From Rubrivivax sp. (GTDB lineage: Bacteria; Pseudomonadota; Gammaproteobacteria; Burkholderiales; Burkholderiaceae_C): a stretch of DNA of 64,000 nt. Position numbers and translations under genes: made by a program. The number at the start of each line of letters is the position of its first letter. The first letter of the stretch is position 1. Below the pieces are notes generated by a model. The model did no database searches. It was not told where the DNA came from and saw only the letters and a program-made list of their open reading frames with translations. The stretch lies in the NCBI GenBank assembly GCA_030653385.1, contig JAURZM010000020.1, positions 163,237 to 227,236 on the forward strand, read 5' to 3'. Positions 1 to 64,000 of the stretch are shown in pieces.

Positions 1-897
1 GCCTTGCGCTGGTTGGCGGGCCTGCACCACCTGGCGTTGCGGGGCCTGCAGCCCTGGGCAGCGCTCTGGCCGCCGGCTTCGGGTGAGGTGGACGCCGCCG
101 CACTGGACAGCGCCATCCGCCTGGCCTGGCAGCAGCAGCGCCCCCACATGGCGCGTGCACTGTCGCAGCCGCCGCAGACCAACGAGGTGCAGCGCAGTGC
201 GGCCTTGCTGCCGGGGCTGCTGCACGTGGCTGCTCAGACCGGACTGCCGCTGCGTCTGCTGGAAATCGGCGCGTCGGCTGGCCTGAACCTGTGGCCGGAC
301 CGTTACCGCTACGCCTTGCAGGCCAAAAGCGGCCCCTGGGTCTGGGGCGACCCCGCGGCGGCGCTGTGTCTGCGGCCCGAGTGGTTGGGCCCGCCGCCAC
401 CGCAGGCTGCGCTGCAGATTGCCCATCGCGCTGGATGCGACGCGATGCCGCTGGACCTGCAGGCCTCTGGGGAGGACCTGCGGCTGGCATCCTTCGTCTG
501 GGCCGACCAAAGTGAGCGCCTGCTGCGCCTGCAAGCCGCCATCCGTGTCGCTCGCGCCTGCATGGATAGCAGCCAGGTGGAGGTGCAAGCCCGTGGCGCA
601 GCCGACTTCCTGCGTCAGCAGCTGGCGCAGCGGACGGCGGGCCAGGCCACGGTGCTGATGCACTCGGTGGTGTGGCAGTACATCGATGCGGCCGAGCAGG
701 CCGACATCCGGCTGCAGATGGACCGTGCCGGCGCAGCGGCCACGGTCGACACCCCACTGGCCTGGCTGCGTTTCGAGCCGCCCGCCGCCGACTTGCAGGT
801 CGAACTGCGCTGCCAATGCTGGCCGGGTGGCGCCGACACCTTGCTGGCCCACTGCCACCCGCACGGCAACCGCATCGACTGGGTGGCCCCGGCGTGA
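1..897 (+). CDS. DUF2332-type protein, 5' end missing
   Basis: Partial gene: the reading frame runs off the left edge, and the TTG at position 4 is only the first in-window start-like codon. The visible part is about 298 residues, whereas I recall the family at around 340-350, so the true N-terminus lies outside. The key motif is a glycine-rich LLEIGASAGLNL (about residues 85-96 of the visible part), resembling motif I of a Rossmann-type methyltransferase and typical of DUF2332 proteins. The function of the family is not established; a SAM-dependent role would be inference. The TGA stop overlaps the GTG start of the downstream phosphoesterase gene, so the two are probably co-translated. Confidence 0.75.
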   Translation, partial: ALRWLAGLHHLALRGLQPWAALWPPASGEVDAAALDSAIRLAWQQQRPHMARALSQPPQTNEVQRSAALLPGLLHVAAQTGLPLRLLEIGASAGLNLWPDRYRYALQAKSGPWVWGDPAAALCLRPEWLGPPPPQAALQIAHRAGCDAMPLDLQASGEDLRLASFVWADQSERLLRLQAAIRVARACMDSSQVEVQARGAADFLRQQLAQRTAGQATVLMHSVVWQYIDAAEQADIRLQMDRAGAAATVDTPLAWLRFEPPAADLQVELRCQCWPGGADTLLAHCHPHGNRIDWVAPA

Positions 898-1670
898 AGC
901 TGCAACTGCTGTCCGACCTGCACCTGGAAACCGAAACCTTCGACCCCGAGCCGGCGGCGGGCGCCGAGGTGCTGGTGCTGGCAGGTGACATCGACGCCAA
1001 CTGGGTCGGCTACGAACGGTTTGCCGGCTGGCCGGTGCCGGTGTGGGTGGTGGCCGGCAACCACGAATACGACGGCCGCGACTTCGACCGGGCCACCGAC
1101 GGTCTGCGCGAGCTGTGCGCGCGGCTGGGTTTCACCTTTCTGGAAAGCGAATCGCTGCTGCACACCGCGGCCGATGGCCAGCGTCTGCGTGTGCTGGGCA
1201 CCACACGCTGGAGCGACTTTGACCTGCTCGGCCCCGCGATGCGCGCTCGCGCGGAAAGGGCCGCCGCCTACTTCCTGCGCCTGATGGACACCACCCGCGG
1301 CGGCGCTCCCTTCGACGCCACGGCCGTTCGCGAAGAAGGCCTGAGCAGCCGCCAGTGGCTGGAACAGGCACTGCACCGCCCACCCCAGGGCCGCTGGGAC
1401 AAGACGCTGGTCATCACCCACTTTGCGCCCAGCCTGAAAAGTGCCGATCCGCGTTACGGCCAGCAGCCTGGCACGGCCAGCTTCTGCAACGCCGACGACG
1501 ACCTGATCCCGCATGCCGACCTCTGGCTGCACGGGCATCTGCACTGCCGTCATGACTACCAGGTGCTTCGCCCGGGCAAGCTGCCATCGCGGGTGGTGTG
1601 CAACGCCCGTGGCCTGGTGCACAAGGGCGAGCACGAAGGTTTCGATGCCGGCCTGCTGATCGATGTCTGA
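894..1670 (+). CDS. metallophosphoesterase, calcineurin-like
   Basis: 258 residues. The dinuclear-metal phosphoesterase motifs appear in order: SDLHLE (Asp8, His10), AGDID (Gly31-Asp32), GNHE (residues 55-58), a THFAPS histidine, and a terminal HGHLH. The length fits small cytoplasmic calcineurin-like phosphoesterases, which hydrolyse phosphomono- or diesters; the substrate cannot be read from sequence. I chose the GTG at 894 because it overlaps the upstream TGA and puts the first metal-binding strand (KLQLLSDLH) at the N-terminus, as is usual. No signal peptide is present. It probably forms a two-gene unit with the DUF2332-type gene. Confidence 0.85.
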   Translation: MKLQLLSDLHLETETFDPEPAAGAEVLVLAGDIDANWVGYERFAGWPVPVWVVAGNHEYDGRDFDRATDGLRELCARLGFTFLESESLLHTAADGQRLRVLGTTRWSDFDLLGPAMRARAERAAAYFLRLMDTTRGGAPFDATAVREEGLSSRQWLEQALHRPPQGRWDKTLVITHFAPSLKSADPRYGQQPGTASFCNADDDLIPHADLWLHGHLHCRHDYQVLRPGKLPSRVVCNARGLVHKGEHEGFDAGLLIDV

Positions 1671-1754
1671 GCTGCGTCAAGCCTGTGCGCCTGTCGGCTC
1701 TGCGACACTCAACCCGTGGGCCAACGCGGTTCACGCGACTCAGGAGAACGACCG

Positions 1755-2177
1755 ATGAAGATCCTCGTGGCCGTCGATGGCAGCCCCTACACCAAGAAGA
1801 TGCTCGCCTACCTGGCGGCACATGACGAGTGGCTGGGCCCGCTCCACCAGTACACCGTCGTGCATGCCGTGCCCGTGGTGCCGTCACGCGCCGCAGCCGT
1901 GATGGAGCGGGAAACGCTGAAGGCCTACTACCAGGACACCGCCGACAAGGTCTTCAAGCCCATCCGCACCTTCTTCTCCAAGCAGGGCCTGAACGCCCAG
2001 TTCGTGGCCAAGACCGGCAACGCGGCCGAAGTCATTGCCGAAGCCGCGCGCAAGGGCAACTACGACCTGCTGGTGCTGGGCTCACATGGTCACGGCACGC
2101 TGACCAATCTGGTGATGGGCTCGGTGGCCACCAAGGTGCTGGCCAACTGCAGCACACCGGCTCTGCTCGTCCGTTAG
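1755..2177 (+). CDS. universal stress protein, UspA family
   Basis: 140 residues, the usual length of a single-domain Usp. It starts MKILVAVDGS, the typical first beta strand. The ATP-binding signature G-2x-G-9x-G-S is complete (Gly109, Gly112, Gly122-Ser123), which suggests a nucleotide-binding Usp. The start is supported by an AGGAGA ribosome binding site about 7 bases upstream. The gene is separated from the upstream phosphoesterase by 84 bases and is followed by an inverted repeat before the convergent TetR gene. Usp proteins are cytoplasmic stress-protective factors; the specific trigger is unknown. Confidence 0.9.
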   Translation: MKILVAVDGSPYTKKMLAYLAAHDEWLGPLHQYTVVHAVPVVPSRAAAVMERETLKAYYQDTADKVFKPIRTFFSKQGLNAQFVAKTGNAAEVIAEAARKGNYDLLVLGSHGHGTLTNLVMGSVATKVLANCSTPALLVR

Positions 2178-2200
2178 AAGGGCTAGAGCCCCGGAACGGG

Positions 2201-2218
2201 AACCGGCTCGCGCCGGTT
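2201..2218 (+). terminator. inverted repeat between convergent genes
   Basis: Perfect 7-bp arms AACCGGC / GCCGGTT with a 4-base loop, lying between the uspA-like stop (2177) and the stop of the convergent TetR gene (2219). There is no long T run on either strand, so it may be a weak or bidirectional transcription end. Confidence 0.4.
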
Positions 2219-2830
2219 TCAGCGCGTGGCCGACAGGCCTTGCCAGCAGGTGGTGAGCACCAGGTCGACGATCTGCGCGTCGCTGTAGTTGCCACCGGCC
2301 TTCAGGAAAGCCGGCACCGGGTCGCAGGCACGGGCGTAGATGGTGTACAGCACCACCTCGGGTGGCAAGGCGGGGTTGATGTCACCGTCGGCCTGGGCCT
2401 GCACGATCCACGCGCCAAGCACGTCGCTGACACGCATGATGGCGTCCAGGTAGGCCTTGTTGGCCATCAGTTCGGCGCGCAAGCTGGAGTTCTGCGAAGG
2501 CACGGTGGGCATTTCGCCGGACAACAGCACTTCGAGTGCCCAGCGGGTGATGGCGGTCAGGCGTTCGCGTGCCGAGACGTCAACGCGTGCCGCCTGCTGG
2601 TCCACCAAGGCCTGGGTGCGTTCCATCAGCCTCACCATGGCCGCGGTGGCCAGCGCTTCCTTGGACGGGAAGTGTTTGTACAGGCTGGCCTTGGCGATGC
2701 CCACGTCGGCGGCCACTTCGTCGACCGTCATCAGGTCGAAACCCTTGTCGGCCAGCAGGCGGTTGACCGAGGCAATGATGGCGTCCTCCCGGACGCGGAG
2801 CACCTGCTCCTTGAAGGACAAACGTGACAT
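2219..2830 (-). CDS. TetR/AcrR family transcriptional regulator
   Basis: 203 residues. The N-terminal TetR helix-turn-helix spans about residues 30-55 (TVDEVAADVGIAKASLYKHF, with the diagnostic SLYKHFPSKEAL). The C-terminal half is a helical ligand-binding domain whose ligand cannot be told. The length is typical. The target is unclear: the neighbours are a convergent universal stress gene and, upstream on the same strand, a short hypothetical ORF; no efflux pump or degradative operon is adjacent. Autoregulation from the 2831-2898 gap is possible, but I see no clear operator there. Confidence 0.9.
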   Translation of the reverse strand: MSRLSFKEQVLRVREDAIIASVNRLLADKGFDLMTVDEVAADVGIAKASLYKHFPSKEALATAAMVRLMERTQALVDQQAARVDVSARERLTAITRWALEVLLSGEMPTVPSQNSSLRAELMANKAYLDAIMRVSDVLGAWIVQAQADGDINPALPPEVVLYTIYARACDPVPAFLKAGGNYSDAQIVDLVLTTCWQGLSATR

Positions 2831-2898
2831 ACCCGGATTCTAGTCGGCGCCGTCGCCTGCTGAACGTGCCGGTCGCGACTTGAACGCGCCGGTGTGCG

Positions 2899-3108
2899 TC
2901 AGGTGCCGCGCTTGCGGCCTGCCGTCAGGCGCTGCATCCAGCCGGGTTGCCGTGCCACGGTGCTCGCGGGTGCGGGCGCGGCTTGCAGCTCGTGCAGGCT
3001 CATGTCCAGGCCATAGGCGGTGCCCAGGTCGGCGGGGTCGGCCTGCGCCGGTGCGACCGGCGTGCGCCAGCCCGAGAACCAGCGGGGGGATGCTGTGGCT
3101 TTGTCCAT
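2899..3108 (-). CDS. small hypothetical protein
   Basis: 69 residues from an ATG at 3108, preceded by a GAGAGAG purine stretch that could be a ribosome binding site. The protein is basic at its C-terminus, with a central AYGLDMSLHEL segment and no membrane segment or recognised domain. A longer frame opens upstream (to 3225) but has no better start. I recall short proteins with a similar GLDMSL segment in Comamonadaceae, but cannot verify homology. It could be non-coding, since high GC favours chance ORFs. Confidence 0.45.
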   Translation of the reverse strand: MDKATASPRWFSGWRTPVAPAQADPADLGTAYGLDMSLHELQAAPAPASTVARQPGWMQRLTAGRKRGT

Positions 3109-3253
3109 GGGCGGCTCTCTCGGTGGGGGACGGTGGGCAGGCGGCTGGTGTGCGTTGGTAAGGAGTGTCACTTGGTCACACGCCGGGTGCTCAACGAACA
3201 GCAAGGCCTCCGTGTGCCAAATCACGGCACCGGAAGATGGCGGTGCGCGTGAC

Positions 3254-3259
3254 TACAAT
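3254..3259 (+). promoter_or_regulatory. possible -10 element (TACAAT)
   Basis: TACAAT 30 bases before the Hsp70-family ATG, in an ACTACAATCGCG context that resembles betaproteobacterial start-site regions. No convincing -35 box sits 16-18 bases upstream, so this is a weak call. Confidence 0.35.
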
Positions 3260-3288
3260 CGCGCCCCTTTTTCGCCACAAGGCAAGGC

Positions 3289-4599
3289 ATGGCTGATCAC
3301 AAGGGTGCCACGGGCTTTGTTGCCATCGACTTCGGTACTTCCAATTCGGCGGTGGCTCTGCCACGTGCCGAAGGGGGTGTGCGTCTGGTGGAACTGGAGC
3401 TCGGCCAGCCCACCATGCCCACCGCGGTGTTCTACCGCGCCGACACGCCGCCGCAGCAACTCGACGCCGAGCGCCTGTACGGCAGGGCCGCGGTGGCGGC
3501 GTATGTCGAGGGTGTCGACGGCCGCCTGATGCGGTCGATGAAAAGCATCCTGGGCTCGAACCTGCTGGACCAGAGCACCGACATCGGCGGCGGCCGCGCC
3601 ATCAAGTACCGCGATGTCGTGGTCGGCTACCTGCGCCACCTGAAAGCCCGCGCGGAAGCCGAAGCCGGCCATGCCGTGAGCCGTGCGGTGATGGGCCGGC
3701 CGGTGTTTTTTGTCGACGACGAACCTGCACGTGACGCCCAGGCCCAAGCTGCGCTGGCCGCGGCGGCGCACGCGGTGGGGTTCACCGAGCTGCACTTCCA
3801 GTACGAACCCATTGCCGCGGCGCTGGACTACGAAAGCCAGGTCACGACCGAATCGCTGGTGCTGGTGGCCGACATCGGCGGCGGCACTTCGGACTTTTCG
3901 CTCGTGCGCGTGGGCCCGGCCCGCCGTGGCCGCGCCGAGCGGCGCGACGACATCCTGGCCAACCACGGTGTGCACCTGGCCGGCACCGACTTCGACCGCC
4001 ACGTCGAACTGGCCTGCATCCTGCCGCTGCTGGGCTACCGCACGCTGCGGCCGGCCAAGGCGGGCGAAACGCCGCGTGAAGTGCCCAGCGGCATCTACTT
4101 CGACCTGGCCACCTGGCACCTGATCAACACCGTCTACGCACCCGCACGGCTGGCCGAGATGCGCAGCATGAAAAGCTGGTACGCCGACCCGCGCCACCAC
4201 ACGCGCCTGCTCACGACGCTGGAAGAGAAGCTGGGCCACGCGCTGGCCGGCGCGGCCGAGCGCGCCAAGATCGATGTCGCGCTGCACGGCCGGGCCGATG
4301 TCGACCTGGGGCTGCTGGAAACCGGCCTGGCCACCACGCTGCTCGAACGCGATGCGTCAGCCGCGCTCGAATCCGACCTCGAACGCATCGTGCAGGCGGC
4401 GGCTGAAACCGCCCGCATGGCCGGGGTGTCGCCAGGTCAGGTGCAGGCCCTGTATTTCACCGGCGGCTCCACCGGCCTGACGCCGCTGGTGGACCGCATC
4501 TCGGCTTGTTTCCCCACCGCGCAGCAGGTGCGTGGCGACCGCTTTGCCAGCGTCGCGCAGGGCCTGGGCTGGCACGCGAGGGCGGTGTTCCCGACGTAG
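3289..4599 (+). CDS. yegD: Hsp70-family chaperone-like ATPase (YegD type)
   Basis: 436 residues, shorter than DnaK (about 640) and close to E. coli YegD. The actin/Hsp70 ATPase signatures are all present: phosphate-1 AIDFGTSNSAVA (12-23), EPIAAALDY (173-181), phosphate-2 DIGGGTSDF (195-203), and an adenosine motif FTGGSTGL near residue 400. No C-terminal substrate-binding domain or lid follows, so it is an ATPase-domain-only Hsp70 relative. The role of YegD proteins is poorly defined; a chaperone or autotransporter-assembly accessory role is speculative. It is monocistronic by spacing, with a possible TACAAT promoter element upstream. Confidence 0.88.
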   Translation: MADHKGATGFVAIDFGTSNSAVALPRAEGGVRLVELELGQPTMPTAVFYRADTPPQQLDAERLYGRAAVAAYVEGVDGRLMRSMKSILGSNLLDQSTDIGGGRAIKYRDVVVGYLRHLKARAEAEAGHAVSRAVMGRPVFFVDDEPARDAQAQAALAAAAHAVGFTELHFQYEPIAAALDYESQVTTESLVLVADIGGGTSDFSLVRVGPARRGRAERRDDILANHGVHLAGTDFDRHVELACILPLLGYRTLRPAKAGETPREVPSGIYFDLATWHLINTVYAPARLAEMRSMKSWYADPRHHTRLLTTLEEKLGHALAGAAERAKIDVALHGRADVDLGLLETGLATTLLERDASAALESDLERIVQAAAETARMAGVSPGQVQALYFTGGSTGLTPLVDRISACFPTAQQVRGDRFASVAQGLGWHARAVFPT

Positions 4600-4606
4600 A
4601 GGCTTG

Positions 4607-4629
4607 GGCGGCAGCAGCCCCTTGCCGCC
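4607..4629. terminator. hairpin between convergent genes
   Basis: Arms GGCGGCA / TGCCGCC separated by 9 bases, in the 46-base gap between the convergent yegD-like and TPR genes. There is no T tract, so the terminator assignment is tentative. Confidence 0.3.
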
Positions 4630-4645
4630 TGGAGCCCTCCCCCGG

Positions 4646-5125
4646 CTACTTGTTGGCGGCTTTGTAGCTCGCGACAGCGGCCTTCAGGTCGTCCAGCGGC
4701 TCGCAGGGTGAACTGCACAGCCGCGACAGCGTGGCCAGGTGTTTTTCCGCCGTGGCCAGGTCGCGTTTCATCAGCGCCAGTTCACCCGCGTACTCCAGTG
4801 CACCCTGGTGCTGCGGCTTGATGCGCAGCGCGGCGTCGTAATGTTTCTGGGCACCGTCCAGGTCGGGGCGCGACTGCTTGCGCAGTGAATAGCCCATCAG
4901 GTTGTTCCAGTCGGCGTCACCGGTGGCGTTGACACGCTTGAGCTCGTCGATGGCCGCCAGCCAGTGCGATGCCTTGATGTGCGCCTGCGCGGCAGCCAGC
5001 GGCTGTGGCACAGGTGCATACGACGGTGAAGGTGGCGGCGGTTCGGGCGTCGTGTCGGCGGCCTGCGCCGCCAGGTGGGCCAGCGCAGCCAGCAGGCTGG
5101 CCGTGACAAGTGCGGTGTGTTTCAT
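4646..5125 (-). CDS. exported TPR-repeat protein
   Basis: 159 residues. An N-terminal signal peptide is clear (MKHTALVTASLLAALAHLAAQA, cleavage expected after AQA), followed by a proline-rich linker and then two to three tetratricopeptide-like helical pairs (about 48-125: WLAAIDELKRVN, WNNLMGYSLRKQ, YDAALRIKPQHQGALEYAGEL). Two cysteines near residues 136-140 (CSSPC) could form a disulphide in the periplasm. The ATG overlaps the TGA of the upstream UPF0149 gene by ATGA, indicating translational coupling. TPRs mediate protein-protein contacts; the partner is unknown. Confidence 0.8.
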   Translation of the reverse strand: MKHTALVTASLLAALAHLAAQAADTTPEPPPPSPSYAPVPQPLAAAQAHIKASHWLAAIDELKRVNATGDADWNNLMGYSLRKQSRPDLDGAQKHYDAALRIKPQHQGALEYAGELALMKRDLATAEKHLATLSRLCSSPCEPLDDLKAAVASYKAANK

Positions 5126-5808
5126 CGGGGTCTCCGGGCGGGGGGTGTACGGCCGGCGATGCCGGGGCGTCGGGCGCCGGGCTTGGGACGGCGCCCGGGT
5201 GCTGCGGCCACCGCGCGGGGCCGTGACACGTCGGCAATCAGCATCAGTGCACGCACGATGTCCTGCACCGCTTCGGCCAGGTCGGCCGGGGGCTCCAGGG
5301 TTTCGATCATGGCCACCAGGGCGTCGGCGTCTTCCAGGTCGTCGGGGTCGAAGTGCATGAACAGCAGCGCCAGCGGTTCCACCAACTCGGCGTGGTCCAT
5401 CGCCATCAGCTCGGGGAAGAGCTCCATCGCGGCGGCAAAGCCGGCGGTCCACGGCAACACGATGGCGGCCACGGTGTCGGCTTCATCGCCACCTTCACCG
5501 TCGGCGGGAAACACCCAGGGGTCGAACCACTGGCGTGTGCCGATGGCCTGGTCCAGTTCGGCATGGCGGCGCAGGACCAGTGCGTGCAGGCTGTCGCGCG
5601 CCGCGCCCGCCGGCGCCTCGCGGCCGTCCAGGTCGGCCACGTGGCCCAGCCAGCGGCTGGCCGGCACGGTGCGCGGCTGCAGCAGCACGCCGCACAGGAA
5701 GCCGTCGAGCGCGCTCAGGTCCAGCGGCTGCAGCGGCGCGGGCAGGGCGTGCAGCAGCGACTGCAGCTGTGTGATGTCGTCGTCGGCCAGGGGCTGAAGG
5801 TTCTGCAT
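5122..5808 (-). CDS. UPF0149 (YecA/YgfB-like) family protein
   Basis: 228 residues from the ATG at 5808. The N-terminal part carries the UPF0149 signature (LDLSALDGFLCGVLLQP about residues 30-46) and the FDPWVFP block with an acidic stretch. Unlike E. coli YecA it has no C-terminal SEC-C zinc motif; the last 30 residues are an Arg/Pro/Ala-rich basic tail. Alternative starts lie a few codons upstream (GTG), and no start has a strong ribosome binding site. It forms a coupled pair with the exported TPR gene through a 4-base ATGA overlap. Function is not known; it is presumably cytoplasmic. Confidence 0.8.
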   Translation of the reverse strand: MQNLQPLADDDITQLQSLLHALPAPLQPLDLSALDGFLCGVLLQPRTVPASRWLGHVADLDGREAPAGAARDSLHALVLRRHAELDQAIGTRQWFDPWVFPADGEGGDEADTVAAIVLPWTAGFAAAMELFPELMAMDHAELVEPLALLFMHFDPDDLEDADALVAMIETLEPPADLAEAVQDIVRALMLIADVSRPRAVAAAPGRRPKPGARRPGIAGRTPPARRPR

Positions 5809-5873
5809 GGGGCTTTGCACTAGGGGGTCCCCGGGCTTGGGGGGTGCTGTTGAGAGTGGCTGGCGCCTTAGAT

Positions 5874-5990
5874 TCCCAACCGTCGGTACCGGGCCGCACA
5901 TTGTGAGTCAGCCCGGTACCTGCTGTCCCAACGAAGCTCTCTTCGGAGAGCTTGTCTCAACCCGCTGCGCGAGCAGCGGGTTCTTTTTTT
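5874..5990 (+). ncRNA. candidate small RNA or mmsA leader with three hairpins
   Basis: Three consecutive perfect stems lie on the plus strand: 5885-5920 (10 bp, GGTACCGGGC / GCCCGGTACC, 16-base loop), 5934-5953 (8 bp, AAGCTCTC / GAGAGCTT, closed by a TTCG tetraloop), and the terminator at 5959-5990. The 7-mer TCCCAAC occurs unpaired on both sides of the first stem (5874-5880 and 5926-5932). The flanking minus-strand genes cannot use this terminator, and the nearest upstream plus-strand gene ends at 4599, so a short plus-strand transcript is implied. It may be a trans-acting small RNA or an attenuated leader of mmsA. I could not match it to 6S, SRP RNA or any riboswitch I know. The 5' end is not determined. 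Confidence 0.5.
5959..5990 (+). terminator. strong Rho-independent terminator
   Basis: Perfect 10-bp GC-rich stem AACCCGCTGC / GCAGCGGGTT with a GCGA loop, followed by C and seven consecutive T. Its orientation is plus strand. It lies 57 bases before the mmsA ATG and ends the three-hairpin segment. Confidence 0.9.
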
Positions 5991-6046
5991 GGACGCCCTA
6001 GACTGCAGGACTTTTCTTGGTCACCCGCCTGCAGGAGAAACACCCC

Positions 6047-7567
6047 ATGAGCGCACCCGCCGCCTTCACCACCACGGCCGACATCCCGCACTGGATTGCC
6101 GGCGCCCGCCACCCCGGCAGCAGCGGCCGCCAGCAGACGGTGTGGAACCCCAGCACCGGCCAGCCTGCGCGCCAGGTGTTGCTGGCCAGCGCGGCCGACG
6201 TGAATGCGGCGGTTGCCGCTGCCGTGGCCGCCCAGCCGGCCTGGGGCGACCTGCCGCCCCTGCGCCGCGCCCGGGTGCTGAACAGCTTCCTGGCGCTGCT
6301 GAACCAGCACAAGGACACGCTGGCGGCCATGATCACCGCCGAACACGGCAAGGTCTTCACCGACGCACAAGGCGAGGTTTCGCGTGGCATCGACATCGTC
6401 GAATTTGCCTGCGGCATTCCGCAGCTGCTGAAAGGCGACTACACCGACCAGGTCAGCACCGGCATCGACAACTGGACGCTGCGCCAGCCCCTCGGTGTGG
6501 TGGCCGGCATCACACCCTTCAACTTTCCTTGCATGGTGCCGTGCTGGATGTTCCCGGTGGCGCTGGCCTGTGGCAACGCCTTCATCCTGAAACCCAGCGA
6601 ACGCGACCCCAGCCCGTCGATCCTCATGGCCGAACTGTTGCGGCAGGCCGGCTTGCCCGACGGCGTGTTCAGCGTCATCCAGGGCGACAAGGTGGCGGTG
6701 GATGCGCTGCTCACGCACCCCGACGTGAAGGCGCTCAGTTTCGTGGGCTCCACGCCCATCGCGCAATACATCTACGAAACCGGTGCCCACCACGGCAAGC
6801 GCGTTCAGGCGCTGGGCGGCGCCAAGAACCACATGGTGGTGATGCCCGACGCCAACATCGAGCAAGCCGTGGATGCGCTGATCGGCAGCGCTTACGGCAG
6901 CGCCGGTGAACGCTGCATGGCCATCAGCGTGGCCGTGCTGGTGGGCGACGTGGCCGACAAGATCGTGCCGCTGCTGGCGGCACGCGCGAAGACGCTGAAG
7001 GTCAAGAACGGCATGGAGCTGGACGCCGAGATGGGCCCCATCGTTACCCAGGAAGCGCGCGACCGCATCGAGAAGTACGTGGGCGTCGGGGTCGAAGAAG
7101 GGGCTCAGCTGGTGGTCGACGGCCGTGGCCACAAAGTCAGCGGCTTCGAGGGTGGTTTTTTCACCGGCGGCACGCTGTTCGACCACGTGAGCCCGGCCAT
7201 GCGCATCTACAAGGAAGAGATCTTCGGCCCGGTGCTGGCCTGCGTGCGTGTGCCCGACATGGCCGCGGCGCTGAAGCTGATCAACGAGCACGAATTTGGC
7301 AACGGCGTGGCCTGTTTCACCAGCGACGGCGGTGTGGCACGCGAGTTTGCACGGCGTGTGCAGGTGGGCATGGTGGGCATCAATGTGCCGATCCCGGTGC
7401 CGATGGCCTGGCACGGTTTTGGTGGCTGGAAGAAGAGCCTGTTCGGCGACATGCACGCCTACGGCGAAGAAGGTGTGCGCTTCTACACCAAGCAGAAAAG
7501 CGTGATGCAGCGCTGGCCCGACAGCATCGGCAAGGGTGCCGAGTTCGTGATGCCAACGGCCAAGTGA
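6047..7567 (+). CDS. mmsA: CoA-acylating methylmalonate-semialdehyde dehydrogenase
   Basis: 506 residues, the family's normal size. It oxidises (methyl)malonate semialdehyde with NAD and CoA to propionyl- or acetyl-CoA in valine, beta-alanine or inositol catabolism. Seen: the ALDH oxyanion Asn in TPFNFP (Asn159), the NAD-binding SFVGST (231-236), and catalytic Cys290 in GSAGERCMA. The usual ALDH general-base Glu motif (ELGGK) is replaced by ALGGAKNH (255-262), a hallmark of the CoA-acylating subfamily. The ATG follows AGGAG by 8-9 bases. A strong terminator just upstream means it has its own promoter downstream of that point or is attenuated. The downstream M28 gene overlaps its stop codon. 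Confidence 0.93.
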
Positions 7568-8988
7568 ACAGGCGCAAGCTCTTGGGTGCGGCCGCGCTGC
7601 TGGGCACCGCGTCCCGTGTGTCGGCCCAGGTCGAAGCGCGCTTCGACGCTGCCGACCTGGCCGCCGCCGAGCGCCTGCGCGACGCCGCGCTGGCCGACGG
7701 CACCGCCGCCCGCCTGCTGACCGAGCTGTGCACCGGCATCGGCGCGCGGCCGGCCGGGTCGGCCGCCGACGCCAAGGCGGTGGCGTGGGCGCAGCAGTCG
7801 CTTCAGCAGCTGGGCCTGGCCCGGGTGCGCGCCGATGCCATCCCCATCCGCACCTGGGTGCGTGGTGCCGCGTCGGCGCGCCTGCTGTCGCCGGTGCCTG
7901 AAACGCTGGTGATGGCCGCACTGGGCAACAGCGTGGGCACACCTGCCGGCGGTATCGAGGCCGAGGTCGCCTGGTACCCCAACCTGGCCGCGCTGCGCGC
8001 CGATGGCAGCAGCCCTGAAACCTCGCTTGCCCGCGGCCGCATCGTCATCGTCGACCAGAAAACCGAACGCACACGTGACGGCCGCGGTTACGGCGCAGCC
8101 GTGGCCGCCCGCGCGGTGGGCGCGGTGGAAGCCGCGCGCCGTGGCGCGGTGGCTTTCGGCGTGCGCAGCATCGGCACCAACCAGGAACGCATCGCGCACA
8201 CCGGCGCCATGCGCTACGAAATCGGCGTGCCGCGCATCCCCGCCTTTGCGCTGAGCGTGCCCGATGCCGAGCGCCTGGCTCAGCTGCATGCCCAATCGGC
8301 GCCCCTGCGTCTGGCGCTGCAGATGGACAACCGTAGCGACGTCGAAGCCACCACGCACAACGTCATTGCCGAGGTGCCCGGCAGTGGCCCGCTGGCGCAG
8401 GAGGTGGTGCTGATCAGCGCCCACCTCGACAGCTGGGACCTGGGCCAGGGCGCGCAGGACGACGGCGCCGGCGTGGCCATCGTCAGCGCTGCTGCCGCGC
8501 TGATCGTCAAGCTGGGCCTGCAACCGCGCCGCACCGTGCGCGTGGTGCTGTTTGGCAACGAAGAAAACGGCTTCGACGGCGCGCGCAACTATGGCGACCG
8601 TTACGGCCACGAAGCGCACCAATGGGTGGGCGAAAGCGACTTTGGTGCCGGCAGGGTCTGGCAGATGCGTTGCCGTGTCGACCCGGTGGCGCTGCCGCTC
8701 GTGCAGCGCATGGCAGCGGTGCTGGCACCGCTGGGCGTGGCCTGGCCCGAACAGGGTGCCAACGAAGGTTCGCCAGGGCCGGACGCCGGAGTGCTGATGC
8801 GTCGCTTCAAGTGGCCCGCGCTGCAGCTCAGCCAGGAAGGCAGCGCCTACTTCGACGTGCACCACACGGTGCATGACACGCTGGACCGCGTCGACCTGGG
8901 CACGCTGCCGCAAAACGTGGCCAGCTGGGCGGTGACGGCCTTTCTGGCGGCGCAATCACCGCTGCCCTTCACGCTTCGGGCCACCTGA
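7564..8988 (+). CDS. secreted M28-family metallopeptidase
   Basis: 474 residues. The start is the GTG at 7564 overlapping the mmsA stop (GTGA). The N-terminus [22 protein letters not shown] is a signal peptide with basic residues and a cleavable end. Zinc-binding motifs of the M28 co-catalytic centre appear in order: SAHLDSWD (His and Asp, near residue 287), QDDGAG (about 300), GNEENG (about 332) and a distal HTVHDTLD histidine (about 435). It is likely a periplasmic or extracellular aminopeptidase or carboxypeptidase. Coupling to mmsA has no obvious metabolic reason beyond amino-acid catabolism. An inverted repeat spans its stop codon. Confidence 0.87.
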
Positions 8989-9006
8989 AGCCCGCTCGGG
9001 CTTCAG
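8985..9006 (+). terminator. hairpin overlapping the M28 stop codon
   Basis: Nine-bp perfect stem (CTGAAGCCC / GGGCTTCAG) with a GCTC loop; the TGA stop of the peptidase gene lies inside the left arm. No T tract follows, so it may be a weak terminator or an mRNA 3'-end stabiliser. Confidence 0.45.
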
Positions 9007-9047
9007 ATCCACCCGCCAAGGCCGAAAGCAGCGATCGAGGGCTACCC

Positions 9048-10682
9048 TTGACTGCCTTGACCGACGCACCCCCCACCCAGACGCTGGACAGCGAGCTGGC
9101 CGCTGCCATGGCCGCGGCTGCCGAACCCGGTACCAACCCCGAAGCCGGCCTGCGCGCCGCGCGGCGGGCTTTGTCGTGGGCGACCCAGCTGCAGCGCAGC
9201 GCCGACGAAGCCGCGGCCCAGGCCTGGGCCTGCACCCACCTGTCGCGCATGGGGCGCCATGCCGAGATGCTGGCGCAGTCGCGTTTTGTGCTGCCGCGAC
9301 TGACCGAAGCGCAGCAGCGGGGGCTGCGGCGCGAGCTGCTGCGCTTCATGACGCTGAGCGCCAGCGAGATCGGCGCCTTCGACGTGGCACTGGACGCCGC
9401 GCACGAGCTGTCGCAGGTCTCGCGTGACAGCGGCACGTCCAACGACGCGCTGGCGGCCGCTTTTTTGTTGGCGGTGTGCATCGAGCGCATGGGCGACTCC
9501 TGGCAGGCCGTGCGGCTGCTGACCGAAGCGCTGGCTGCCTATGGCGAGGCCGCGCCCAGCCACCCCGTGTTGGTGGCGACCAATGCCGTCTGCGCCATCA
9601 ACCTGGGCATGGCCCACCGCCTGCGCGACACCGGTGCCGACGAAGAGCTGCAAACCACCCTGGCCAGCGGCCGCCGGCAGGGTGATCGGGCACTGGCGCT
9701 GCTGGCCCTGGTGCCCGGAGACACCTACGAAGTGGCCGTGCCCGGCAACCTGGGCGAAACGCTGTTGCTGCAAGGGCATGTCGACGCAGCACGCCCCTTG
9801 CTCCTGGAAGCGCTGGAATTGGCCAGCGCGCGTGGACTGAAAGCCCATGCCTGGCGTGTACGCACTTCGTTGGCCGACTGGACCCTGGCCGCCGGTGACG
9901 CCGGCCATGCTCGCCAGCTGGTGTTGGGCCTGATTGCCGAGATGGGGGATGGTGCGCCGCAGCAAACGGCCATCCGCGCCCATGACTCGGCTTACCGCAG
10001 CTGCCGCGCGCTGGGCTTGTACGAAGAAGCGCTGCGGCACCTGGAAACCGCCGAGCGCATCGACCGCCAGCGCACCACGTCGCAGCTGCGTTCGCAGTCG
10101 CAGCTGTTCGTGACGCGCGGCGAAGCCGACCGCGCCCGCGCCCAGGCCGACCTGGCCCACGCCGACGCGGCCTGGCAGCGCCAGCGTGCGGCCGAATACG
10201 CCGCCGCCGCCGAGCGGGACGCGCTCACCGGGCTGGGCAACCGCCGCCACCTGGAACGCCGCTGTGCCGAACTGCTGCCGGCGCTGGCGAAGGAGGGTGC
10301 CGCGGTGTCGCTGGCGCTGCTGGACGTGGACCACTTCAAGCTCGTCAACGACACCCACGGCCATGCTGCCGGCGACCAGGTGCTGGTGCAGCTGGCTCAG
10401 CTGCTGCGCGAAAACACCCGCACCGGCGACGTGCTGGCGCGCCATGGCGGCGAAGAATTTGTGATCGTGTTGCCGGGCATGCCGCTGCAGCGTGCGGCCG
10501 AAGTCTGCGAACGCCTGCGCGAACGCGTGGCCGCCCACGACTGGGCCCTGACCGGTGGCGTGACCGTCAGCATCGGCCTGGTGGCATCACCCCCGCATGA
10601 GCTGCGGGCGCTGCTGCAACGGGCCGACGAAGCGATGTACCGCGCCAAGCGCGACGGCCGCAACAGCGTGGTCGTGGCCTGA
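9048..10682 (+). CDS. diguanylate cyclase with N-terminal helical repeats
   Basis: 544 residues from a TTG start with GAGGG about 6 bases upstream. Residues 1-370 are alpha-helical and TPR-like (repeated Ala/Leu-rich helices, such as NLGETLLLQGHVDAARPLLLEAL), followed by a short coiled linker and a C-terminal GGDEF domain (about 390-544). The active-site motif is GGEEF (467-471), and the inhibitory I-site RxxD (Arg458-Asp461) lies exactly five residues before it, so an active, product-inhibited c-di-GMP synthase is expected. No membrane segments or signal peptide are seen, so it is cytoplasmic. The TPR-like sensor probably reports a protein partner. Confidence 0.92.
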   Translation: MTALTDAPPTQTLDSELAAAMAAAAEPGTNPEAGLRAARRALSWATQLQRSADEAAAQAWACTHLSRMGRHAEMLAQSRFVLPRLTEAQQRGLRRELLRFMTLSASEIGAFDVALDAAHELSQVSRDSGTSNDALAAAFLLAVCIERMGDSWQAVRLLTEALAAYGEAAPSHPVLVATNAVCAINLGMAHRLRDTGADEELQTTLASGRRQGDRALALLALVPGDTYEVAVPGNLGETLLLQGHVDAARPLLLEALELASARGLKAHAWRVRTSLADWTLAAGDAGHARQLVLGLIAEMGDGAPQQTAIRAHDSAYRSCRALGLYEEALRHLETAERIDRQRTTSQLRSQSQLFVTRGEADRARAQADLAHADAAWQRQRAAEYAAAAERDALTGLGNRRHLERRCAELLPALAKEGAAVSLALLDVDHFKLVNDTHGHAAGDQVLVQLAQLLRENTRTGDVLARHGGEEFVIVLPGMPLQRAAEVCERLRERVAAHDWALTGGVTVSIGLVASPPHELRALLQRADEAMYRAKRDGRNSVVVA

Positions 10683-10705
10683 AGGCTTGAGCGCTCAACT
10701 CTCGC

Positions 10706-12619
10706 TCAGGTCCCGATCACCCCGCCGTCCAGCTTGCGGATCACCACCGTGGCGCTGCGCGGCCGGCCCACCGGGCTGAAGTCGGGCCAGTTCGAATACA
10801 GGCGCGGGTTGTCGGTGCCGTCGCGTTTGATGCCGCTGCCCGGGTGCTGGATGTTGACGAACATCGTGCGGCCGTCGGGTGTCCAGGTGGCGCCGGTGAG
10901 TTCACTGCGCATCGGCCCCACCAGAAAACGCCGCACCTCGCCGGTGGCCGGGTTGCAGGCCAGCAGCTGGTTGTTGCCCATGCGCAGGGTCTCCGCGTGG
11001 CCGACCGAGGTGTCGGTGCCGATCCACAGCAGGCCCTGGGCGTCGAAGGCGATGGTGTCGGGGCCGGCAAAGATGTCGCCCTGGATGTTGCCCTTGGCTT
11101 CGGGGCGTTCATTGGCCGGATCACCGGCCAGCAGCAGGTGGTTCCACTCGAAGCGCTCGCCGGAGAAGTCGCCTTCTTCCTTCCAGCGGATGATCTGCCC
11201 CATCAGGTTGTTGGCCCGCGGGTTGGCCGCATCCACACCCGGAAAACCGGCAGCGCCGCGGCTGGTGTTGTTGGTCAACGTGCAGTAGACCCAGCGTGTG
11301 CGCTCGTCGATGGCCACCCACTCGGGGCGGTCCATCTTGGTGGCGCCCAGTGTGTCCGATGCCTGGCGGGCCTTGATCAGCACCTCGCCCTGGTCGGCAA
11401 AGCCATTGGCTGCGGTCAGCGGGCCCTGGCCCTGCACCAGCGGTATCCAGCGGCCGGTGCCGTCGGCATCGAAGCGCGCCACGAAGAGCGTGCCGTGGTC
11501 CAGCAGCGTGGCGTTGGCCTGCGCCGCTGTCTTGCCGTTGCCGGCGGGTGCGATCTTGTCGCGGCTGACGAACTTGTAGATGTACTCAAAACGCGCGTCT
11601 TCGCCCGAGTAAACCACCGCGCGGCCGTCCTGCGTGACCGCCACCGAGGCACCTTCATGCACGGCGCGGCCCAGCGCGGTGCGCTTGACGGGGGTGCTGC
11701 CGGGGTCCATCGGGTCGACTTCGACGATCCAGCCGAAGCGGTTGGGTTCGTTGGGGTTGCGCACGGTGTCGAAGCGCGGGTCGTGTTCGGGCCAGCGGTA
11801 CCAGGTGGCCTTGCGGATGCCCCAGCGGCGTTCGTGTGCGGTGGGTGTGTCGGCGGCGGTGAAGTAGTTGTGGAAGTTCTCTTCACCCGACAGGTAGGTG
11901 CCCCAGGGTGTCTTGCCGCTGGCGCAGTTGTTCAGCGTGCCCAGCACCGTGCGGCCTTCGGGGTCGGCCGCGGTTTTCATCAGCACGTGGCCGGCCGCCG
12001 GCCCGCCGATGGTGATGGGCGTGTTGGCGGTGATGCGGCGGGCGTAGCGCGAAGGCCGCACCATCTGCCACCCTTGTGCTTTCTGCTCGACCTCGATCAC
12101 CGTGATGCCGTGCGCGGCCTGGCTCTTGGCCACCTTGTCGGCGGTCCAGGGCTGCTGTCCGTCGGGGTGCAGCAGGCCCTCGTCGGTGTATTCCTGGTTC
12201 AGCGCCAAGAGGCCGCGGCGCGAGCCGTCCAGCGCGTAGTAGTGGATGCCGTCGTGGTGCATGCCCATCTGCACCGCCTGCTCGGCGGCGGTGTTGCTGG
12301 CATCAAAGCGGAAGGCCGGCATGTTGCCGGCGATGCCCACCGGTTCACCCCAGGGCGCCAGCACCTCGGCGGTGTAACCCTCGGGCACGCTGATGCGGTC
12401 CACGCTGGTGGCGGGAACGGACTTGAAACCCATCGTCGCGCCGGTGGTGTGGGCCGTGGTCGTGCAGCCCGCGAGCGGGCCCATCGACCCCAGCAGGCCG
12501 GCCAGCGAAACGCCCAGCCCGCCGCGCAAGATGGTGCGGCGCGCCGGGTCGGACACGTCGTGGATGCTCAGGTTGGCGGACCGGTTGCTGTCCTCCATGT
12601 CGGAAAAGTCCTTGGCCAT
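10706..12619 (-). CDS. phoX: PhoX-type (DUF839) alkaline phosphatase, Tat-exported
   Basis: 637 residues. It starts at the ATG at 12619 behind AAGAGAG. The N-terminal region has a twin-arginine motif (ARRTILRGG, about residues 27-35) followed by a hydrophobic stretch ending LAGC, so it is probably Tat-exported and possibly lipidated. The body matches the PhoX/DUF839 beta-propeller family (GTLNNCASGKTPWGTYLSGEE, followed by EGASVAVTQDGR and YSGED). PhoX enzymes are calcium/iron phosphatases releasing phosphate from organic esters in the periplasm. No pho regulon neighbours or clear Pho box are seen. It is convergent with the diguanylate cyclase. Confidence 0.85.
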   Translation of the reverse strand: MAKDFSDMEDSNRSANLSIHDVSDPARRTILRGGLGVSLAGLLGSMGPLAGCTTTAHTTGATMGFKSVPATSVDRISVPEGYTAEVLAPWGEPVGIAGNMPAFRFDASNTAAEQAVQMGMHHDGIHYYALDGSRRGLLALNQEYTDEGLLHPDGQQPWTADKVAKSQAAHGITVIEVEQKAQGWQMVRPSRYARRITANTPITIGGPAAGHVLMKTAADPEGRTVLGTLNNCASGKTPWGTYLSGEENFHNYFTAADTPTAHERRWGIRKATWYRWPEHDPRFDTVRNPNEPNRFGWIVEVDPMDPGSTPVKRTALGRAVHEGASVAVTQDGRAVVYSGEDARFEYIYKFVSRDKIAPAGNGKTAAQANATLLDHGTLFVARFDADGTGRWIPLVQGQGPLTAANGFADQGEVLIKARQASDTLGATKMDRPEWVAIDERTRWVYCTLTNNTSRGAAGFPGVDAANPRANNLMGQIIRWKEEGDFSGERFEWNHLLLAGDPANERPEAKGNIQGDIFAGPDTIAFDAQGLLWIGTDTSVGHAETLRMGNNQLLACNPATGEVRRFLVGPMRSELTGATWTPDGRTMFVNIQHPGSGIKRDGTDNPRLYSNWPDFSPVGRPRSATVVIRKLDGGVIGT

Positions 12620-12720
12620 GTGCTCTCTTGGGTGCTGATTCGTCGGGGATCTCGCCGCCCATTCTGGGCCGTGTGGCGCGACGCCCGGCTGACCAGGGCC
12701 TTGGCGCCGCGCTGGGCCAC

Positions 12721-13818
12721 TCAGGCCGTGGCGGCCTGCGGCGGCGCCGTGGCGCGGCGCGGCTGCGTCAGGGCGCCGATCAGCCACAGCAGCAAGACGA
12801 TGCCCGCCGCACCGGCCGCCTGTTCGCCCAGGCTCAGCCGGTGCGCAAACCACAGGAAGACGCTGGTGGCACCCAGCACCGCCAGGAAAAGCCCCGCCGC
12901 GGTGAACAGCGCGGCGCGGCTCACGGGCGGGTCGTAAAGCTGCACCGCGGCGATGTCGAAATCGGCCTTGGGCCAGCGCGTGGCCACGTCGGCCGGCCGC
13001 CAGCCGGGCGGTTTGAGCCAGACCCGCAGCTTGTCGGCCCAGGCAGCGGCGCGCCAGCTGTCCTGCAGCAGATCGCGGTAGACCTGCAGGTTGGCCCACA
13101 CCGGGTTCCAGCTGCGCAGCGGCGAGCGTGTGCCGTAGACGATGGGCTCACGGTCGTCATCTTCGGCGAAGCTGCCGAACAGGCGGTCCCACACGATCAG
13201 GATGCCGCCGTAGTTCTTGTCCAGGTAACGGTCGTTCACCGCGTGGTGCACGCGGTGGTTGCTGGGGCTGCAGAACCAGCGGTCGAACCAGCCCAGCTTG
13301 CCGATCTGCTGCGTGTGCACCCAGTACTGGTACAGCAGGTCGACGAGCGCGACCACGCCAAACACCAGCGGCGGCACACCGGCCACTGCCATTGGCAGGT
13401 AGAACAGCCAGACCAGCAAAAAGCCACTGCTGGTCTGGCGCAGCGCGGTGGACAGGTTGTAGTCCTCGCTCTGGTGGTGCACCGCATGTGCCGCCCACAG
13501 CACCGCCACGCGGTGGCCGGCGCGGTGCTGCCAGTAATAGCAGAAGTCGTAGAACAGCAGCGCAAAGAGCCACACCCACAGCGCGTCGGCCGGCAGCCGG
13601 GTCAGCGCCACGTGCTCGTAAGCCAGCGTGTAGACCCCGATGCGCAGCAGCTTGCCAAACACACCGGTGACCTGGCTCATCACGCCCAGGCCGATGCTGT
13701 TGATGGCGTCGTTCAGGCGGTAGGTGTTGCGGCCTCGGGCCATGCCGACGGCAAATTCCAGCGCGATGAGCAGCAGGAAAACGGGTGTCGCCAGGACGAT
13801 GATCTGTGCGCCGGTCAT
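12721..13818 (-). CDS. sterol desaturase / fatty-acid hydroxylase family membrane protein
   Basis: 365 residues with 6 or more hydrophobic segments. The three histidine boxes of the di-iron membrane hydroxylase superfamily are seen: HRAGH (98-102), HAVHH (111-115) and NHRVHH (187-192). These enzymes oxidise C-H bonds of lipids or sterols at the membrane; bacterial members often act on fatty acids, ether lipids or carotenoids, and the substrate here is unknown. The C-terminal 80 residues add two more membrane spans. It lies 101 bases upstream of phoX on the same strand and may share a transcript with it. Confidence 0.87.
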   Translation of the reverse strand: MTGAQIIVLATPVFLLLIALEFAVGMARGRNTYRLNDAINSIGLGVMSQVTGVFGKLLRIGVYTLAYEHVALTRLPADALWVWLFALLFYDFCYYWQHRAGHRVAVLWAAHAVHHQSEDYNLSTALRQTSSGFLLVWLFYLPMAVAGVPPLVFGVVALVDLLYQYWVHTQQIGKLGWFDRWFCSPSNHRVHHAVNDRYLDKNYGGILIVWDRLFGSFAEDDDREPIVYGTRSPLRSWNPVWANLQVYRDLLQDSWRAAAWADKLRVWLKPPGWRPADVATRWPKADFDIAAVQLYDPPVSRAALFTAAGLFLAVLGATSVFLWFAHRLSLGEQAAGAAGIVLLLWLIGALTQPRRATAPPQAATA

Positions 13819-13899
13819 GTCAGGATCTGCTCACTCGCATTGGCAATGTTCACGGTTGCTCGGGCGTTCACGGTCGGGGCGGCTCAAGTTCGCCCGGGA

Positions 13900-13916
13900 T
13901 TCGGACGACATCCGAA
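13900..13916. promoter_or_regulatory. operator-like dyad TTCGGA-N5-TCCGAA
   Basis: Perfect 6-bp inverted repeat with 5-base spacer in the 187-base divergent region between the sterol-desaturase-family gene and the lipoprotein gene. Size and symmetry fit a dimeric regulator site; no regulator is adjacent. Confidence 0.3.
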
Positions 13917-14005
13917 CCATGCCGCCCGACCGGGTTGGCGTCGCCCCGGGAAAACACCCGCTCCACTGCCTGCACGCGGCCAGCCGTGCCGTGAAAGGTC
14001 GAACC

Positions 14006-15991
14006 ATGCCGTCTGCCCATACCCAATTCGGTGCCGTGCTGAATCAACCCCTGCGCCTGACCGCCATGTGTTTCGTCGCTGGCCTTGCGCTCGCGGCTTG
14101 TGGCGGAGGTGGCGGCGAAGCAGCAGCGCCGCCTGCCGCGCCGGTCACACCCGCGCCCGGGGTCAGCACCCTGAGCGGCAGCGTCGCCGTCGGCGCGCCG
14201 ATGACCGACGGCCGGCTGCGTGTGCTGGACGCCAATGGCGCCGTGGTGGCGGCCGACGTGGCCATTGCAGCCGATGGCAGCTACCCCGCGGTCACGCTCA
14301 GCGGCCCGGCGCCGTGGCGACTGGAAGCCTGCGGCTACACCGGCGCCACCTTCCAGTGCCTGTACTCGGTGGCCCAGGCCGCTGGCACCGCCCACGTGAC
14401 ACCGCTGACCACCGCCGTGATGCTGCTGGCCAGCGGCCAGAGCCCCGACAGCCTGATGAGCGGCAGCGCCGCAGCGCTGAACAGCACGTCGCTGGCCACC
14501 GCCCAGCACACGTTGCGCACCGGCCTGGCGCCGGTGCTGGCCGACGCTGGCGTGAGCACCAGCTTCGACCTGGTCTCGGGCAACCTGAGTGCAGGCTCGC
14601 GCACCGGCTACGACCGTGTGCTGGACGCTGTGGGTGTGAGCACGGGAGTTGATACCCAGGCCTTTGTGCAGATCGTGCCGCGCCTGGGCAGCGGCAACCT
14701 GTACATCGAACAAGGCAGTGCCACGCTGGGCACGCTGGCCACCGACAGCGCCGCGGCCCAACTGCCCTTGGCCGGTCTGGAAGACCTGTTCAAGAACATG
14801 ACCGCGGCCATTCGCACGGCGGCCACCTGCACCGATGCCACCACCGGCCTGGCGGCATCGCTGGCCAGCGATGCGACCTTCTCCAACGACGAAGGCGCGC
14901 CCCTGGTCGGCCCCGCTGCGGTGGGCGCTGCCTTGTGTGGTTTCCTTGGCGGTGGCCACGGCGAACCCGTGCGCCTGGGTTCACGTTTCCTGAGCCCGAC
15001 GCTGGGTCGCTGCGACTTCAGCGGCAGCGTGCCGGTCTGTGGCGTGAGCTTCGCGCTGCAGGGCACTGACGGCGCCATCGAGGCGGTGGGTCAGGGCATG
15101 GGTGTCAGCTACACCGGCAGCGGCTGGAAGTTCAAGGGCGATCTGCTGCCCTTGGCCATCCATGCCAGCGCCCGTGTTCAGCGTGACCGCCGTGTCGACG
15201 GCAGCGTGGTGGTGGACAGCTACTCACGTGCGCTGGCCTTCGAGATCCCGGCGCTCAGTGGTCTGGCCTGCGCCCGTGTGTCTCAGCGCGACGGCGCTGG
15301 TGCTGCGGTGACACTGGCCTACTACAAGCCCCACGCGGGCGGCGGTGCACGCAGCCTGTCGGCCTGGCGCACCGACCACGACGGCGCCAGCCGCAGCCTG
15401 GACCCGGCGGCAGGTTTCACCCGCAACAGCGACGACAGCTGGTTGATGCTGCCGCAGGGCGAAGCGGGCGACACGGCCGTGCGCAACTTCTTCCGCGGTG
15501 GCCGCAGCGTCACCGTCGCGCTCTTCAGCAACAGCGACTGCAACACGCCCTTCAACGTGGGCTCACGCCACACCTTCGAGGTGGACGTTGCCGGCGTGCC
15601 GCCGGTCTGGTCCGCGCTGCCCGGCCTGCCCTGGCCGAGCCTGAACGACAGCTCGCAGGCAGCCTTGCGCAGCTTGACCGTGGCGGCATCCAGCAGCTGG
15701 AGTTTCAGCGCCAGCTGGACCGTGGCACGTGGCAGCATCGGTGTCGACGGCCTGGCCTTCTGCAGCGACCGTGCGCTGTGCGGCGAAGGCGACAGCGGGC
15801 GCCTGGGCGAAAGCGGCCTGCGTGGCGCGGCCACCAGCGGCAGCGTGACCCTGCGCACCGGCACGCAGGCGCTGGCGGTGGGTGACTACAAGATGCTGGC
15901 CATCTACGGCGGCCTGGGTGACGGCACCGGCCTGCAGAGCAACCACATGAGCTGCCCGGCCGTGGCCGCCGGCCTGGCCTGCGAGAACTGA
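14006..15991 (+). CDS. large lipoprotein of unknown function
   Basis: 661 residues from the ATG at 14006 with AAAGG upstream. The signal peptide ends in the lipobox LAAC (near residue 32), followed by a Gly run and an Ala/Pro-rich linker, so an outer-membrane or periplasmic lipoprotein is expected. Residues about 55-110 (GSVAVGAPMTDGRLRVLDANG) resemble a carboxypeptidase-regulatory-like beta sandwich. The remainder is Ser/Ala/Gly-rich with several paired cysteines and no domain I recognise. It is divergently transcribed from the sterol-desaturase-family gene and followed after 32 bases by an SDR gene. Confidence 0.7.
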   Translation: MPSAHTQFGAVLNQPLRLTAMCFVAGLALAACGGGGGEAAAPPAAPVTPAPGVSTLSGSVAVGAPMTDGRLRVLDANGAVVAADVAIAADGSYPAVTLSGPAPWRLEACGYTGATFQCLYSVAQAAGTAHVTPLTTAVMLLASGQSPDSLMSGSAAALNSTSLATAQHTLRTGLAPVLADAGVSTSFDLVSGNLSAGSRTGYDRVLDAVGVSTGVDTQAFVQIVPRLGSGNLYIEQGSATLGTLATDSAAAQLPLAGLEDLFKNMTAAIRTAATCTDATTGLAASLASDATFSNDEGAPLVGPAAVGAALCGFLGGGHGEPVRLGSRFLSPTLGRCDFSGSVPVCGVSFALQGTDGAIEAVGQGMGVSYTGSGWKFKGDLLPLAIHASARVQRDRRVDGSVVVDSYSRALAFEIPALSGLACARVSQRDGAGAAVTLAYYKPHAGGGARSLSAWRTDHDGASRSLDPAAGFTRNSDDSWLMLPQGEAGDTAVRNFFRGGRSVTVALFSNSDCNTPFNVGSRHTFEVDVAGVPPVWSALPGLPWPSLNDSSQAALRSLTVAASSSWSFSASWTVARGSIGVDGLAFCSDRALCGEGDSGRLGESGLRGAATSGSVTLRTGTQALAVGDYKMLAIYGGLGDGTGLQSNHMSCPAVAAGLACEN

Positions 15992-16002
15992 AGCCTTGAC
16001 TG

Positions 16003-16023
16003 GCCGGGGATAACATCCCCGGC
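16003..16023 (+). promoter_or_regulatory. hairpin abutting the SDR start codon
   Basis: Perfect 8-bp stem GCCGGGGA / TCCCCGGC with a 5-base loop, ending one base before the ATG at 16024. The only purine-rich ribosome-binding candidate (GGGGA, 16006-16010) lies inside the stem, so folding would hide it. It could equally be the end of the upstream lipoprotein transcript. Confidence 0.4.
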
Positions 16024-16779
16024 ATGAACAAGACCCTGTTGATCACCGGCGGCAGCCGCGGCATCGGCGCCGCTGCTGCCCGTTTGGCCGCGGCTCGTGG
16101 CTGGGACGTGGCCGTCAACTACACCCGCGACGCAGCCGCCGCTGAAGCCGTGGCCGCCGACGTGCGTGCTGCTGGCCGGCGCGCGCTGGTGCTGCAAGGC
16201 GACGTGGGCGTCGAAGCCGACGTGATGGCCTTGTTTGCCACCCTCGACCGCGAGTGGGGCCCGGGGCAGAGCCTGGCCGGCCTGGTCAACAACGCCGGTG
16301 TCGTGGACGTGGCCGCGCGGGTGGACGAGATGAGCGCGCAGCGCATCGAACGCATGTTTGCCATCAATGTCTTCGGTTCGATGTGGTGTGCACGCGAAGC
16401 GGTGCGGCGCATGAGCACGAAACACGGTGGTGCCGGCGGTGTCATCGTCAACCTGTCGTCGGCGGCAGCCAAGCTGGGCGCGGGTGGCCAGTACGTGGAC
16501 TACGCGGCGGCCAAGGGTGCCATCGACGCCTTCACGCTGGGACTTGCACGCGAAGTGGCAGCCGAAGGCATCCGTGTCAACGCGGTGCGGCCGGGCATCA
16601 TCGAAACCGACATTCACGCCAGTGGCGGCCAGCCCGGGCGCGCCGCCCAGATGGCGCCGCTGGTGCCCATGCAACGGGCGGGCAGCGCAGACGAAGTGGC
16701 GCAGGCCATCGTCTGGTTGTTGGGTGACGACAGCAGCTACACCACGGGCACGGTGCTTGACGTGACGGGTGGGCGCTGA
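16024..16779 (+). CDS. SDR-family oxidoreductase
   Basis: 251 residues, classical short-chain dehydrogenase. Seen: cofactor motif TGGSRGIG (8-15), NNAG (about 91-94), the catalytic serine in NLSSAAAK (about 145), and YAAAK (Tyr160, Lys164). An Asn-Tyr-Thr-Arg after beta2 suggests NADP preference. It ends with the YTTGTVLDVTGG segment usual for the family. The substrate cannot be inferred. The start codon directly follows a perfect hairpin. The downstream secreted-repeat gene is 37 bases away with its own ribosome binding site. Confidence 0.9.
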   Translation: MNKTLLITGGSRGIGAAAARLAAARGWDVAVNYTRDAAAAEAVAADVRAAGRRALVLQGDVGVEADVMALFATLDREWGPGQSLAGLVNNAGVVDVAARVDEMSAQRIERMFAINVFGSMWCAREAVRRMSTKHGGAGGVIVNLSSAAAKLGAGGQYVDYAAAKGAIDAFTLGLAREVAAEGIRVNAVRPGIIETDIHASGGQPGRAAQMAPLVPMQRAGSADEVAQAIVWLLGDDSSYTTGTVLDVTGGR

Positions 16780-16816
16780 ACGCGCCAGCAGTCAACTGCA
16801 ACTCAGGAGCGAGCCG

Positions 16817-17569
16817 ATGAACCCATCCCACTTTCTTGCCGTCGGTCGGCAGGCCGTCACGGGGGCGCTGGCAGCGCTGGCGTGCCTGGTGACGCTGTCT
16901 TTCGTGGCGCCGCAGCCGGCTTTGGCACAGGTCGAGGTCCAGTCCCAAGGCGGCTGGCAACGTTGTGCCGGCCAGGACGAAGTCTGCCGCTTCCCGGGCC
17001 CGGCGCTCGTGCGCTACGGCGCCGGTGGTCGGTATGCCTACAAGGTGGGCATGCACCGGCTCATCTGCGACCAGTACGAGTTTGGCGACCCCGCTTTCAA
17101 CCAACCCAAGGCCTGTGACTACAACCCCGACGTCAACGCCCAGCCCGGCACCGGTGGTGGCCCTGTGGGTGACAACTGGGTGCCTTGCGGCAGCGAAGGC
17201 GACACCTGCCACTTCAACGGCAGCGCCCGTGTGCGCTACGGTGTGGAGCACCGCTACGTCTACCGCAACGCGGTGAACAGCGTGCGCTGCAGCGCCGATG
17301 TATTTGGCGACCCGGCTTTCGGCACGCCCAAACGCTGCGAGTACCAGCAGCACGATTTCAGCGGTGGGGGCGGCGACGCCGGCTGGGACTACTGCGCCGG
17401 CGAAGGGGGAATTTGCCGCTTCAGTGGCGCTGGCGAGGTGCGCTATGGCGCCAAGGGCCGCTTCGTCAGCAAGCGGGCCATCAATGGCATGCCCTGCAGT
17501 GTCGAAGCCTTCGGGCGTGACCCGATCTTTGGCGAACGCAAGAGCTGCTTCGTGCGCCAGCGGCCCTGA
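16817..17569 (+). CDS. secreted protein of three cysteine-rich repeats
   Basis: 250 residues behind AGGAG. The N-terminal signal peptide ends APQPALAQ (about residue 38). The mature part is three tandem modules of about 60-65 residues, each built as W..C...E.. C.F.G...VRYG....Y.Y/V.K.......C....FGDP.F...K.C. The positions are roughly 46-102, 120-178 and 186-245, with four cysteines per repeat, so two disulphides per module are likely. I recall similar VRYGA...FGDP modules appended to secreted glycosidases and lectin-like proteins, so carbohydrate binding is possible, but here no catalytic domain is attached. It is convergent with the giant CHAT gene. Confidence 0.75.
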   Translation: MNPSHFLAVGRQAVTGALAALACLVTLSFVAPQPALAQVEVQSQGGWQRCAGQDEVCRFPGPALVRYGAGGRYAYKVGMHRLICDQYEFGDPAFNQPKACDYNPDVNAQPGTGGGPVGDNWVPCGSEGDTCHFNGSARVRYGVEHRYVYRNAVNSVRCSADVFGDPAFGTPKRCEYQQHDFSGGGGDAGWDYCAGEGGICRFSGAGEVRYGAKGRFVSKRAINGMPCSVEAFGRDPIFGERKSCFVRQRP

Positions 17570-17575
17570 AGCGCG

Positions 17576-17590
17576 GGCCGCCGAGCGGCC
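17576..17590. terminator. short hairpin between convergent genes
   Basis: Arms GGCCGC / GCGGCC with a 3-base loop in the 37-base gap between the secreted-repeat gene and the CHAT gene. No T run, hence low confidence. Confidence 0.3.
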
Positions 17591-17606
17591 TGCCCTGTTG
17601 CCGCCG

Positions 17607-20600
17607 TCATTCCCCCTTGGCGTAGCCGTTCAACACGTCCAGCAACTGCTGCGCTGCGGCCTTCTCTGCGCCCTTGGCCGTGCCCAGGTAAGGCAGCAGC
17701 ACCAGCGCCGCGTTGTCGGCCACCGAACCCCAGGTCTGCACCGACGACACACGGCCGTGCAGTTCGGCATAACGCGCCAGCAGGTCAGCCACCTGGGTGC
17801 CCAGTTGCTTGGCCGCCACCGCTTCGTAGACATCGATCTCCACCAGACCGGCATAACACCAGAAGTCAGGGTCCTGTTGTGACTTGTCCAGCAGGCTGCG
17901 GCGGGCGGCTGCCGTGGCGTCGGCGTCGAAGCCCTTCCAACTGCTGTTGTTGCGCTCGGCCACCAGTTCCAGCGCCATGCGGTTGAGTGCGGGGTAGAAG
18001 AGGTCGGGGGCTTCGGTGGCGCGTGCCATCTTTTCGGCCCGCGCGTAACACGTTGCTGCCATCACCAGCGCGGCCTGCTCGGCTGCGGCATCACCTTCGC
18101 GGCGCTCCAGCATCGCCAGCCGCTTGTAGGCCGAACCACACAGGCTGTGGCGTTCCAGTGTGGGTTGCAGCCCGGCCAGTGCCAGCAGGCTGCGCAGGGC
18201 GTTGCTGATTTCCTGCCGCGCCGCGGCCATGGCGGGCGTTCCCGGCTTGGCTTTCTGCGCCTTGCCCCAGGCACGGCGCGCCTGCAGGTTGCCCAGTTGT
18301 TCGTGGGCCTTCATCGACGCGCTGCCGTCATTGGCCTGCAGCGCCCTTTCGTACCAGCGGATGGCGCTGTCACGGTCACCACCTTCGGCATAGGCCAGGC
18401 CAAAGGCCTCGGCCACCGCGCCCATGCCACCCCACAGGTCGCCAAAGCGCGCTTCAAGGTGGCTGACTTTTTCGCGCTGCTCGACCTGATCGGCGTGCAT
18501 CCAGCGCACACGCACCGCCTGCTCTTCGAGCGCCAGCGCCAGGCCCAGCGGCGACGAGATGCCGTCGAATTCGTCGGTGTTGTGGCGCTGCACGACCATG
18601 TTGTCGTGCGGGCCGCGGCGGTAGACCCAGTCGGGGTCGCCATAGGCCTGGTAGGCGGCCCAGGTGTTGCTGTCGCGGTTGTCCTTCCACGCCGCTTCGC
18701 GTGCCAGCGCCACCGCGTCGATGAAGGGTTGGCGACCCAGGATGGCGCGGTAGAAGGTCTCGGCAAACACCTTGGCCGGCACGTCGTCCACGGCCCAGCC
18801 AGCGGCGATGACACAGCGTACGCCGATGGAGATCAGCGCGTCGGCGACGCCCATCGCAAACTCGGCGCGGTTGAAGTTGTCCTTGTAGGCCGTGCCGCCG
18901 CGCAGCGTCTGGTCGGCATCACGTGCGGCCAGGTGGCAGCAGTTGACGAACACCAGCTCGGGCACCGTGCGCATGGCGCGGATCTCGTGCGGGCCCAGGA
19001 AGGTGCCTTCGGACAGCACCACGCCACCCAGGTCCACCAGCTGACCCTTGTCGTCGCGTTTCACCGGCTCACCGTGGCCGGCGATGTGCACGATGCGGTA
19101 GTTCTGTTCGAACAGCGCGTTGATGATGGTCGTGGCGTCGTTGTCGTCGATCAGCGCCTTGACCCGTTCGGCCGCCAGGCCACCCGAGCCCAGCAGCGCG
19201 TCACGCACCGACTCGGCCTCGGCGCGCGCGCCGGGCAGCGACACGTACAGCTCCATGTCGACCTTGGGCTCGCCGATGACCAGCACGGCGTCATCGGACT
19301 TGGCGTCCTGCACATGCTGGCGGAAGTTCTCGGTCTGCAGCTTGCGCAGCAGCTTGGTGCGGATGGACCAGGGAATCTCGTCCTTCTGCTGCGGCTCGTC
19401 GCCGCGGGTGTCCAGCAGTTCCCAGGGGATGGCCGCGGTCTGGTCGTCCAGTTCCAGCACCATGCGGCTGGTGCCGGCGAGAAAGGGTTCCACCTCCACC
19501 GGCACCAGCAACTGGAACAGTGTGCGGCCCAGTTGCGGGTCGGTGTTGGCTTCGGTGCTGGCGCGCCGCACCAGTTCGCGCAGCAGCCGGCCCTGCGTGC
19601 TTTGTGCGTTGACTTCGGTGCGCGCCCGTTTGGTGTCGAGCCGGAAGGTGATGACGTTTTTGTCGCGACCGCCGGTGGCGGTGATGAAGTCGTAGTCGGT
19701 GCCCCGGTAGCCACTGTCCATCTGGCGCCGCAGCGGGCCCACGCCGCTGGTCACGGTGGGCGCCACATCGAATTCCTCGGGTGCCGAGCTGGCCAGCATC
19801 TGCAGGCCACGCCAGGCGTCGCTGGCCCGTTCCAGGTACAGCTCGACCAGCGTCAGCTCGCCCACCTGCGGCCAGCCCGCACGGGCCACGCTGGCCAGTC
19901 GCTGGTTGGCCTGGCGCACACCCAGCGCGATGGCACGCGCCGAGTTGCCACCCTGGAAGCCGGCACCGCCACTGCCCATCAGCGTGGCGGTCAGTGTCAG
20001 CGGCGCCTGAGGCTGCGGCGCGCTGCCCTGCGTGTGTGCAGGCAAGGAGCCTTCGGCCATGCGCTGCACCCAGGCCAGCACACCCTGGCGCACGGTGCGT
20101 GTCAGCTCACGTTCGGTGAGCTTGCCTTCTGCACCCAGGCCCACCACCACCACGCTGGCGGGCTGCGGCGCCTTCCAGGGGTTGTCGGGGTAGGCGCTGT
20201 CGTTGACAAACAACTGGTGCGAGCCCGGCTGGTCGGGGTACAGGCCTGCATCCAGCGCGTCCTGCATGGCACCCGACACGAGCTTGTTGATGACGTACTC
20301 GGTGCCCGAGAGTTGCAGCGCCCGCGAGTGGCCGACCATCAGCGTGCCACGCACAAAACTCAGGTTGCCGTTGAGCACGTTGACCTTCAGCGGCGGCGTG
20401 CCGCTGTGGTCGGCCGGACCGCTGGGCACCCCTGCCGATGCCTCCATCACCTGGCGTTCGGACCCTGCCGGCAGCGCGCTGGGGCGGGTCCGCGAAGGGC
20501 GGCTGCGCACGTGCACGATGGCCTTGGCCGCCGCGCCACCCCGTTGTGCACCTTCGACCTGCAGGCGCGGCAGCTTCTGCGTGTCGCCCTGGCTCAGCAG

Positions 20601-23207
20601 CTCGACATAGGCTTCGAAGGCCTTGCCCACGTCAGGCAGGCTGCCGTGTTCGCTGTCCACGGTCCAGGTGCGCACACCGGGCAACAATGCCTTGGCCAGC
20701 GGCACGCGGCCGTCGCCACCGTCGGTGGCGTTGAGGTACACAAAACCCTCGCTGCCCCATTCGTAGCCATCGGGCGTGAACTTGGCCTTGCCCACCACCA
20801 GCAGGATGTTGCTGGCATGGGCACGCAAGACGCCTCCGCGCTGCGGGTCGAGCTGGGCGTCGAGCTTTTCGCGCAGCGCACGGGCTTGGTTCAACACCTG
20901 CTGTGGCGGCACACCCCATTCGTAGGCCGCGTCGCCGGCCTCGCCGGCCGAGCGGTGCCACCAGTTGGCCTCTTGCACCGCCAGCAGATCGCGTCGCGCC
21001 AGGTCGGCCCAGGTTTCTTCGCGGTCCAGACCCAGCTTGACGTCGAGCAAATCGGCCTGCAGCTGGATGAAGCCGGGCATCTGCGCCATCAGCTGGCGTG
21101 CATGGCGGTTGCGCAGCGGGCTGCCGAAACTGGCCAGCGCATTGCCGAAGGTGTCGTCGCCGCTCAGGCACTGCATCGGCGCCCAAGAGCCGCCGTTGGG
21201 TGTGCCCAGCATCAGCAAACGTGCACCTTCGCGTTTCATCAAACGCTCGAAGGTCTTGGGCCGCACGATCTGCATCGTGCGTGTCAGCACGCCGCCCATG
21301 CTGTGCGCAATGATGCGCACCGGCTGGCCGCTGCCGCTGCGTGCATCCAGTTCACGTTCCACCGCGTCGGCCAGGCGATTGGCTTCTTCTTCGATGGGGC
21401 GCCGCCAGTCGAAGGCAAAAGGCAGCACGGCGTGGCTTTGCTGCAGGTGTTCGATCAGGTCGTCGTAGATCAGGCCGATGGGGCCGTCGGGTGTCACGCC
21501 GTCGACGCCGTCGGGCTGGTAGGCCAGTTTTTTCAGACCACCGACCAGCCGCAGGCTGAGCCAGATGCGCTTGTCGCCGGCCTTCAGGTGGCTGCCCAGG
21601 ATGCCCGGCAGCACAAACACCGCGGGCTTGTCGCTGGCCGGGCGGCCGTCGTCGCTGCTGCGTCGCGCGGCGCGCAGGCCGCTCGAGTCCTTGCCCGCCC
21701 ACGACAGCGGCCCGATGGTGCGAAAACCCGCTGGCGAAGTCTGCGTCAGCCCTTCGACCACGGCCTGCACCGTGCGCACGTTGGCGAAGTAGTTGAAGTG
21801 CGTGCTCTTGCCGCTCTGGTCCAGCAAGAAGGTGGCGCCGCCGCTGCGTGCTGCACCGCCGTACATGCTGCTGGTCTGCACGACGATGTCGTTGTCGGTC
21901 CAGTAGTAGGCGTCGGCCAGCAGCGTCTTGACCCAGCTGCCCACGCTGTCGCCCTGCAGGTCGCCGGCCACCACACGCAGGTCACCGGGAATGGGCTCTT
22001 CGTTGGCGTTCAGCCAGTCGACCAGCGGCGTGTCGGGGATCATGCTGGCCAGGCCCGGCAGCTTGGTGGCGTCGGCGCGGCAGCGCGCCACTTCGGTCAG
22101 GAAGTCCACCAGCGCCGGCACCACCGGCACACCGGCCAGTTCGATGGTCCAGCGCAGCACCGACAGGTAGGCGTCGAGCCGCTTGCTGGCCAGCAGCGTG
22201 CCGCGTGCCGGACAGGCCACACGCACCACCCGGTCGACCTGGATGCCCTTGGCCTTCACCGCCGCAGCCAGCGCCTTCAGCGCCTTGCGGGTGTCGTCGT
22301 GTTCGCTGCCGTCGAAAAAGGCGTAGTCGTCGTTGCCGATGGGCTGCTTGGACGCCATGCGGCCGCACACCACGGCCAGCACCTCGGCCACCAGGCCGCC
22401 GCGTGAGTGCGTCACCAGGTGCAGCCGCGCGCCCTGCGGCATCGCCTGCACCAGCGTCAAGGCGTTGCTGATGGGGCTGACGCCCACGGTGGGGTGGTCG
22501 AGTGCGTAGACGCGGTTGCCGTAGTGGGCAAACAGTTCATTGACCCGCGGCCGGTGCATCGCCCACAGCTTGCCGAAGGTGCTGAAGGTGTCGACGAAGG
22601 TGCCGTGGATCAGCACCAGCAGCGGCTGGTTCGGCGCGTCGGTCAGCGCCGGCAACTGCGTGCGCTTCAGGCCGCTGCCTTTCAACGCGCTCAGTGAATC
22701 GGCCTGCAGTTCGTAGACACCGGCTTCGACCTGGCCGTCGACCTTGGCCACCACCTTGTCGGCCACCCAGCCGACGGCCTTGTCCTTGACGAGGTCGGTG
22801 ATGACCTCGAAGGCCGCCAGCACCACGTTGCCAAGAAACCCCCCGCTGCGCGTGGGAGCCGCCTGCTCCAGGCCCTGCCAGCGCAGCTGTGCCGGCACCA
22901 CCACGTCGTCGCTGGCGGCGGGCGCCGAACTGCGCTTGACGGTGCCCTGCCCCAGCATCAGGTCGCGTGCCGTTTCGGGGTGCAGCAGCAACGCCGGGCC
23001 ACCGGCGATGCGCAGCAGCACCACGTCTTCGCCGGGCACCGCACTGACCCGCACACTTTCGCCGCCGGCACGCCGGCTGGACACCCGCACCGCGTCTTTC
23101 ACCCGCCCGGGCAAGCCGTTGTCGGCCGGTGCACCCGTTGCGGCGCTGCGGCTGACCTGGCGTTGGCCGGGCACGACAAAGGTGATGGCGGTGGGCTGGG
23201 TGGCCAT
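17607..23207 (-). CDS. giant protein: two alpha/beta-hydrolase domains plus CHAT protease
   Basis: 1866 residues from the ATG at 23207 (GGAGACA ribosome site). Domain order: N-terminal region (1-190); alpha/beta-hydrolase 1 with LIHGTFVDT (199-207) and THSRGG (candidate nucleophile Ser268); alpha/beta-hydrolase 2, LCAT/lipase-like, with LPGILGSH (533-540), AHSMGG (nucleophile Ser636), LGTPNGG (667-673) and a candidate His854 in DSEHG; a linker; and a pre-CHAT region ending IPWELLD (1260-1266). The CHAT caspase-like domain follows (about 1305-1530) with HIAGHGE (His1378) and VNCCHLA (Cys1424, or Cys1423). The last part is helical (1590-1866), TPR-like near 1600-1630. There is no signal peptide, so it is probably cytoplasmic. 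CHAT domains are cysteine proteases often used in defence or programmed death. The target and role of this combination are unknown. Confidence 0.88.
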   Translation of the reverse strand: MATQPTAITFVVPGQRQVSRSAATGAPADNGLPGRVKDAVRVSSRRAGGESVRVSAVPGEDVVLLRIAGGPALLLHPETARDLMLGQGTVKRSSAPAASDDVVVPAQLRWQGLEQAAPTRSGGFLGNVVLAAFEVITDLVKDKAVGWVADKVVAKVDGQVEAGVYELQADSLSALKGSGLKRTQLPALTDAPNQPLLVLIHGTFVDTFSTFGKLWAMHRPRVNELFAHYGNRVYALDHPTVGVSPISNALTLVQAMPQGARLHLVTHSRGGLVAEVLAVVCGRMASKQPIGNDDYAFFDGSEHDDTRKALKALAAAVKAKGIQVDRVVRVACPARGTLLASKRLDAYLSVLRWTIELAGVPVVPALVDFLTEVARCRADATKLPGLASMIPDTPLVDWLNANEEPIPGDLRVVAGDLQGDSVGSWVKTLLADAYYWTDNDIVVQTSSMYGGAARSGGATFLLDQSGKSTHFNYFANVRTVQAVVEGLTQTSPAGFRTIGPLSWAGKDSSGLRAARRSSDDGRPASDKPAVFVLPGILGSHLKAGDKRIWLSLRLVGGLKKLAYQPDGVDGVTPDGPIGLIYDDLIEHLQQSHAVLPFAFDWRRPIEEEANRLADAVERELDARSGSGQPVRIIAHSMGGVLTRTMQIVRPKTFERLMKREGARLLMLGTPNGGSWAPMQCLSGDDTFGNALASFGSPLRNRHARQLMAQMPGFIQLQADLLDVKLGLDREETWADLARRDLLAVQEANWWHRSAGEAGDAAYEWGVPPQQVLNQARALREKLDAQLDPQRGGVLRAHASNILLVVGKAKFTPDGYEWGSEGFVYLNATDGGDGRVPLAKALLPGVRTWTVDSEHGSLPDVGKAFEAYVELLSQGDTQKLPRLQVEGAQRGGAAAKAIVHVRSRPSRTRPSALPAGSERQVMEASAGVPSGPADHSGTPPLKVNVLNGNLSFVRGTLMVGHSRALQLSGTEYVINKLVSGAMQDALDAGLYPDQPGSHQLFVNDSAYPDNPWKAPQPASVVVVGLGAEGKLTERELTRTVRQGVLAWVQRMAEGSLPAHTQGSAPQPQAPLTLTATLMGSGGAGFQGGNSARAIALGVRQANQRLASVARAGWPQVGELTLVELYLERASDAWRGLQMLASSAPEEFDVAPTVTSGVGPLRRQMDSGYRGTDYDFITATGGRDKNVITFRLDTKRARTEVNAQSTQGRLLRELVRRASTEANTDPQLGRTLFQLLVPVEVEPFLAGTSRMVLELDDQTAAIPWELLDTRGDEPQQKDEIPWSIRTKLLRKLQTENFRQHVQDAKSDDAVLVIGEPKVDMELYVSLPGARAEAESVRDALLGSGGLAAERVKALIDDNDATTIINALFEQNYRIVHIAGHGEPVKRDDKGQLVDLGGVVLSEGTFLGPHEIRAMRTVPELVFVNCCHLAARDADQTLRGGTAYKDNFNRAEFAMGVADALISIGVRCVIAAGWAVDDVPAKVFAETFYRAILGRQPFIDAVALAREAAWKDNRDSNTWAAYQAYGDPDWVYRRGPHDNMVVQRHNTDEFDGISSPLGLALALEEQAVRVRWMHADQVEQREKVSHLEARFGDLWGGMGAVAEAFGLAYAEGGDRDSAIRWYERALQANDGSASMKAHEQLGNLQARRAWGKAQKAKPGTPAMAAARQEISNALRSLLALAGLQPTLERHSLCGSAYKRLAMLERREGDAAAEQAALVMAATCYARAEKMARATEAPDLFYPALNRMALELVAERNNSSWKGFDADATAAARRSLLDKSQQDPDFWCYAGLVEIDVYEAVAAKQLGTQVADLLARYAELHGRVSSVQTWGSVADNAALVLLPYLGTAKGAEKAAAQQLLDVLNGYAKGE

Positions 23208-23306
23208 GCGGCGTGTCTCCTGGCAGCTCTTGTCGGTGGGGACGGCGAGCATCCACGCAAAGCGCCCGCAGATCAAGCCGCGGCGTGGGGCGGCGGCAGC
23301 GCCGAC

Positions 23307-23954
23307 CTAGGGGTGCAGGCCCTCCAGCAGTGCACGTGCGCGGCGGGCGTCGAGGGTGTCTTTTTCGTCATCCGGCGCCGTCGCGCTGCTGCGTCCGGCC
23401 CGGATCTCGGCATGGGTGATGCGCCACACCTGCACCGGGGCCACGCCGTTCAACACGCCCAGCTTCAGCGCGGCGGTGTAGCTGAGGTCGATGACACGCC
23501 CGTCGGCAAAAGGCCCGCGGTCGTTGATGCGCACGACGATCTCGCGCCCGTTGGCCGGGTTGCGCACGCGGGCGTAGCTGGGAATCGGCATCGTCTTGTG
23601 CGCGGCCGTCATCGCAAACATGTCGTAGCGCTCGCCGCTGGCGGTGGGCCGGCCGTGGAATTTGCGGCCGTACCAGCTGGCGCCGCCACTCTCGTTCAAG
23701 GGCCGGTCGCTGGTCATCGGTTCGTAGCGGCGGCCCAGCACCACGTAGGGTTTGTTGGGGCCGCCCACCCGCAGCGGCTCGACACGCGGTTCGGCGTCGG
23801 GCACCTGCAGCAGCTTGGGTGGCACCTGGCTGGGCGGGCCGTCGCGCTCGGCCGACGGGCCGGTGGCGCAGCCGCTGGCAAGTACCAGCGCGGCCAAGGC
23901 GAGATTCAGGACCGGCCAGCGTGTCAGCCAGTCCTTGTGCTGCGTGGCCACCAC
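23307..23954 (-). CDS. rlpA: RlpA-type septal ring lipoprotein
   Basis: 215 residues from a GTG at 23954, chosen because GAAGGG lies 7 bases upstream (a second GTG follows immediately). A lipoprotein signal ends LASGC (Cys29). The double-psi beta-barrel domain is complete: GGASWYGRKFHGRPTASGE, followed by MTAAHKTMP, VRINDRGPF and IDLSYTAALKLGV (about 90-180). RlpA proteins are lytic transglycosylases acting on denuded peptidoglycan at septa; no C-terminal SPOR domain is present, so septal targeting may be lost. The ribosome site overlaps the stop codon of the upstream pseudo-caspase gene (11-base gap). The CHAT gene follows 99 bases downstream on the same strand. Confidence 0.88.
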   Translation of the reverse strand: MVATQHKDWLTRWPVLNLALAALVLASGCATGPSAERDGPPSQVPPKLLQVPDAEPRVEPLRVGGPNKPYVVLGRRYEPMTSDRPLNESGGASWYGRKFHGRPTASGERYDMFAMTAAHKTMPIPSYARVRNPANGREIVVRINDRGPFADGRVIDLSYTAALKLGVLNGVAPVQVWRITHAEIRAGRSSATAPDDEKDTLDARRARALLEGLHP

Positions 23955-23965
23955 GGCGGCGCCCT

Positions 23966-25660
23966 TCAGTTGGCGGTGCGCGACTGCTGCGCGTGCATCA
24001 GTTCGATGCGTTCGCGCCGCAAGGGCCGGCCGCTGCTGTCGTTGTCTTCGATCTCGATGGCCACCGGCATGCCCAGCTTGGGCGCGTAGTAGACGGTGCG
24101 GGTGAATGCCCCACCACCCGGCGCGCCCGTGGCCGGCGTCTGCCGGCTCTGGCCGCTGGTCTTGATGGGCAGCACCTCGAATTCGCCGGCGGGGGTTTCG
24201 ATCTGGCGCGTGCTGCCCACCTGTGCCGTGCCGCGCCATTCGATCTGCACCTCGCGCTGGTTGGGCAGCACACGCGTTTCCTTGAAGGCCACGGTGCGAC
24301 TTTCGCCCGGCTGTGGCCTGGCCCACCAGATTTCCTGCGCCGGTTCGTAGCTGTGGCGGGTGCCGTCTTCGTCACGCTGCTGCTTCAGGCGGCCCTGCGG
24401 GTCGAGCTGCCACTGGCCGCCGTTGGCCGACAGGTGGCCGTCGTTGCGCACCTCGTCGATGGACACCGTGTAGCTGGCCAGCAGTTCGTCCTTGCGCGTG
24501 TCCACACGCTGGTAGGACAAGGTGTCTCCTTCGGCGTGGCCGAAGCTGTTGGCGCGTGCCTGGAACACCGGCCGCTCACCCTGGCCTGGCGCTTGCGCGG
24601 TGCGACCGTCGGTGCCGGGGCGCAATGCGGCGGGCGCTGACGCGGCCGGGGCGGGTGTTGCGGCGGCGGTGGGCGCTGGCGTGACAACCGGTGCGGGTGC
24701 AGCAGCGGAAGCCGCAGCGGATGCAGCAGGCGCGGTGCCGGACGGTGTTGCGGGTGTCGTTGTGGCCGCCGCTGCGGCGCCCGGGTTTTCGAGCCGCACC
24801 GCATCGGCCAGGTGGTCCTTGTCGAAAGTTTCGCCGGCCAGGAAGGGTTGTGTCAGCCCGCCACTGCTGTCGGCCACCGCGAGCCGGATCGCACGCAGGG
24901 CTTCGGGCACGCTGATGCGCGGGGTGCCCAAGGCGTCGACCATCACACGGGCGAAGCGTGTGGCCACCGCTTCGCGCAAGTCCTTGGGCGCGCCGGGCGG
25001 CGGGGGCAGGCTCGGCACGTCTTGCAGCGCACCGGGTGCGTGGCCCAGCAGCACCATGGTGCCGGCGTTCACGCGCTGGCGCGCCAGACCCGGCGGCACC
25101 AGCCGTGCCAGCGCCGGGTGGCGGTAGGCGGCGTCCACCACCAGTGCACGCGCCGCGGTGGGGCCACCGGCCAGCGCGTCCAGGGTTTCCTGCAGCGGCA
25201 GGCCCACGGCGCGCAGCAGCGCCGCCGTGGCCGAGGGTTCCTGGAAGTCGTTGAGCGCCACGTCGCTGGGCAAAAGCAGGTTGCGACCGTCCACCTGCGC
25301 TGCCAGGCCGGTGTAGTAGATCAGGCCCACGCCGTCGGCACGCAGGCTGCTGCGAAACTGCTTCAGTGCAGCGCGCAGCGCGTGGGTGTCCAGGTCGTGG
25401 TGCAGCAGCACCTCGAAGCCGCCGGCACGCAGTGCGGCGGCAACGGCCTGGCTGTCACGGCGGGCCGAATCGAGCACCGGCCGCGAGCCCAGCGTGCCGA
25501 TGCCCACCACCAGGGCCAGGCGCTGGCGTGCGGCGCTGCTGCTTGCGGCTGCCGGTGGATGGGCCGCGGGGCCCGGCGCCTGCGCCCAGACGGGTAGCAG
25601 CCAGGCACACAGCAGCCCGAGTGCAACCCGCACCGCCACGGGGGCCAGCCTCCTTCGCAT
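23966..25660 (-). CDS. secreted caspase-fold protein without catalytic dyad
   Basis: 564 residues from the ATG at 25660 (an adjacent GTG at 25663 is possible). A signal peptide ends LLPVWAQA (about 28). Residues 47-280 follow the peptidase C14 layout: LALVVGIG, DSQAVAAALRAGGFEV, YYTGLAAQVDGRNLLLP, LVVDAAYRHP. The catalytic His of YYAGHG is Leu119, and the Cys of the DACR motif is Ala178, so it should be proteolytically dead. An Ala/Pro/Thr-rich linker (about 290-365) leads to a beta-rich C-terminal domain (370-564), possibly related to DUF3108-like periplasmic proteins. It is followed by rlpA with coupled spacing. A scaffold or sensor role in the periplasm is inference. Confidence 0.8.
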   Translation of the reverse strand: MRRRLAPVAVRVALGLLCAWLLPVWAQAPGPAAHPPAAASSSAARQRLALVVGIGTLGSRPVLDSARRDSQAVAAALRAGGFEVLLHHDLDTHALRAALKQFRSSLRADGVGLIYYTGLAAQVDGRNLLLPSDVALNDFQEPSATAALLRAVGLPLQETLDALAGGPTAARALVVDAAYRHPALARLVPPGLARQRVNAGTMVLLGHAPGALQDVPSLPPPPGAPKDLREAVATRFARVMVDALGTPRISVPEALRAIRLAVADSSGGLTQPFLAGETFDKDHLADAVRLENPGAAAAATTTPATPSGTAPAASAAASAAAPAPVVTPAPTAAATPAPAASAPAALRPGTDGRTAQAPGQGERPVFQARANSFGHAEGDTLSYQRVDTRKDELLASYTVSIDEVRNDGHLSANGGQWQLDPQGRLKQQRDEDGTRHSYEPAQEIWWARPQPGESRTVAFKETRVLPNQREVQIEWRGTAQVGSTRQIETPAGEFEVLPIKTSGQSRQTPATGAPGGGAFTRTVYYAPKLGMPVAIEIEDNDSSGRPLRRERIELMHAQQSRTAN

Positions 25661-25777
25661 CACCAAACACATCCCCTCAAGCACCACGCAAGGTCGAGGC
25701 CGGAAGAGTGTAGCCAGCGAAGCGGTCAGGGGTGACGGCGTGTTTCCCTGCCCTCCCTCAGGCTGACAGGGCGATCA

Positions 25778-25800
25778 AACCGGGCGCCGGGGGCCCGGTT
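25778..25800 (-). terminator. hairpin after the collagen-like gene
   Basis: Perfect 8-bp arms AACCGGGC / GCCCGGTT with a 7-base loop, beginning 5 bases after the collagen-like stop on the minus strand and followed there by only a short T run. Probable terminator separating that gene from the pseudo-caspase operon. Confidence 0.5.
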
Positions 25801-25804
25801 GGCG

Positions 25805-26110
25805 TCACCGGGGGGGTGCCGATGCGGCCTGGGGCACCACGATCACCGTCGTGCCGGTGCCCGATTTGCCGGTGGCGCCCGTGGCGCCGTCGTAGCCCGT
25901 GCTGCCCGTTGCGCCAGTGGCACCCGTGGTGCCGGGGTTGCCTTGATTGCCTGTGCTGCCGGTGTTCCCGGTGTTCCCGGTTTCTCCCGGGGGGCCGGGC
26001 GGGCCGGGAACGGCCATGGGCGCCGGCGGCACGTTCACGACGGTGGGTCGGTCGCAGGCTTGCAGGCCCAGTGCCAGCAGTGGCATGGCCAGGTAGATGT
26101 AGCGGTTCAT
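25805..26110 (-). CDS. collagen-like lipoprotein
   Basis: 101 residues, ATG at 26110 behind AAGGA. A signal peptide with lipobox LQAC (Cys at about residue 19) predicts a lipid-anchored protein. Residues about 36-86 are 17 uninterrupted Gly-X-Y triplets, starting GPPGPPGET and continuing mostly with GNT, GST, GAT triplets, so a short triple helix is plausible. The Thr-rich Y positions replace hydroxyproline, as in many bacterial collagens. The C-terminal tail is hydrophobic then Pro/Ala-rich. It sits between the tRNA-Arg gene and the pseudo-caspase gene and ends in its own hairpin, so it is likely transcribed alone. Confidence 0.82.
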   Translation of the reverse strand: MNRYIYLAMPLLALGLQACDRPTVVNVPPAPMAVPGPPGPPGETGNTGNTGSTGNQGNPGTTGATGATGSTGYDGATGATGKSGTGTTVIVVPQAASAPPR

Positions 26111-26124
26111 GTCGAGTCCTTGGA

Positions 26125-26150
26125 GGGGCCATGGTCTCAGGGGGCCATGG
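26125..26150. repeat. direct repeat GGGGCCATGG x2
   Basis: Two exact 10-base copies (26125-26134 and 26141-26150), 16 bases apart start to start, just upstream of the collagen-like gene on its strand. The second copy sits in a perfect GGCCATGGCC palindrome (26143-26152). Possible regulatory site; no regulator is known. Confidence 0.35.
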
Positions 26151-26255
26151 CCGGACTCAGGATAGGACCCGCAGGTCGCGCTGTCGGTGCGTTGGCAGAC
26201 GTTGGTCGCAGGCGTTGAGCGCAGGCGGCGCTGTCAGGCGCGGATGCGCTGGACC

Positions 26256-26330
26256 TGGTGCGACCGGCAGGAATCGAACCTGCGACGTGGCCTTCGGAGG
26301 GCCGCATGATATCCACTTCACCACGGTCGC
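26256..26330 (-). tRNA. tRNA-Arg (anticodon CCG)
   Basis: 75 bases with encoded CCA. On the minus strand the acceptor GCGACCG pairs with CGGTCGC; there is a D-arm with GTGA / TCAT, and an anticodon stem closing the loop CTCCGAA, which places CCG at 34-36 (reads the Arg codon CGG). The T-stem GCAGG / CCTGC encloses TTCGATT. The outermost anticodon-stem pair is C-A and so unpaired. The anticodon suits a GC-rich genome in which CGG is used. Confidence 0.95.
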
Positions 26331-26347
26331 TTTCCGCAGGGCTGCGC

Positions 26348-26353
26348 ATTCTA
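26348..26353 (-). promoter_or_regulatory. possible -10 element for tRNA-Arg
   Basis: TAGAAT on the minus strand ends 18 bases before the tRNA 5' end. No consensus -35 box is seen at the expected distance. Confidence 0.35.
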
Positions 26354-26419
26354 GCGCCGTGGGTCTGAAGCCTCTGGCGCGGTGCGGGGCGGCCCTGCAG
26401 GCGGTGCCATCGGCCCCTC

Positions 26420-26425
26420 TATAAT
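26420..26425 (+). promoter_or_regulatory. probable -10 element (TATAAT)
   Basis: Consensus TATAAT 46 bases before the cytochrome c ATG, conspicuous in this GC-rich sequence. The -35 region is poorly matched, so the promoter may be activator-dependent or tolerate a weak -35. Confidence 0.5.
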
Positions 26426-26470
26426 CACGGGGTTATTGACCGAGCAGGGCACCGCAGGCCCGAGGAATCC

Positions 26471-27019
26471 ATGAGCGATAGCAACCCCGCCGATCACGAC
26501 GGCCCGCACGAAGGCCCGATCCGCACCCCCAAGCAACTGGTGGCTGCCATCGTGGCGTCTTTTGTGGTGCCCGTCGTGGCCATCATCCTGCTGGTCAACT
26601 ACGTCGACTTCGGCGCCCGCGAAGGTGCCGGCAGCGATGGCCTGGGTGAAGAGGCCGTGGCCAAGCGCCTGCAACGGGTGGGTTCGGTGGAAATCCGCGA
26701 TGCGTCGGCCCCAGCCGTGCTGCGTGCCGGTGACGCCGTCTACGCGGCGCAGTGCGCGGCCTGCCACGCTTCCGGCGCGGCCGGTGCGCCCAAGTTCGCT
26801 GATGCCGCTGCCTGGGCCCCGCGCATCAGCACCGGTTACGAAGCGCTGCTGACGGCGGTCATCAAGGGCAAGGGCGCGATGGCCGCCCAGGGCGGTGGTG
26901 AATTCAACGACCTGGAACTGGGCCGCGCCGTGGTGCACCTGGTGAACAGCGCCGGCGGCAAGATGGATGAGCCCAAGGCACCGGCAGCAGCGGCATCGGC
27001 CGCCAGCGCACCGAACTGA
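26471..27019 (+). CDS. membrane-anchored c-type cytochrome (cytochrome c5-like)
   Basis: 182 residues behind a GAGGAA ribosome site. One transmembrane helix (about 24-44) acts as an uncleaved anchor, leaving the C-terminal haem domain in the periplasm. The haem motif CAACH is at 95-99 and a later MAAQGG methionine (near 140) is the likely sixth ligand. The C-terminus is a low-complexity Ala/Ser/Pro tail. It likely shuttles electrons to a terminal oxidase. It stands alone, with a TATAAT box upstream. The 151 bases between its stop and the next gene hold no gene I can support. Confidence 0.9.
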   Translation: MSDSNPADHDGPHEGPIRTPKQLVAAIVASFVVPVVAIILLVNYVDFGAREGAGSDGLGEEAVAKRLQRVGSVEIRDASAPAVLRAGDAVYAAQCAACHASGAAGAPKFADAAAWAPRISTGYEALLTAVIKGKGAMAAQGGGEFNDLELGRAVVHLVNSAGGKMDEPKAPAAAASAASAPN

Positions 27020-27170
27020 GATCGGTGTGGGGCCAACAGGCCCGCCGTGCAGAAGTCACATGGCCGCCGCGAGGCAGTCTTTTTGTGCCCGGCTGCGGCG
27101 CAGCGCTTGCATCCAGGGGCCAACCGACGCCGTATGACCCCTGATGCCTTGCCGTGAACCGCCCCCTTTT

Positions 27171-27698
27171 TCAGCCTCCGGGCAGCGGCCTGAGCACATA
27201 GCCGAAGCGCTGGGGCATGTCGGCAAAGTTCATCGCGCCCGGTTGCCAGTGGCCACTTTCCACGGCCTGCGCGGCGAGGCCCATGTCGAGTGTGTGCACC
27301 AGGCCGTGACCGATGTCGGTGTGCAGGAAGAGTCGACCGTGTTCGTCGAGCCAGCTGCTGTGCACCTGCGCCGGCTGGCCGGTGTGCGACACCACCGGCC
27401 AGCCCGCGGCTTCGCCCACGCGCCACACCCAGGGCGCGGCTTCGACTTCCACGTAGACCCGCTGCGGCCCGTTCTGAAAAAACCACGCGCCGCTGTCGTC
27501 GGGGGCGTAGTTGCGCTCGATGAACTCCCGCAGCTTTTCGTGTTCGATGCGGCTGCCCTTGACTTGCGGGAACGGGCCCGCGGCCTGGATGCGGTCGTCG
27601 CGCATGAACCAGTTGCCGCGTGTGTCCAGCGCCAGCCAGCCGTGGCAGTGCGGCACCTGGGGCCATTTCAACAGCGCAGCCTTGACGATGTCATCCAT
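27171..27698 (-). CDS. conserved hypothetical protein, DUF2946-like naming uncertain
   Basis: 175 residues with no signal peptide or membrane segment. The sequence is rich in Trp and His, with readable blocks MRDDRIQAAGPFPQ, KLREFIERNYAPDDSGAWFF and FLHTDIGHGLVHTLD. I remember close relatives in Bordetella and Comamonadaceae annotated only as a DUF, but I am not certain of the number and assign no function. It is the last gene of a probable minus-strand unit starting at purU (30-base gap after the yheT-like gene). Confidence 0.75.
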   Translation of the reverse strand: MDDIVKAALLKWPQVPHCHGWLALDTRGNWFMRDDRIQAAGPFPQVKGSRIEHEKLREFIERNYAPDDSGAWFFQNGPQRVYVEVEAAPWVWRVGEAAGWPVVSHTGQPAQVHSSWLDEHGRLFLHTDIGHGLVHTLDMGLAAQAVESGHWQPGAMNFADMPQRFGYVLRPLPGG

Positions 27699-27728
27699 GG
27701 CCTGGAAGGTACTCCACTCGCCGCTGTT

Positions 27729-28721
27729 TCATCCGTGCGCCAGCAACCAGTCGCTCACCGCCTGCGGCATGGCCAGCACGTTGGACGGATAACCGCCCTG
27801 CGGAAAACCCACGTGGCCGCCCTGCGCCGGTTGCCACAGCGTGACGAAGCGGCCCGCCTCGGCCGCGGTGGGCAGGCTGGCGGCCGGCACGAAGGGGTCG
27901 TTGCGGGCGTTCAGCACCAGTGCCGGGATGCGGATCTGCGCCAGGTGCGGCTTGGCCGAGGCGCGGGCCCAGTAGTCGGGTGTGTCGCGGTAGCCGTGCA
28001 GCGGCGCGGTGAAGACGTTGTCGAACTCGAACAGGTTGCGCGCGGCGGCCAGCTTGTCGCGGTCGAACAGGCCCGGGTGCTGTTGCCACTTGGCCAGTGC
28101 CTTGGGTTTCATCGTGGCCAGGAACATGCGCGAGTACACCAGCCAGTTGAAGCCCGTGTCGATGGCGCGGCCGGCGGCGGCCAGGTCGATGGGCGAACAC
28201 ACCGCGGCCACGCTGGCGGCCGTCTGCGCCGCGCTGTCACCGGCTTCCTGTGCCCAGCGCAGCAATGCATTGCCGCCCAGCGACACGCCCACCACCAGCA
28301 ACGGCAGCGCGCTGCGCTGGCGCAAGCGCTGCAGGATCCAGCCAATCTCTTCGAAATCACCCGAGTGGTAGGCCCGTGGCGCCAGGTTCAGCTCACCGCT
28401 GCAGCCGCGGAAGTGCGGCACGCTGTAGGCCCAGCCGCGCTGCTGCGCGACGGCAGCAAAGGCCTGCGCGTACTGGCTGCCGGTGCTGCCCTCCAGGCCG
28501 TGGAACAGCACCAGGTGGCGCGCCAGCTGCGCGCCGTGGCCTGTGCCACTGCCTTGCAGGTGGTCGACATCGATGAAGTCACCGTCGGGTGTGGGCCAGC
28601 GTTCGCGCACGAAGCGCGGCGCGGCGGCAACGCTGGGTGGCAGGCGAAGTGAACGGGTCGCGGCCCAGATGGTCTGCAGGTTGCCACCCGGCAGCCACAG
28701 CGGGGCTTGGTAACTCTGCAC
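27729..28721 (-). CDS. yheT: YheT-like alpha/beta hydrolase
   Basis: 330 residues (E. coli YheT about 340) from a GTG at 28721, two bases after the stop of the preceding NTF2-like gene. Family features: the N-terminal PLWLPGGNLQTIW, HGLEGSTGSQYAQA oxyanion region, nucleophile elbow GVSLGGNALL, and C-terminal ARNDPFVP and GGHVGF contributing Asp and His. It is a cytoplasmic serine hydrolase or esterase of undefined substrate. Close spacing puts it in one transcript with purU and the NTF2-like gene. Confidence 0.88.
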   Translation of the reverse strand: MQSYQAPLWLPGGNLQTIWAATRSLRLPPSVAAAPRFVRERWPTPDGDFIDVDHLQGSGTGHGAQLARHLVLFHGLEGSTGSQYAQAFAAVAQQRGWAYSVPHFRGCSGELNLAPRAYHSGDFEEIGWILQRLRQRSALPLLVVGVSLGGNALLRWAQEAGDSAAQTAASVAAVCSPIDLAAAGRAIDTGFNWLVYSRMFLATMKPKALAKWQQHPGLFDRDKLAAARNLFEFDNVFTAPLHGYRDTPDYWARASAKPHLAQIRIPALVLNARNDPFVPAASLPTAAEAGRFVTLWQPAQGGHVGFPQGGYPSNVLAMPQAVSDWLLAHG

Positions 28722-28723
28722 CG

Positions 28724-29191
28724 CTAGTGCAGCGTGGTGCCGGGTGCGGTGCCGGGGCGGTCGGCACCCAGCACCGGCGGTGCCTTCGCCGCGCCCGGGC
28801 TGGCATGGTGCGCGGCCAGGCGCCAGCCCTGCGCGGTCTTGACGTAGACGTTGGTGGCCAGCACCCAGGCCGTCTGCCGGCCCTGTGGGTTCACGACGTC
28901 GATGCGTTCGGCCAGGTGGTGCACCGCCGTGCCCATGTGCTGCAGCCGGTGCACCTGTTCGGGCGACACCGGCACGCCACCGTTGACGAAAACAGCCTCG
29001 AAGGTGGCGCGGATGGCAACAGGGCCGATGGCCCGCCCGCCACCCGGGTGCACACACACCACCTCGTCGTCGTCGGCCCAGACGGCCATCAGCTTGTCGA
29101 TGTCGCCGCGCTGCAGCGCTTCGTAGAACTGCGCTTCCACGTCGTCGGGGCTGCCCAACAGCGTGGCGGCAGGAACGGGGTGGCGGGCCAT
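28724..29191 (-). CDS. NTF2/SnoaL-like nuclear-transport-factor-2 family protein
   Basis: 155 residues. A cone-shaped NTF2 fold is suggested by DVEAQFYEALQRGDIDKLMAVWADDDEVVCVHPGG split across the first 55 residues, and by the later ATNVYVKTAQGWRLAAHHAS. Members of this group include small hydrolases, isomerases and ligand-binding proteins; no activity can be assigned. It lies 21 bases after the purU stop and 2 bases before the yheT-like start. Confidence 0.85.
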   Translation of the reverse strand: MARHPVPAATLLGSPDDVEAQFYEALQRGDIDKLMAVWADDDEVVCVHPGGGRAIGPVAIRATFEAVFVNGGVPVSPEQVHRLQHMGTAVHHLAERIDVVNPQGRQTAWVLATNVYVKTAQGWRLAAHHASPGAAKAPPVLGADRPGTAPGTTLH

Positions 29192-29212
29192 CGGTTCAGC
29201 GGCCGTGCCGCT

Positions 29213-30097
29213 TCAGCGGAAGACCACGCACTTGTGGCCATTGATCAGCACGCGGTGTTCCACGTGCCAGCGCACCGCACGGGCCAGCACCATGCATTCG
29301 ATGTCGCGACCGACGGCGGTGAAGTCCTCGGCCGACAGCGTGTGGTCCACCCGCTGCACGTCCTGTTCGATGATCGGGCCTTCGTCCAGGTCGGCGGTCA
29401 CGTAGTGCGCGGTGGCGCCGATGAGCTTGACACCACGGGCATGGGCTTGGAAGTAGGGCCGTGCACCTTTGAAGCTGGGCAGGAAGCTGTGGTGGATGTT
29501 GATGGCGCGGCCGGCCAGCGCCTGGCAGAAGTCGCTGCTGAGGATCTGCATGTAACGCGCCAGCACCACCAGGTCGATGCGCTCGCGGTTGATCAACGCT
29601 TCGACCTGCTGCTCTTGCGCGCGCTTGGTTTCCGCGCTGCTGCCACCCATCAGGGGCAGGTGGTGGAAAGGGATGTCGTAGCTGGCTGCCAGACCTTCGA
29701 AGCTGCGGTGGTTGGACACGATGGCGAGGATGTCCACCGCCAGCGAACCGCTCTTGAAGCGGAACAGCAGGTCGTTCAGGCAGTGCCCGTGCTGGCTGAC
29801 CATCAGCAGCACCCGCGGCTTCTTGGCCAGGGGGTGGATGTGCACCTGCAGGCTGAACTGTTGGCGTGTGTGTTCGAACAGCGTCAGCAGCGTGTCGGCG
29901 CTGGCCAGTTGTGGGGGCGCCTGGAAATGCACGCGCATGAAAAACCAACCCGTGGCATCGTCGCCCTCCAGGTCGCCGAACTGCTGAGAATCGATGATGT
30001 TGCAACCGGCCTGGTACAGCAGGCCAGAAACCGCGTGCACGATGCCCTTGGTGTCGGGGCAGGCCAGCGTGAGGACAAACTGATGATCGATCGGCAT
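29213..30097 (-). CDS. purU: formyltetrahydrofolate deformylase
   Basis: 294 residues, close to the family norm of about 280-290. It hydrolyses 10-formyl-THF to formate and THF, balancing one-carbon units in the cytoplasm. The N-terminal ACT domain (1-85, starting FVLTLACPDTKGIVHAVSG) senses effectors such as glycine and methionine in known enzymes. The C-terminal formyltransferase-like domain shows INIHHSFLPSF with the catalytic Asn-His, and VTADLDEGPII with the catalytic Asp. It is the first gene of a minus-strand run (purU, NTF2-like, yheT-like, hypothetical). It is divergent from the ECF sigma gene 23 bases away. Confidence 0.95.
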   Translation of the reverse strand: MPIDHQFVLTLACPDTKGIVHAVSGLLYQAGCNIIDSQQFGDLEGDDATGWFFMRVHFQAPPQLASADTLLTLFEHTRQQFSLQVHIHPLAKKPRVLLMVSQHGHCLNDLLFRFKSGSLAVDILAIVSNHRSFEGLAASYDIPFHHLPLMGGSSAETKRAQEQQVEALINRERIDLVVLARYMQILSSDFCQALAGRAINIHHSFLPSFKGARPYFQAHARGVKLIGATAHYVTADLDEGPIIEQDVQRVDHTLSAEDFTAVGRDIECMVLARAVRWHVEHRVLINGHKCVVFR

Positions 30098-30120
30098 CGG
30101 CAAGATTGTAGGGACCGGGC

Positions 30121-30753
30121 ATGAACCGCGTCGAACCGCAGGACTGGCCACAGAAGAGCCACGAACTGGCCCAGTTGCTGGCAAAAACCGGGCTGGGCGA
30201 TCGGGCCGCGTTTGCACGCCTGTACGAACGCAGCAGCGGCCACCTGCTGGCCGTGGTGCTGCGCATCCAGCGCGACCGGGCCCTGGCCGAAGACCTGCTG
30301 CAAGAGGTTTATGTCTCGGTGTGGAAGGCAGCCGCCAGCTTCGACGCCGCCCGCAGCCAGCCGCTGACCTGGATGACCCACATCGCCCGCAACCGCGCCA
30401 TCGACAGCCTGCGCCGCGCGCAGGCGCAACCGCGGCTGGAAAGCACCACGCGCGACGAAGACGACGACCGCCCCGATGCCAACGAAGCCCTGGCCGACGA
30501 AAGCCCAGGCCCGTTGGACCTGCTCGGCCTGGCCAGCCAGAAACGGCAGCTCTCGGCCTGCATGGAACACCTGACCCCGCCGCAGCGCCAGAGCGTGGCG
30601 CTGGCCTTTTTCGATGGCCTGTCGCATGCCGAAGTGGCCGCGCAGCTGCGTGAACCGTTGGGCACCGTGAAAAGCTGGGTGCGGCGCGCGCTGAACACCT
30701 TGAAGGGTTGCCTGGACCGGGCGGCCGTTCGAGACACCACAGGGGCGGTGTGA
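30121..30753 (+). CDS. ECF sigma factor
   Basis: 210 residues with sigma-70 region 2 (about 28-95: FARLYERSSGHL, LAEDLLQEVYVSVW, TWMTHIARNRAIDSLRR) and region 4 (about 148-197: LTPPQRQSVALAFFDGLSHAEVAAQL, split here at the helix-turn-helix). A 40-residue acidic linker joins them. Its TGA overlaps the ATG of the anti-sigma gene (TGATG), the usual arrangement. The pair resembles the EcfG-unrelated SigK/RskA class. No target operon is obvious next door. Confidence 0.92.
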   Translation: MNRVEPQDWPQKSHELAQLLAKTGLGDRAAFARLYERSSGHLLAVVLRIQRDRALAEDLLQEVYVSVWKAAASFDAARSQPLTWMTHIARNRAIDSLRRAQAQPRLESTTRDEDDDRPDANEALADESPGPLDLLGLASQKRQLSACMEHLTPPQRQSVALAFFDGLSHAEVAAQLREPLGTVKSWVRRALNTLKGCLDRAAVRDTTGAV

Positions 30754-31460
30754 TGGACTACGGCAAACCCACCCTCGCCGACGCGCTGGCCGCGCAATAC
30801 GTCGCCGGCACCCTGCGTGGCGCTGCAAGGCGCCGCTTCGAAACGCTGCTGCCCAGCCATCCGGCGCTGCAAAACGCGGTGCGTGAATGGCAGGACCGCC
30901 TGATGCCGCTGACCGGCGCACTGCAGCCCGAAACCCCGTCGCCTGCTGTCTGGCATGCCATCGAAGGCCGCCTGTGGCCGGCGCCCACCGTGTTGCCCTG
31001 GTGGCAGCGGCTGGGTCTGTGGCGCGCCTTGTCCGGTGTCGCGATGGTGGCCGTGGTGGGCATGGCGGTGCTGGTCAACCAGCCTTCGCCGCCACAGGCA
31101 CCGGTGGTGGTGGTGCTGCAGAGCACCGGCACGGCGCTGCCCGACGGAACGGGTGCACCCGGCAGCGTGGTGGCCAGCTTCAGTGCCGACGGCCGCGCGC
31201 TGGTGGCCGTGCCCTTGACCAAGGTGGCGCTGCAGACCGACCGCGTGCTGCAACTCTGGTGGGCGCAGGTCGAAGGCCCGCCCAGGTCGCTGGGCCTCAT
31301 CAAGGCCGACGGCACGACCGTGCTGCCGCCTGGAAGCCTGCCGGGCGGTTTGCGTGGCAGCGGCATCGACCACATGGCGGTCAGTGTCGAGCCGCCGGGC
31401 GGGTCGCCCACCGGTCTGCCCACCGGGCCGGTGGTGTTCTACGGCAAGCTGCAGCTGTAG
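30753..31460 (+). CDS. anti-sigma factor, RskA-like
   Basis: 235 residues. The N-terminal cytoplasmic part (1-85) should bind the sigma factor (LAAQYVAGTLRGAARRRFETLL). One transmembrane helix follows (about 92-110, LSGVAMVAVVGMAVLVN), and then a periplasmic RskA-type beta domain (120-235; LQLWWAQVEGPPRSLGLI and GGSPTGLPTGPVVFYGKL are typical). No zinc HxxxCxxC motif is present, so redox sensing of the ZAS type is unlikely; release by regulated proteolysis is the general model. It is translationally coupled to the sigma gene. Confidence 0.9.
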   Translation: MDYGKPTLADALAAQYVAGTLRGAARRRFETLLPSHPALQNAVREWQDRLMPLTGALQPETPSPAVWHAIEGRLWPAPTVLPWWQRLGLWRALSGVAMVAVVGMAVLVNQPSPPQAPVVVVLQSTGTALPDGTGAPGSVVASFSADGRALVAVPLTKVALQTDRVLQLWWAQVEGPPRSLGLIKADGTTVLPPGSLPGGLRGSGIDHMAVSVEPPGGSPTGLPTGPVVFYGKLQL

Positions 31461-31487
31461 TTCAGCTGTCGGGTTCAGGCGGCCAGT

Positions 31488-32537
31488 TCAGGCGGCCACC
31501 ACCGACAGGCCGCGCTCCACCAGGCGCAGGCCCAGCGTTTCGCCCACGTGCCAGGCCCTTTGCACGTCGGGCGAGACGACGAAGATCTCGCCCAGCGCGG
31601 TGTTCACGGTCAGCTCCTGCACATTGCCCAGATAGGCCAGCTTGGCCAGCGTGCCTTCCAGCGCGCCCGGCCCAGGTGCCACCACCTGCCAGGCCTCGGG
31701 CCGCACGGCCACCTTCACGGCGCCACTGCGCACCGGGCGCCGCGCATGCACGATGAAGGGCCCCAGCTGCACGGTGCCGTCGTCCAGCGCCTGGCCGGCA
31801 AAGAGCATGGCCTCGCCCATGAAGCCGGCGACAAACTCGCTGTCAGGCTGTTCGTACAACTGCTGCGGCGTGCCAGCCTGCGCGATGAGGCCGGCGTTCA
31901 TGATCACGATCTGGTCGCTGACGGCCAGCGCTTCGCTCTGGTCGTGGGTGACGTAGGCCACGGTGAGTTTCAGGCGCTGCTGCAGCGCGCGGATTTCCTC
32001 GCGCATGCTGCGGCGCAGGCGTGCGTCCAGGTTGCTCAGCGGCTCGTCGAAGAGCAGCACGCTGGGTTCCAGCACCAGACTGCGCGCCACCGCCACACGC
32101 TGTTGCTGGCCACCCGACAGTTCGCTGGGGCTGCGCTGGTCGTAACCCGTCAGGCCCACACTTTCCATCGCGGCCTTGGCGCGGCGTGTGGCTTCGGTCT
32201 TGCCCACACCGCTGACGTTCAGGCCGTAGCTGACGTTTTCAATCACGCTGAGGTGCGGGAACAGCGCATAACTCTGGAACACCATGCTCACGTTGCGCTC
32301 GGCCGGTCCCAGCGTGGTGACGTCGTGACCGTCGATGAGGATCTGGCCGCTGCTGGGTGAATCCAGCCCGGCGATCATGCGCAGCGTGGTCGTCTTGCCG
32401 CAGCCGCTGGGCCCCAGGATGGTGGTCAGCGTGCCCTTGGGCACGACCAGGTCGATGCCCTTCACGACCAGCGGCGAATCGCTGCCGCCGTAGCGCTTGG
32501 TGACCTGCCGGAATTCGATGCCCCTGGATTCACTCAT
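31488..32537 (-). CDS. ABC importer ATPase, FbpC/AfuC type
   Basis: 349 residues. Walker A GPSGCGKT (about 42-49), signature LSGGQ (about 138-142), Walker B VLLFDEP, and H-loop VTHDQSEA are all intact. A C-terminal TOBE-like domain (about 250-349) is present, as in the polyamine/iron/maltose importers. The ATG overlaps the permease stop codon (ATGA). It energises uptake by the permease and binding protein encoded just upstream on the same strand. The substrate is probably ferric iron, or alternatively a phosphonate or another small anion. Confidence 0.92.
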   Translation of the reverse strand: MSESRGIEFRQVTKRYGGSDSPLVVKGIDLVVPKGTLTTILGPSGCGKTTTLRMIAGLDSPSSGQILIDGHDVTTLGPAERNVSMVFQSYALFPHLSVIENVSYGLNVSGVGKTEATRRAKAAMESVGLTGYDQRSPSELSGGQQQRVAVARSLVLEPSVLLFDEPLSNLDARLRRSMREEIRALQQRLKLTVAYVTHDQSEALAVSDQIVIMNAGLIAQAGTPQQLYEQPDSEFVAGFMGEAMLFAGQALDDGTVQLGPFIVHARRPVRSGAVKVAVRPEAWQVVAPGPGALEGTLAKLAYLGNVQELTVNTALGEIFVVSPDVQRAWHVGETLGLRLVERGLSVVAA

Positions 32538-34726
32538 GCACTTGTCTTTCTTCGGCCCAGCTTGCGTTCGCCCACCAAAAACTGGATCAGCGCGGTGGCC
32601 AGCGACATCAACACGATCAGCACCGTGCAGTAGGCCAGCGCCACGCCGTAGTCGCCGTTGCCCACACGCCCGATGATGTAGGTGGTGGCCAGTTCGTTTT
32701 CCGCCGTCACCAGGAAGATCACCGCCGACACCGTGGTCATGCTGCGCACGAAGCTGTAGACCAGCGCCGCCACCAGCGCGGGTTTCAAGAGCGGCAAGAC
32801 GATGCGCCGCAGCGTCGTGCCGGTGCTGGCTCGCAACATGGTGCTGGCTTCGTCCAGGCTCTTGTCCAGCTGCTTGAAGCTGGCGGTGCCGGCGCGCACG
32901 CCCACCGGCAGGTTGCGGAAGACAAAACACAGCACGATGATCAGGCCGGTGCCGGTCAACTCGAACGGCGGCACGTTGAAGGCCAGGATGTAGCTCACGC
33001 CCAGCACCGTGCCGGGAATCGCAAAGGCCAGCAGCGCGCTGAACTCAAACGCCTTCTGCCCCGCGAACTGCGTGCGTGCCAAGAGCCAGCTGATCAACAG
33101 GCCCAGTGCCGAACAGATGGGCGCGGCAATGGCCGCCAGCTTCAGCGTCGTGAAGAGCGAATTCCAAGCCGTGCCGGCCCAGATCAAACCGTGTTCGCCC
33201 CACTGCAGGTCGAAGGCGGTGATGAAGTGTTTCAGCGTGGGTGTGTAGTCGCGGCCCCAGGTCTGCACGAAGCCGCCGATGAAGGCAAACAGGTACACCA
33301 CCAACGTGAAGGCCAGCCAGGGCCCGGCCACACCCAGGCAGAGGCGGCGCACGCCGTCGGGCAGCGGCATGGCCACACCCGCGTCGCCCTTGCCCGACAC
33401 CGTGGTGTAGCTGGTGCGGCCCAGCACACGCTGCTGGATGAAAAACACCGTCAACGCAAAGCCAGTGAGGATGAGCGCCAGGCTGGCGGCACGGCCCTGG
33501 TCGTACTGCGCACCGACGATGGCAAAAAAGATGTCGGTCGACAGCACCGCGTACTGCCCGCCCACGACGATGGGGTTGCCGAAGTCGGCCATGCTTTCGA
33601 TGAAGCCCACCAGGAAGGCGTTTGCCAGGCCGGGTTTCAGCAGCGGCAGCGTCACCGTCATGAACGTGCGCACGCGGCTGGCACGCAGTGTCTGCGCCGC
33701 TTCTTCCAGGCTGGGCGAGATGCCCTGCACAACACCGCGCATGATCATGAAGGCGATCGGCGTGAAGGCAAACATCTGCGCCAGCCAGACACCGAAGAGG
33801 CCGTAGAACCAGCGCGTGGGCGTGATGCCGAAGGCGTATTCCAGGAACTGGTTGACCAGGCCTGCACGGCCGAACAGCAATATCAGGCCCAGGCCCACCA
33901 CAAACGGCGGCGTGATGATGGGCAAGAGCGCCAGCACGTTCAGCGGCTTGTTCAGGCGCCGGTTGCCGCGTTCGGCGTACAGCGCGATCAGCGTGCCCAG
34001 AAAGGTGGTGCCGGTGGCCGTCAGCAGCCCCAGGAACAGCGTGTTCCAGGCCACGCCGCAGCGCACGCCGCCGGCCAGGCAGCCCAGACCCCACACCCGT
34101 TCATGGCCCAGACGTTCGCCCAGCGCGGCCGGCGAAAAGGCGCCGTCTTCGTTCAGGAAAGCGCCCAGCAGGCTCTTGCCCACCGGCATGGCCACGAAGA
34201 GGATCAGCATCGCACTGCACAGCACCACCGCGCCGGCGATGAAGAAGTCGCCGCGAAAGTAACCCAAGCGCGCGATGCCCGCGCCCAGCAACATCAACAG
34301 CGCCAGCAGCACGAGTGCACCACCCAGGCCGATGCCGAACTGGCCCTGCGGCAGTTCGCCGAACAGCGTGTTCAGGATGGCAAACGACCAGCCCGTGGCG
34401 CCGATGGTAAAACCCCCACCGACAACACCCAGCAGACCCAGCAGGCTGCCGGCCACCAGCGTCCAGCCCTGCGGCCGTCCGGCGGCCATGCGCCAGGCGA
34501 CTGCACACAGCAGCAGGCCGGCCAGGCCCAGCCACAACCAGGGCCGGCCGTGTTGCAGCGCATGCACCAGGGCGCTGGCCGTTTCGCTGCCACCGAACAC
34601 ACCGGGCAGCGACTTCAGCAGCGACAGGTTCTGCGGAAAGTACCAGGGCAACAGCACGAAGGCTGCTGCGCCCAGCGCCAGCCAGGCCAGCAAGACGCTG
34701 CGGGCGCGTTGCCGGCCGCGGTTCAT
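32534..34726 (-). CDS. ABC importer permease, two fused halves (AfuB/FbpB type)
   Basis: 730 residues with at least 12 to 14 hydrophobic segments. Two MetI-like permease domains are seen, each with an EAA-type loop (EEAAQTLRASRVRTFMTVTLPLLKPG split near residue 350, and DEASTMLRASTGTTLRR near 640). The length matches the long AfuB form with an extra N-terminal membrane region rather than the shorter FbpB. It forms the channel together with the ATPase downstream (4-base overlap) and the binding protein upstream (19-base gap). Confidence 0.92.
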   Translation of the reverse strand: MNRGRQRARSVLLAWLALGAAAFVLLPWYFPQNLSLLKSLPGVFGGSETASALVHALQHGRPWLWLGLAGLLLCAVAWRMAAGRPQGWTLVAGSLLGLLGVVGGGFTIGATGWSFAILNTLFGELPQGQFGIGLGGALVLLALLMLLGAGIARLGYFRGDFFIAGAVVLCSAMLILFVAMPVGKSLLGAFLNEDGAFSPAALGERLGHERVWGLGCLAGGVRCGVAWNTLFLGLLTATGTTFLGTLIALYAERGNRRLNKPLNVLALLPIITPPFVVGLGLILLFGRAGLVNQFLEYAFGITPTRWFYGLFGVWLAQMFAFTPIAFMIMRGVVQGISPSLEEAAQTLRASRVRTFMTVTLPLLKPGLANAFLVGFIESMADFGNPIVVGGQYAVLSTDIFFAIVGAQYDQGRAASLALILTGFALTVFFIQQRVLGRTSYTTVSGKGDAGVAMPLPDGVRRLCLGVAGPWLAFTLVVYLFAFIGGFVQTWGRDYTPTLKHFITAFDLQWGEHGLIWAGTAWNSLFTTLKLAAIAAPICSALGLLISWLLARTQFAGQKAFEFSALLAFAIPGTVLGVSYILAFNVPPFELTGTGLIIVLCFVFRNLPVGVRAGTASFKQLDKSLDEASTMLRASTGTTLRRIVLPLLKPALVAALVYSFVRSMTTVSAVIFLVTAENELATTYIIGRVGNGDYGVALAYCTVLIVLMSLATALIQFLVGERKLGRRKTSA

Positions 34727-34745
34727 CGGGGGATAACCTGCCGCT

Positions 34746-35786
34746 TCAACGTGGCAGCGAGTTCACGTCCTTTTCCCAGCGCGCCAGCAGGCGGCGGCGC
34801 TCGGCGCTGGCGCCGTACTTGGCGTAGTCGTAGTTGATGAACTTGATGCTCTTGAAGTCGGGGATGCGCGGGTCCAGCGGCGTGGCCTTGTTGCTGGGCA
34901 GCTGGAACTGCTTGGCGGCGGCGCCGAACTGCTGCGCCTGCGCGGTGAGCGCCCATTCGTAAAACTTCTTGGCCGCGTCCAGGTTGCGCGAGCCCTTGAT
35001 GATGCTCATCGACCCGATCTCTGCACCCGTGCCGTCGGTGGGCGTGATGGTGGCCACCGGGAAGCCTTGCATCGCCTCGCCCGGGCCGTCGTGCACGAAG
35101 CTGATGCTGATGGTGGTTTCGCCACGCGCCGCGGCCTTGATGGGCGCGGTGCCGCTGCGGGTGTAGGTGGCAATGTTCTTGTGCAGCGCCTTCATGTAGT
35201 CGAAGGCCTTTTCCTCGCCCATCAGCTGCACCAGCGTGGCCACCATCGTGTACGCGGTGCCGCTGCTGGCCGGGTTGGCGACCTGGATCTCGCCTTTCAG
35301 CGCCGGGTTCAGCAGGTCGTTCCAGGTCTTGGGCACGGCCAGCTTCTTCTTCGCGATGAGCTCGGTGTTGTAGCCAAAGCCCAGCGGGCCGCTGTAGATA
35401 CCCACCGTCTTGTAGCCACTTTGCTGGGCCTGCTGCTGGGCCCAGGCGTGCAGCTGCGGCAGCGCCTTGCTCTTGTATTCGAGCGACAGGCCCTGTTCGG
35501 CGGCTTGCAGGTGGGGGTCACCGGTGCCGCCGAACCAGACGTCGGTCTTGGGGTTGGCGCGTTCGGCGATCAGCTGCGCCAGCGCCTCGCCCGATCCCTT
35601 CAGCGACATGTTGACCTTGATGCCCGTGCTGCGTGCAAACACCGTCTGGATCATGTTGCACCACTCGGCCTGCACCGAGCAGATGACGTTCAGCTGGCCG
35701 GCTTCCTGGGCCTGTGCGGGCGCCACGAAGGTGGCGGCGGTGGCCAGCGTCAAGGCGGCCAATCGGGGGGTGGCGTGGGGGCGCAT
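34746..35786 (-). CDS. periplasmic substrate-binding protein, AfuA/FbpA type
   Basis: 346 residues from the ATG at 35786 behind AGGAGA. A Sec signal peptide ends APAQAQ (about residue 27). The mature start LNVICSVQAEWCNMIQTVF and the segment DVWFGGTGDPHLQAAEQGL are typical of extracellular solute-binding family 1/6 proteins linked to AfuBC. Tyr residues in the C-lobe (INYDYAKYGASAERR) may bind metal but cannot fix the substrate. It is the first gene of the three-gene importer. A TGTCATGACA palindrome lies about 70 bases upstream; I see no recognisable Fur box. Confidence 0.9.
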   Translation of the reverse strand: MRPHATPRLAALTLATAATFVAPAQAQEAGQLNVICSVQAEWCNMIQTVFARSTGIKVNMSLKGSGEALAQLIAERANPKTDVWFGGTGDPHLQAAEQGLSLEYKSKALPQLHAWAQQQAQQSGYKTVGIYSGPLGFGYNTELIAKKKLAVPKTWNDLLNPALKGEIQVANPASSGTAYTMVATLVQLMGEEKAFDYMKALHKNIATYTRSGTAPIKAAARGETTISISFVHDGPGEAMQGFPVATITPTDGTGAEIGSMSIIKGSRNLDAAKKFYEWALTAQAQQFGAAAKQFQLPSNKATPLDPRIPDFKSIKFINYDYAKYGASAERRRLLARWEKDVNSLPR

Positions 35787-35855
35787 GCGGTCTCCTGGAT
35801 GCTTGTTGGGGCGACGTTCGGTGTCGGCGGTCGAGATGCCACTGTTGGCCGTGAA

Positions 35856-35865
35856 TGTCATGACA
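35856..35865. promoter_or_regulatory. palindrome TGTCATGACA in a divergent promoter region
   Basis: Perfect 10-base palindrome with flanking GTG and GTCAC bases, between the binding-protein gene (minus) and benE (plus). Possible operator; no regulator is nearby. Confidence 0.3.
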
Positions 35866-35962
35866 CTGTCACGAAGATCGTAGCGCCGCGCCTCGTGCGT
35901 CGAGCCTGTGCCTTGGCCCGTGGAAACCCGTGGGCGACATGGGCGCCGCTTAGCATCGGCCG

Positions 35963-37129
35963 ATGTTGAATGCCTTGTCGCTGCCGGCCGTCGTCGCCGG
36001 CTTCGTGGCCGTGCTGGTGGGTTTCACCAGTTCGGTGGTCATCGTCTTCCAGGCCGCCGCCGCGCTGGGCGCCACGCCCGCGCAGACGGCGTCGTGGATC
36101 TGGGCCCTGGGCCTGGGCATGGGTTTGACCAGCCTGGGCCTGAGCCTGTGGTACCGGCAACCGGTGTTGACCGCGTGGTCCACACCCGGCGCTGCGCTGC
36201 TGGTGACGGCCGGTGTGGGCGTGCCCATGGACCAGGCGGTGGGCGCCTTCATCGTCTGCGCGCTGCTGATCACGCTGGCTGGCGCCACGGGCTGGTTTGC
36301 GCGTGTCATGGGCCGCATCCCGCAAGCGCTTGCTGCGGCCTTGCTGGCCGGTGTGCTGGCCCGTTTTGCCTTCGATGCCTTTGTGTCGATGCAGCGCGAA
36401 TTCACGCTCGTGGCGGTGATGTTCGGTGTCTACCTGCTGGGCCGGCGCTGGTGGCCGCGTTACGCGGTGCCTTCGGTGTTGCTGGCCGGCGTGGCGCTGG
36501 CGCTGGGCAAGGGGCAGTTGCAGTTCGATGCCGTGCCCTGGGCGCTGGCCACACCGGTGTTCACGGCGCCCAGCTTCACGCTGTCGGCCACCATCGGCAT
36601 TGCCTTGCCACTCTTCGTGGTGACGATGGCGTCGCAGAACCTGCCCGGCGTGGCGGCCCAGCGTGCCGCCGGCTACGACACGCCGGTGTCGCCGGTCATC
36701 ACCACCACCGGCCTGGCTTCCTTGCTGCTGGCGCCGTTTGGTGCTTATGCGCTGAACCTGGCGGCCATCACCGCCGCCATCTGCATGGGGCGCGAGGCCC
36801 ACGAAGACCCGGCGCGGCGTTGGGTGGCCAGTGCCGCGGCAGGTCTGTTCTACATCGCCACCGGCCTGCTGGCCGGTGCGGTGGTGGCGCTGATCGCGGC
36901 GTTCCCGAAGGAACTGGTGCTGGCGGTGGCCGGCCTGGCTTTGCTGGGCACCATCGGCAGCGGCCTGGCCACGGCGATGAAGGACGAAAACCAGCGCGAG
37001 CCGGCGCTGATCACCTTTGTCGTCACCGCCAGCGGCCTGAGCCTGTGGGGCGTGGGCGCGGCTTTCTGGGGTGTGGTGGCGGGTGCGCTGGCGCTGGCCG
37101 TGCAGCGCTGGCGGCGGCCTCAGGCGTAG
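35963..37129 (+). CDS. benE: BenE-family benzoate/proton symporter
   Basis: 388 residues with about 11-12 membrane segments. Family features include VVIVFQAAAALGATPAQTASWIWALGLG near the N-terminus (read in two blocks), TMASQNLPGVAAQRAAGY, and the GSGLATAMKDENQREPALITF region. BenE is an inner-membrane proton-coupled importer of benzoate or related aromatics. No ben catabolic genes are in the window, so the physiological substrate may differ. Its last 10 bases overlap the 3' end of the convergent amidotransferase gene. Confidence 0.92.
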   Translation: MLNALSLPAVVAGFVAVLVGFTSSVVIVFQAAAALGATPAQTASWIWALGLGMGLTSLGLSLWYRQPVLTAWSTPGAALLVTAGVGVPMDQAVGAFIVCALLITLAGATGWFARVMGRIPQALAAALLAGVLARFAFDAFVSMQREFTLVAVMFGVYLLGRRWWPRYAVPSVLLAGVALALGKGQLQFDAVPWALATPVFTAPSFTLSATIGIALPLFVVTMASQNLPGVAAQRAAGYDTPVSPVITTTGLASLLLAPFGAYALNLAAITAAICMGREAHEDPARRWVASAAAGLFYIATGLLAGAVVALIAAFPKELVLAVAGLALLGTIGSGLATAMKDENQREPALITFVVTASGLSLWGVGAAFWGVVAGALALAVQRWRRPQA

Positions 37130-37908
37130 ATGGGGGTTCTTGCACTGTGCAGCCGCAGGTGGCTGCCGTGCTGGTCCACCGTCAGCACCGCGCCGTCGGG
37201 CAGCATCTGCCAGCCCGGTTCGTCTTCGCACAGCGGCTCGCTGGCCACGATGGTGCCGCCGGCGCAACGTCGCAGGTACAGCGTCGGTGGTTGGCTGTCG
37301 TTGGACATGCGAAACGCGTGCAGCCTTTCACCGTCGGACAGCACGGCAGCAAACCGCAGCGGTGCCTGCACGCCGCGTTCAGCCATCAGCACGACCGTGT
37401 CATCCAGCACCGAAGTCACGGCCTCGTCGATGGGCACACCGGCCTGGATGCGCGCCAGCGCCAGCAGGAAGATCAGTTCGCTGTCGGTGGCGCCGCGCCG
37501 TTCGGCGTACAGCGTGTCGGGCAGCCAGCCTTCGAGCGTGCGGCGCACCAGGCCGTAACCGCCGATCTGTCCGTTGTGCATGAACAGGTAGCGCCCATGC
37601 CGGAAGGGGTGGCAGTTCTGGCGTGCAATGCCACCGGCCGTGGCCGCGCGCACATGGGCAAAAAAGAGGCGCGACGACAGGGTCTGCGACAGCGCCAGCA
37701 GGTTGTCGTCGCTCCACGCGGGCATCACCTCGCGGTAGACCCCGGGCTCGGCCCGTTCGCCGTACCAGCCGATGCCAAAGCCGTCGCCATTGGTCACCAC
37801 CTTGGCCTCTTCGGCGCGCAGCGACTGGCGCATCAGCGAGTGGCGCGGTTTGGCGATCAACTCTTCCAGGAACAGCGGTTCGCCCAGGTAGGCGGCAAGA
37901 CGGCACAT
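37120..37908 (-). CDS. yafJ: class II glutamine amidotransferase, YafJ-like
   Basis: 262 residues, close to the E. coli YafJ length (255). The N-terminal MCRLAAYLG exposes Cys2 as the Ntn-hydrolase nucleophile after Met removal; FFAHVRAAT and FMHNGQIGGY are the conserved glutaminase motifs. No synthetase domain is attached, so the acceptor of ammonia is unknown. The ATG follows GAGGAGCCC-type purines. It is convergent with benE, overlapping by 10 bases, and divergent from gshB. Confidence 0.92.
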   Translation of the reverse strand: MCRLAAYLGEPLFLEELIAKPRHSLMRQSLRAEEAKVVTNGDGFGIGWYGERAEPGVYREVMPAWSDDNLLALSQTLSSRLFFAHVRAATAGGIARQNCHPFRHGRYLFMHNGQIGGYGLVRRTLEGWLPDTLYAERRGATDSELIFLLALARIQAGVPIDEAVTSVLDDTVVLMAERGVQAPLRFAAVLSDGERLHAFRMSNDSQPPTLYLRRCAGGTIVASEPLCEDEPGWQMLPDGAVLTVDQHGSHLRLHSARTPIYA

Positions 37909-38018
37909 GAGGGCTCCTCGATGCGCTGTTGTCGTCATTTCCTCCCGTGCCTTGAGGCCCGCCGGGCGGCGCCGCGCGGCTTGTGACACAGTGGCGGCCC
38001 GCTACCGGAGTGCCGACC

Positions 38019-38975
38019 GTGCAATTGACCTTCGTCGCCGACCCGCTGGAGTCGTTCAAGACTTACAAAGACTCCACCTTCGCCATGATGCGCGAGGCCG
38101 CTTCGCGCGGCCACACGCTGCTGGCCTGCGAACCGCAGCAACTGCGCTGGCAGCGCGGTGGCCCGGTGCAGGCGCAGGTGCGCGAAATCACGCTCACCGG
38201 CGATGCCGACGACTGGTTCAAGGTGCAGGACACCCGCACCGTGGCGCTGCATGAAACCGGCGCCGTGCTGATGCGCAAGGACCCACCCTTCGACAGCGAG
38301 TACTTCTACGCCACCCACCTGCTGGGCCAGGCCGAGCGCGAAGGCGCGCGGGTTTTCAACAAACCTTCTGCGCTGCGCGACCACCCGGAAAAACTGGCCA
38401 TCCTGGAGTTTCCGCAGTTCATCGGCCCCACGCTGGTCACCCGCGAAGAAGCCGACGTGAAGGCCTTCCACGCCGAGCACCACGACATCATCCTGAAACC
38501 GCTGGACGGCATGGGCGGCATGGGCATCTTCCGCGTCGGCCCCGACGGGCTGAACCTGGGCAGCATCGTCGAAACGCTGAACCGCGGCGGCACGCAGACG
38601 CTGATGGTGCAGAAGTACCTGCCCGAGATCGCGCAGGGCGACAAACGGGTGCTGGTCATCGGTGGCCAGGCGGTGCCTTTTTCGCTGGCGCGCATTCCGC
38701 AGGGGTCGGAAATCCGCGGCAACCTGGCCGTCGGTGGCAAAGGCGTGGCGCAGCCGCTGACCGAGCGCGAACGTGAGATCGCCAAAGCCCTGGGCCCCGT
38801 GCTGACCGCACGTGGGCTGCTGCTGGTGGGCCTGGACGTGATCGGCAGCTGCCTGACCGAAATCAACGTCACCAGCCCCACGTGTTTTGCCGAGATCACG
38901 CAGCAGACCGGTTTCGACGTGGCGAAGATGTTCATCGACGCGCTGGAGGCAGCGCTGCGCGGGTCGACGTCTTGA
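38019..38975 (+). CDS. gshB: glutathione synthetase
   Basis: 318 residues (E. coli 316). ATP-grasp ligase that joins gamma-glutamylcysteine and glycine. The start is the GTG at 38019, giving the conserved beginning MQLTFVADPLESFKTYKDST; a GGAG lies about 10 bases upstream. Conserved blocks: MRKDPPFDSEYFYATHLL, ILKPLDGMGGMGIFRV (ATP loop), and GLDVIGSCLTEINVTSPT. The gene's TGA overlaps the TTG start of the questin-oxidase-like gene. gshA is not in the window. Confidence 0.96.
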   Translation: MQLTFVADPLESFKTYKDSTFAMMREAASRGHTLLACEPQQLRWQRGGPVQAQVREITLTGDADDWFKVQDTRTVALHETGAVLMRKDPPFDSEYFYATHLLGQAEREGARVFNKPSALRDHPEKLAILEFPQFIGPTLVTREEADVKAFHAEHHDIILKPLDGMGGMGIFRVGPDGLNLGSIVETLNRGGTQTLMVQKYLPEIAQGDKRVLVIGGQAVPFSLARIPQGSEIRGNLAVGGKGVAQPLTEREREIAKALGPVLTARGLLLVGLDVIGSCLTEINVTSPTCFAEITQQTGFDVAKMFIDALEAALRGSTS

Positions 38976-39943
38976 GCGCGCCGACTGCCTGGGTGGCGCT
39001 GCTGGATGCCGGCGCCGGCCACGATGCCGAATATGCCGGCGGCCTGTCCAACCACCGGCCGATGGCCTTGCTGGCGCTGGCCCGGCTGGGTGCCAACGAC
39101 AGCCAACTGCGCAACTTCGACGCCAGCTACAGCCGGCGCCTGCGGCCCGCACCGCCGGCTGTGGCGTGGCCCGTGGGCGACGCCTGGGCTTCGCGCCTGG
39201 GCCAGCCCGAAGCCTGGCCGCTGTACCGCGACCTCTTTGTGCAGTGGCTGGACAACGAAGCCGCTGGCGACGTGCTGCGTCAGGTGCTGCCCACCTTGAT
39301 GCAGGGCTGCGGCGCGGCCGCCTTCCATGGCCTGATCCGCACCGCCTACGCCGTGCAGGCCGCGCACCGGCAGGAACTGGCCGATGCCTTGGCCTACTGG
39401 GCCTGCCGCTGGCTGGATCTGGGTTCCAGCGACTTCCACGGTACCGAGGCCGACCCGGAACGCCTGCTGCGCCAGTTGCGCATCACACCGAGCGACGCTT
39501 CCTTGATCTTCCAGCGCATGCAGGTGGCCGCTGCACACACCCGCTGCCAGGCCACCGTTTTCCAGCTCAAAGTGGGCCCGAAGACGCTGAACCGCCTGGC
39601 CACGCTGGCCGCCCGCGCTTACGCCGCCAGCGGCAACTTCACGGCCTTGCACCTGGTGACCAGCGCCCATGCGCTGCGCGTGCTGCAACCCTGGTTGATG
39701 GACGAACCCCCGGTGTTGGACCGTGCGTTTTGTGCCTACTGGCGCGCTTTTGCCGCCGCCGTGTGCGTGGCCGGCCTGCGTGTGCTGCCACCGGCGCCCT
39801 TGCGACCCTGGCCTGCCATCGTCGCGCAGGCGGTGAGCAGCGATGACGACCACGTGATCAAGCTGGTGGACAGCTGCCGCGAGCAGGAACGTGCCCTGGG
39901 CGGCGCCATCTGGCGGCAGGCTGCGTCGCGCGCCATCGCCTGA
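38972..39943 (+). CDS. questin oxidase-like (DUF4243) protein
   Basis: 323 residues from a TTG that overlaps the gshB stop (TTGA). The family is recognised from the AGHDAEYAGGLSNHRPMALLAL start, GCGAAAFHGLIRTAYAV, and TALHLVTSAHALRVL, with conserved histidines at each. Fungal questin oxidase (GedK) performs a Baeyer-Villiger-type ring opening of the anthraquinone questin; bacterial homologues have no proven substrate. Coupling to gshB is unusual and may point to a redox or detoxification role, which is inference. No signal peptide is seen. Confidence 0.8.
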   Translation: MSAPTAWVALLDAGAGHDAEYAGGLSNHRPMALLALARLGANDSQLRNFDASYSRRLRPAPPAVAWPVGDAWASRLGQPEAWPLYRDLFVQWLDNEAAGDVLRQVLPTLMQGCGAAAFHGLIRTAYAVQAAHRQELADALAYWACRWLDLGSSDFHGTEADPERLLRQLRITPSDASLIFQRMQVAAAHTRCQATVFQLKVGPKTLNRLATLAARAYAASGNFTALHLVTSAHALRVLQPWLMDEPPVLDRAFCAYWRAFAAAVCVAGLRVLPPAPLRPWPAIVAQAVSSDDDHVIKLVDSCREQERALGGAIWRQAASRAIA

Positions 39944-40014
39944 ACGGGCACTGAGCCACCGCACCGCAGCACCAGCGCCAGCGCCTGCACCGCGCAGGCC
40001 GGACAATCCACCCC

Positions 40015-41892
40015 ATGGCTCTTCTCACCCTTGCCGACGCACGCCTCGCTTTCGGCCATGTCCCCCTGCTCGACGGCGCCGCGCTGGCGCTGGAAACCGG
40101 CGAACGTGTCGCCCTCATCGGTCGCAATGGCGCAGGCAAGTCCAGCCTGCTGAAGATATTGGCCGGGCTGGAAAAGCCCGACGACGGCATCCTGCAGCTG
40201 CAGACCGGCCTGCGCCGGGTCTATGTGGCGCAGGAACCGCTGTTCGACAGCGGCAGCACGGTCTTCGACGCGGTGTCCGAAGGCGTGGCCGAAGCCAAGT
40301 TGCTGCGCGAACGTTTCGAGCGCCACGATCCGGCCGACGACATGGACGCGGTGCAGACGCGCCTGGAAGCCGTGGACGGCTGGACCTGGGAGTCGCGCGT
40401 GGACCAGGCGCTGCAGCGCTTGAACCTGGATCCGGCTGCGCGCGTGGAAGACCTCTCGGGCGGCACCAAAAAACGCGTCGCGCTGGCGCGTGCGTTGGTC
40501 GCCGCACCCGACCTTCTGCTGCTGGACGAACCCACCAACCCCCTGGACATCGACGCCATCGAATGGCTGCAAGACCTGCTGCTGCAGTGGCGCGGCGCGC
40601 TGGTCTTTGTGTCCCACGACCGTGCTTTCATCGACGCCGTGGCCACCCGCATCGTCGAGCTCGACCGCGGCTTGTTGCGCAGCTACCCGGGCAGCTTCAA
40701 GACCTACGAAAACACCAAGGCCCGCGAGCTGGAAGACGAAGCGCTGGCCAATGCCCGCGCGGAGAAGTTGTTGGCCCAGGAAGAGGTGTGGGTGCGCAAG
40801 GGGGTGGAAGCGCGCCGCACGCGCAGCGTGGGCCGCGTGCAGCGGCTGGTCAAGCTGCGTGAACAGCGCGCCGCACGCCGCGACACGCTGGGCCAGGTGC
40901 GGCTGGAGCTGGACGCCGGTCTGCCGCCCGGCAAGATCGTGGCCGAGCTGAAAAACGTCGGCATGCACTTCGGTGAAAAGGAGCTGATCAGCGGCTTCAC
41001 CGCCACCATCCTGCGCGGCGACAAGGTGGGCCTGATCGGCCCCAACGGCACTGGCAAGACGACGCTCTTGAAGCTGATCCTGGGTGAACTGCAGCCCACC
41101 AGCGGCAGCGTGCGCCAGGGCACACGGCTGCAGGTGGCCTACTTCGACCAGATGCGTGCCGGCCTGGACCTGGACGCCACGCTGGCCGACACCATCAGCC
41201 CCGGCAGTGAGTGGATCGAGGTGGGCACTTCACGCAAACACGTGATGAGCTACCTGAACGACTTCCTGTTCAGCCCCGAACGGGCCCACTCCCCGGTTCG
41301 CACACTGTCGGGTGGCGAACGCAACCGCGTGCTGCTGGCGCGCCTGTTTGCACTGCCCGCCAACGTGCTGGTGCTGGACGAACCCACCAACGACCTGGAC
41401 ATCGACACGCTGGAACTGCTGGAAGAGCTGCTGCAGAGTTACGCTGGCACGGTGTTCCTGGTCAGCCACGACCGGCGGTTCCTGGACAACGTGGTCACCA
41501 GCACCATCGCCTGGGAAGGCGACCCGGCCTTCGGTGGCCGCCCCGGCCTGTGGCGTGAATACGAAGGTGGCTACGAAGACTGGAAGGTGCAGCGTGCCCG
41601 TGGCAAGGTGGCGGCAGCAGCGCCGGCCCCTGCCCCACTGGCCAAGCCGGCCGCCAAGCCCGCCGCTGCCAAGCCCAAGCTCAGCTACAAGGAACAGCGT
41701 GAACTGGACGGCCTGCCCGCCCGCATCGAAGCACTCGAAGCCGAGCAGAAAACCCTGCACGAACAACTGGCCAGCCCCACGCTGTACGTCGAAGAAGCCA
41801 GCCGCGTCGGTGAACTGCACGCCCGCGCAGAGGCCATCGAGGCCGAGCTGATGGCGGCGCTTGAACGCTGGGAACTGCTGGGCTCGCGGTGA
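40015..41892 (+). CDS. uup: ABC-F ATPase, Uup family
   Basis: 625 residues with two tandem ABC domains and no membrane segment. NBD1: GRNGAGKSS (about 38-46), LSGGTKKR, DEPTNPLDI. NBD2: GPNGTGKTT (about 341-349), LSGGERNR, DEPTNDLDI. The linker between them is the charged ABC-F arm (about 235-300). A C-terminal Ala/Pro/Lys segment and coiled coil (about 560-620) is the DNA-binding tail of Uup. In NBD1 the usual DEPTNHLD reads DEPTNPLD. Uup acts on ribosomes and limits transposon excision in E. coli. It is a single gene, with no strong promoter seen. Confidence 0.93.
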   Translation: MALLTLADARLAFGHVPLLDGAALALETGERVALIGRNGAGKSSLLKILAGLEKPDDGILQLQTGLRRVYVAQEPLFDSGSTVFDAVSEGVAEAKLLRERFERHDPADDMDAVQTRLEAVDGWTWESRVDQALQRLNLDPAARVEDLSGGTKKRVALARALVAAPDLLLLDEPTNPLDIDAIEWLQDLLLQWRGALVFVSHDRAFIDAVATRIVELDRGLLRSYPGSFKTYENTKARELEDEALANARAEKLLAQEEVWVRKGVEARRTRSVGRVQRLVKLREQRAARRDTLGQVRLELDAGLPPGKIVAELKNVGMHFGEKELISGFTATILRGDKVGLIGPNGTGKTTLLKLILGELQPTSGSVRQGTRLQVAYFDQMRAGLDLDATLADTISPGSEWIEVGTSRKHVMSYLNDFLFSPERAHSPVRTLSGGERNRVLLARLFALPANVLVLDEPTNDLDIDTLELLEELLQSYAGTVFLVSHDRRFLDNVVTSTIAWEGDPAFGGRPGLWREYEGGYEDWKVQRARGKVAAAAPAPAPLAKPAAKPAAAKPKLSYKEQRELDGLPARIEALEAEQKTLHEQLASPTLYVEEASRVGELHARAEAIEAELMAALERWELLGSR

Positions 41893-41902
41893 GCCGGGGG
41901 CT

Positions 41903-42619
41903 TCAGTGCGAGCCGCTGGCCGCCGGGTGTGAACGCGTGATGATCAGCCCTGACTGCAGGTACAGGCCGTTCAGCAGCCGCGTCGCGCGCTCGCGGTCCA
42001 GGCCCGGCCAGGCGCAGATCTCGGCCAGCGGTGTGGTTTGCCGGCGCAGCCGCGTGACGGCCGAAGCCAGCGTGCCGGCCAGGTCGAGCCCAGAAAAGTC
42101 GGTGCTGGGGGCGATGCGGTAGGCCACGGGGCCGGCAATCTCGGGCAGCAGTTCGGCGCGCGAACCGTGCAGTGCCAGCGCCCACAGCACCAACCCCAGC
42201 GGCGCGATGTGCTCGACGGGTGCGTCGGCATCGGCCGCGTCCACCTGCAGCACCTTCAGGCCCGACCAGCGCAACAGCCCCCACTGTGCAGACGGCAGCG
42301 GCGCATGCACCACCCTTTGCATCGGCAACACGGTCAGGGGCAGCACCAGGCCATCGTGTTCCAGCAGCAAACGCAGCCCACGGCCGTGGCGCACCGCGGC
42401 GGCCACCACCTCCAGCACCTCGGGCCGCGTGGTCTTGGCCGCGCCGCCCTCGAAACGCTGCAGGTCCTGCAGCAGCGCGGGCTCCAGCGTGGCCTGCAGC
42501 GTGCTCTGCACGCCGTCACGGAACAGCTGGCCGGCCTGGCGCTGACGGCGCTGGAAGTCGCTGACGCGGGGCAGCACGGTGTCGAAGTGCGGACGGGTGG
42601 GGTCGAAGTTGGCAGGCAC
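41903..42619 (-). CDS. conserved hypothetical protein
   Basis: 238 residues from a GTG at 42619. No signal peptide or membrane segment is seen. The N-terminal part is polar and helical (FQRRQRQAGQLFRDGVQSTLQATLEP), followed by a beta-rich middle and a C-terminal winged-helix-like stretch (RLRRQTTPLAEICAWPGLDRERATRLLNGLYLQSGLI, seen in parts), which would fit a small regulatory protein. I do not recognise the family with confidence. It is convergent with uup (10-base gap). The start is uncertain because no clear ribosome site precedes it. Confidence 0.65.
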   Translation of the reverse strand: MPANFDPTRPHFDTVLPRVSDFQRRQRQAGQLFRDGVQSTLQATLEPALLQDLQRFEGGAAKTTRPEVLEVVAAAVRHGRGLRLLLEHDGLVLPLTVLPMQRVVHAPLPSAQWGLLRWSGLKVLQVDAADADAPVEHIAPLGLVLWALALHGSRAELLPEIAGPVAYRIAPSTDFSGLDLAGTLASAVTRLRRQTTPLAEICAWPGLDRERATRLLNGLYLQSGLIITRSHPAASGSH

Positions 42620-42792
42620 ACCCGGATTGGACCTGGGCCCCGGGCCCGTCCCGGACCTGGGGCTGTTTCAACGGTGTCAGGATGTGTGTGGTGCCCGGGC
42701 GACCCCCGGAACGCGGTGCTGCCGCTGTTTGCGGCCCTTGCGTGCCGGCCGCGGGCAGACAAACCGCCCCGCGCCCCTTAGAGTCCGGCGCC

Positions 42793-44106
42793 ATGAACAA
42801 GCTTTCACTGCCGAGCCGCAGGCTCACCCGCACGCTGGCCCTGGTGGCCGGCACCTTGATCAGCCAGGCGGCACTGGCCGCGCCGGCGTGGATCACGCTG
42901 TCGGCCGACGCGCTGGCGGTGTTGCAGCGCATGGTGCCGCAGACCCAGGTCGTGGGCACCGCGCAGACCCCCGTGGCGGTGCCGCTCAGTGCCCGCAGCC
43001 CCGCGCTGCAGACACGCAGCGAGACGGTGCACGCGGTGGAAATCGACGAGCAGTGGATCGAGATGCTGTCGCTGATGGTGCACCGCGAACTGGCGCGCTG
43101 CGGCGGCTTCGTGCACCACGCATCGCAGGCCGAGGCGCTGGCCACGCTGCACCGCCTGTCGCTGGCGGACGCACAACCCAGCGCCGTGGGCCCCGCACCC
43201 AGCTACGCCATCGACAACCCCAAGGAAGTGCAGGCCCTGTTGCCGTTGATGCAGGGCAGCCACCTGCTGGCCACGGTCGACGGCCTGGCGGCGTTCCAGA
43301 ACCGGCGTCACACCAGCAGCCACGGCGTGGCGGCTTCGGACTGGTTGGCCGACAAGTGGCGTGCGCTGGTGCCGGTGGGCCGAAAGGGCGTGCGGGTGAC
43401 GCAGATCAGCCACAGCGGCTACCCGCAGAAGTCGGTGATGCTGGAAATCGTGGGCAGCACGCGGGCCCATGAGTCGGTGGTGCTGGGCGGCCATCTGGAC
43501 TCGATCGCCTCGGGCACGGTGGAAGGTGCACGGGCGCCCGGCGCCGACGACAACGCCAGCGGCATCGCAGCGCTGACCGAGATCATCCGCGTGATGATGG
43601 CCGGCAACTACGTGCCTTCGCGCACCTTGCGCTTCATCGGCTACGCGGCCGAAGAAGTGGGCCTGCGGGGCTCGAGCGACATCGCCGCCGACTTCCTGAC
43701 CCGCAGTGAACAGGTCATGGGCGTGCTGCAGCTGGACATGACCGCCTTCCAGGGCGACAGCACCGACATCTGGCTCTACACCGACTACACCAGCGCGCTG
43801 CAGAACACCTTCCTGGCGCAGCTGGTCAACAAGTACCTGCCGATCTACAGCGTGGGCTACAGCGCCTGCGGTTACGCCTGCAGCGACCACGCCTCGTGGC
43901 ACAACCGCGGCTTCCGCGCTTCGTTCCCGCACGAAGCCAGCAACGCCAACTACAACCGCACCATCCACACCCTCAACGACACCACCGCCACCTTCGGCAA
44001 TTCTTCGGCCCACATGCTGAAGTTTGCCCAGCTGGGGCTGGTGTACGCGGTCGAACTGGGCAGCCTGCCGCGGGGTGTGCGCGGTGCGGTCGCGCTGGGC
44101 AACTGA
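42793..44106 (+). CDS. secreted M28 leucine aminopeptidase-like protein
   Basis: 437 residues. Signal peptide MNKLSLPSRRLTRTLALVAG to ALA (about residue 29). The catalytic domain resembles the Vibrio/Aeromonas AP1 aminopeptidase: GGHLDSI (His, Asp), ADDNASG (bridging Asp), YAAEEVG (general base and ligand Glu), QLDMTAF (Asp) and TIHTLND (His). A cysteine pair CGYAC near residue 360 matches the disulphide next to the active site in that family. It would release N-terminal hydrophobic residues from extracellular peptides. It is a single gene, 173 bases after a divergent hypothetical gene. Confidence 0.92.
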   Translation: MNKLSLPSRRLTRTLALVAGTLISQAALAAPAWITLSADALAVLQRMVPQTQVVGTAQTPVAVPLSARSPALQTRSETVHAVEIDEQWIEMLSLMVHRELARCGGFVHHASQAEALATLHRLSLADAQPSAVGPAPSYAIDNPKEVQALLPLMQGSHLLATVDGLAAFQNRRHTSSHGVAASDWLADKWRALVPVGRKGVRVTQISHSGYPQKSVMLEIVGSTRAHESVVLGGHLDSIASGTVEGARAPGADDNASGIAALTEIIRVMMAGNYVPSRTLRFIGYAAEEVGLRGSSDIAADFLTRSEQVMGVLQLDMTAFQGDSTDIWLYTDYTSALQNTFLAQLVNKYLPIYSVGYSACGYACSDHASWHNRGFRASFPHEASNANYNRTIHTLNDTTATFGNSSAHMLKFAQLGLVYAVELGSLPRGVRGAVALGN

Positions 44107-44140
44107 GGCAGCGCGCTCAGCCGTTCAACAGTTCAACGGT

Positions 44141-45556
44141 TCACCGGCGCAGCGCCTGCAGGCGCTGCCAGAAGCGCACGTCCTGGGTCGTCGCAAAGTT
44201 CACGCGCATCAGTGAAGTGGGCCGCGGCGTGGCGTGGAACAGCGTGCCCGGGGCGATCAACCAGCCTTCGTCCAGCAGCTGCTGGGCCAGCGTTTCGGTG
44301 TCGGTGCCCACGTCGACCCAGCCAAACAGGCCGGCCGGTGGTGTGACGAAGTGGCAGCCCGCGGCCTGCGCCAGGCGCACCGTGCGCGCCCGCGCAGCGT
44401 CGAGCTGGGCCACCACCCGTTCGGCATGGCGGCGCAGCAGGCCTTGTTGCAGGCACAGCGCCACGGCTTCTTCGAGCGGGCCGGGGGTGGTCAGGCTGCT
44501 CAGCAGTTTGGTGTCGATCAGGCGTTCGGCCAGCGCGGCCGACGCAGCGACGTAACCCACGCGCCACTGCGGCGTCAGGATCTTCGAAAAGCCGCTGATG
44601 TAGACCGTGCGCTGCAGGCCGTCCAGCTGCGCCAGGCGCGTGGCGTGGGGCGGCGCCAGCCAGGCGTAGGTGTCGTCTTCGACGATGGTCAGGTCGTGGG
44701 CTTCGGCCAGCTGCAGCACACGGTGCGCGGTGGCCGGTGTCAGGCTGTGGCCAGTGGGGTTGTGCAGCACCGAGACGGTGACGTACAGGCGCGGTTTGTG
44801 GGCCTGCAGCAGGGCTTCCATCACTGTCAGGTCGGGGCCACCGTCGGCGGTGCTGCCGCGTGGCACCGGCAGCAGGCGCATGCCCAGGCGCGTGAGCCGG
44901 GCGTATTCCACCGCCCAGCCGGGTTCGTCGACCAGCACCGCGTCGCCCGGCTGCAGCAGCGTGCGGCTGACGATGTCCAGCGCGTGGGTGGCGCCGACGG
45001 TGGTGACGATCTGCGCGCTGGTCGCCGGCACGCCCAGGTCGGCCAGGCGCTGCACCAGCGCGTCGCGCAGCGCCAGGCTGCCGGCGGGGTCGCCGTAGCC
45101 CAGCCAGGCCTGGGGCTGCTGGCAGACCTTGCGCAGCGTGCGCTGCAGCAGTTCGGCGTCCAGCCAGGCTTCGGGCAGCGTGCCCATGCCGGGCGCGGGC
45201 AGACCGCCTTGCGCCTGGAACATGCTGCGGATCAGCGCCGTGGCGTCCACCGGCGCGGGCAGCGGTTTGCGTTCGCCGCGTGTGGCCGTCGGCAAGGGCA
45301 CGGCGGTTTCGCGCACGAAAAAACCGCGCTGCGGGCGCGCCTGCACCAGGCCGCGGGCCTGCAGCAGGTCGTAGGCGCCGACCACGGTGCTGGGGCTCAC
45401 GCCGTGGCGCTGGGCGCAGTCGCGCACCGACGGCAAGCGGGCACCCGGCGCCAGCAGCCGCTGCTGGATGCGCTGGCCGAACCGGTCGGCCAGCTGCTCG
45501 GCCAGGCTGGCATTGGCACCGTGGGCAACGAGGGGGCTGGACTGTGCGGCTGACAT
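44141..45556 (-). CDS. MocR/PdxR-type GntR regulator with aminotransferase domain
   Basis: 471 residues. The N-terminal winged helix (about 18-80: LPSVRDCAQRHGVSPSTVVGAYDLL read in two blocks) joins a fold-type I PLP domain (about 110-471) with the Lys in SGFSKIL, VSVLHNPTGHSL and VEDDTYAWL. Such regulators bind PLP and amino-acid-related effectors. It is divergent, 75 bases apart, from the LysE-family exporter gene and the run behind it, so that run is the likely target. TGTAT direct repeats 11 bases apart lie between them. The start at 45556 is chosen by N-terminal conservation; the ribosome site is weak. Confidence 0.9.
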   Translation of the reverse strand: MSAAQSSPLVAHGANASLAEQLADRFGQRIQQRLLAPGARLPSVRDCAQRHGVSPSTVVGAYDLLQARGLVQARPQRGFFVRETAVPLPTATRGERKPLPAPVDATALIRSMFQAQGGLPAPGMGTLPEAWLDAELLQRTLRKVCQQPQAWLGYGDPAGSLALRDALVQRLADLGVPATSAQIVTTVGATHALDIVSRTLLQPGDAVLVDEPGWAVEYARLTRLGMRLLPVPRGSTADGGPDLTVMEALLQAHKPRLYVTVSVLHNPTGHSLTPATAHRVLQLAEAHDLTIVEDDTYAWLAPPHATRLAQLDGLQRTVYISGFSKILTPQWRVGYVAASAALAERLIDTKLLSSLTTPGPLEEAVALCLQQGLLRRHAERVVAQLDAARARTVRLAQAAGCHFVTPPAGLFGWVDVGTDTETLAQQLLDEGWLIAPGTLFHATPRPTSLMRVNFATTQDVRFWQRLQALRR

Positions 45557-45589
45557 GGTCGGTACAGATGGCGCTTCTGTTTTCGGAAG

Positions 45590-45605
45590 TGTATGGCCTC
45601 TGTAT
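45590..45605 (+). promoter_or_regulatory. TGTAT direct repeats, candidate MocR operator
   Basis: TGTAT at 45590-45594 and 45601-45605, one helical turn apart, in the 75-base gap between the MocR regulator and the LysE exporter. MocR/PdxR regulators are known to use direct repeats, which makes this a reasonable but unproven site. Confidence 0.35.
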
Positions 45606-45631
45606 TGTTGCCGTCGACTAGACTGCGCCCC

Positions 45632-46261
45632 ATGTCGCCGCCCTGGACCCTGCAGCTGCCGATGACCTGGCCCGAACTGACCGCCCTGCTGGTCTTCGCC
45701 ACGGCCATGGCCTTCACACCCGGGCCCAACACCACGCTGTCGGCGGCGCTGGCGGCCAACCACGGCTTGCGCCACGCGATGCGCTTCGTGGTTGCCGTGC
45801 CCTTCGGCTGGGGCCTGCTGCTGCTGGGTTGCACGCTGGGCCTGGGTGCCGTCATCCAGGCCGAGCCGGCGCTGCGGGGCACGCTGAAATGGGGCGGCCT
45901 GGCCTACATGCTGTGGCTGGCCTGGAAGTTGGGCACATCACGCGGCGTGGCGCAGGCCGACGAGCGGCGCTTCGACGTCGGCTTCGGCAAAGGTGTGCTG
46001 CTGCAGTTCGTCAACATCAAGGCCTGGATGAACGCCTTGCTCATCAGCGCCGGCTGGGTGACGGTGGCCGACCCGGTGTGGCCGCGCCTGGCGCTGGTGC
46101 TGCCCTTGATGATGGCTTACGGCCTGGCCAGCAACTTCACCTACGCGCTGGTCGGTTCCTCACTGCGCGGCTGGTTGTCGACGGGCAACCGGCTGGCCTG
46201 GTTCAACCGCGTCCTGGCGGCCGTGCTGGTGGCCACGGCCGCCTGGATGGCCGCGCTGTGA
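45632..46261 (+). CDS. LysE-family amino-acid exporter
   Basis: 209 residues with about six hydrophobic segments. Family motif AFTPGPNTTLSAALAANHG (about 29-47) near the N-terminus and FVNIKAWMNAL in the middle identify the LysE/RhtB superfamily. Members export amino acids across the inner membrane. The ATG at 45632 is used; an internal ATG 10 codons on is possible. It is the first gene of a plus-strand run through AlaX and faces the MocR regulator. Confidence 0.9.
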   Translation: MSPPWTLQLPMTWPELTALLVFATAMAFTPGPNTTLSAALAANHGLRHAMRFVVAVPFGWGLLLLGCTLGLGAVIQAEPALRGTLKWGGLAYMLWLAWKLGTSRGVAQADERRFDVGFGKGVLLQFVNIKAWMNALLISAGWVTVADPVWPRLALVLPLMMAYGLASNFTYALVGSSLRGWLSTGNRLAWFNRVLAAVLVATAAWMAAL

Positions 46262-46268
46262 GGCAGCC

Positions 46269-47165
46269 ATGAGCCCCACCAACAAGGGCTTTGCCTTGGG
46301 GGTGCTGGGCGTGGTGATCTTCGCCATGACGCTGCCGATGACGCGCCTGGCCGTCGGCGACAACAGCGACCCGCAGCTGACCCCCGCCTTCGTGACCGCC
46401 GGCCGTGCCGCACTGGCCGGACTGTTGAGCGTGTTGTACCTGCTGGCCGTGCGTGCGTCATGGCCGGCCACGCGGCACTGGCCCGCGCTAGCCGTCAGCG
46501 CCATCGGCACCGTGGTGGGTTTTCCGCTCAGCCTGGCGCTGGCGCTGCGGCAGGTCGACGCAATGCACGCGGCGGTGGTCACCGGGCTGATGCCGCTGTC
46601 CACGGCGGTCATCGGCGCGCTGGTGCTGCGCCAGCGGCCCTCGATGGGTTTTTGGGCCTGTGCGCTGGCCGGCTGCGCCTTGGTGCTGGCCTTTGCCGCC
46701 TGGCAGGGCGGCGGTGTGCTGTCGGCGGGTGACGGCTGGCTGCTGCTGGCGGTGCTGTTCACCGGCATCGGCTATGTCGCTGGCGCCAAGGTAGCAGCGG
46801 AAATGCCGGCGCCGCAGGTCATCTGCTGGGTGCTGGTGATGTCGCTGCCTTTCACGTTGCCGGCCACGGTCTGGTTCTGGCCCGACGCGCCGGCCCGGGC
46901 AGCGTCGTGGTTGGGCTTTGTCTACGTGTCGCTGTTTTCGATGTGGCTGGGCTTTTTTGCCTGGTACCGCGGCCTGGCGCTGGGTGGCCTGGTGCGGGTG
47001 AGCCAGGTGCAGCTGATCCAGCCTTTCCTGGCGCTGATGTTCGCGGTGCCGGTGCTGGGCGAAAAGCTCGACGCGCTGACGGTGGTCTTTGCGCTGGCGG
47101 TGGTCGGCGTCGTCCTGCTGGGCAAGCGCATGCCGGTGGGGCGGGCTGCGCAGGTGCCGGCATGA
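46269..47165 (+). CDS. EamA/DMT-family transporter
   Basis: 298 residues and ten hydrophobic segments in two EamA repeats (about 5-135 and 150-285). Typical features are the Ala/Gly-rich segments with a GRAALAGLLS motif and the C-terminal QLIQPFLALMFAVPVLGEKL. Probably an efflux permease for amino acids or metabolites. It starts 8 bases after the LysE-family stop. Its stop overlaps the racemase ATG (ATGA). Confidence 0.9.
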   Translation: MSPTNKGFALGVLGVVIFAMTLPMTRLAVGDNSDPQLTPAFVTAGRAALAGLLSVLYLLAVRASWPATRHWPALAVSAIGTVVGFPLSLALALRQVDAMHAAVVTGLMPLSTAVIGALVLRQRPSMGFWACALAGCALVLAFAAWQGGGVLSAGDGWLLLAVLFTGIGYVAGAKVAAEMPAPQVICWVLVMSLPFTLPATVWFWPDAPARAASWLGFVYVSLFSMWLGFFAWYRGLALGGLVRVSQVQLIQPFLALMFAVPVLGEKLDALTVVFALAVVGVVLLGKRMPVGRAAQVPA

Positions 47166-47866
47166 AGACGCTGGGCCTGCTGGGTGGCATGAGCTGGGAG
47201 AGCACCGCCGTCTACTACCGCCTGCTGAACCAGGGCGTGGCGCAGCGGCTGGGCGGCTTGCACAGCGCGCAACTGCTGCTGCACAGCGTGGACTTCGCGC
47301 CCCTTGCCGCCTTGCAGGCGAAGGCCGACTGGGCCACAGCCGCGCAGCACCTGGGCGATGCCGCACGTGGCCTTCAGCGCGCTGGCGCCCAGGGCCTGGT
47401 GCTGGCCACCAACACCATGCACAAGGTGGCGGGTGCGATCGAAGCGGCCAGCGGCCTGCCGCTGCTGCACATCGCCGACGCCACGGGCACCGCTCTGCTG
47501 GCGGCTGGCATTCAGCACGCGTCGCTGCTGGGCACCCGCTTCACGATGGAAGACGACGGCATCGTTCGCGGCCGGCTGCAGCAGCGTTTCGGTCTGCAGA
47601 TCAGCGTACCCGATGCAGACGATCGTGCCCTGATGCACTGCGTCATCTACGACGAACTGTGCCGTGGTCTGATGCGGCCCGAATCACGTGCCGCCGTGGT
47701 GGCGCTGATCGACCGCCAGCGTTTGCGCGGTGCACAGGCCGTGATCCTGGGCTGCACCGAAATCGGTCTGCTGATCGACACCACCTGCAGCCCGCTGCCC
47801 GTTTTCGACACCACCGCGCTGCACGCCGCAGCAGCGGTGAGCTGGATGCTCCTGGAGACCCCATGA
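47162..47866 (+). CDS. ygeA: aspartate/glutamate racemase family protein (YgeA-like)
   Basis: 234 residues (E. coli YgeA 230). PLP-independent racemase fold: MKTLGLLGGMSWEST N-terminus, LATNTMHK with Thr83 at the first acid/base site, and ILGCTEIGLL with Cys198 at the second. A Thr/Cys pair instead of Cys/Cys is the pattern I recall for the E. coli Asp/Glu racemase, so it is likely active. It would interconvert L- and D-aspartate or glutamate in the cytoplasm. Both ends overlap neighbours by ATGA, so it is tightly co-translated with the EamA gene and the aminotransferase. Confidence 0.9.
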   Translation: MKTLGLLGGMSWESTAVYYRLLNQGVAQRLGGLHSAQLLLHSVDFAPLAALQAKADWATAAQHLGDAARGLQRAGAQGLVLATNTMHKVAGAIEAASGLPLLHIADATGTALLAAGIQHASLLGTRFTMEDDGIVRGRLQQRFGLQISVPDADDRALMHCVIYDELCRGLMRPESRAAVVALIDRQRLRGAQAVILGCTEIGLLIDTTCSPLPVFDTTALHAAAAVSWMLLETP

Positions 47867-49050
47867 CCTGGAAAATGGCCCGCCGCGCCGAGCGGCTGAA
47901 CCCGAGCACGATCCGCGAGATCCTGAAGATCACTGAACGCCCCGGCATCATCAGCCTGGCCGGTGGTTTGCCGTCGGCCGACACCTTCCCGGTGCAGGCC
48001 ATGCGCGAAGCCACCACGGCGGTCTTGCGCGACACACCGCGTGAAGCGCTGCAGTACGCGGCCAGCGAAGGTTTCGGCCCGCTGCGCGAATGGGTCGCGG
48101 CACACATGGCCGGCCACGGCGTGAAGGCCGACGCCGACCAGGTGCTCATCACCACCGGCTCGCAGCAGGGGCTGGACCTGGTGGGCAAGGTGCTCATCGA
48201 CCCGGGCAGCACGGTGGCCGTCGAGTCGCCCACCTACCTGGGTGCATTGCAGGCCTTTGCGCCTTACGAACCGAGTTTCGTGGCCGTGGAAGGCGACGAA
48301 GAAGGCCCGCTGCCCGACGCGCTGGACGCTGCCCGCGACGCCCGCTTCCTGTACCTGCTGCCCAACTACCAGAACCCCACCGGCCGCTGCCTGCCGGCCG
48401 CGCGCCGCCTGGCGCTGGTGGAAAAGGCGCAGTCGCTGGGCCTGCCCATCGTCGAAGACAACCCGTATGGCGACCTGTGGTTCGACGAGCCGCCACCGCC
48501 CCCGGTGTCGGCCACTGCAGGTACTGGCGAGATGGGCGACAGCGGCGGCGCCCTCTACCTGGGCTCGTTTTCCAAGGTGCTGGCACCGGGCCTGCGGCTG
48601 GGTTACGTGATCGCGCCCAGGCTGCTTTACCCCAAGCTGCTGCAGGCCAAACAGGCGGCCGACCTGCACACCCCCGGTTTCAACCAACGCGTGGTGCACG
48701 AGGTCATCAAAAACGGTTTCCTGCAGGACCACGTGCCCACCATCCGCGCCCGCTACAAGGCGCAGCGCGACGCGATGCAGGCCGCGCTGCAGCAGCACCT
48801 GCAAGGGGTGGCGCGCTGGCAGCGGCCGGTGGGTGGCATGTTTTTCTGGCTGGAACTGCCGGCCCACATCGACGCCACCGCGCTGCTGCCGCAGGCCGTC
48901 GAAGCCGGCATGGCCTTCGTGCCGGGCAGCACCTTCTTCCCACAGGGTGGGCACACAAACACCTTGCGCCTGAGCTTCGTGACGGTGCCGCCCGACAAGA
49001 TCGCCCAGGGTGTGGCGTTGCTGGCGCAGGTGTTGAAGCAGCAGCGATGA
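47863..49050 (+). CDS. PLP-dependent class I/II aminotransferase (LysN/2-aminoadipate type)
   Basis: 395 residues. Fold-type I features: N-terminal RPGIISLAGGLPSADTFP, YAASEGFGPLREW, NYQNPTGRCLP, EDNPYGDLWF, and the Schiff-base Lys in LGSFSKVLAPGLRLGY. The subfamily includes 2-aminoadipate and branched-chain or aromatic transaminases (LysN, KAT-like); the exact substrate is not readable. It overlaps the racemase by ATGA and is followed after 10 bases by the PhzF gene. Confidence 0.9.
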   Translation: MTWKMARRAERLNPSTIREILKITERPGIISLAGGLPSADTFPVQAMREATTAVLRDTPREALQYAASEGFGPLREWVAAHMAGHGVKADADQVLITTGSQQGLDLVGKVLIDPGSTVAVESPTYLGALQAFAPYEPSFVAVEGDEEGPLPDALDAARDARFLYLLPNYQNPTGRCLPAARRLALVEKAQSLGLPIVEDNPYGDLWFDEPPPPPVSATAGTGEMGDSGGALYLGSFSKVLAPGLRLGYVIAPRLLYPKLLQAKQAADLHTPGFNQRVVHEVIKNGFLQDHVPTIRARYKAQRDAMQAALQQHLQGVARWQRPVGGMFFWLELPAHIDATALLPQAVEAGMAFVPGSTFFPQGGHTNTLRLSFVTVPPDKIAQGVALLAQVLKQQR

Positions 49051-49060
49051 GGCACATGCG

Positions 49061-49897
49061 ATGAACAGGCCCTTCCAGCAAGTCGACGTCTTCACCGACC
49101 GCCCCTACTTCGGCAACCCGGTGGCCGTGGTGCTGGACGGGCAGGGCCTGGACACGGCCCAAATGCACCGCTTCACCGAGTGGACCAACCTGTCCGAAGC
49201 CACCTTCGTGCTGCCGCCCGAAGACCCGCAGGCCGACTACCGGCTGCGCATCTTCTGCCCCGGCCGCGAACTGCCTTTTGCCGGCCACCCCACGCTGGGC
49301 AGCTGCCACGCCTGGCTGGCGGCAGGCGGGCAAGCCAAGGGTGAATTCATCGTGCAGGAATGTGGTGTGGGCCTGGTGCGCATCCGGCGCGACGGCCAGC
49401 GCCTGGCCTTTGCCGCGCCGCCGCTGCGCCGCAACGGTGCGCTGGACGATGATGAGCTCGACCGCATCCTGCGTGGCCTGCAGCTGAACGCCACCGACGT
49501 GCTGGCCAGCGCCTGGTGCGACAACGGCCCCGGCTGGCGTGCGCTGTTGCTGCGCAATGTGGACCGACTGCTGGCGCTGAAGCCCGATGCCACGCTGCTG
49601 AAAGGCCTGGACGTGGGCCTGGCTGCCTTGCACCCGGCCGGCGGCGAAAACCAACTGGAGGTGCGGGCGTTTTTTCCCGGCAACGGCGGCACCGTGGTCG
49701 AAGACCCGGTCACCGGCAGCCTGAACGCGGCGTTGGCTCAGTGGCTCATCGGCAGCGGCAGGCTGCCTTCAAGCTACGTCGCCGCACAAGGCACGGCGAT
49801 GGGCCGTGCCGGGCGGGTGTTTGTGCAGCAGCAGGGCAGCGACATCTGGATCGGCGGCCACAGCGTCAGCTGCATCAGCGGGCAGGTGGAGTTGTGA
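49061..49897 (+). CDS. PhzF-family isomerase
   Basis: 278 residues, typical of the family. Diaminopimelate-epimerase-like fold with the conserved NLSEATFVLP (Glu46, equivalent to the PhzF catalytic Glu), FAGHPTLGSCHAW, and the C-terminal VEDPVTGSLNAALAQWL. Phenazine PhzF isomerises DHHA, but most relatives, like this one without phz neighbours, have unknown substrates. It lies in the racemase/aminotransferase run, which suggests an amino-acid-like or cyclic-acid substrate (inference). Confidence 0.9.
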   Translation: MNRPFQQVDVFTDRPYFGNPVAVVLDGQGLDTAQMHRFTEWTNLSEATFVLPPEDPQADYRLRIFCPGRELPFAGHPTLGSCHAWLAAGGQAKGEFIVQECGVGLVRIRRDGQRLAFAAPPLRRNGALDDDELDRILRGLQLNATDVLASAWCDNGPGWRALLLRNVDRLLALKPDATLLKGLDVGLAALHPAGGENQLEVRAFFPGNGGTVVEDPVTGSLNAALAQWLIGSGRLPSSYVAAQGTAMGRAGRVFVQQQGSDIWIGGHSVSCISGQVEL

Positions 49898-49913
49898 CGC
49901 AGTGGGTCGTGAC

Positions 49914-50576
49914 GTGACGCAGCAGGCGCTGCTGGACCACCTGATCGTCGCGGCCGCCACGCTGGACGAAGGCGTGGCGTGGTGTGAATCGACGCTGGGC
50001 GTGACGCCGGGGCCGGGCGGCCGGCATGCCTTCATGGGCACCCACAACCGGCTGCTGAAGATCGCCACGCCGGCTTACCCGGCGGCCTACTTCGAGATCA
50101 TCGCCATCGACCCCGAAGCCAAGCCGCCGCAGCGCCCACGCTGGTTCGGGCTGGACGACGCGGCGCTGCAGGCGCGGCTGCGCGATGGCCCGCGGCTGAT
50201 CCACCTGGTGGCGCGGTCGACGATGCTGGACATGCACCGCTGGGGGCTCATCACCGTGGGCTTGAAACCGGGCGAGCCCATCGCGGCCAGCCGCGAGACC
50301 CCGGCCGGCACCTTGTCGTGGGAGATCCTGGTGGCCGCCAACGGCGCGCTGGACTGCGGCGGTGCCTTGCCGACGCTGATCCAGTGGAAAGGCCCGCACC
50401 CGACCGACAACATGCCCGATTCGGGCATCACGCTGAAGGCCTTGACCTTGCACGGTGTGCCCGAACGTGCGCGCCAGGTGCTGCGCCTGCCGGGTGTGCA
50501 GGTGCTGCCCGAACCGGGCCCGGCGCTTGTTGCCACCCTGTCCACGCCGCTGGGTGACGTGGTCTTGCAGAGTTAG
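49914..50576 (+). CDS. VOC / glyoxalase-like domain protein
   Basis: 220 residues from a GTG at 49914; another GTG at 49902 with better-spaced GGTGGAG upstream is possible. The N-terminal LDHLIVAAATLDEGVAWCESTLGV is the first beta-alpha-beta unit of a glyoxalase_3-type VOC domain, with GGRHAFMGTHNRLLKI following. His residues could bind a metal. The function is undefined. It is in line with the upstream PhzF gene (16 bases) and the AlaX gene (4 bases). Confidence 0.8.
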   Translation: MTQQALLDHLIVAAATLDEGVAWCESTLGVTPGPGGRHAFMGTHNRLLKIATPAYPAAYFEIIAIDPEAKPPQRPRWFGLDDAALQARLRDGPRLIHLVARSTMLDMHRWGLITVGLKPGEPIAASRETPAGTLSWEILVAANGALDCGGALPTLIQWKGPHPTDNMPDSGITLKALTLHGVPERARQVLRLPGVQVLPEPGPALVATLSTPLGDVVLQS

Positions 50577-50580
50577 CCGC

Positions 50581-51297
50581 ATGACCGAAGAACTCTTCCG
50601 CGAAGACGCCACGCTGCTGCACTGCGAAGCCACCGTGCTGGCAATGGACGAAGCCGGCATCGTGCTCGACCGCACCGTGTTCTACCCGCTGGGTGGTGGC
50701 CAGGCGGGTGACGCCGGCACGCTGACTTCAGCCGACGGCGCGGTGCTGCACATCACCGACACCCGCAAGCACAAGGAACGCCCGGGTGCCATCGCCCACG
50801 TACCGGCGGCCGCTGCCGACCTGGCAGCTTTTGCGCCGGGCACCCGCGTGCTGGCGCGCATCGACGCCGACCGCCGCCGCGCCCACATGCGCTTCCACAC
50901 CGCCACGCATCTGCTGTGTGCGCTGGTGCCGCACCCGGTGGACGGCTGCAGCATCACGGCCGGCTACGCGCGGCTGGACTTCCACATGAACGAGCCGCTG
51001 GACAAGGATGCGCTGAGCGCTGGCATCGCCCGCCTGGTGGCCGGGGCCCATGCGGTCAGCCACCGCTGGATCAGCGAAGAAGAACTGGACGCCAACCCGG
51101 GCCTGGTGCGCAGCATGAGCGTGATGCCCCCGCGTGGGCTGGGCCGCATCCGCGTGCTGGAGATCGAAGGTGTGGACCTGCAGCCCTGTGGGGGCACGCA
51201 CGTGGCCAATACCGCCGACGTGGGCGCGGTGGTGGTCACGAAGATCGAAAAAAAGAGCGCGATGACGCGGCGCGTGGTGCTGGGCTTTGTCGACTGA
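50581..51297 (+). CDS. alaX: alanyl-tRNA editing protein, AlaX type
   Basis: 238 residues. Trans-editing hydrolase that deacylates Ser- or Gly-tRNA(Ala). The zinc ligands are visible: HTATH (His106, His110) and CGGTH (Cys203, His207). The N-terminal FYPLGGGQAGD glycine-rich loop marks an AlaX-M/L form. It ends the plus-strand run that starts with the LysE exporter, immediately before a bidirectional hairpin terminator. Its presence next to a racemase may relate to misacylation by unusual amino-acid pools (inference). Confidence 0.92.
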   Translation: MTEELFREDATLLHCEATVLAMDEAGIVLDRTVFYPLGGGQAGDAGTLTSADGAVLHITDTRKHKERPGAIAHVPAAAADLAAFAPGTRVLARIDADRRRAHMRFHTATHLLCALVPHPVDGCSITAGYARLDFHMNEPLDKDALSAGIARLVAGAHAVSHRWISEEELDANPGLVRSMSVMPPRGLGRIRVLEIEGVDLQPCGGTHVANTADVGAVVVTKIEKKSAMTRRVVLGFVD

Positions 51298-51330
51298 AAG
51301 GTCGTGAATCCAGCGCCTGGCACGCAGCAA

Positions 51331-51352
51331 AAAGCCCGCCGAAGCGGGCTTT
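51331..51352. terminator. bidirectional Rho-independent terminator
   Basis: Perfect 9-bp stem AAAGCCCGC / GCGGGCTTT with a 4-base loop between the convergent alaX and cytochrome c-prime genes. On the minus strand the loop is TTCG and the stem runs into five T, so it is strongest for the cytochrome gene. Confidence 0.85.
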
Positions 51353-51389
51353 CATCCGCAGGCGGCCCACGGGCCGCCCACCCGCCCCA

Positions 51390-51845
51390 TCACTGGTTGC
51401 GGAAGTTGTCGTGGCAGCTCTTGCAGGTGCCGGCGGCGTTGCCGAAGGCGGCCTTCAACTGGTCCAGGTTGTTGGCCTTGGCGGCCACGGCCAGGGCGGC
51501 CACGGCGTCTTGCATCTTCTTGGCTTCGCCGTCGAACTTGGCGCGTTCGGTCCAGACGTTGGCCTTGGGCGAACCCTTCTCGGTGCCCGAAGTGCCTTCC
51601 ACGAAGCCCGCGTACGGCAGCTTGGACACAAAGGCCACCACGTCGGCATTGGCCGCCGCCGCGGCGCCGTCGAACGGTGCACGGCCACTGGCCATGGCGC
51701 CGATGCGGCCGAAGTGCGTGCCCATGACCTGGAAGGCGGCCTTGCGGTACTTGACCGCGTCTTCGGGTTTCTGGAATTGCGCTGCGGCGGGCAGGGCGGT
51801 CAGGAGTCCGGCCACGGTGGCGGCGGCAAGGAAGAAACGGGTCAT
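51390..51845 (-). CDS. cycP: cytochrome c-prime
   Basis: 151 residues behind GGAGA. Signal peptide MTRFFLAAATVAGLLTALPAAAQ, then a four-helix-bundle domain beginning with the conserved FQKPEDAVKYRKAAFQVM. The C-terminal haem site is CKSCH (141-145). The family binds NO and CO in the periplasm and protects against nitrosative stress. It is divergent from a cytochrome b gene, a pairing seen in many betaproteobacteria. Its transcript ends at the hairpin at 51331-51352. Confidence 0.94.
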   Translation of the reverse strand: MTRFFLAAATVAGLLTALPAAAQFQKPEDAVKYRKAAFQVMGTHFGRIGAMASGRAPFDGAAAAANADVVAFVSKLPYAGFVEGTSGTEKGSPKANVWTERAKFDGEAKKMQDAVAALAVAAKANNLDQLKAAFGNAAGTCKSCHDNFRNQ

Positions 51846-51943
51846 GCGTGATCTCCGATCGGGAGTTGCTGAATGGACCGGGCTGCTCGCACCGGCCCTG
51901 GCAGTGTACGCACGGCCCAGGCAAATGATTCCATCGCCGGCGC

Positions 51944-51974
51944 GTTGCCAACTTCGCGTGCAGTCGCGGTATGG
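51944..51974 (+). promoter_or_regulatory. weak promoter candidate for cytochrome b
   Basis: TTGCCA (51944-51949) and TATGGT (51969-51974) separated by 19 bases in the divergent cycP/cytochrome b region. The spacing is long, so confidence is low. Confidence 0.25.
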
Positions 51975-52034
51975 TTGCGCCACCGGACGCTGGCCGTCCT
52001 GACCCGGCAAGCCGATGCCGCCTGCCTGAGCACC

Positions 52035-52742
52035 ATGAACGTTTCAGACGCCGCGCAGCCTTTGGCCAACAACCCGACTGCCGTGCGGGTGTGGGACCTG
52101 CCCACCCGCCTCTTTCACTGGGCGCTGGCCGTGACTCTGGTGGCTTCGGTGGTCAGCGCCAAGATCGGTGGCAATGCCATGGTGTGGCACTTCCGCTTCG
52201 GCTGCGTGGTGCTGGCCCTGATCGTGTTCCGTCTGCTGTGGGGCCTGGTGGGTGGCCGCTGGTCGCGTTTTGCCAGCTTCGTCTACGCCCCCGCCACGCT
52301 GCTGCGTTACCTGCGCGGTCAGGCGCGGCCCGGTGAACACCTGGACGTGGGCCACAGCCCGCTGGGCAGCCTGTCGGTGTTTGCGCTGCTGGCCGTGATG
52401 GGCGTGCAGGTGGCCACCGGCCTGGTGGCCGACGACGAGATTGCCAACATCGGCCCGCTGAACCGCTTCGTCAGCAGCGACACCGTGAGCCAGGCCACCG
52501 GCTGGCACAAGGAATACGGCCAGTGGCTGCTGATTGCGCTGGTGGTGCTGCACGTGCTGGCCATCGTGTTCTACCTCGTGAAAAAGCGTCTGAACCTGGT
52601 CACGCCCATGGTGCTGGGCGACAAGCCGCTGCCGGCCGGCACACCGGCCAGCGCCGACGGCCTGCCGCAGCGCCTGCTGGCGCTGGTGCTGATCGTGCTG
52701 TGTGGCGCGGGCGCGTTCTGGGTTTACGGCCTGGGTTACTGA
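52035..52742 (+). CDS. cytochrome b (di-haem, b561/Ni-hydrogenase b-type family)
   Basis: 235 residues with four core membrane helices plus a C-terminal one. WDLPTRLFHWALAVTL carries the first haem histidine; the second (GGNAMVWHFRFGCVVL) and later (GWHKEYGQWLLIALVVLHVLA) helices supply the others. It resembles the cytochrome b encoded next to cytochrome c-prime and is likely a quinol-linked electron donor in the inner membrane. The ATG at 52035 has only a weak ribosome site. The GNAT gene follows 10 bases downstream. Confidence 0.9.
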   Translation: MNVSDAAQPLANNPTAVRVWDLPTRLFHWALAVTLVASVVSAKIGGNAMVWHFRFGCVVLALIVFRLLWGLVGGRWSRFASFVYAPATLLRYLRGQARPGEHLDVGHSPLGSLSVFALLAVMGVQVATGLVADDEIANIGPLNRFVSSDTVSQATGWHKEYGQWLLIALVVLHVLAIVFYLVKKRLNLVTPMVLGDKPLPAGTPASADGLPQRLLALVLIVLCGAGAFWVYGLGY

Positions 52743-52752
52743 GCGCAGCCAC

Positions 52753-53280
52753 ATGCCGCTGGAGCCCATGGACGAAAGTCCGCTCATCGAACTGCTGCCG
52801 GCCGAGACGCCGGAACACGTTCAGGCCGTGCGCGAGCTGTTTGTCGAGTACGCCGCGTCGCTGCAGGTCGACCTGTGTTTCCAGAACTTCCAGGCCGAGC
52901 TGGCCGGGCTGCCCGGGCCCTATGCAGCGCCCGGCGGCGCGCTGTTGCTGGCGCTGGTGGACGGCGCGCCGGCCGGTTGTGTGGCCATGCGGCCGCTGCC
53001 CGAGTCGGACCACACCAACGCCTGCGAGATGAAGCGCCTCTTTGTGCGACGTGCCTTTCGCCGCTTCGGCCTGGGCCGCCTGCTGACGCAGCAACTGATG
53101 GAGCTGGCCACGCAGGCGGGCCATTCCTGCATGCTGCTGGACACGCTGGACGACATGGCAGCGGCGCGCGGCCTCTATGTCGCGCTGGGCTTCGTCGAGA
53201 TTCCGCCCTACTACTTCAACCCGATTCCTGGGGCGCACTACCTCAAGGTCGAGTTGGATGCACCGGGCAGCCGCTGGTGA
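52753..53280 (+). CDS. GNAT-family N-acetyltransferase
   Basis: 175 residues (an ATG five codons on at 52768, with GGAG upstream, is an alternative start). GNAT features: a CEMKRLFVRRAFRRFGLGRLL acetyl-CoA loop (R-x-x-G-x-G/A form) at about 94-114, and MAAARGLYVALGFVEIPPYY near the C-terminus. The acceptor is unknown. It is probably co-transcribed with the cytochrome b gene by spacing, without a clear functional link. Confidence 0.87.
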   Translation: MPLEPMDESPLIELLPAETPEHVQAVRELFVEYAASLQVDLCFQNFQAELAGLPGPYAAPGGALLLALVDGAPAGCVAMRPLPESDHTNACEMKRLFVRRAFRRFGLGRLLTQQLMELATQAGHSCMLLDTLDDMAAARGLYVALGFVEIPPYYFNPIPGAHYLKVELDAPGSRW

Positions 53281-53389
53281 ACGGGCACGGTCAGCGGGTC
53301 ATCGGCCTTGCGGCATCATCCGGCTGTGGCCAGCCAGGCCGGCCCAGCGCCTGAGCCGGCTCCCGACCCAGAAAAGCACGGAGACAACC

Positions 53390-54238
53390 ATCACTACATC
53401 CCTTGAACTGCGTGCCGGCGACTTGCGTCTGGCGCTGCGCCCCGACCTTGGCGGTGCCATCGCCGGCCTGTGGCTGTCCGACGTGCCGGTGCTGCGCAGC
53501 AGCGAAGCGGCCGACCTGGCCAGCTCGCGGCTGTCGGGCTGTTACCCGCTGGCACCGTATTCCAACCGCCTGGGTTACAGGCGCTTTCGCTGGCAGGGCC
53601 AGGACCACACCACGGCGCCCAACTTCGACGACAACCCCCATTCGGTGCACGGCGTGGCCTGGCAGCGGCCGTGGACGGTGGTGTCTTCGTCGGCCAGCGA
53701 AGCCGAACTGAGCTGCACGCACACACCCGATGCAGACTGGCCCTTTGCCTTCACGGCGCGTCAGCGCTTCGTGCTGACGGCCGAGGCCCTGGAAGTGCAC
53801 CTGGCCTTCACCAACGACGGGGCCAAGCCCCAGCCGGTGGGCCTGGGCTGGCACCCCTACTTTCCCAAGCGCAGCCGCAGCCGCCTGCACATCGAGCTGA
53901 CCGAGCGCTGGGACAACGACGCCAGTGGCCTGCCCACACGCCACGTGCCGCAGCCGGGCATCGACGGCGACGTGGCGCACCTGGCCTTCGACAACTGTTT
54001 TGCCGGCTGGCGCGGGCCGGCACGCATCCGCGACGAAAAGCTGTCGATGCGGCTGAGCTCTTCGCTGCCGTACCTGGTGGTGTTCACGCCCGACGACAAG
54101 CCTTACTACTGCGTCGAGCCGGTCAGCCATGTCAGCAACGCCATCCACATGGCCGACCCGGCGGCTCACGGCCTGCGCGCCGTGGCGCCCGGCGCCACTT
54201 TCGACGCCTGGATGAAGCTGGAGATCGAACACGCATGA
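53390..54238 (+). CDS. aldose 1-epimerase (galM-like) with a probable ATC start
   Basis: 282 residues. Galactose-mutarotase fold: PYSNRLGYRRFRWQG (conserved substrate Asn/Arg), DDNPHSVHGVAWQRPW (catalytic His), VGLGWHPYF (second His), and the C-terminal YYCVEPVSH (general base Glu). No ATG, GTG or TTG in frame sits near the expected N-terminus; ATC at 53390 follows GGAG with a 6-base spacer and yields MTTSLELRAGDLRLAL. The alternative is an in-frame ATG near 53255 inside the GNAT gene, with a poor extension. It overlaps the lactonase gene by ATGA. Confidence 0.8.
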   Translation: MTTSLELRAGDLRLALRPDLGGAIAGLWLSDVPVLRSSEAADLASSRLSGCYPLAPYSNRLGYRRFRWQGQDHTTAPNFDDNPHSVHGVAWQRPWTVVSSSASEAELSCTHTPDADWPFAFTARQRFVLTAEALEVHLAFTNDGAKPQPVGLGWHPYFPKRSRSRLHIELTERWDNDASGLPTRHVPQPGIDGDVAHLAFDNCFAGWRGPARIRDEKLSMRLSSSLPYLVVFTPDDKPYYCVEPVSHVSNAIHMADPAAHGLRAVAPGATFDAWMKLEIEHA

Positions 54239-55134
54239 CGGAGCGCTTCGAAGCGCTGCCGGTGGCGCCTTCGCTGCTGGGTGAGTCGCCTTTCTGGCAG
54301 CCCGACGAAGCGGCGCTGTACTGGTGTGACATCCCGGGCAAGGCACTGCACCGCTGGCACCCGGGCAGCGCGCAGCACCGCAGCTGGTCCTTCGACACCG
54401 AACCCGGCTGCGCCGCACCGCTGCCCGGCGGCGACCTGCTGCTGGCCATGCGCGACGGCCTGTTCCGCTTCAGCCCGGCCAGCGGTGAACGCCGGCGCCT
54501 GGCCGCACCGCCCTATGACCCCAAGACCGAGCGTTTCAACGACGGCAAGGCCGACCCGCAAGGGCGGCTGTGGGTGGGCACGATCTACGAGCCGCGCCAA
54601 CCCGCCGCGGCTGCGCTGTACCGCTGGGCCGCTGGGCGACTGAGCCGCATGGCCGGCGACGTGACGGTCAGCAACGGCCTGGCCTTCAGCCCCGACGGCG
54701 GCACGCTGTACTGGGCCGACACACCGCAGCACCGCGTCATGGCCTATGACTTCGACGCGGTCGAAGGGGCCTTGTCGCGGCCGCGGGTCTTCCAGCAGTT
54801 TGAACCGAAGCAACCCGGACAGGACCTGACGCTCTACGGTGGTCGCCCCGATGGTGCAGCGGTTGATGCCGAAGGTGCCTACTGGTGTGCGATGTTCGAA
54901 GGCCGGCGCCTGGTGCGCATCGCACCCGATGGCCAGGTCTTGCAGACCCTGGCGCTGCCCGTGCGCTGCCCCACGATGCCCTGTTTTGGCGGGCCCGACC
55001 TGCGCACGCTGTACGTCACCACCGCACGCGAAAACCGGCCTGCTGCCGAGTTGGCCGCCGAGCCTTGGGCCGGCTGTGTGCTGCACACCCGGGTCAGCGT
55101 GCCCGGCCTGCCGGTGAACTTCGCGCGCGGATGA
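54235..55134 (+). CDS. SMP-30/gluconolactonase family protein
   Basis: 299 residues, beta-propeller lactonase. Metal-binding and active-site blocks: LLGESPFW (Glu), RFNDGKADPQGRLWVGT (Asn-Asp), VSNGLAFSPDG (Asn) and PDGAAVDAEGAYWCAMF (Asp). It hydrolyses sugar lactones in oxidative sugar pathways. It overlaps the mutarotase gene (ATGA), so the pair likely handles an aldose and its lactone, for example in galactose, arabinose or xylose oxidation (inference). glpD follows after 22 bases. Confidence 0.92.
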   Translation: MTERFEALPVAPSLLGESPFWQPDEAALYWCDIPGKALHRWHPGSAQHRSWSFDTEPGCAAPLPGGDLLLAMRDGLFRFSPASGERRRLAAPPYDPKTERFNDGKADPQGRLWVGTIYEPRQPAAAALYRWAAGRLSRMAGDVTVSNGLAFSPDGGTLYWADTPQHRVMAYDFDAVEGALSRPRVFQQFEPKQPGQDLTLYGGRPDGAAVDAEGAYWCAMFEGRRLVRIAPDGQVLQTLALPVRCPTMPCFGGPDLRTLYVTTARENRPAAELAAEPWAGCVLHTRVSVPGLPVNFARG

Positions 55135-55156
55135 ACGGCTGAAAGATGCGCCGGCC

Positions 55157-56764
55157 ATGACCCACCTGCTGCGTCGCGAAGACCTGCTGGCCCGCTTGCA
55201 GCAGCCGCAGGAATGGGACCTGGCCGTCATCGGTGGTGGCGCAGTGGGCCTGGGTGTGGCGCTGGACGCGGCGGTGCGAGGCTTTTCCGTCGTGCTGGTG
55301 GAGGCGCAGGACTTCGCCAAGGGCACCTCGTCTCGCGCCACCAAGCTGGCGCACGGCGGTGTGCGTTACCTGGCGCAAGGCGACATCGGCCTGGTGCGCG
55401 AGGCTCTGCACGAACGCGGCGCGATGCTGGCCAACGCACCGCACGTGGCGCAACGCCTGCCGTTTGTCATGCCCGCCTACCACTGGTGGGAGCGCAGCTT
55501 CTACGGCGTCGGCCTGAAGGCCTACGACGCGTTGGCCGGCCGCCAGGGGCTGGGCGGCACCGAGTGGCTGAGCAACACCCGCACACGTGAGCTGCTGCCC
55601 GGTGTGCAGCCACGTGGCCTGCACGGCGGTGTACGTTACTGGGACGGCCAGTTCGACGACGCGCGGCTGGCGCTGGCGCTGGCGCGCACCGCCGCCGCCC
55701 GCGGCGCCTTGCTCGTCAACCACTGCGAAGCCACCGGCCTGGTGCGCGAAAAGGGCCAGGTGCGTGGCCTGCACGTCCGGGACACCGAGAGCGGCGTCGC
55801 CGCCACCCTGCGCGCCCGCTGCGTTGTGAATGCCACGGGTGTGTGGGTGGACAGCATCCGCGACATGGACGCCGACGAAGGCGCGCCCCTGCGCCCGCGC
55901 ATGGTGGCCCCCAGCCAGGGTGTGCACCTGGTGGTCGAACGCCAGTTCATGCCGGGCCAGCACGCGCTGCTGGTGCCCAAGACCGAGGACGGCCGTGTGC
56001 TGTTTGCCGTGCCGTGGCTGGGCAAGACCATCCTGGGCACCACCGACACCCCACGCACGGACCTGACGAAAGGACAGCTGCCGCTGGAGCCGCAGCCGCT
56101 GGCCGAAGAGGTGGCCTTCATCCTGCGCGAATCGGCCCGTTACCTTTTGCGCGCGCCGCAACGCAGCGACGTGAAGTCGGTGTGGGTGGGCTTGCGGCCG
56201 CTGGTTCGTCCGGAGAGCGAGCGCGGTGAAGGCAGCGACACGGTCAGCACCAAGTCCATCTCGCGCGAACACACGGTGCTGGTGGGGCGCTCGGGCCTGG
56301 TCACCGTGACCGGCGGCAAGTGGACGACCTACCGCTCGATGGCCGAAGACGTGCTGTCGCGCTGCATGGCCCGTGGCCTGCTGCCGCACAAGGCAGGTGG
56401 TGTGACGGCGCGCCTGCCGCTGATCGGCGCCGCGCCGGGCCGGCCGCTGGGCGAACCGCCCGGCGAACACCTCTACGGCAGCGAAGCCACCTTGTTGCGC
56501 AGCCTGCCCGGCGCGCAGCAGTGGCTGTGGCGCGAAGCCAATGGCGGCCTGAGCGAAGCCATGGTGCGCTTCGCCGCGCGCTACGAGATGGCCCGGGGTG
56601 TGGAAGACGTGCTGGCCCGCCGCAGCCGACTGCTGTTCCTGGATGCTGCCGAAGCGGCGCGCCAGGCCGACGCCGTGGCGGCGATCCTGGGCGAAGAACT
56701 GGGGCACGTGGTGCCCACCGAAAACTTCAAGGCGCTGGCGGCGCAGTACCTGCGCCTGCCCTGA
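55157..56764 (+). CDS. glpD: aerobic glycerol-3-phosphate dehydrogenase
   Basis: 535 residues (E. coli GlpD 501). FAD-dependent, membrane-associated oxidation of glycerol-3-phosphate to DHAP with quinone as acceptor. FAD motif LAVIGGGAVGLGVALDAA (about 22-39), SSRATKLAHGGVRYL, GLRPLVRP and GGKWTTYRSMAED are all diagnostic. It is the last gene of the mutarotase-lactonase-glpD run. glpK and glpF are not in the window. It is convergent with the redoxin gene. Confidence 0.95.
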   Translation: MTHLLRREDLLARLQQPQEWDLAVIGGGAVGLGVALDAAVRGFSVVLVEAQDFAKGTSSRATKLAHGGVRYLAQGDIGLVREALHERGAMLANAPHVAQRLPFVMPAYHWWERSFYGVGLKAYDALAGRQGLGGTEWLSNTRTRELLPGVQPRGLHGGVRYWDGQFDDARLALALARTAAARGALLVNHCEATGLVREKGQVRGLHVRDTESGVAATLRARCVVNATGVWVDSIRDMDADEGAPLRPRMVAPSQGVHLVVERQFMPGQHALLVPKTEDGRVLFAVPWLGKTILGTTDTPRTDLTKGQLPLEPQPLAEEVAFILRESARYLLRAPQRSDVKSVWVGLRPLVRPESERGEGSDTVSTKSISREHTVLVGRSGLVTVTGGKWTTYRSMAEDVLSRCMARGLLPHKAGGVTARLPLIGAAPGRPLGEPPGEHLYGSEATLLRSLPGAQQWLWREANGGLSEAMVRFAARYEMARGVEDVLARRSRLLFLDAAEAARQADAVAAILGEELGHVVPTENFKALAAQYLRLP

Positions 56765-56789
56765 ACCCGCGCTTGCTTGTGCGCTGGCC

Positions 56790-57410
56790 TCAGGCGCCCG
56801 ACGGGTACTTCACGCTGCAGCCGTAGGGCCGGGTGGCGGCCTGCGTGACCGGCTTGCCGGCCAGCGTTTCGGCCAGCGCCACTTTCACGTGGTTGGTGGC
56901 GGTGGCTACGTCGGCCGGGTTGGACGAAGGCTTGTTGTCGATGCCGCCGGCATACACCAGCACACCCTTGGGGTCGACGATGTACATGTGCGGCGTGGTG
57001 CGCGCACCGTAGGCACGGCCCACCTTGCCGTCGGGGTCCATCAGCGTGGCCGACGCGGCGGCTTTCTGCGATTGCATCCACTGCGCCAGCGCGGAGGGTG
57101 CTTTGTAGTCACTGTGTTCCGGCGCAGTGGAATTGACCGTCAACCAGACCACGCCCTTGGCCGTGGCTTCTTTCTGCGTGCCCTGCATGTTGGCGCTGCC
57201 GTAGTGCTTCACGACGTAGGGGCAGCCGGGGTTGACCCATTCCAGCACCACGTGTTTGCCCTTGAAGTCGGCCAGCGAGACGGCCTTGCCGCTGGTGTCG
57301 GTGGCGGTGAAGGCCGGTGCGGGCTGACCCACGGTGGCATTGGCCCGTGCGGCACCGGTGGCCAGGCCCAGGGTGGTCGCGACAGCGGCGGCAAGCAGCA
57401 GCTTGTTCAT
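56790..57410 (-). CDS. exported redoxin-domain (AhpC/TSA-like) thioredoxin-fold protein
   Basis: 206 residues. Signal peptide MNKLLLAAAVATTLGLATGAARA, then TVGQPAPAFTATDTSGKAVSLADFKGKHVVLEWVNPGCPYVVKHY (read in parts) with a single active-site Cys in NPGCPYV (so no CxxC), a TPHMYIVDPKGVLVYAGGID cis-Pro loop, and a C-terminal YGCSVKY Cys that may be the resolving partner. It is a periplasmic peroxiredoxin- or thiol-transfer-like protein. It lies 17 bases after the DsbD-family gene, which could supply its electrons. Confidence 0.9.
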   Translation of the reverse strand: MNKLLLAAAVATTLGLATGAARANATVGQPAPAFTATDTSGKAVSLADFKGKHVVLEWVNPGCPYVVKHYGSANMQGTQKEATAKGVVWLTVNSTAPEHSDYKAPSALAQWMQSQKAAASATLMDPDGKVGRAYGARTTPHMYIVDPKGVLVYAGGIDNKPSSNPADVATATNHVKVALAETLAGKPVTQAATRPYGCSVKYPSGA

Positions 57411-57427
57411 CGGTGGAACTCCTCTGT

Positions 57428-59566
57428 TCAGGTGGGTGCACTGGGGCCGCGCAGGGCTTCCAGCACTTCGGAGACGCTCAGGATCTCGCTCAGAAGCCGA
57501 GGCCCTGTTGCGCCCGGGGTGTAGACGGCGTACACCGGCACGCCGCTGCGGCCCATGCGGGACAGCTCGGCGCTGATGTTGGCGTCGCGGCGGGTCCAGT
57601 CGGCGCGCAGCAGCAGCACCTGCTGGTTTTCGAAGGCGGCCCTGACCTCGGCAGATGCCAAGGTCGTGCGCTTGTTGTACTGGCAGGTTACACACCAGGC
57701 GGCCGTGAAGTCGACGAACACCGTTTGGCCAGCGGCTTGCGCCTGGGCGACACGTTCGGTGCTCCAGGGCTGCCAGCTGTCGCTTGCTGCGCTGTCTTCG
57801 CTGTCCGTGGCTGCGCCTTGTGCCAAGGCGTCCTGGCGCAGTGTCGGCACGGTCCACACCAGGGCTGCCACCATCAACACGGCGGCCGCTGCGCCGAACC
57901 CGACCCGCGCCCGCGGGCCCAGGCTCGGTGAACCCAGGGCCCATGCTGCAAAGGCCAGCGCCACCAGCAGGCCCAGCAAAGCCGCCACACCGTCAACACC
58001 CACCTGCACACCCAGCACCCAGACCAGCCAGACGACGGTGGCAAACATCGGGAAGGCCATCAGGCTCTTGAAGTGCGCCATCCACACCCCTGGCCGCGGC
58101 AGCAGCCGCGCCAGCGCGGGCCAGGCACTGGCCGTCAGGTAAGGCAGTGCCATGCCCATGCCCAGGGCGGCAAACACCATCAGCGCCTGCGCGGTGGGCA
58201 AGGCCACCGCCGCGCCCAGCGACGCACCCATGAACGGCGCGGTGCAAGGCGATGCCACGGCCACGGCCAGCACACCGGTCAGGAAGGAGTCGACCATCGG
58301 GTGCCGGGCCCGCGCCGCCGCCCAGGAACTGGGCAGCACCGAACCGAACTCAAAGACACCGGCCAGGTTCAGGCCGATCAGCGTAAAGAGCGCGGCCAGC
58401 GTGGCCACCACGGCCGGGGACTGCAACTGGAAGCCCCAGCCCAGTTGCTCCCCACCCGCCCGCAGCGCCAGCAGCAGCGCGGCCAGGGCCACGAAGGACA
58501 GCACCACGCCGGCGGTGTAGGCCAGCCCGCCGCTGAGCAATTCGCGCCGCTGGTCGGCCTTCGACGCAAAGCTCAGCACTTTCAGCGACAGCACCGGGAA
58601 GACACACGGCATCAGGTTCAGCAACAAGCCGCCCAGCAAAGCAAAGAGCAGCGCCAGTGCCAGGCTCAGGCTGGCCGCTGGGGGTGTCGAGACCTGTGCG
58701 TCACCCAAGGCCGGCAGGGCTGCAGGTGCCGCCGCACCGGCGGGCCAGGCGGTGGTGACGGCCACCTGCACCTGCAGGCCGGCCACCTGGCCAACGCTCG
58801 TCAGCACGGCGGGCAGGATGGTGGGGGATTCGGTGCGCTGCGGGTCCAGCGGCACGCGGGCGGTCCAGTTGCCGTCGGCCCACTGGGTCTGGGGCATGGC
58901 GGCGTTCTGGATCACACCCGTCGTTTCGGGCAGAAAACCCAGTGTCTTGCCCTGCCAGGCCGCTGGCAGGCCCGAAATGCGCACGACCAGGTCCGGACCT
59001 TCGACCGCCGCCGTGGCTTGCGCGCCCGGCACGGGCTGTGGCAACGCGGCACGGGTTGCCGCAAACAGCGCGCTGTGCCCGGCGGTGGCCGCCTGCGCGG
59101 GCAACTGCAGCACGAAGTCGCCCCCCTCGGGGATGCAGACGTCCTTGCACACCAGCCAGTCAGCGCGCAGTTTCACGTCCAGCTGGTTGCCGGTGAAGTT
59201 GGCCGGCACCGTGACGGCCACGGGCAGCAGCAGCGTGCCCTCGTAGCCGAAATTCATCAGCGGGCCGATGGGCAGCCGGCCGGGTGTGGGCCACTCGATG
59301 CCGGCGGCCGCGAAGCCGGCCGGCAGTGTCCACTGCAAGGTCGTGGGCAGGCCCGAGTCGCCCGGGTTTTTCCAGTAGGTGTGCCAGTGCTGCGCGTGTT
59401 CGATCTTCAGGCCCAGCCACAAGGCCTTGCCGGGCGCCACGCCCTCGGGCGCATGGGCCACCAGTTCGGCGCGTACCTGTGGCGTGGTGACCACGGCCGT
59501 GGTCGAGGCCAGGGCCAGCAAAGGTGCCGCGCAGAACGAGGCAATAAAGATGCGAAGGGCGTGCAT
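57428..59566 (-). CDS. DsbD/ScsB-family protein-disulphide reductase
   Basis: 712 residues. Signal peptide, then an N-terminal periplasmic region with a C-K-D-V-C pair (near 140), a DsbD membrane core of eight helices with MPCVFPV and SPCTAPF cysteines, and a C-terminal thioredoxin domain (about 600-712) with AAWCVTCQYNK. It transfers electrons from cytoplasmic thioredoxin across the inner membrane. The N-terminal sequence is closer to the ScsB-type (thiol:disulphide interchange, copper tolerance) than to classical DsbD. It is operonic with the downstream redoxin, its plausible client. Confidence 0.92.
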   Translation of the reverse strand: MHALRIFIASFCAAPLLALASTTAVVTTPQVRAELVAHAPEGVAPGKALWLGLKIEHAQHWHTYWKNPGDSGLPTTLQWTLPAGFAAAGIEWPTPGRLPIGPLMNFGYEGTLLLPVAVTVPANFTGNQLDVKLRADWLVCKDVCIPEGGDFVLQLPAQAATAGHSALFAATRAALPQPVPGAQATAAVEGPDLVVRISGLPAAWQGKTLGFLPETTGVIQNAAMPQTQWADGNWTARVPLDPQRTESPTILPAVLTSVGQVAGLQVQVAVTTAWPAGAAAPAALPALGDAQVSTPPAASLSLALALLFALLGGLLLNLMPCVFPVLSLKVLSFASKADQRRELLSGGLAYTAGVVLSFVALAALLLALRAGGEQLGWGFQLQSPAVVATLAALFTLIGLNLAGVFEFGSVLPSSWAAARARHPMVDSFLTGVLAVAVASPCTAPFMGASLGAAVALPTAQALMVFAALGMGMALPYLTASAWPALARLLPRPGVWMAHFKSLMAFPMFATVVWLVWVLGVQVGVDGVAALLGLLVALAFAAWALGSPSLGPRARVGFGAAAAVLMVAALVWTVPTLRQDALAQGAATDSEDSAASDSWQPWSTERVAQAQAAGQTVFVDFTAAWCVTCQYNKRTTLASAEVRAAFENQQVLLLRADWTRRDANISAELSRMGRSGVPVYAVYTPGATGPRLLSEILSVSEVLEALRGPSAPT

Positions 59567-59702
59567 GCGCGGTGTGCTCAGGGCGGCGGTGCCCCGTTTT
59601 TGGCCAGGGCGCTCATTGTGGAGCGATGTGCGTGAAGTTGGGCTGAAGCGCGCCGCGCCGGCCCGCACAAAGATGGGTCACCGAAGGCTGCGGGTTTCTT
59701 CG

Positions 59703-59708
59703 TATAAT
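59703..59708 (+). promoter_or_regulatory. probable -10 element of the atp operon
   Basis: Consensus TATAAT 55 bases before the atpI ATG in the divergent dsbD/atpI region. The -35 is degenerate. Confidence 0.5.
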
Positions 59709-59762
59709 CGATTGGCTTTGCTGACCACACCCGGGTTCACACCCAAAAGTCGGGCTCCCAAA

Positions 59763-60254
59763 ATGGCGATCGAACGGCAACACCCGAACGACCGTTGGGG
59801 CACGACAGAAGATGAGGATGGCAGTCGGGCATTCAAGCCGCTGACGGCAGAGGAAGCGTCAGCACTGCGCGCCAAAGAGCCGCCACTGTCACCGTGGCGG
59901 GTGCTGGGTGTGCAGGGGGTGGTGGGGGCCGTGGCGGCGCTGCTTGCAGTGCTGCTCACGGGCAGGCAGGAGATGGCGTGGTCGGTGCTGTACGGCGCTG
60001 CCACGGTGGTGGTGCCGGGTGCCTTGATGGCGCGTGGCATGACCAGCAAACTCTCCAGCATGTCGCCCGGCAGCAGCGCTGTCAGCTTCATGTTGTGGGA
60101 AATGATCAAGATCGCGGTTTCGATTGCCATGCTCGCGCTGGCGCCGAAACTCGTGCAGGACCTGAGCTGGCCGGCCTTGCTGGTGAGCCTGGTGCTGTGC
60201 ATGAAGGTTTATTGGGTGGCCCTGCTCTGGCGGGGCCGGGCACCGAGTCGCTGA
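59763..60254 (+). CDS. atpI: ATP synthase protein I
   Basis: 163 residues. A polar N-terminal arm (1-45) precedes four hydrophobic helices (about 47-155: VLGVQGVVGAVAALLAVLL and VSFMLWEMIKIAVSIAMLAL among them). AtpI assists c-ring assembly and is the usual first gene of bacterial atp operons. The ATG at 59763 agrees with family length; a TATAAT element is 55 bases upstream. atpB follows after 22 bases. Confidence 0.9.
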   Translation: MAIERQHPNDRWGTTEDEDGSRAFKPLTAEEASALRAKEPPLSPWRVLGVQGVVGAVAALLAVLLTGRQEMAWSVLYGAATVVVPGALMARGMTSKLSSMSPGSSAVSFMLWEMIKIAVSIAMLALAPKLVQDLSWPALLVSLVLCMKVYWVALLWRGRAPSR

Positions 60255-60276
60255 GAACACAGGACGATCGACACAC

Positions 60277-61472
<1,196 letters not shown>

Positions 61473-61487
61473 TCAAGGCCACCCCGT

Positions 61488-61523
61488 CCTTGGGGAAAAG
61501 CGGCTCCGCCGCTGCCCTCAAGG
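61488..61523. repeat. hairpin repeat in the atpE-atpF gap
   Basis: Nested inverted repeat: inner AGCGGC / GCCGCT with a 3-base loop (61499-61513) and outer CCTTGGGG / CCCTCAAGG with one bulge. I recall similar CCTTGGGG...CTCAAGGGG elements dispersed through Burkholderiales genomes. It may tune downstream expression or mRNA decay within the operon. Confidence 0.55.
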
Positions 61524-61598
61524 GGCAACGCCGATGGCCCGGCACAGCCGGTTCCCTGGCGTTTGCCTGGAAAGAGTCCCACCCGTGCGAGGCATGAA

Positions 61599-62069
61599 TT
61601 GAGCATCAACGCCACCCTGATCGTCCAGATGATCGTCTTTGCGATCCTGGTCTGGTTCACGATGAAGTTTGTCTGGCCGCCCATCACTGCGGCACTGGAC
61701 GAACGCGCCAAGAAGATCGCCGACGGCCTGAGCGCCGCCGACAAGGCCAAGAGCGAACTGGCCGTCGCCAACAAGAAGGTGGAAGCCCAGCTGTCCGCCG
61801 CCCGTGACGACGCGGCCAAGCGCCTGGCCGATGCCGAGCGCCTGGCGCAGCAGATGGTCGAAGAAGCCAAGTCGCGTGCCAGCGAAGAGGCTGCCAAGAT
61901 CATCGCGTCGGCGCGTGCCGAAGCCGAACAAGAGTCGGTGAAGGCCCGCGAAACGCTTCGCGAGCAGGTGGCTGGCCTGGCCGTCAAGGGCGCTGAGCAG
62001 ATCCTGCGCCGGGAAGTCAACGCCGGTGTGCACGCCGAGCTGTTGGGCCGCCTGAAAGCGGAGCTCTGA
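61599..62069 (+). CDS. atpF: F0F1 ATP synthase subunit b
   Basis: 156 residues, exactly the E. coli length, from a TTG at 61599 (GAGG 6 bases upstream), giving the canonical [20 protein letters not shown] start. An upstream ATG at 61594 is out of frame. One N-terminal membrane helix (about 5-27) is followed by a long charged coiled coil (30-150). It is the peripheral stalk of F0F1. Confidence 0.95.
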
Positions 62070-62075
62070 ACATGA

Positions 62076-62145
62076 GCCCCCACGCTCACTTGCGTTCGCT
62101 GCCCCCCGCGGGGGCGCGTGCCTCCCTTGGGGCGGCCCGGCGGGA
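62076..62145. repeat. REP-like element in the atpF-atpH gap
   Basis: A 70-base GC-rich segment with a central perfect GCCCCC / GGGGGC stem (62101-62115) and a right end in CCTTGGGGCGGCCCGG. It closely resembles, from memory, a dispersed intergenic repeat of Comamonadaceae. Only one clear copy is in this window. Confidence 0.6.
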
Positions 62146-62153
62146 GTCACATC

Positions 62154-62693
62154 ATGGCTGAGCTGGCGACCATTGCGCGCCCTTACGCCGAGGCCCTGTA
62201 CAAGGCTGCCGGTGGCAACGGCGCCGTGCTGAAGGACCAGATGGCCGCGCTGGCGGCATTGGCTGGTGACGAAGGCCTGCGCCAGTTTGCCGACAACCCC
62301 AAGGTGTCTTCGGTCCAGGTCTTCGACCTGGTGGCCGGTGTGGCGCTGCAAAAGGGCTTGTCGCTGGACAGCAAGGTGGCCAATCTGCTGCGTGCAGTGC
62401 TGGACAACGGCCGCCTGGCCGCCATGCCCGAGATCGCCACGCAGTTCCAGGCGCTGGTGAATGCCAGCTCCGGCGTGTCTGACGCGTTGATCCAGAGTGC
62501 CTTTCCCATCGACAGCAGCCAGCTGGCCGACACGGTGGCGGCGCTGGAAAAACGCTTTGCCCGCAAGCTCAACGCCACCGTCGAGATCACGCCCGAACTC
62601 ATCGGGGGTGTGCGTGTGGTGGTGGGCGACGAAGTGCTCGACACCTCCGTCAAGGCCCGTCTTGAACAGATGAAGGTCGCGTTGACCGCCTGA
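62154..62693 (+). CDS. atpH: F0F1 ATP synthase subunit delta
   Basis: 179 residues (E. coli 177). N-terminal [19 protein letters not shown] is typical; the helical N-domain binds the alpha subunit tip. The C-terminal part ([29 protein letters not shown]) contains the conserved GGxxxxxGDxxxDxS motif. The ATG at 62154 follows GGGAG by 8 bases. It lies between the REP-like element and atpA. Confidence 0.96.
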
Positions 62694-62747
62694 ATGACAG
62701 CATCAAGGTCGCTGACGCTCCCGTGCGCGTGACTTAAAGGAATAAGC

Positions 62748-64000
<1,253 letters not shown>

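Follow-up and report, generated by a model that had tools for sequence, protein, structure and literature searches.

A Rubrivivax gene predicted to encode a cytoplasmic effector in which two lipase-like hydrolases are fused to macro-like, CHAT protease and TPR-S domains

The current analysis describes a large fusion gene on the minus strand of a 64,000-nucleotide stretch of Rubrivivax sp. DNA (hereafter the window, meaning the whole stretch that was analysed). The gene occupies positions 17607–23207, with its ATG at 23207 and its stop codon at 17607–17609, and encodes 1866 residues in which an alpha/beta-hydrolase, a second, phospholipase-like hydrolase, a macro-like domain, a CHAT protease and a TPR-S domain follow one another in this order. 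Sequence, predicted fold and comparative genomics demonstrate these domains, the conservation of their catalytic residues and a genetic link between the fusion and an orthocaspase-type C14 gene. Our preferred reading of its function, to which we give about an even chance of being correct, is that the fusion is a predicted cytoplasmic abortive-infection effector, whose phospholipase would be set free or activated by proteolytic cleavage once infection is signalled.

An ORF check indicates that the plus strand of 17607–23207 is not the coding strand, and the fusion ORF, the longest version of which extends to a TTG at 23276, has the top codon-position score among the ORFs kept in the window scan, a score that rises with length. 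A sequence-only reading of this DNA had described two alpha/beta-hydrolases and a CHAT domain in one chain of 1866 residues; Pfam bears this out and the motifs lie where that reading placed them. The first 189 residues (22641–23207) are partly beta-rich in a model of residues 1–905, have no Pfam match and were assigned to no family. Hydrolase 1 (residues about 190–490; 21738–22640) matches DUF7379 (PF24096; 102.3 bits against a cut-off of 33) and carries LIHGTF at residue 199, S268 (22404–22406) within THSRGG, and conserved D440 and H470. Hydrolase 2 (residues 526–877; 20577–21632) carries LPGILG at residue 533, S636 (21300–21302) within AHSMGG, and conserved D832 and H854. Its LCAT match reaches 24.6 bits against a cut-off of 21, and it agrees with the LCAT/LPLA2 type in profile, fold and catalytic triad; hydrolysis of phospholipids by it is a prediction. 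Further along the chain, the predicted structure contains a macro-like domain (residues 937–1142; 19782–20399) with a leucine-aminopeptidase N-domain/macroH2A fold. Then follow the CHAT protease (residues 1226–1524; 18636–19532; PF12770, 98 bits against a cut-off of 24), with H1378 (19074–19076) in HIAGHGE and C1423/C1424 in VNCCHLA (C1424 at 18936–18938), and the TPR-S domain (residues 1548–1866; 17610–18566; PF20308, 38.4 bits against a cut-off of 27.6). Judged by its sequence, the fusion belongs to four families: CHAT, DUF7379, LCAT-like and TPR-S. NCBIfam returned a single match, far below its cut-off, and a scan with PADLOC models, which covered the fusion protein only, matched 0 families. 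The highest 19-residue hydropathy value, at residue 1450, is only 1.83 and falls inside the CHAT domain, so by hydropathy profile neither a signal peptide nor a membrane helix is apparent, in keeping with the earlier claim that a signal peptide is absent. The fold comparisons used models of whole halves of the protein, which are dominated by a few domains, and their fold lists barely probe hydrolase 1 or the 190 residues ahead of it.

The sequence-only reading had staked its case on homologues retaining the Cys/His pair of the CHAT domain and the serine nucleophiles of the hydrolases, and they do. Two overlapping sets were counted: 140 sequences (the window, 119 listed homologues and 20 divergent loci) and an alignment of 67 (the window and 66 full-length frames from fetched loci), the window and those 20 loci occurring in both. 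In the former, H201, S268, H1378 and C1424 are each present in 140/140 and S636 in 139/140. In the latter, H1378, C1424, D832 and H854 are invariant (67/67 each), D440 and H470 are each found in 66, H201 in 65, S636 in 65 (Gly instead in L098 and L174) and S268 in 64 (L174 has Gly at this place, the stretch is broken in L022 and L019 is truncated). From this conservation it follows that nearly all members have a complete Ser-Asp-His set in both hydrolases; motif and conservation together suggest that D440/H470 with S268, and D832/H854 with S636, are the catalytic triads. Lipase activity is nevertheless not universal, as indicated by the loss of S636 in L098 and of both serines in L174. The latter protein (genome G725) is full-length, and its CHAT dyad and the motifs of its adjacent caspase are intact.

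It is evident that this architecture is not a product of chance, since the window protein has 1422 relatives at E<=1e-3 and the best 120 of these, which are the ones listed, all carry DUF7379 and CHAT; nor is the family rare. The full architecture was seen among the matches listed and in the fetched loci. Rubrivivax, Leptothrix, Roseateles, Paucibacter, Ideonella and Burkholderiales are named among the matches listed, and a divergent member used as query found 937 relatives (best 120 of 937 listed). Strong matches occur in 20/300 genomes of an order sample (E<=8e-93; 24/300 at any E<=1e-3), in 31/200 of a family sample (E<=4e-56, one short form included; 36/200 at any) and, with the divergent member as query, in 4/398 of a phylum sample (39/398 at any). 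Plasmids carry relatives as well, in 12 records; the genus names of 10 point to Alphaproteobacteria, several are partial, and in 3 of the 12 a single place covers at least 80% of the query. No related locus was found in phage records, or in viral contigs by a weak profile scan with two short patterns. Short forms without the lipases, comprising macro-like, CHAT and TPR regions, were recognised by Pfam in L152 and by length and alignment in L179 and L180. With the L152 protein as query, 205 proteins were found; of the 120 listed, 8 have an M17_N annotation. One relative of the short form, P0347, has PF03366 and PF20305, which we take to be YEATS-type names, listed with CHAT in its precomputed Pfam annotation. 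At the other extreme, 4/119 homologues among the matches listed bear a C-terminal TIR-like extension, which matches TIR_2 above the 28-bit cut-off in P0067 (29.6 bits) and below it in P0121 (25.6 bits) and was picked out by eye in P0055 and P0080.

One of the key features of this family is its association with a second putative protease. A profile search identified a caspase-fold (orthocaspase-type C14) gene adjoining the fusion in 19 of 71 loci, the window not being among the 71, and the profile was made from 9 of these same 19 genes. The adjacent gene lies on the same strand in 19/19 and within 120 nt in 18/19, measured between stop-to-stop frames, and SGHG and D[SC]CHSG are present in all 19 proteins. 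No caspase was found within the stretch covered in the other 52 loci, and among the 17 loci closest to the window (L006–L022) only L014 has an adjacent one. The association extends beyond adjacency. In the 200-genome family sample, a caspase gene (E<=6.1e-14) is found in 23/31 genomes that carry the whole fusion or the core (E<=4e-56) vs 3/169 without (odds ratio 159, Fisher p 2e-20), and once the 12 adjacent cases are removed the figures are 11/19 vs 3/169 (p 1.3e-10), although relatedness inflates both p values. These counts use a caspase cut-off placed at a gap after the list was seen, and score as negative 5 genomes in which the fusion match is weaker and 19 in which the caspase match is. 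In G793, one of the 11 non-adjacent cases, the caspase gene is about 8 kb from the fusion, and in 8/31 genomes bearing the fusion or core no caspase orthologue passes this cut-off. In the window genome the two genes are unlinked: the caspase gene is on another contig, is 64% identical to that of L159 and holds one TAG, which by ORF ends falls some two codons short of where the match stops. Inspection by eye of the surrounding 19 kb revealed no CHAT gene. Corresponding sites in related genomes also differ in the content of the pair. In L183 (G707), compared with L159 of the same genus, the fusion and a TIR gene are absent and the caspase gene is kept between like neighbours, whereas L185 (G828), set against L170, lacks the fusion and has a shortened caspase gene between similar neighbours. 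At L101, a second caspase-fold protein (1079–4066, minus strand; 995 aa, 30.1 bits) lies beside the caspase-fusion pair.

The placement of this protein in immunity or cell death, as suggested in the sequence-only reading, therefore finds support in some relatives, with the caspase-fold gene adjoining 19/71 loci and TIR, SIR2, STAND or restriction-modification genes near a few. The order caspase-fusion-TIR occurs in L014, L083 and L159, the only three loci at which a TIR gene is directly beside the fusion. A GH108 lysozyme occurs among the neighbours of both L093 and the Rhizobium locus L152, together with two TIR proteins in the former, one of which contains SLOG, and two TIR-nSTAND1-WD40 proteins in the latter. 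M15 peptidase genes adjoin L085, L086, L087 and L096 and, by similarity, L088 and L166. A SIR2_2-CHAT fusion (835 aa) is directly downstream in L169, with an NNH1-NACHT gene upstream; two genes upstream lie an nSTAND1 gene in L149 and, in L157, an AAA gene whose MoxR match stays below the cut-off, and a second TPR-S protein is found in the neighbourhood of L155. Close to an Azotobacter plasmid copy are methyltransferase, restriction subunit S, Fic and nuclease genes. Many other loci have ordinary metabolic neighbours only. Just upstream of the Paracoccus plasmid copies lies a protein of about 1090 aa with hydrophobic N-terminal stretches by eye (L150, 4691–7975; L151, 4282–7527), which matches SBP_bac_3 in one and has no such match in the other.

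The window copy has a different setting. Upstream lie genes for an RlpA-like lipoprotein and for a degenerate, secreted C14-like protein, downstream is a convergent SDR gene, and among the ORFs scanned no adjacent one encodes a TIR protein or a partner caspase or was recognised as a defence gene. Since the nearest relatives keep these neighbours as a constant block (RlpA-like gene in 13/17 loci, convergent SDR in 13/17, several being cut by contig ends), the window copy lies outside any recognisable defence island. The C14-like protein (23966–25687, minus strand; 573 aa), which belongs to the RlpA block, was considered as the partner protease and rejected: it has a signal-peptide-like N-terminus, its His and Cys motifs are missing by eye, and it reads YYTGL and VVDAAY where they are expected. 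The second motif of its block relatives, where picked out, reads GAYR, ASYR, AAYR or AAFQ, and the partner-caspase profile misses the protein in the window and its relatives in the loci. At 25805–26110 (minus strand) lies a small ORF of lipoprotein-like type in which Gly-X-Y repeats resembling collagen were seen by eye.

A fixed housekeeping context was precisely what the sequence-only reading had named as evidence against itself, and it exists in the closest relatives, whereas the neighbours of the wider relatives differ. The fusion could accordingly be conceived as a housekeeping or envelope-lipid enzyme of a Rubrivivax-like lineage, in which CHAT and TPR regulate a phospholipase or acyl hydrolase under stress and immunity plays no part. 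This would agree with the RlpA-like and SDR synteny, with the fatty-acid hydroxylase and PhoX genes found further along in some closest relatives, with the strong conservation of both lipase triads and with the likeness of the TPR-S fold to a region of a stress kinase. However, the gene is sparse (20/300 and 31/200 genomes), plasmid-borne relatives exist, the wider relatives include some with caspase, TIR, SIR2, STAND or restriction-modification neighbours, and the fusion and TIR are missing at the site in L183 that corresponds to L159 while the caspase stays. We consider this explanation fairly unlikely.

The preferred reading of the fusion as an abortive-infection effector draws upon two regions that could act as receivers. 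The sequence-only reading missed both the macro-like domain, at about 937–1142, and the caspase partner, omissions that alter the likely mechanism. Residues 937–1142 have a macro fold of the aminopeptidase N-domain type in the predicted structure, and the region matches a PDB profile at E 1.6e-5. The M17_N match of the window protein falls below the Pfam cut-off (E 0.069), and M17_N is found at E<=0.01 in 12/35 macro-region sequences, the window's sequence being outside those 12. The classical ADP-ribose-binding motif was not recognised in the domain, and ligand binding is putative. Binding of ADPR/IAD by ThsA macro domains has been described (PMC11204291), as have an action of His-ADPR on TM-macro ThsA effectors and the activation of the caspase-like protease of type IV Thoeris by N7-cADPR (PMC12847820). 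As for the C-terminus, the proposed sensing role agrees with the Pfam family name, "sensor", whereas the description as merely helical was underspecified: the domain is TPR-S, and its predicted fold resembles the central regulatory region of the stress kinase ASK1.

A further feature is the placement of hydrolase 2 between two basic stretches of low model confidence, residues 500–518 and most of 885–935. Linker 1 (residues 495–527; 21627–21725) has pLDDT under 50 at 500–518, and linker 2 (residues 885–936; 20400–20555) is mostly of low confidence; basic residues make up 17% and 13% of the two, respectively, vs 10.6% of the whole protein. Linker 2 contains R889 (20541–20543), conserved in 133/140 and 63/67 sequences, and linker 1 contains R512 (21672–21674), conserved in 131/140, but only in 52/67. 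Metacaspase- and separase-type proteases cleave after Arg. Because R512 and R889 are conserved arginines within basic, low-confidence linkers, they are candidate release sites. Linker motifs were compared with shuffles in the 49/67 sequences (linker 1) and 41/67 (linker 2) from which linkers were extracted, the rest being dropped where anchors failed. RG occurs in linker 2 of 32/41 vs 17.8 expected and [AL]R[GASV] in linker 1 of 34/49 vs 23.3 expected, both figures being inflated by kinship, and AR[GASV] alone is not enriched in linker 1 (15/49 vs 17.0 expected).

Based upon these features, a sequence of events can be proposed for the preferred reading. Firstly, a trigger would be received by the macro-like and/or TPR-S domain, possibly an ADP-ribose-type nucleotide from a TIR enzyme, by analogy with type II Thoeris. 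Secondly, the trigger would activate the CHAT protease and/or the partner caspase, and the basic linkers around hydrolase 2, with R512 and R889, might then be cut. Lastly, the freed LPLA2-like phospholipase would attack the membrane of its own cell, and at some loci lysozyme- or M15-type gene products may add wall damage. A strict CHAT dyad, a linked or co-inherited second protease, a fold like that of nucleotide receptors next to CHAT, a stress-kinase-like TPR and a linker-flanked phospholipase all fit such a switch. In its most specific form, this would be an unnamed immune system in which macro-CHAT-TPR-S reads an ADP-ribose-type signal and, together with the orthocaspase, cuts its own linkers to free a phospholipase A2-like killer; we put this forward as a tentative possibility.

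It is also conceivable that the proteases, and not the lipases, are the killers. The fusion would then still be an immune effector, acting through its two proteases as in type IV Thoeris, with the hydrolases serving as sensors, targeting modules or modifiers. The CHAT dyad is retained in 67/67 sequences while L174 and L098 lose lipase serines, and the short macro-CHAT-TPR-type forms have no lipases at all, one of them (L179) still having an adjacent caspase gene. These observations speak for such an arrangement, which we nonetheless regard as improbable. A secreted lipase effector directed against other bacteria, with CHAT for its maturation, is suggested by the fold similarity to Tle4, a type VI secretion effector, but is very improbable given that the sequence shows no sign of a signal peptide or membrane helix, that no secretion or immunity gene was recognised among the neighbours scanned and that the architecture is of an intracellular-sensing type.

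Parallels to several known systems are apparent, each accompanied by clear distinctions. Separase is a cohesin-cleaving protease that is not known to carry lipases, and the fusion differs from it in having them. Lysosomal phospholipase A2 and LCAT differ in that the fusion is predicted to be cytoplasmic and holds its hydrolase inside a protease-sensor chain, and the ASK1 central regulatory region differs in that the fusion has no kinase and joins the region to CHAT. Unlike the Craspase TPR-CHAT protein Csx29, the domain order of which is different, the fusion has its TPR after CHAT, is joined to lipases and a macro-like domain and is without a Cas7-11/gRAMP partner: no such family was found among the 20 neighbouring ORFs scanned, and the window has no other ORF over 800 aa except the fusion's own antisense frame. 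The MoxR-vWA ternary systems with VMAP share with the fusion the pairing of a caspase-superfamily protease with an alpha/beta-hydrolase; their caspase domains are invariably accompanied by an alpha/beta-hydrolase encoded in a neighbouring gene (PMC7159879), and the systems are defined by MoxR, vWA and VMAP, whereas the fusion carries both kinds of domain in one chain. No MoxR, vWA or VMAP gene was found among the 20 neighbouring window ORFs scanned (10706–31373). Shared with type II Thoeris (TIR ThsB and TM-macro ThsA) are the TIR genes beside a few relatives and a macro-type domain on the effector side (PMC11204291, PMC12847820), and shared with type IV Thoeris (TIR and a caspase-like protease) is a caspase-fold protease as an effector-side component (PMC12847820). 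Unlike either, the fusion joins macro-like, CHAT, two lipase and TPR-S regions in one chain with no transmembrane domain apparent, and none of the genome's TIR_2 matches (0/8) is on the window's contig to provide an operonic ThsB. Since the defining neighbours that were tested are missing, the fusion stands outside Thoeris, the VMAP ternary systems and Craspase as defined, and we have filed it among prokaryotic conflict systems, as a variant of known ones. A literature search of titles and abstract starts, with subscription papers mostly outside its scope, returned nothing on this architecture.

If the preferred reading is true, one regulated chain would unite TIR nucleotide signals and their reading by macro domains, caspase-like proteases and membrane-attacking lipases, which otherwise belong to separate systems, and in the most specific form of the reading a two-protease cascade would link TIR-type signalling to caspase-like proteolysis and membrane lysis, with an ASK1-type sensor domain placed in a bacterial protease-lipase protein. 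It raises the testable question of whether CHAT and caspase proteases free phospholipases by cutting, a bacterial parallel to lytic cell death in animals. The window genome (G000; 6 Mb) has 5 CHAT, 13 C14 and 8 TIR_2 matches. Its four other CHAT loci were tried as partners and set aside, the stretches L001, L002, L003 and L005 (each <4 kb) being without a match to the fusion protein at E<=1e-6; in a wider view of three of them (L145–L147), the neighbours of the CHAT proteins are of secreted or sigma-factor-like types by eye.
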